A stretch of 15,505 nt of DNA, from the NCBI GenBank assembly GCA_046759145.1, contig JBHIBR010000004.1:1-15505 (forward strand). Direction: 5' to 3'. The DNA comes from JBHIBR01 sp046759145 [NCBI: Nitrospinota bacterium]. GTDB taxonomy: Bacteria > UBA8248. The notes below the pieces were generated by a model. That model searched no databases and was not told where the DNA came from. It was given only the letters and a program-made list of their open reading frames with translations. The position numbers and the translations under genes were made by a program. Positions within the stretch are counted from its first letter, which is position 1. Every line of letters starts with the position of its first letter. Shown here in pieces: positions 1-15,505 of this stretch.

Positions 1-1
1 G

Positions 2-676
2 TGCGTGCGGCTGGATGAGGAGGAGTTGGTGGGAAAGACCCGCGCCTCAGCCCTGGCGCGGGGGATGGCGCCCCGCCGGGCTCGGCCTGGGCGGGGGAGA
101 CGCTCCCCGGCCCGCGCTGAGGGCTCCACCACCCATCTCTCCGCAGTAGACGGCCGGGGAGACGCCGTGAGCCTCACCCAGACCCTGGGTTCTCCCTTCG
201 GCTCGGGCGTCGTCGTCCCGGGGCTCGGCTTCATCTGGAACGACCACATGCTCTGGATGGAGGCCGACCCGGCCTCCCCCAACGCCCCCGGCCCCGGCAA
301 GCGCACCATCACCAACATGTCCCCCACATTGGTATACGAGGGGGAGAGGCTCCGGCTCGTCGTCGGAAGCCCCGGCTCTTACCGCATCGTGCCGGCACTG
401 GCGCAGGTGCTGGTGAACTTCCTCGACCACGGGATGTCGCTCGCCGAGGCGGTGGAGGCCCCCCGGTTCCACTTCCAGGGGGAGAAGCTCGAGCTCGAAG
501 AGCGCATCCCCGAGGGCGTGCGGCGGGAGCTCGCCGGGAGGGGGTTTGACCTCCGCGTTGGCGGGGCATTCGACCACTACTTCGGCGGCTTCCACGCCGT
601 CGAGCTAGATGCGGAGAGCGGCGCCCTCCGGGCCGCCGCCGACCCGCGAAGGACGGGGACGGTGGCCGTCCTCTAG
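2..676 (+). CDS. ggt: gamma-glutamyltransferase, C-terminal part (5' truncated by window)
   Basis: The frame is open from the window edge to TAG at 674-676, so this is the 3' end of a longer gene. It contains the small-subunit start of the gamma-glutamyltransferase family: G-S-T-T-H-L-S-A-V-D, in which the first Thr of TTH (codon 128-130) is by family knowledge both the autocleavage site and the N-terminal nucleophile. Further family marks are the S-P-F-G-S-G stretch, N-D-H-M, and G-S-P-G-S-Y-R-I, which stands where the usual G-S-P-G-G-S-R-I is found. The family hydrolyses or transfers gamma-glutamyl groups, typically from glutathione in the periplasm. The stretch just before the TTH motif is unusually Arg/Pro-rich, a normal place for linker variation. 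It is convergent with the VWA gene, 11 nt away. Substrate is not determined; some relatives act on acyl-amide substrates. Confidence 0.9.
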   Translation, partial: CVRLDEEELVGKTRASALARGMAPRRARPGRGRRSPARAEGSTTHLSAVDGRGDAVSLTQTLGSPFGSGVVVPGLGFIWNDHMLWMEADPASPNAPGPGKRTITNMSPTLVYEGERLRLVVGSPGSYRIVPALAQVLVNFLDHGMSLAEAVEAPRFHFQGEKLELEERIPEGVRRELAGRGFDLRVGGAFDHYFGGFHAVELDAESGALRAAADPRRTGTVAVL

Positions 677-687
677 CCGAAGGGTCC

Positions 688-2053
688 TCAGCGCCCCACG
701 AACAGGCGGTCCACCGCCTGCGCCAGCTCGGCCAGGTTGCTCACCTGGTGGACGCTCTCGCACAGGGGGAGGTAGAGGGGCATGTCGCTGTCCCCCGTCC
801 CCCAGAGGGGGTGGGGCTCGGGGTTGAACCAGAGCACCCGCCGGGCGCGCCTCCCGATGGTCTCCAGGCAGTCGAGGCGGGGGTCGTTGAAGTTGTTCCG
901 GCCGTCTCCCAGGATGAGGAAGGCGGTCCGCCGGTCCACCGCGTCGAGGTATTCGTGGCAGAAGGTGGCAAGCGAGGCCCCCAGGTCGGTGCTGTAATAG
1001 CCCGGCGGCAGGCGGCGGAGGACGGATGCCACCGCCACCGCAGGGCGATGTTCGTTGAACTCGTCACTGATCTCCTCCAGATGGTCGATGAAGGCGAAAC
1101 TCCGCGCCCGGGCCACCTGGTCTTGGAGCTCGTAGATGAGGCGGAGCAAGAACTCGGCGCAGTGGCGCACTGAGGTGGAGACATCGCAAAGCAGCACGAG
1201 CTTGGGCTTCAAGTGGCGACGGCGCAGGCGCAGCTCCATGGGCACCCCTCCGTAGCGGAGGTTGGTCCGCAGGGTCGCCTTGGGGTCCAGGTGGCCGCGC
1301 TTGCCCCGCCGGTGGCGCAGCGCCGCCCGGCTCCGGAGCCGCGCCGCGAGCCGGTGCACCTCGTCCCGGAGGGCCTCTGCCTCCCGCTCGGTGAGCCGTC
1401 GGAAGGGGATGTGGGGGAGCTCGGGCCCTTCCTGGGGGCGGTACTCCTCGGCGGCCCGGCGGGCGATGCTCCCCCCGGCGAAGTGACGGAGCTGCTCCTC
1501 GAGCGCCTGGAGGTTCATCCCCGCGAGCTCCTGAAGCCGCTCGAGGTCCTCCCGGCCCATGCCCCCCTCGGCCAGCCCCTGGAGGAGGTGCTCGAGGGCC
1601 TCCAGGAGTTCCTGCCAGCCGAGGGCCCGCTTCATCCGTTGCTCCGCCCAGCTCTGCTGGTCGAGGCGGCGCATCCGCGAGAGGCCGGCCTCGCGTCCGA
1701 GCGCCTCCAGCTCTTCCCGGCGCAGGCCTTTCCCCGAGAGGAGCTTTCGCAACAGCTCCCCCACCCGCCCCGCCCGCCCCGCCAGCGCCCGCAGGGCCAG
1801 CTCGAGCCGCCGCCTTCCCTCCTCGCCGAGCATCTCCTCGGGTCGGAGGGTAGGGGGCTGCCCTGTGCCGAAGAAGAGCGGGAAGAGGCGCTCAAAGGTG
1901 GGGAGGTCGGCTGACTCCTTCACGAGGGTGGCGCGGAGGGCGGTGCGGAAAGGTTCCCGCTCCCTCACCCCCAGCCCTTCCACCGCCCGGAAGCAGTCCA
2001 CGCTCTCGGCGAGCGAAACGCGCACCCCCGAGGCGCGCAGGGCCGCGACGAAC

Positions 2054-2073
<20 letters not shown>
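688..2073 (-). CDS. CoxE-like VWA-domain protein
   Basis: This is a 461-aa protein whose C-terminal half is a von Willebrand factor A domain of the CoxE type (COG3552-like). The metal-ion-dependent adhesion site D-V-S-T-S starts at residue 297. Further MIDAS residues are likely in Y-S-T-D-L-G and L-G-D-G-R-N-N. The N-terminal half is charged and helical (many Glu, Arg and Leu) without a recognised enzyme motif, as in the family. Its ATG lies inside the 3' end of the upstream MoxR gene (20-nt overlap), with GGAGGAGGAGG about 12 nt before it, so the two are translationally coupled. MoxR plus VWA pairs are known as chaperone-like modules that insert cofactors or activate partner enzymes. No such partner (for example a CO dehydrogenase) is visible here, so the client is unknown. 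Confidence 0.9.
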
Positions 2074-3025
<952 letters not shown>

Positions 3026-3073
3026 GGATGAGAGCTCCGGGATGAGGAGAAAACCCGCTCGCTAGCAGCGCCC

Positions 3074-3100
3074 ACGATAGCACAGCCCCGGGGGGGTCAA
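3074..3100 (-). promoter_or_regulatory. possible sigma70 promoter of the MoxR-VWA pair
   Basis: Read on the minus strand, TTGACC (3095-3100) is followed after 15 nt by TATCGT (3074-3079), placing a start site about 40 nt before the MoxR ATG. The -35 is good, but the spacer is shorter than the ideal 17 and the -10 is imperfect, so this is a weak call. Confidence 0.35.
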
Positions 3101-3126
3101 AAGGGCGATGGTCCCAGGAGCCTGCT

Positions 3127-3176
3127 CACCTCGGCGGCGTCTCCCCTCACCGGCCGTCTCAGCGGCGCCGGAGGTG
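3127..3176 (-). terminator. inverted repeat at the end of the metal permease gene, possible terminator stem
   Basis: CACCTC-GGCG (3127-3136) pairs with CGCC-G-GAGGTG (3166-3176), giving a 10-bp stem with one bulged G around a 29-nt loop. It spans the stop codon of the permease gene (3159-3161). No U-tract follows on the minus strand, so intrinsic termination is doubtful. Confidence 0.25.
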
Positions 3177-4007
3177 GGCGAGGGCGAAGGCCATGAGCTG
3201 GAGCAGCACGATGGTCGCCCCCGAGGGGAGGTTGAGGCGGTTCGAGAGCACCAGGCCCAGGACGGAAGAGCCCACCCCCACGGCCAGCGCAAGCGCCACC
3301 ACCCGCCCGAAACGGGCGCTGAGGGCGAGGGCGGTGGAGGCTGGGAGGATGAGGAGGGCGTTCACCAGCACGATCCCCACCACCCGGGCTGCCACCACCA
3401 CCGTCAGGGCTAGGAGGGCGAGGAGGCCGAAGTGGAGCGCCCCCACGGGGAGCCCCATGATGAAGGCCATCTCCTCATCGAAGGTGTAGGCGTAGAGTTC
3501 CTTGAGGAAAAAGATCACAAGGCCCCCCACCAGGGCCCCCACGCCCAGGATCACCCACACGTCGGCGGGGCTCACCGCCAGGATGGACCCGAAGAGGTAG
3601 CCGAACACTTCGGCGGTGTAGCCCCGCCGCAGGGAGAGGAGGATCACCCCCAGCGCCATGGAGGAGACGAAGAAGATGCCGATGGCGCTGTCCTCCGAGA
3701 CACGCCCCCGCCGGCTCACCAGCCCGATGAGGAAGGCGACCCCCAGGCAGTAGAGGCCGCTGATGAGATAGATGCCGAGGTCGGGCCGGTAGGCGCGCTC
3801 GGAGACGTAGAGTCCCAGCGCCAGCCCGGCGAAAGCGGCGTGGCTGATCCCCTGGCCGATGAAGGCCATGTTCTTGAGAACCACGAAGACCGAGAGCAGC
3901 GAGCAGACCGTCCCCAACACCACGCCCGCCAGCAGGGCGCGCTGGAGGAAGGCCAGCTCGAAGAAATCCCGCACCGGGGCCAGGGCGAGCTGGAGAAGGG
4001 CTTCCAA
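3159..4007 (-). CDS. metal ABC transporter permease (ZnuB/MntB-like, ABC-3 family)
   Basis: This 282-aa, very hydrophobic protein has about eight predicted membrane segments. It shows the ABC-3 family pattern early on (V-L-K-N-M-A-F-I-G-Q-G-I-S-H-A-A-F-A-G), the region that by family knowledge lines the inner-membrane channel. It should form the membrane pore of a Zn, Mn or Fe importer that takes ions from the binding protein encoded just upstream. The start is TTG at 4005-4007, supported by AGGGGGGA about 5 nt before it; this Shine-Dalgarno overlaps the stop codon of the binding-protein gene, implying coupled translation. The matching ATP-binding subunit is not next to it: the next gene on the strand is the MoxR ATPase. 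Metal specificity cannot be read from the sequence. Confidence 0.92.
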   Translation of the reverse strand: MEALLQLALAPVRDFFELAFLQRALLAGVVLGTVCSLLSVFVVLKNMAFIGQGISHAAFAGLALGLYVSERAYRPDLGIYLISGLYCLGVAFLIGLVSRRGRVSEDSAIGIFFVSSMALGVILLSLRRGYTAEVFGYLFGSILAVSPADVWVILGVGALVGGLVIFFLKELYAYTFDEEMAFIMGLPVGALHFGLLALLALTVVVAARVVGIVLVNALLILPASTALALSARFGRVVALALAVGVGSSVLGLVLSNRLNLPSGATIVLLQLMAFALAHLRRR

Positions 4008-4018
4008 TCGGGTCCCCC

Positions 4019-4936
4019 CTAGGGGCTCCCCGGCCCGAGGGCCCGCCGGAGCTGGGCCAGGTTGAAGCGCATGAGCTCAAGGTAGCTCTCGCGGCCGGGC
4101 ACGCCGGGGCCCCCCAGCGGGTCGAGGGTCTCCACCGCTCCTTCCACCTCCCGGGCCACCGCCTCGGCCGCTGCGGGGCTGAGTTGAGGCTCCGCGAAGA
4201 TGACCCGAACCCGCAGGGCCCGAAGTTTCCTCACCACCTCTTTCAAGAGCGATGGAGTGGGCACCTTGCCGGGGAAGGGTTCGAGGACGGCCGCCACCTC
4301 CAGGCCGTAGCGGCCGAAGAGGTAGCGGAAGGCGTCGTGGAAGGTGGCGGCGCGCCGGGCGGGGAAACGGGAGGTGGCCACGCGGAACTCCCGGTCGAGC
4401 TGCCGGAGTTTTTGCAGGTATCCCTCCGCCCTCGAGCGGTAGTCGGCCGCCCCCTCCGGGTCCACTTCCGCCAGGGCCGCGGCCATGCGGCGCACCATAG
4501 ACTGCGCCCGGACGGGGTCGAGCCAGAGGTGAGGGTTGGGCGCCCCTTCAGCGGTGCCCTGCGGGCCCAGCCCCTCCGCCAGGCGGACCACCCGCACGGC
4601 CGGGTTGGCCGCCTGCACCAGCTTCTCGGCCCAGCCCTCCAGCCCGAGGCCGTTCGCGAAAAAGACGCGCGCCCGGGCCAGGAGCCGAACCTCCGAGGGG
4701 CGGGGCTCGAAGGCGTGGGGGCTCGCCCCCGGGGGCACCACCAGGACCACCTGCGCCCGCTCCCCCGCGAGGGTCTTCGCCCAGTCGAAGAGCGGGGCGA
4801 TGCTCGCCGCGACGACAGGCTTTGTCTCGGCCCATCCTGCCGTGGGGAGCAGAGCCGGCGAGAGGAGGGTCCATCCTACGGCGAGAGCCCCGAAAAGGGG
4901 GCGCAGGGAGAGGTTCATTTGCGGATCGCTCGCCAT
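4019..4936 (-). CDS. metal ABC transporter substrate-binding protein (ZnuA/TroA-like)
   Basis: This 305-aa cluster A-I metal-binding protein has an N-terminal signal peptide (hydrophobic stretch to about residue 36, A-G-W-A) pointing to the periplasm or outer membrane face. Likely ligands by family position are His74 (S-P-H-A-F-E), His136 (N-P-H-L-W-L-D-P), His200 (T-F-H-D-A-F) and Asp272 (T-L-D-P-L-G), with F-A-E-P-Q at 247-251. The His-rich loop of many zinc-specific ZnuA proteins is absent. A second ATG at 4916-4918 would give a cleaner signal peptide (M-N-L-S-L-R-P-L-F) and may be the true start; neither start has a strong Shine-Dalgarno. The gene is followed 11 nt later by the permease. 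Zn, Mn and Fe are all possible substrates. Confidence 0.93.
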   Translation of the reverse strand: MASDPQMNLSLRPLFGALAVGWTLLSPALLPTAGWAETKPVVAASIAPLFDWAKTLAGERAQVVLVVPPGASPHAFEPRPSEVRLLARARVFFANGLGLEGWAEKLVQAANPAVRVVRLAEGLGPQGTAEGAPNPHLWLDPVRAQSMVRRMAAALAEVDPEGAADYRSRAEGYLQKLRQLDREFRVATSRFPARRAATFHDAFRYLFGRYGLEVAAVLEPFPGKVPTPSLLKEVVRKLRALRVRVIFAEPQLSPAAAEAVAREVEGAVETLDPLGGPGVPGRESYLELMRFNLAQLRRALGPGSP

Positions 4937-5236
4937 TTCTAAGAAAGCCCCTGGTCCCCCCGCCGGGCCCCATCATAGAGTCCGGAAATTGTCCCGCCAG
5001 ACCGATTACTTTACAAGGCTCAGCCCGCTCCTCGCGCCGGAAAGAAGGGCCGGGGTCCTCGCCAGTCCCGGCCCGTCCCGTTGCGCTGAGCCTCAGCGGC
5101 TTATCATGTGGGGCTTCAATTCATATTTCCTCTTTATGGTGAACACTCCCTCCCCCGGAGGGAGATGGGAACATGCCCGCGAGGGGGAGGCCGGTTTGGG
5201 CGAAGCGGGGGGCAAACGGGAAAGCGCGCTTTCCGC
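4937..5236. other. 300-nt intergenic region upstream of the metal-binding protein gene
   Basis: No gene is supported here. The region should hold the promoter of the metal transport genes (minus strand) and the end of the cyclase transcript. It contains a near-perfect dyad, CGCTGAG (5084-5090) and CTCAGCG (5092-5098) around one base, which could be a repressor site or small hairpin, and a strong hairpin at 5146-5164 listed separately. A TATGAT on the minus strand (4973-4978) resembles a -10 but has no good -35. The segment around 5101-5140 is noticeably AT-rich. I did not find a recognisable Zur, MntR or Fur box. Confidence 0.4.
5146..5164 (-). terminator. strong hairpin downstream of the cyclase gene, candidate terminator
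   Basis: CTCCCTCC (5146-5153) and GGAGGGAG (5157-5164) form a perfect 8-bp stem with a 3-nt loop, 72 nt past the cyclase stop. On the minus strand it is followed by GTGTTCACC rather than a clean U-run, so factor-independent termination is only possible. The same arms recur at 7826-7853. Confidence 0.35.
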
Positions 5237-6463
5237 TCACCCTTTGAGCTTCACAATATTAGACACGGCCACGGGCCGGGCGAAGCCTTTAATGTGCAGT
5301 TCCCCCCGAGGCTCGGCCTCGACGAGTTCTTCGATCTTGCTGAGCGTCCTCTGATTGGTCAGGATCTGCCCTCCCCTGGCCTCAGAGGAGAGGCGGGAGG
5401 CAAGAATGGTCACATTGCCCACCGCCCCGTAGTCCCTCCGACCCTCAAAACCGATGGTCCCCATGGTCGCGTATCCGGCGGCCATCCCGATCCCCAAATC
5501 CAGGTCGTAGCCTTTTTTGAGCCATCCCGTGCGGAGGTCTTTCACTCTGGCTTGCATTTCGACGGCCATGCGGACCGCCATTTCCGTGTGGTCCTCGCGG
5601 GGGATGGGATCATTGAAGAAGGCCATGATTCCGTCTCCGGCAAAATGCTCCAGCGTTCCCTCGTACTGAAAGATCAGCTTGCCCATTTCGGTGTGATAGC
5701 CCCTCAGGAACTCAATGACCTCCTCGGGCTCGGCGTAGTCCGAGAAAGCGGTGAAGCCGCGCAGGTCCAGGAAAACGACGGTGACCTCGCGCCGATGGCT
5801 CTTGAAGGGGTCGTCGCCCTCGCTCTCGAGGATGGTTTTGGCGATTTGAGGGGAGAGGTAACGCTTGAAGCGGCTCACCCGTGCTATCTCATTCACCTGT
5901 TCCCTGACCTTTTCCTCCAACGTCTGATTCAATTCACTTAATTGTCGATGCGCCCTCTCGAGCTCGATGAGGTTCCGCCGCAATTCAAGCTGGGCCACCA
6001 CTTGACTGGCCAGGTGCCGGATGGCCTCGGTCTGTTCGGGGGTCAGCTCACGGGGCTCGAAATCGAGCACGCATATGCTCCCCAAGGCATAGCCCTGCGG
6101 GTTGATCAGCGGCATCCCGCAATAGAACCGGTGGTACGGCTCCCCCACGACGAGGGGATAGTTAGAAAATCGTTCGTCCTTCGTCAGGTCCGGGACGACC
6201 AGCAGGTCGTTCCGGCAGATCGTGTTGGAGCAGATAGTGGGATACCTGGGCCTTTCGGTTATTTCAGGGGGAATGCCGTATTTGGACTTATACCATAGCC
6301 GTGACTCATCGATCATGTTGATATGGGCGATCGGGCAATGGCAGATCTGCGCGGCCAGCTTGGTGATATCATCGTAGGCCAGCTCCGGCGCGCTGTCCAT
6401 GATGTTGTACGTGCGGAGGGCGGCCACACGTTCGGCGTCGTTTTCCGGGATTGGAACATCCAT
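5237..6463 (-). CDS. GAF-domain class III adenylate/guanylate cyclase
   Basis: This is a 408-aa cytosolic signalling protein. Residues 5-165 are a GAF domain, ending in the typical V-A-Q-L-E-L-R-R. A coiled coil covers about 165-195 and a class III cyclase catalytic domain about 225-375. Metal-binding aspartates are present at D233 (F-L-D-L-R-G-F) and D277 (F-A-G-D-G), and the transition-state arginine at R357 (A-S-R-L). The asparagine normally four residues before that arginine is isoleucine (I353, codon ATT), and the lysine position is His273. It should make cAMP or cGMP in response to a ligand of the GAF domain, if still active. ATG 6461-6463 is preferred over the in-frame TTG at 6467-6469 because GGGGAGG lies 8 nt before the ATG. 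The gene has lower GC than its neighbours and no operon partner. Confidence 0.92.
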   Translation of the reverse strand: MDVPIPENDAERVAALRTYNIMDSAPELAYDDITKLAAQICHCPIAHINMIDESRLWYKSKYGIPPEITERPRYPTICSNTICRNDLLVVPDLTKDERFSNYPLVVGEPYHRFYCGMPLINPQGYALGSICVLDFEPRELTPEQTEAIRHLASQVVAQLELRRNLIELERAHRQLSELNQTLEEKVREQVNEIARVSRFKRYLSPQIAKTILESEGDDPFKSHRREVTVVFLDLRGFTAFSDYAEPEEVIEFLRGYHTEMGKLIFQYEGTLEHFAGDGIMAFFNDPIPREDHTEMAVRMAVEMQARVKDLRTGWLKKGYDLDLGIGMAAGYATMGTIGFEGRRDYGAVGNVTILASRLSSEARGGQILTNQRTLSKIEELVEAEPRGELHIKGFARPVAVSNIVKLKG

Positions 6464-6652
6464 GACCAAGGCCTCCCCTTCTTCTTAAGGTTAAAAAGCC
6501 GAGCGCTTTGCCGGTCTTTCCTACCGCCGATTTCCTATAGAGATGGATGTCTCACTCATATTGACACAGAGGAACTGTTCAGGAGCTCCCCTTGAGGCGA
6601 AGATAGCCCCCCTCCGCCTGGCCTTCAAGCGTCTTTTGGAACCCCATAAACT

Positions 6653-6677
6653 GGCGCCGGCAAAGAGCCGGGGCGCC
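6653..6677 (-). terminator. GC-rich hairpin after the MR/MLE gene, weak terminator candidate
   Basis: GGCGCCGGC (6653-6661) pairs with GCCGG-GG-CGCC (6667-6677) with a 2-nt bulge and 5-nt loop, just past the stop of the MR/MLE gene. AGTTTATGG follows on the minus strand, so the U-tract is poor. The rest of 6464-6652 holds no gene that I can support. Confidence 0.35.
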
Positions 6678-6684
6678 CAACGCC

Positions 6685-7779
6685 TCAGCGCACCCGGAAG
6701 CGCTCGACCGCCTCCTCGTCCACCTCGACTCCGAGGCCCGGCCCTTGCGGCACGCGCACCATGCCCTCCCGCACCTCGAGGCCGGTGCAGATGTCGGCCG
6801 CGTGCCAGGCGGGGCCTTTGCCCGACTCGTTGTAGGCCACGGCGGGGGTGGAGGCGAAGAAGTGGGCGGCCGCCGCGTCGATGAGAGAAGTGTGCACCAC
6901 GCTCCCGCAGAGGACGAGGATGTTCGCACTCTCCAACACCGCCGCCACCTTCTTGCAGGCCAGGAGGCCTCCCTCGCGGTTCACCTTCACGCTGGCCACA
7001 TCTGCGGCGCGCCGGCGCACGAGCTCACCCACATAGTCGGGCCGCATGCTCTCGTCCGCCCCGATGGGGAGGGGGCTCTCGCGGGCCACGTAAGCCAGCC
7101 CCTCCAGGTCCTGGAGGGGGACGGGCTGCTCCACCATCTCGACCCCGTAAGGCACAAGCTCGCGGCAGGCCGCAACCGCCTGCTTAGGCCTCCAGCTCAT
7201 GTTGGCGTCCACCACGAGCATCACCCCCTCCCCCACCGCCTCCCGCACCTTCGCCACCCGGCGCACGCTGGTGGAGACATCCTGGTTCATCTTCACCTTG
7301 AAGGCCCGCAGCCCGCCCGCCATCGCCTCCCGGGCAAGTTCGGCGGTCCGCTCGGGGGCCTCGAGGGGGAGGATGTCAAAGGCGGGCATGGCCTCCCGCA
7401 CCAACCCCCCCAGGAGGTCGTAGGCGGGCCGACCGAGGAGCTTGCCCACTAGGTCGTGGAGGGCGATGTCCACCGCCGCCTTTGCGGCGTAGTGGAATGG
7501 GATGGCCTCCTCGAGGGAGGTCATCAGGGCCTCCCGCCGGAAGGGGTCCTGGCCGAGGAGGCGCGGGACCAGCACCTCGCGGAGGACGGCCGCCGCCCCC
7601 GCCTGGGTCTCCCCGGTGGGGTGAGAGCGGGCCGCAGCAGCACCCCAGCCGGTCGCACCCGCGTCGGTGGTGATCTTGAGGAGCACGTCCCGGGAGTGGG
7701 TCTCCATCCGCGTTGCGTCCTTGTAGGGGTGCTTGAGGGGTATGGCAATGGGGATTACGTCCGCGCGCTCGACCTTCAT
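6685..7779 (-). CDS. mandelate racemase / muconate lactonizing enzyme family protein
   Basis: This 364-aa enolase-superfamily enzyme is close to the usual family length. The MLE-type active site is complete: K-V-K at 161-163 with K163 as general base, metal ligands D191 (V-D-A-N), E217 (V-E-Q-P) and D242 (G-A-D-E-S), and K265 (S-V-K-V-N) on the opposite face. The family abstracts a proton alpha to a carboxylate with Mg2+, giving racemisation, epimerisation, cycloisomerisation or dehydration. The substrate cannot be told from sequence. ATG 7777-7779 is chosen because AAGGGGG lies 6 nt upstream; the frame stays open another 71 codons upstream, but that part is Pro/Gly/Arg-rich with no resemblance to the family. 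It is divergent from the metal/redox operon, with about 280 nt between the two start codons. Confidence 0.93.
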   Translation of the reverse strand: MKVERADVIPIAIPLKHPYKDATRMETHSRDVLLKITTDAGATGWGAAAARSHPTGETQAGAAAVLREVLVPRLLGQDPFRREALMTSLEEAIPFHYAAKAAVDIALHDLVGKLLGRPAYDLLGGLVREAMPAFDILPLEAPERTAELAREAMAGGLRAFKVKMNQDVSTSVRRVAKVREAVGEGVMLVVDANMSWRPKQAVAACRELVPYGVEMVEQPVPLQDLEGLAYVARESPLPIGADESMRPDYVGELVRRRAADVASVKVNREGGLLACKKVAAVLESANILVLCGSVVHTSLIDAAAAHFFASTPAVAYNESGKGPAWHAADICTGLEVREGMVRVPQGPGLGVEVDEEAVERFRVR

Positions 7780-7824
7780 GGATGCCCCCTTCGGCCGACC
7801 GGGGCGGCATAGCAAACCCCTCCC

Positions 7825-7854
7825 GCTCCCTCCTCCCCGGCCCGCGGAGGGAGC
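7825..7854. repeat. inverted repeat between divergent genes
   Basis: GCTCCCTCC (7825-7833) and GGAGGGAGC (7846-7854) form a perfect 9-bp stem with a 12-nt loop, about 46 nt upstream of the MR/MLE start. It could be a leader hairpin of that gene or a regulatory dyad. The inner 8-bp arms are identical to those of the hairpin at 5146-5164. Confidence 0.5.
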
Positions 7855-7974
7855 TTGCCCCCGGGATGGCAGTGAGATGGATGGTAACGGCCAGCCGCCC
7901 CCCGGACAAGGCGGGGGGACAGGGCCTTCAGCTTGCCTTCCGGGGGGGCGGAATACGGCGGAAACTTTCCTGAC

Positions 7975-8003
7975 TTGCACTGGAAAGAGCAAGGGAATAA
8001 AAT
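7975..8003 (+). promoter_or_regulatory. sigma70-like promoter of the csoR-ATPase operon
   Basis: TTGCAC (7975-7980) and TAAAAT (7998-8003) are separated by exactly 17 nt. The -10 matches the consensus at five of six positions, the -35 at its TTG. The transcription start would fall near 8010, inside the operator at 8000-8028, which fits repression by occlusion. It leaves about 50 nt of leader before the TTG start at 8063. Confidence 0.6.
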
Positions 8004-8028
8004 TACCCTTAGGGGGTTAGGGTATTTT
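8000..8028. promoter_or_regulatory. CsoR-type operator
   Basis: Imperfect inverted repeat with arms AAAtTACCCTtA and TtAGGGTAtTTT around a central run of five G (8012-8016); the core arms TACCCT (8004-8009) and AGGGTA (8019-8024) are perfect. A G-tract flanked by TACCC/GGGTA-like arms is the established operator form for CsoR-family repressors, for example the copZA operator of Bacillus subtilis. It overlaps the -10 and the predicted start site and directly precedes the csoR gene, implying autoregulation of the whole operon. Confidence 0.7.
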
Positions 8029-8062
8029 GGTGCGAGTTAGTTCCGCCTTGGAGGAGGGTGCA

Positions 8063-8350
8063 TTGGTCAAGGCCGACGAATTCATCGGAGAAGAGAGGAA
8101 GTCCCAGATCCTCAACCGTCTCGCCCGCATCGAGGGTCAGGTGCGCGGCCTCCAGCGCATGGTGGAGGAGGGGCGCTATTGCGTCGAAATCCTCGGCCAG
8201 CTCTCGGCCGTCCACGAGGCTCTCCGGGGCGTGGGAAAGGAAGTGATGCGGAATTACCTGGAAGGTTGCGTCACCCGCGCCATCCGGGAGGGCCGTGGGG
8301 GGGAGATCTACGACGAGGTGATGGACATCCTCCACAAGTACGCCCGGTAG
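8063..8350 (+). CDS. csoR: CsoR/RcnR-family (DUF156) metal- or persulfide-sensing repressor
   Basis: This is a 95-aa all-helical repressor of the DUF156 family, with the signature R-I-E-G-Q-V-R-G-L-Q-R-M at 22-33 and R-Y-C at 38-40. Copper-sensing CsoR proteins use Cys, His, Cys. Here the two cysteines are present (C40, C69) but the histidine position four residues before the second Cys is Tyr65 (N-Y-L-E-G-C), as confirmed in the codons. Persulfide sensors (CstR) also keep two Cys and lack this His, so the inducer is uncertain. TTG 8063-8065 is preferred because GGAGGAGG (8050-8057) sits 5 nt before it; upstream TTG 8027 and GTG 8030 are in frame, but TTG 8027 overlaps the operator and both lie within about 20 nt of the predicted transcript start. 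The stop is 12 nt from the ATPase ATG. Confidence 0.92.
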   Translation: MVKADEFIGEERKSQILNRLARIEGQVRGLQRMVEEGRYCVEILGQLSAVHEALRGVGKEVMRNYLEGCVTRAIREGRGGEIYDEVMDILHKYAR

Positions 8351-8362
8351 GGGGTGAAGAGG

Positions 8363-10831
8363 ATGGAACGCGTGCAGTTCAAGATCGGCGGGATGCAGTG
8401 CTCCTTCTGCGTGGAGAGCATCCACAAGGCTTACGCGCGCATGGACGGGGTGCTCGATGTGTCCGTGAGCCTCTCCCACGAGGAGGCGCTGGTCCAGTAC
8501 GACCCGGAGAAGGTGACTCCCACCGAGCTCAAGGACACCCTCAGCAGCATGGGCTACACCGTGCGGGACCCCCGGAAGGTCCACTCCTTTGAAGAGGAGG
8601 AGGCGGAGGTTCGCCGGCACCGAAACCTGCTGATATGGGCCGCAGGGTTCATGCTCGTTTCGCTGGGCCTCATGAGCGCCATGTGGCTGGGCGTCCGGCA
8701 GCCGTGGTTCAAGTGGGCGATGCTGGGCCTGGGCCTGGGCATGGTCTTCGGGGTGGGCTGGTACATCTTGATGATGGCGTGGGCGGCCCTCCGCCGGGGC
8801 ATCCTGAACCAGCACGTGCTCATGGAGTTCGGCGCCTTCGGCGGCCTGGCAGGTGGTGCGGTCGGGTTCTTCACGCAGCCCTGGCCCACGGGCGACTTCC
8901 TGGGGGCTGCGGTCTTCATCACCGCGTACCACATCCTCTCGGCCTACGTCTCCACGGTGGTCCGTACCAGGAGCTCCCAGGCCATCAAGAAACTGATGGA
9001 CCTCCAGCCCGCCATGGCCCGGGTCATCCGGAACGGCAGGGAAGAAGAGGTGCCCGTCGAGGAGGTCCGTCCGGGCGAGCTGGTGCGGATCCGTCCCGGG
9101 GAGAGCGTCCCGGTGGATGGCGAGGTGGCGGAAGGGCTCTCCGGTGTGGACCAGAGCCTGGTGACGGGCGAGTCCATCCCCGTCGAAAAAACCGTCGGGT
9201 ATGAGATCATCGGCGGCTCGGTGAACCAGACCGGCACGCTGCTGGTGCGGGTCACCAAGGTGGGGGAGGAGAGCTTCCTCCAGCAGGTGGCGCGCTCCAT
9301 CCAGGAGGCCCGGGCGTTGAAGCCGGGCATCATGCAACTGGTGGAGCATGTGTTGAAATGGTTCGTCCCGGGGGTCCTCATCGCGGCGGGGGCGGCATTC
9401 ACCCTCTGGACCCTGGGGTCATGGCTGGTGACGGGAGAGCCCAACGTCAGCCGGGCCATCTTCGCCACCCTGGCGGCCCTGGTGATGGGGTATCCCTGCG
9501 CCCTGGGGATGGCTACCCCCCTGGCCATGATCCGCGGCGGGGGCATCGCCGCCCAGAAGGGCGTCCTGATGCGCTCCGGCGAGGCCTTCCAGGTGTCCAA
9601 AGATGTGCGGAAGGTGGTGCTGGATAAGACCGGCACCCTCACCCGGGGCAAGCCGCAGGTGGTAGAGCTGGTGCCGGCGGGCGCTTACCAGGAAGGCCAC
9701 GTCCTGGCGCTTGCGGCGGCCGCCGAGAGTTCCTCAGAACATCCCCTGGCCCGGGCCATCGTCGAGAGGGCGGAGGGGGCGAGCTTCCCCGAGCCCCAGG
9801 ATTTCCAGGCCCTCCCGGGGCGGGGCATCAGGGCCACGGTCGAAAATAAGCCAGTGCTGGTGGGAAGCCCCCGATTCCTCGCCGAGGAAGGAATCGACCT
9901 CGCCTCGGTTCAGGAGCGTCTCGAGGCGATGGAGGGGCAGGGCCGCACAGTGGTGGCCGTGGCCGAGGCCGGCCGGCTGGCGGGGCTGATCGCCATCGCG
10001 GACACCCTGAAGGCCGATGCCGCCGAAGCGGTTGCCCGGATGAGCGACGCCGGCCTGGAGCCGGTCATGGTGACCGGCGACAACTGGCGCACCGCAAGGG
10101 CGGTGGCCTCCCAGGTGGGCATCACCGAGGTCATGGCCGAGGTGCTCCCCGACCAGAAGGCGGAGAAGGTCCGGGAGCTTCAGGGGCGGGGATACCGGGT
10201 GGCCATGGTGGGGGACGGCATCAACGACGCGCCCGCCCTCATGCAGGCGGACGTGGGGATCGCCATCGGGGCTGGCACCGACATTGCCATCGAGTCTGCT
10301 GACGTCGTCCTGGTCGGCGACCGGCTGGGTGGCGTGGTGGACGCCTACTACATTGGGAAGAGCAGCTTCCGCAAGACCCTCCAGAACGTCACGCTTGCCT
10401 TCGCCTTCAACGGCATCGGCGTCCCGGCGGCGATCACGGGGCTCGTTCACCCGGTCATGGCCATGGTCGCTATGGCGGCCAGCGTCACCACGGTCTTGCT
10501 GAACTCCTTCGGCGGAAAGCTCATCCCCCGGCGCGGGGGTGCCCCTCACCAAAGAGTCGAGGCTGAAGCGGCCCCGACTCCAGCAGCCGCTCCTGCGGGG
10601 GCCGAGGTGACGGCCTCCGATGGGGCGCGCACCTTCGCCTTCACCGTCGAGAGCATGCACTGACTCGGGTGCCTCTCGGCAATCGAGCGGGCGCTCGATA
10701 CGATCCCGGGCGTGGAGAGAGTGGAAGGTAACGTGAAGACAAAGCGCCTGGAAGTCCAGATCAGCGAGGAGGCTGCCACAGAAGACGTGGTCCGCATGAT
10801 GGAGCAGATCGGTTTTCCGGTGGAGGGCTGA
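8363..10831 (+). CDS. P1B-type metal ATPase with N- and C-terminal HMA domains, in-frame UGA at residue 767 (candidate selenoprotein)
   Basis: This heavy-metal P-type ATPase has an N-terminal HMA domain with M-Q-C-S-F-C (C13, C16), eight predicted membrane helices, actuator T-G-E at 268-270, phosphorylation motif D-K-T-G-T at 421-425, S-E-H-P-L with H460, and G-D-G-I-N-D at 617-622. The transport motif is Y-P-C (377-379), not C-P-C; the later signatures are F-N and M-A-A-S-V where copper pumps have Y-N and M-x-x-S-S. The frame meets UGA at 10661-10663, giving a conventional product of 766 aa, then continues for 55 codons as a clean second HMA domain ending at TGA 10829-10831. The UGA is exactly the first Cys of M-x-C-x-x-C. 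ATG 8363 follows TAGGGGGTGA by 5 nt; GTG 8354 is an alternative start. The catalytic ATPase is certain; the read-through is a supported inference. Confidence 0.93.
10661..10663 (+). other. in-frame UGA, candidate selenocysteine codon (U-x-x-C)
   Basis: The UGA sits in F-T-V-E-S-M-H-[UGA]-L-G-C-L-S-A-I-E-R-A-L, replacing the first metal-binding Cys of an HMA motif. The downstream small HMA protein has I-S-C-Q-G-C at the same place. The 55 codons after the UGA keep the HMA pattern to the end, and the true end lies 3 nt before the next gene. Replacement of Cys by Sec is the classic signature of bacterial selenoproteins. A single TGC-to-TGA change or base error is the alternative. Confidence 0.65.
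10682..10699 (+). promoter_or_regulatory. candidate bacterial SECIS hairpin
   Basis: ATCGAGC (10682-10688) and GCTCGAT (10693-10699) form a perfect 7-bp stem with the tetraloop GGGC, beginning 18 nt after the UGA; the loop starts 25 nt after it. Known bacterial SECIS elements place the apical loop roughly 16-37 nt downstream of UGA and need a G among the first loop bases, and both hold. CGGG (10666-10669) could pair with CCCG (10705-10708) as an outer stem. Palindromes are common in GC-rich coding DNA, so this supports but does not prove recoding. Confidence 0.55.
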
Positions 10832-10834
10832 GCG

Positions 10835-11485
10835 GTGGGGGACCTCGTCCGCTTCGTGGGGATTCCTGTGGGATTCGGCCTCCTTGGCTTCGTTGAGCCC
10901 TGCTCCATGGGGGCGAATTTCGTTTTTCTCGCCTACCTCCGGGAGCGGCCCGCCCCCGAGCGGCTGCGCCACGCTCTCACCTTCGTCCTGAGCCGCGCCC
11001 TCTTTCTCGGGCTCCTCGGAGGCGGGGTTGCGTGGCTGGGCCAGTCCTTTGCGGCGGGAGCCTTCCTCTACAGCGCGGGACTCGGGGCGCTCTACATCTT
11101 CCTGGGCCTGATGGGGCTGGGGATCTACTTTGGCCTCTTTATTTTCCCCATGGGCGACCCGGGGGCTTGGCTCCAGAAGAAGGCGGGCCTCTCCCTCCCG
11201 ATGGGCGTGGCCTTCGGCCTGAGCGCTCCCATATGCGCCGCCCCCCTCTTCCTTGCCCTGCTGGGCCAAGCGGGTTTGGCGGGGGTGGCCAATGGCTTTA
11301 TGTCCCTCGCCTTGTTCGGATTGGCCCTCTCGGCGCCACTGCTCGCCATCGCGGCATCGCGGAGGGCCTCAGACCTGCTGTCCCGCGTGGGGAGCCATTC
11401 GGCGCGGATGCCGCTTTTCGCGGGGGTCTTCCTGCTGCTCGTCGGCCTGTGGAGCGTCGTCGTGGGATGGAGGGGTTTCGCGTGA
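10835..11485 (+). CDS. CcdA/DsbD-like membrane thiol-redox protein
   Basis: This 216-aa protein has about six membrane helices of the DsbD gamma/CcdA (TauE/SafE-like) superfamily. It carries one cysteine near the first helix (V-E-P-C-S-M-G) and one about 110 residues later at the pseudo-repeat position (S-A-P-I-C-A-A-P-L), the pair that in CcdA and DsbD passes electrons from cytosolic thioredoxin across the membrane. The start is GTG at 10835, with GGAGG at 10822-10826 about 8 nt before it. The gap to the read-through stop of the ATPase is 3 nt, against 171 nt to the UGA, so gene packing favours an ATPase gene that truly ends at 10831. In this setting it could reduce the HMA thiol or selenol pairs, or a periplasmic partner; that role is inference. 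Confidence 0.85.
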   Translation: MGDLVRFVGIPVGFGLLGFVEPCSMGANFVFLAYLRERPAPERLRHALTFVLSRALFLGLLGGGVAWLGQSFAAGAFLYSAGLGALYIFLGLMGLGIYFGLFIFPMGDPGAWLQKKAGLSLPMGVAFGLSAPICAAPLFLALLGQAGLAGVANGFMSLALFGLALSAPLLAIAASRRASDLLSRVGSHSARMPLFAGVFLLLVGLWSVVVGWRGFA

Positions 11486-11519
11486 CTTTCGTCGGGGAGG
11501 GGATCAATGAACCACGGGG

Positions 11520-11942
11520 ATGTTGCACCCCGTCTGGGCTATGATTGCCATGGCCTTGAGCGTGAGCGCGGTCCTGGCGAACTCCTTCGGCGGGAGGCTG
11601 CCGGGCGCCGGCCCCCGGGCCGGAGCGAAGGTTCCCGCTCCGTTGGAGCCCCAGTGGGAATGGGGGCTCAAGAGAATTGGGACGCCCGGGGTGCCCGGTG
11701 GCACCGGCCGCCGGGTCAAGCGAGAGGAGGAGAAGCCCGTGGAACTCGAGCTGCGCGTGCCATCCATTAGTTGCCAGGGCTGCGTGGATAGCCTCCGCAA
11801 GGCCCTGACCAGCGAGGGCGCCGAGGCGGTCTCGGGCGACCCCGAGAAGAAGACCATCCGGGTCCGCTTCGACGAGAGGCACCTGGACGAGGGGAGGATC
11901 CGCGAGGCCATCCTGACGGCGGGCCACGTGGTGGGGGAGTGA
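11520..11942 (+). CDS. single-helix HMA-domain protein resembling the C-terminal tail of the P-type ATPase
   Basis: This is a 140-aa protein. Residues 3-25 match the last membrane helix of the upstream ATPase (H-P-V-W-A-M-I-A-M-A-L-S-V against H-P-V-M-A-M-V-A-M-A-A-S-V, both followed by N-S-F-G-G). A Pro/Gly-rich linker follows, then an HMA domain with I-S-C-Q-G-C from about residue 74. It looks like a membrane-tethered metal chaperone derived from a duplicated ATPase 3' end. The likeness continues a few codons upstream of the ATG (T-T-G) to an in-frame TGA at 11508-11510. ATG 11520 lacks a spaced Shine-Dalgarno. A well-placed ATG at 11507 (after GGGGAGGGGA) is in another frame, and loss of one G in the run at 11516-11519 would join them, so a frameshift or base error at the start is possible. 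Confidence 0.75.
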   Translation: MLHPVWAMIAMALSVSAVLANSFGGRLPGAGPRAGAKVPAPLEPQWEWGLKRIGTPGVPGGTGRRVKREEEKPVELELRVPSISCQGCVDSLRKALTSEGAEAVSGDPEKKTIRVRFDERHLDEGRIREAILTAGHVVGE

Positions 11943-11965
11943 GGGCCGGAAGCCCCGCGTCTTTT
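11943..11965 (+). terminator. weak terminator candidate at the operon end
   Basis: Immediately after the HMA protein stop, GGGC (11943-11946) and GCCC (11952-11955) form a short hairpin, followed after four bases by TCTTTTCCCC. The stem is short and the T-run is interrupted. No other strong feature is seen before the DUF3105 gene, so that gene may or may not belong to the operon. Confidence 0.3.
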
Positions 11966-12093
11966 CCCCTCTGCCGCTGCGACGGATCGGGGGGCAGTGT
12001 TAAACTCACCCCGGCTTCCTTCGAGCGCAGGCGGAGGGAGCAAAGGGCGTGGGAGCACCGGGCCAGCGCTCCCGGCCTGGAGGAGACGGGGCG

Positions 12094-12687
12094 ATGGCAG
12101 AGCTTTCTCGAAAGGACCGCAGGCGGCTTGAGCGCGAGAGGACCCGGGAGGAGCGGTTGCGAGAGCACGCGAGGAGGGTCCGGGGCCGGAGACTCAAGAG
12201 GGTTCTCACCTACGGCCTTTACGCCCTCGTGGCGGCCGCCGTGGTCTTCGGTCTCTACAGGTGGTTCACCCGGGAGCTGCCGGGGGAGTTCGTCACGAGC
12301 CTGGGCAACCAGCACATCTCCGACCGGGAAGGTCGAGGGGTGAGCTACAACACAGACCCCCCTACCTCCGGGCCCCACGTGCCCAACATCGCCCGCTGGG
12401 GGGTCCACAAGGAGCCCATCCCGAAGGCTCTCCAGGTCCACAACCTCGAGGACGGGGGTGTCCTGGTGCAGTACCGCTGCCGCGACTGCCCCGACCTCAT
12501 CGCCAGAATAGAAGCCATCGTCCGCCGCTACCCCGATCGCGTCATCGCCGCCCCCTACCCCGGGATGAAGCCTCTCATCGCCCTCACCGCCTGGGGGCGG
12601 ATCGACCGGCTCGATGCCTTCGACGAGGCGCGCATTGTGCGCTTCATCGAGGCCTTCCGGGGTATCGACCACCACCCGCGCCGCTAG
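12094..12687 (+). CDS. DUF3105 domain protein, membrane anchored
   Basis: This is a 197-aa protein. Residues 1-36 are a highly basic, Arg/Glu-rich cytosolic helix, residues 38-57 a single membrane helix, and the rest an extracytoplasmic DUF3105 domain, recognised by Y-N-T-D-P-P-T-S-G-P-H at 85-95, V-H-N-L-E-D-G-G at 115-122 and the terminal A-W-G motif at 167-169. The domain has no established function. It carries a C-x-x-C pair (Y-R-C-R-D-C, C129 and C132) and conserved histidines (H74, H95, H105, H116) that could bind metal or act in redox chemistry. ATG 12094 is chosen for GGAGGAG 8 nt upstream. It lies 151 nt after the metal operon on the same strand, compatible with a shared theme but not proof of one. 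Confidence 0.88.
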   Translation: MAELSRKDRRRLERERTREERLREHARRVRGRRLKRVLTYGLYALVAAAVVFGLYRWFTRELPGEFVTSLGNQHISDREGRGVSYNTDPPTSGPHVPNIARWGVHKEPIPKALQVHNLEDGGVLVQYRCRDCPDLIARIEAIVRRYPDRVIAAPYPGMKPLIALTAWGRIDRLDAFDEARIVRFIEAFRGIDHHPRR

Positions 12688-12896
12688 GGGGGTGGGCTTG
12701 TCCCCTCGATTGAGTCCTCCCCGCCCCGCGCCTGAGCCCTTCTCCACCGCCGCGTTCTCCTTCCGTCTGACGGACCCTGGCCTTGGGCGAGGGGGAGCTT
12801 GTATCATTAGGCCGCCCGCTGCACCGGATGGATTGCCTTCCTTGTTGGCGCGGCCAGCCGAGGGTCCCTGTGCGGGGAGAAGGGGAGGAAGGAGCG

Positions 12897-14570
12897 ATGA
12901 GCCCAGAGCCGAAGCGCTACAGCCACGAGATCACTCAGGGCGTCGGCCGCGCCCCCGCGCGCGCTATGCTCAAGGGGGTAGGCTTCACGGACGAGGACCT
13001 TCGCCGCCCCCTGGTGGGGATCGCCAACACCTGGATCGAGATCGGGCCTTGCAACTATCACCTTCGCCGGCTGGCCGAGAAGGTGAAGGAAGGGGTGCGC
13101 GCCGCGGGCGGCACGCCCATGGAGTTCAACACTGTCTCCATCTCCGACGGGATCACCATGGGCACCGAGGGGATGAAGGCTTCCCTCATCAGCCGCGAGG
13201 TCATCGCTGACTCCATCGAGCTCGTGGCGCGGGGCAACCGGTTTGACGCTGTAGTGGCCCTCTCCGGCTGCGACAAGACCATCCCCGGCACCGTGATGGC
13301 GCTGGCTCGCCTCGACCTCCCCTCCCTCATGCTCTACGGCGGCTCCATCATGCCGGGCACGTTCCAGGGCCACGACGTGACCATCCAGGATGTGTTCGAA
13401 GCGGTGGGTGCCCACGCGGCGGGCCGGATGACGGACGCCCAACTCCGCGAACTGGAGGGCAGCGCCTGCCCCGGCGCAGGGGCCTGCGGCGGGCAGTTCA
13501 CGGCCAACACCATGGCCACCGCCTTCGAGATCCTGGGCATCTCCCCTGTGGGGAGCGCCAGCGTGCCGGCCATGGACGTGCGGAAGGACGAGGTGGCCTT
13601 CGAGGCTGGAAGGCTGGTGATGGAGCTCCTCAGGCGGGACCTCCGCCCGAGCCAGGTCATCACCCGCGCCGCCCTGGAGAACGCCATCGCCGCCATCGCC
13701 ACCACGGGGGGCTCCACCAACGGCGTCCTCCACCTGCTCGCCATCGCCCGCGAGATGGGCATCCCCCTCGCCATCGAGGATTTCGACACAATCAGCTCCC
13801 GCACCCCGCTCCTGGTGGACCTCAAGCCGGGCGGCCGCTTCGTGGCCACAGACCTCTACCGGGCGGGCGGCATCGGCCTCGTGGCGAAGCGCCTTCTGGA
13901 CGGGGGTTTCCTGCACGGCGGCGCCCTCACCGTCACCGGGCGCACCATCGGCGAGGAGGTGCGCACTGCCGTCGAGACGCCGGGCCAGGAGGTGGTGAGG
14001 CCGCTCTCCCATCCCATCAAGCCTAACGGGGGCCTTGTCATCCTCAAGGGGAACTTGGCCCCCGAGGGATGCGTGGTGAAGGTGGCTGGCCACGAGCGGA
14101 TGACCCACCGCGGGCCTGCGCGCGTCTTCGACCGCGAGGAGGACGCCTTCGCCGCCGTCCAGGGCGGGGAGATCCGGCCGGGCGATGTGATGGCCATCCG
14201 CTACGAGGGGCCCAAGGGGGGGCCGGGGATGCGCGAGATGCTCGCGGTCACGGGCGCCATCGTGGGGGCGGGCCTGGGGGAGTCGGTGGCCCTCCTCACG
14301 GACGGGCGGTTCTCGGGCGCGACCCACGGCCTCATGGCGGGCCACGTGGCCCCCGAGGCCGCGAGCGGGGGGCCCATCGCGGCGCTTCGCGAAGGGGACA
14401 TCGTCTCCTTCGACGTGGCGGCCCGGCTCCTCGACGTGGAGCTCTCGGAGGAAGAGCTCCGCGCCCGGCTGCGCGGGTGGAAGCCGCCGGCGCCCCGCTA
14501 CGCGAGCGGCGTGATGGCCAAATACGCCCGGCTTGTCTCTTCTGCCGCCGAGGGGGCCGTCACGCGATGA
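12897..14570 (+). CDS. ilvD: dihydroxy-acid dehydratase
   Basis: This 557-aa enzyme has the normal IlvD length. It dehydrates 2,3-dihydroxyisovalerate and 2,3-dihydroxymethylvalerate to the 2-oxo acids in valine, isoleucine and leucine synthesis, in the cytosol. Fe-S ligand cysteines are in G-P-C-N-Y-H (C52), S-G-C-D-K-T (C125) and [10 protein letters not shown] (C197), and K127 matches the carbamylated Mg-binding lysine. The C-terminal G-R-F-S-G-A-T-H-G and P-E-A-A-S-G-G-P-I motifs are present. ATG 12897 has AAGGAG just upstream; the frame stays open upstream, but those residues do not fit the family N-terminus. No other ilv or leu genes are nearby, so it is a lone locus. In the 209 nt before it I see only a TATCAT-like -10 near 12797 with no clear -35. 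Confidence 0.97.
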
Positions 14571-14572
14571 GG

Positions 14573-14613
14573 GGGGCCCGCAAGCGGGGAGAAGCTGAGG
14601 GCCCCAGGCTTTT
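14573..14613 (+). terminator. possible terminator after ilvD
   Basis: GGGGCCC (14573-14579) pairs with GGGCCCC (14599-14605), a 7-bp stem with a 19-nt loop directly after the ilvD stop, followed by AGGCTTTTCG. The loop is large and the T-run short, so the call is tentative. Confidence 0.35.
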
Positions 14614-14661
14614 CGTAGAGTTGCCGACCGGTTGCCCATTTGCGGAGCGCGGGAGGAGGCA

Positions 14662-14811
14662 ATGACATACAGGTTCAAGGCCGGGGATGCCGTGCGGGTC
14701 AAATTCGAAATCCGGCCCGGCCACATGCTCCTGGGCAGCTCCGGCGGACCGGCGGACTCCAAGATGCCGGTTCTCTCGATCGCTCGTTCCCTTGACCCGT
14801 TGCCTCCTTGA
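14662..14811 (+). CDS. small ORF (49 aa), hypothetical
   Basis: ATG 14662 follows a strong Shine-Dalgarno (GGAGGAGG, 4 nt before) and the frame ends at TGA 14809-14811. The start M-T-Y-R-F-K-A-G-D-A-V-R-V with a later R-P-G-H resembles the SH3-like barrel opening of nitrile hydratase beta-type and related small proteins, but the similarity ends after about 21 residues, so this may be a truncated or frameshifted remnant. Its stop overlaps the proposed TTG start of the deacetylase gene by two bases (TTGA), which suggests translational coupling, since that gene has no Shine-Dalgarno of its own. I do not assign a function. Confidence 0.45.
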   Translation: MTYRFKAGDAVRVKFEIRPGHMLLGSSGGPADSKMPVLSIARSLDPLPP

Positions 14812-15505
14812 TCCCTTTCGTCTTCAGCCCCGAATACACGCTCCGCCTGTGGGGGCTCGAGAGGCTCCACCCCTTCGACGCCAGGAAGTTCCAGCGGATC
14901 CGGGACGCCCTGGTGGCCGAAGGCTTGCGCCGCCCCGGCGACTTTGCGCCTCCTGAGCCGCTCGACAGGGAGGCGCTCCTCAGGGTCCATGAGCCGGCCT
15001 ACCTGGAGAGCCTCAGCCGGCCTTCTGTGCTGGGCCGGATCCTCGAGTTGCCCTTCCTTTCCCTCCTCCCTCGCTCGGTGGCGGAGCGGAAGGTGCTCGG
15101 CGTTTTTCTCCGCGTCACCGGAGGCACGGTGACGGCAGCGCGGCTTGCGCTCGAGCGGGGGCTTGCGGTCAACCTGGGCGGGGGCTACCACCACGCCTTC
15201 CGCGACCGGGGCCATGGATTCTGCGCGGTGAACGACATCGCGGTGGCCATCCGCGACCTCCAGGCGCGCGGGCTCATCCGGAGGGCGCTGGTGGTGGACG
15301 CCGACCTCCACCAGGGAGACGGCACAGCGGCCATCTTCCAGGATGACCCTAAGGTCTTCACCCTATCCGTACATGAGGAGGAGAATTTTCCCTTTCCCAA
15401 GATGCGGAGCGACCTGGACGTGGGCCTACCCTCCGGCGTGGGCGATGCCGATTACCTCGCCGCCCTAGAGGGGGCCCTGGAGGAGGCTGAGGCGCGCTTT
15501 TCGCC
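14808..15505 (+). CDS. histone deacetylase superfamily protein, class IV-like (3' truncated by window)
   Basis: 232 complete codons are visible before the window ends. The family core is clear: G-G-G-Y-H-H-A (tandem His 128 and 129), G-F-C-A-V-N-D-I-A at 137-145, and D-A-D-L-H-Q-G-D-G-T at 164-173, in which D166 and H168 should bind the catalytic Zn2+. E-N-F-P-F-P-K and S-D-L-D-V-G-L-P are typical of the bacterial HDAC11/class IV-like branch. These enzymes hydrolyse acetyl-lysine, acylamide or acetylpolyamine bonds; the substrate is unknown here. The frame is closed upstream by TGA at 14793-14795, so TTG 14808 (overlapping the stop of the 49-aa ORF) is the best start. The second half, including the remaining Zn-binding Asp and the active-site Tyr, lies outside the window. 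Confidence 0.9.
   Translation, partial: MIPFVFSPEYTLRLWGLERLHPFDARKFQRIRDALVAEGLRRPGDFAPPEPLDREALLRVHEPAYLESLSRPSVLGRILELPFLSLLPRSVAERKVLGVFLRVTGGTVTAARLALERGLAVNLGGGYHHAFRDRGHGFCAVNDIAVAIRDLQARGLIRRALVVDADLHQGDGTAAIFQDDPKVFTLSVHEEENFPFPKMRSDLDVGLPSGVGDADYLAALEGALEEAEARFS

Follow-up and report, generated by a model that had tools for sequence, protein, structure and literature searches.

The window analysed here, a 15,505-nucleotide stretch of contig JBHIBR010000004.1, encodes on its forward strand a P1B-type metal-export ATPase whose frame contains a UGA codon (10661-10663), and we infer from sequence comparison that this codon very probably encodes selenocysteine, as residue 767 of a candidate selenoprotein. 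As far as the UGA (8363-10663), the gene product has an N-terminal HMA domain with a CSFC motif, scores 562 bits against TIGR01525 (cut-off 346) and matches PF00122, PF00702 and PF00403. Its transmembrane metal-site motif, encoded by the GYPC codons at 9488-9499 with YPC replacing CPC, is invariant in 22 of the 22 rows of our alignment A2, which were chosen from those found. A preliminary description of this DNA had placed the UGA where a CxxC motif in a C-terminal HMA domain of the ATPase has its first Cys, and we could confirm this placement: the codon lies in frame, in the context MH-UGA-LGC. It is followed by a C-terminal extension (10664-10831) made of 55 codons (10664-10828) and a final TGA stop (10829-10831).

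The same description held that these 55 codons complete an HMA domain, which agrees with two kinds of data. First, residues 760-818 are the best Pfam HMA stretch in the read-through protein. Second, the predicted model has the strand and helix order of an HMA domain (strands 755-761, 784-790 and 795-801, helices 768-778 and 806-815), with pLDDT values of 69-91 in this block; residue 767 sits immediately before the first tail helix, and the linker ahead of the tail (residues 719-753) is modelled with pLDDT below 50. HMA proteins often stand as genes of their own, and one could imagine that the pump ends at the UGA while the HMA domain is made as a separate protein from a downstream start. There is hardly any likelihood of this, since no ATG, GTG or TTG occurs in frame from the UGA to the second Cys codon in the window, the first in-frame start past the UGA would drop the CxxC, and in the predicted model the HMA fold includes the strand ahead of the UGA.

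By searching the loci of relatives with the tail (tblastn), we identified two more uncultured species that have TGA at this codon, L123/L027 in genome G001 and L122/L041 in genome G008, both being Tectomicrobia-type genomes of the same phylum. The window tail is 62% identical to that of L123 and 65% identical to that of L122. The dN/dS ratios of the tails were 0.24 (window-L123), 0.22 (window-L122) and 0.32 (L123-L122), and those of the pump bodies 0.33, 0.39 and 0.18, respectively. These ratios (0.22-0.32 for the tail) indicate that purifying selection acts on the UGA tail across the three species, which represent two lineages, L122 and L123 being close relatives; the tail tree gives the UGA tails a single origin. 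In the relatives with this domain the codon specifies Cys: the alignment of homologues, suggested earlier as a check, has either UGA or Cys at this place, with TGC or TGT in 20 of the 20 distinct Cys-tailed genes and HCxGC in 15 of the 20. These genes were picked by the CxxC pattern, their 22 rows reducing to 20 genes as L001, L142 and L099 are one gene. The small HMA frame downstream in the window (11520-11942) also has Cys at the UGA position (SISCQGC), as had been noticed before.

These comparisons bear directly on whether the UGA is a nonsense mutation or a sequencing error, with a pump that stops there and a dead tail behind it. Loss of the tail would be tolerable, since tail-less pumps such as L002, L144, L127 and L016 occur in the family. 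This explanation is nevertheless extremely improbable: the same UGA is present in three assemblies, and the tails have diverged to 62-65% identity, at dN/dS ratios of 0.22-0.32, without acquiring more stops or frameshifts. Frame decay was looked for and none was seen; the UGA is kept in the three species and the tail appears to be selected. Together with the Cys codons of relatives and the selenocysteine genes described below, these data support the selenocysteine reading, and no refuting condition set out earlier that we examined went against it.

In the phylum of G001, an ATPase match at E 1e-100 was found in 13 of 18 genomes and the UGA tail only in G001 and G008; a G010 row that contains TGA and TAG apparently overruns the stop of its gene and enters a Cys HMA gene. 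Among ATPase matches at E <= 1e-180, no UGA tail was found either in 95 genomes of Methylomirabilota, the phylum of G003 (14 matched genomes, best 10 candidates per genome scored), or in 400 genomes drawn from the phylum of G004 (14 matched genomes, best 2 candidates per genome scored). The sole TGA row in these two scans, L150, was rejected, as a non-HMA frame continues after its TGA. A 79% identical ATPase copy in G002 ends with its contig at residue 461, before the tail. A scan of viral contigs with the tail as query found no relative. On plasmids, 314 records matched the ATPase at E <= 1e-100, and the best of them, at 62.5%, was tail-less among the eight rows inspected (H1-H8). YPC-type relatives of the ATPase also occur on haloarchaeal plasmids and, judging from A2, YPC-type P1B ATPases with an N-terminal HMA domain (CSFC) and often a C-terminal one (HCxGC) are spread over bacteria and archaea.

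A bacterial SECIS element is a stem-loop directly behind the UGA with a G at the start of its loop. The window has a SECIS-like hairpin with these features at 10682-10699 (ATCGAGC-GGGC-GCTCGAT), a perfect 7-bp stem whose GGGC loop starts 25 nt past the UGA, and it is identical in the three UGA genes. It lies within the longest identical nucleotide run (21 nt) in their codon alignment. We scanned for hairpins having a G in the first two loop positions, with the loop 14-37 nt behind the codon, and obtained a score of 18 in all three UGA tails. As a positive control, the UGA sites of selD scored 14.5-25 (6/6 at 14.5 or more); of 15 UGA sites that matched a pattern in six selD loci, six were taken as selD by their G-x-U-x-x-K context. 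At this threshold, which is the lowest selD score and was chosen after the scores were seen, one of 20 Cys tails (L013) and two of the nine non-selD UGA sites in the selD loci also passed. Synonymous shuffling equalled the hairpin score in 115, 247 and 348 of 5000 shuffles of the three UGA genes, and other codons of these genes reached 18 in 49/772, 24/706 and 54/824 cases. The 54 nt past the UGA had a folding energy that was only mildly low (68, 50 and 344 of 1000 synonymous shuffles being equally low), so we lean on conservation. The hairpin is invariant across the three UGA genes and there is hence no covariation, and Rfam gave nothing above its gathering scores anywhere in the window. For six stand-alone UGA HMA genes, shuffled with the codon usage of the window gene, the results were mixed (0, 28, 41, 450, 1154 and 1636 of 5000). 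The hairpin is thus modest evidence: it backs the selenocysteine case and could not bear it alone.

Genes for selenocysteine insertion are present in the relatives. Of 18 genomes in the phylum of G001, 14 had selA above its cut-off, G001 and G008 among them, and 14 had selB above its cut-off, including G008, in which selB follows selA at a distance of 0.9 kb on one contig. No selB match was found in G001, an incomplete or fragmented genome whose selA contig stops 230 nt past selA. In 7 of 7 genomes, including the two with UGA tails, tRNA-Sec scored above the cut-off, at 51.4-75.5 bits, and in G001 it shares one contig with the ATPase; control genomes also passed this cut-off in 5 of 14 cases, so the higher scores weigh more. 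selD was above the cut-off in 11 of 13 genomes, with one internal UGA each, and below it in G008 (incomplete or fragmented) and G006. On the side of the window itself, selB was above the cut-off in all 13 tested genomes of Methylomirabilota, the window-like phylum. The closest IlvD relatives of the window all belong there: G037 (71%), G049 (69%), G111 (62%) and G117 (73%, over partial length only). Two of them, G037 and G049, carry selB, and the selD of G037 contains a UGA. The best IlvD matches in G001, G002 and G007-G023 were 47-52% identical to that of the window; within Methylomirabilota, there was no match in G003 or G087, and the one in G091 was only 42% identical.

The frame is open beyond the UGA, which would also fit some other reading of the codon, either near-cognate read-through or a genetic code that assigns an amino acid to UGA. 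We regard this as very unlikely. UGA serves otherwise as an ordinary stop in the window, as had been stated (for instance at 10829 and 11483), and it terminates both the tail and the next gene; moreover, the residue replaced is the first Cys of a CxxC, and selenocysteine genes occur in the relatives.

Selenocysteine aside, the body and the tail of the pump differ in ancestry. Residues 1-724 of the window ATPase are 82% identical to L128 and 81% to L129, both Cys-tailed Methylomirabilota pumps, and 60-62% identical to the bodies of the G001 and G008 pumps. The window tail, at 62-65%, is nearest to those of G001 and G008, and so is the CcdA-like protein encoded next to it (73-74%). Along the alignment with L128, identity drops from 115/126 (residues 600-725) to 2/12, 11/23 and 6/33, and along the same stretches with L122 it is 87/126, then 10/14, 16/23 and 18/31. 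In the body tree (40 rows) the window groups with L128 and L129 (98/95), apart from L122 and L123; in the tail tree (22 rows, including the window frame at 11520) the three UGA tails cluster together (100/98) and come out as a single group in all bootstrap trees (100%). Rows truncated at a contig end or having no GYPC pattern were left out of the trees (L009 was kept), as were L095, L001, L094, L092, L096, L097, L090 and L020, and L006, whose TM7 motif was missed by the pattern. The change falls in the flexible linker, at residues about 725-753 (10535-10622), as judged from the shift in identity and the pLDDT of the linker. The tail looks like a module: it seems to have been swapped between pumps, giving a Methylomirabilota-type body and, from near residue 725, a Tectomicrobia-type tail with the adjoining CcdA-like gene.

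Different nearest relatives for body and tail could also arise from a chimeric contig, in which a Methylomirabilota body was wrongly joined to Tectomicrobia-type DNA; such an artefact would concern the swap and not the UGA. We consider it unlikely, given that the frame is unbroken across the change and that the flank past the ccdA-like gene is window-like again, its IlvD being nearest to Methylomirabilota, so a chimera would need two false joints.

Upstream of the pump we noted by eye a sigma-70-like promoter at 7975-8003 (TTGCAC at 7975-7980, a 17-nt spacer and TAAAAT at 7998-8003). It is followed at 8004-8024 by a palindrome read from the sequence (TACCCT...AGGGTA), which resembles CsoR-type operators. 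A CsoR-family metal-sensing repressor is encoded at 8063-8350 (PF02583, E 2.5e-29; its start codon is uncertain, the open frame beginning at 8027); its best NCBIfam match is RicR at 72.6 bits, below the cut-off of 175. As regulator near the pump, the window has a CsoR-like protein and G008 a MerR-like one, neither of which reaches an NCBIfam cut-off.

Downstream, it had been remarked that the next gene starts 3 nt past the read-through stop with its Shine-Dalgarno sequence inside the extension, and both features are there: a GTG frame opens at 10835, and a Shine-Dalgarno-like GGAGGG read from the sequence lies at 10822-10827. This gene (10835-11485) encodes a membrane protein resembling CcdA or DsbD_TM, with EPC and PIC cysteines. 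The window protein by itself had no Pfam or PDB match, and its predicted model (pLDDT 65) had no structural match at E 0.001 or better; the putative CcdA assignment comes from relatives, one of which (L022) matches PF02683, and from a mixed profile (A1) that matches CcdA in PDB 5vkv at E 1.6e-29. In G001 the CcdA-like gene also starts 3 nt past the tail stop. Tight coupling of tail and CcdA-like gene is not general, because in G008 the latter is about 3 kb away from the tail. The open frame at 11520-11942 is homologous to the 3' end of family ATPases (last TM helix and Cys HMA domain; tblastn over residues 1-140 of 140 in L132, L131, L129, L128 and L130), and looks like a leftover of another pump gene or a small HMA protein. 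Further along the window, a DUF3105 protein is encoded at 12094-12687, with relatives near pumps in L116 (56%) and L122 (34%). In G001 the CcdA-like gene is followed by one for a DUF7482 protein (L123 13458-14012; Pfam match), and by eye a similar frame lies at the same place in G008 (L122 5808-6536) and the long ATPase frames of L147 and L148 finish in DUF7482-like sequence.

Selenocysteine-containing P1B ATPases have been predicted before. In the excerpts of PMC5029168 on which we draw, they have the motif UxxC, fall under TIGR01525 (example ABB15669.1) and comprise 32 proteins from 25 organisms; excerpts of PMC13188914, PMC9312934, PMC2398784 and PMC7435645 include them as well. The window pump likewise belongs to TIGR01525 (562 bits) and would contain UxxC (U-L-G-C), and compared with these pumps, by their descriptions in those excerpts, its selenocysteine would lie in the C-terminal HMA domain of a YPC-type pump. 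Two NCBIfam families, NF041115 (UxxU) and NF045683 (a MerT/CopZ fusion-like selenoprotein), share with the window tail the HMA fold and a selenocysteine in the metal-binding motif; they are a separate small protein or a MerT fusion, whereas the window HMA domain is the tail of an ATPase. The window tail scored 35.4 bits against NF041115 (cut-off 95) and 16.5 bits against NF045683 (cut-off 375); it is no member of NF041115, its motif being UxxC instead of UxxU and the whole read-through protein reaching 79.9 bits against the same 95. HMA frames with a UGA in the metal motif were also seen elsewhere: among many HMA matches on the 50.5-kb contig 48 of G003 (L116, L117 and L118), three had one (one UxxU, two CxxU), and others were a fourth in G003 on contig 10 (L121, CxxU), a UxxU frame in G002 (L119) and a UxxC frame in G004 near its ATPase (L120).

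With CopA-type P1B copper ATPases the window pump shares the domain order and the catalytic motifs, and its best PDB sequence matches are copper ATPases, for example 7xuk and 3j09. Unlike CopA-type pumps, the window family has YPC instead of CPC in TM6 (22 of 22 A2 rows), FNG in TM7 and a C-terminal HMA domain; one YPC copA-like gene is mentioned in the excerpt of PMC11082258. Our literature searches found no paper on selenocysteine with an HMA domain, or with a heavy metal-associated domain and a P-type ATPase. As far as these searches show, selenocysteine P1B pumps are a known prediction, the published ones being known to us by description, and the C-terminal, apparently exchangeable form is new.

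We propose that SelB-dependent decoding of the UGA, aided by the hairpin, would yield a P1B metal-export ATPase of 822 residues. P1B ATPases have both termini in the cytoplasm. The C-terminal HMA domain, attached by a flexible linker, would use the selenolate-thiolate pair of H-U-x-G-C to bind a soft metal and may either hand the metal to the pump or relieve an inhibitory contact. Selenium may raise the affinity for soft metals or permit a reversible Se-S bond, whose formation would switch the tail off. That the selenocysteine acts as a metal ligand is, in our judgement, somewhat the likelier outcome; that it acts as a redox switch is possible but doubtful. Where selenocysteine is not inserted, termination should leave a 766-residue pump, like the natural tail-less members whose existence leads us to expect that termination at the UGA still gives a pump. 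The CcdA-like gene might in addition be translated better upon read-through, its ribosome-binding site being within the extension. Since CcdA proteins move electrons through the membrane to its outer side, it is not evident how such a protein would act directly on a tail in the cytoplasm. On a bolder and rather improbable reading, the selenocysteine HMA tail and the ccdA-like gene would form a selenium-gated, mobile regulatory cassette grafted onto another pump body: selenium supply would choose between a tail-less pump and a selenol-sensor pump, and read-through would couple the membrane redox carrier to the selenoprotein form.

The candidate is most likely a selenoprotein, in a known kind of system. 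Ordinary gene calling stops this ATPase at the UGA, and the HMA domain is lost. Selenoproteins of known function are mostly redox enzymes; if selenocysteine is inserted here, it would serve a transport ATPase as a metal ligand. The UGA tail of the window and the Cys tail of L128, whose body is 82% identical, would then be a natural pair for finding what a pump gains in metal handling from selenium. A genuine swap would mean that the UGA module, hairpin included, has passed from one pump to another among selenocysteine-decoding bacteria.
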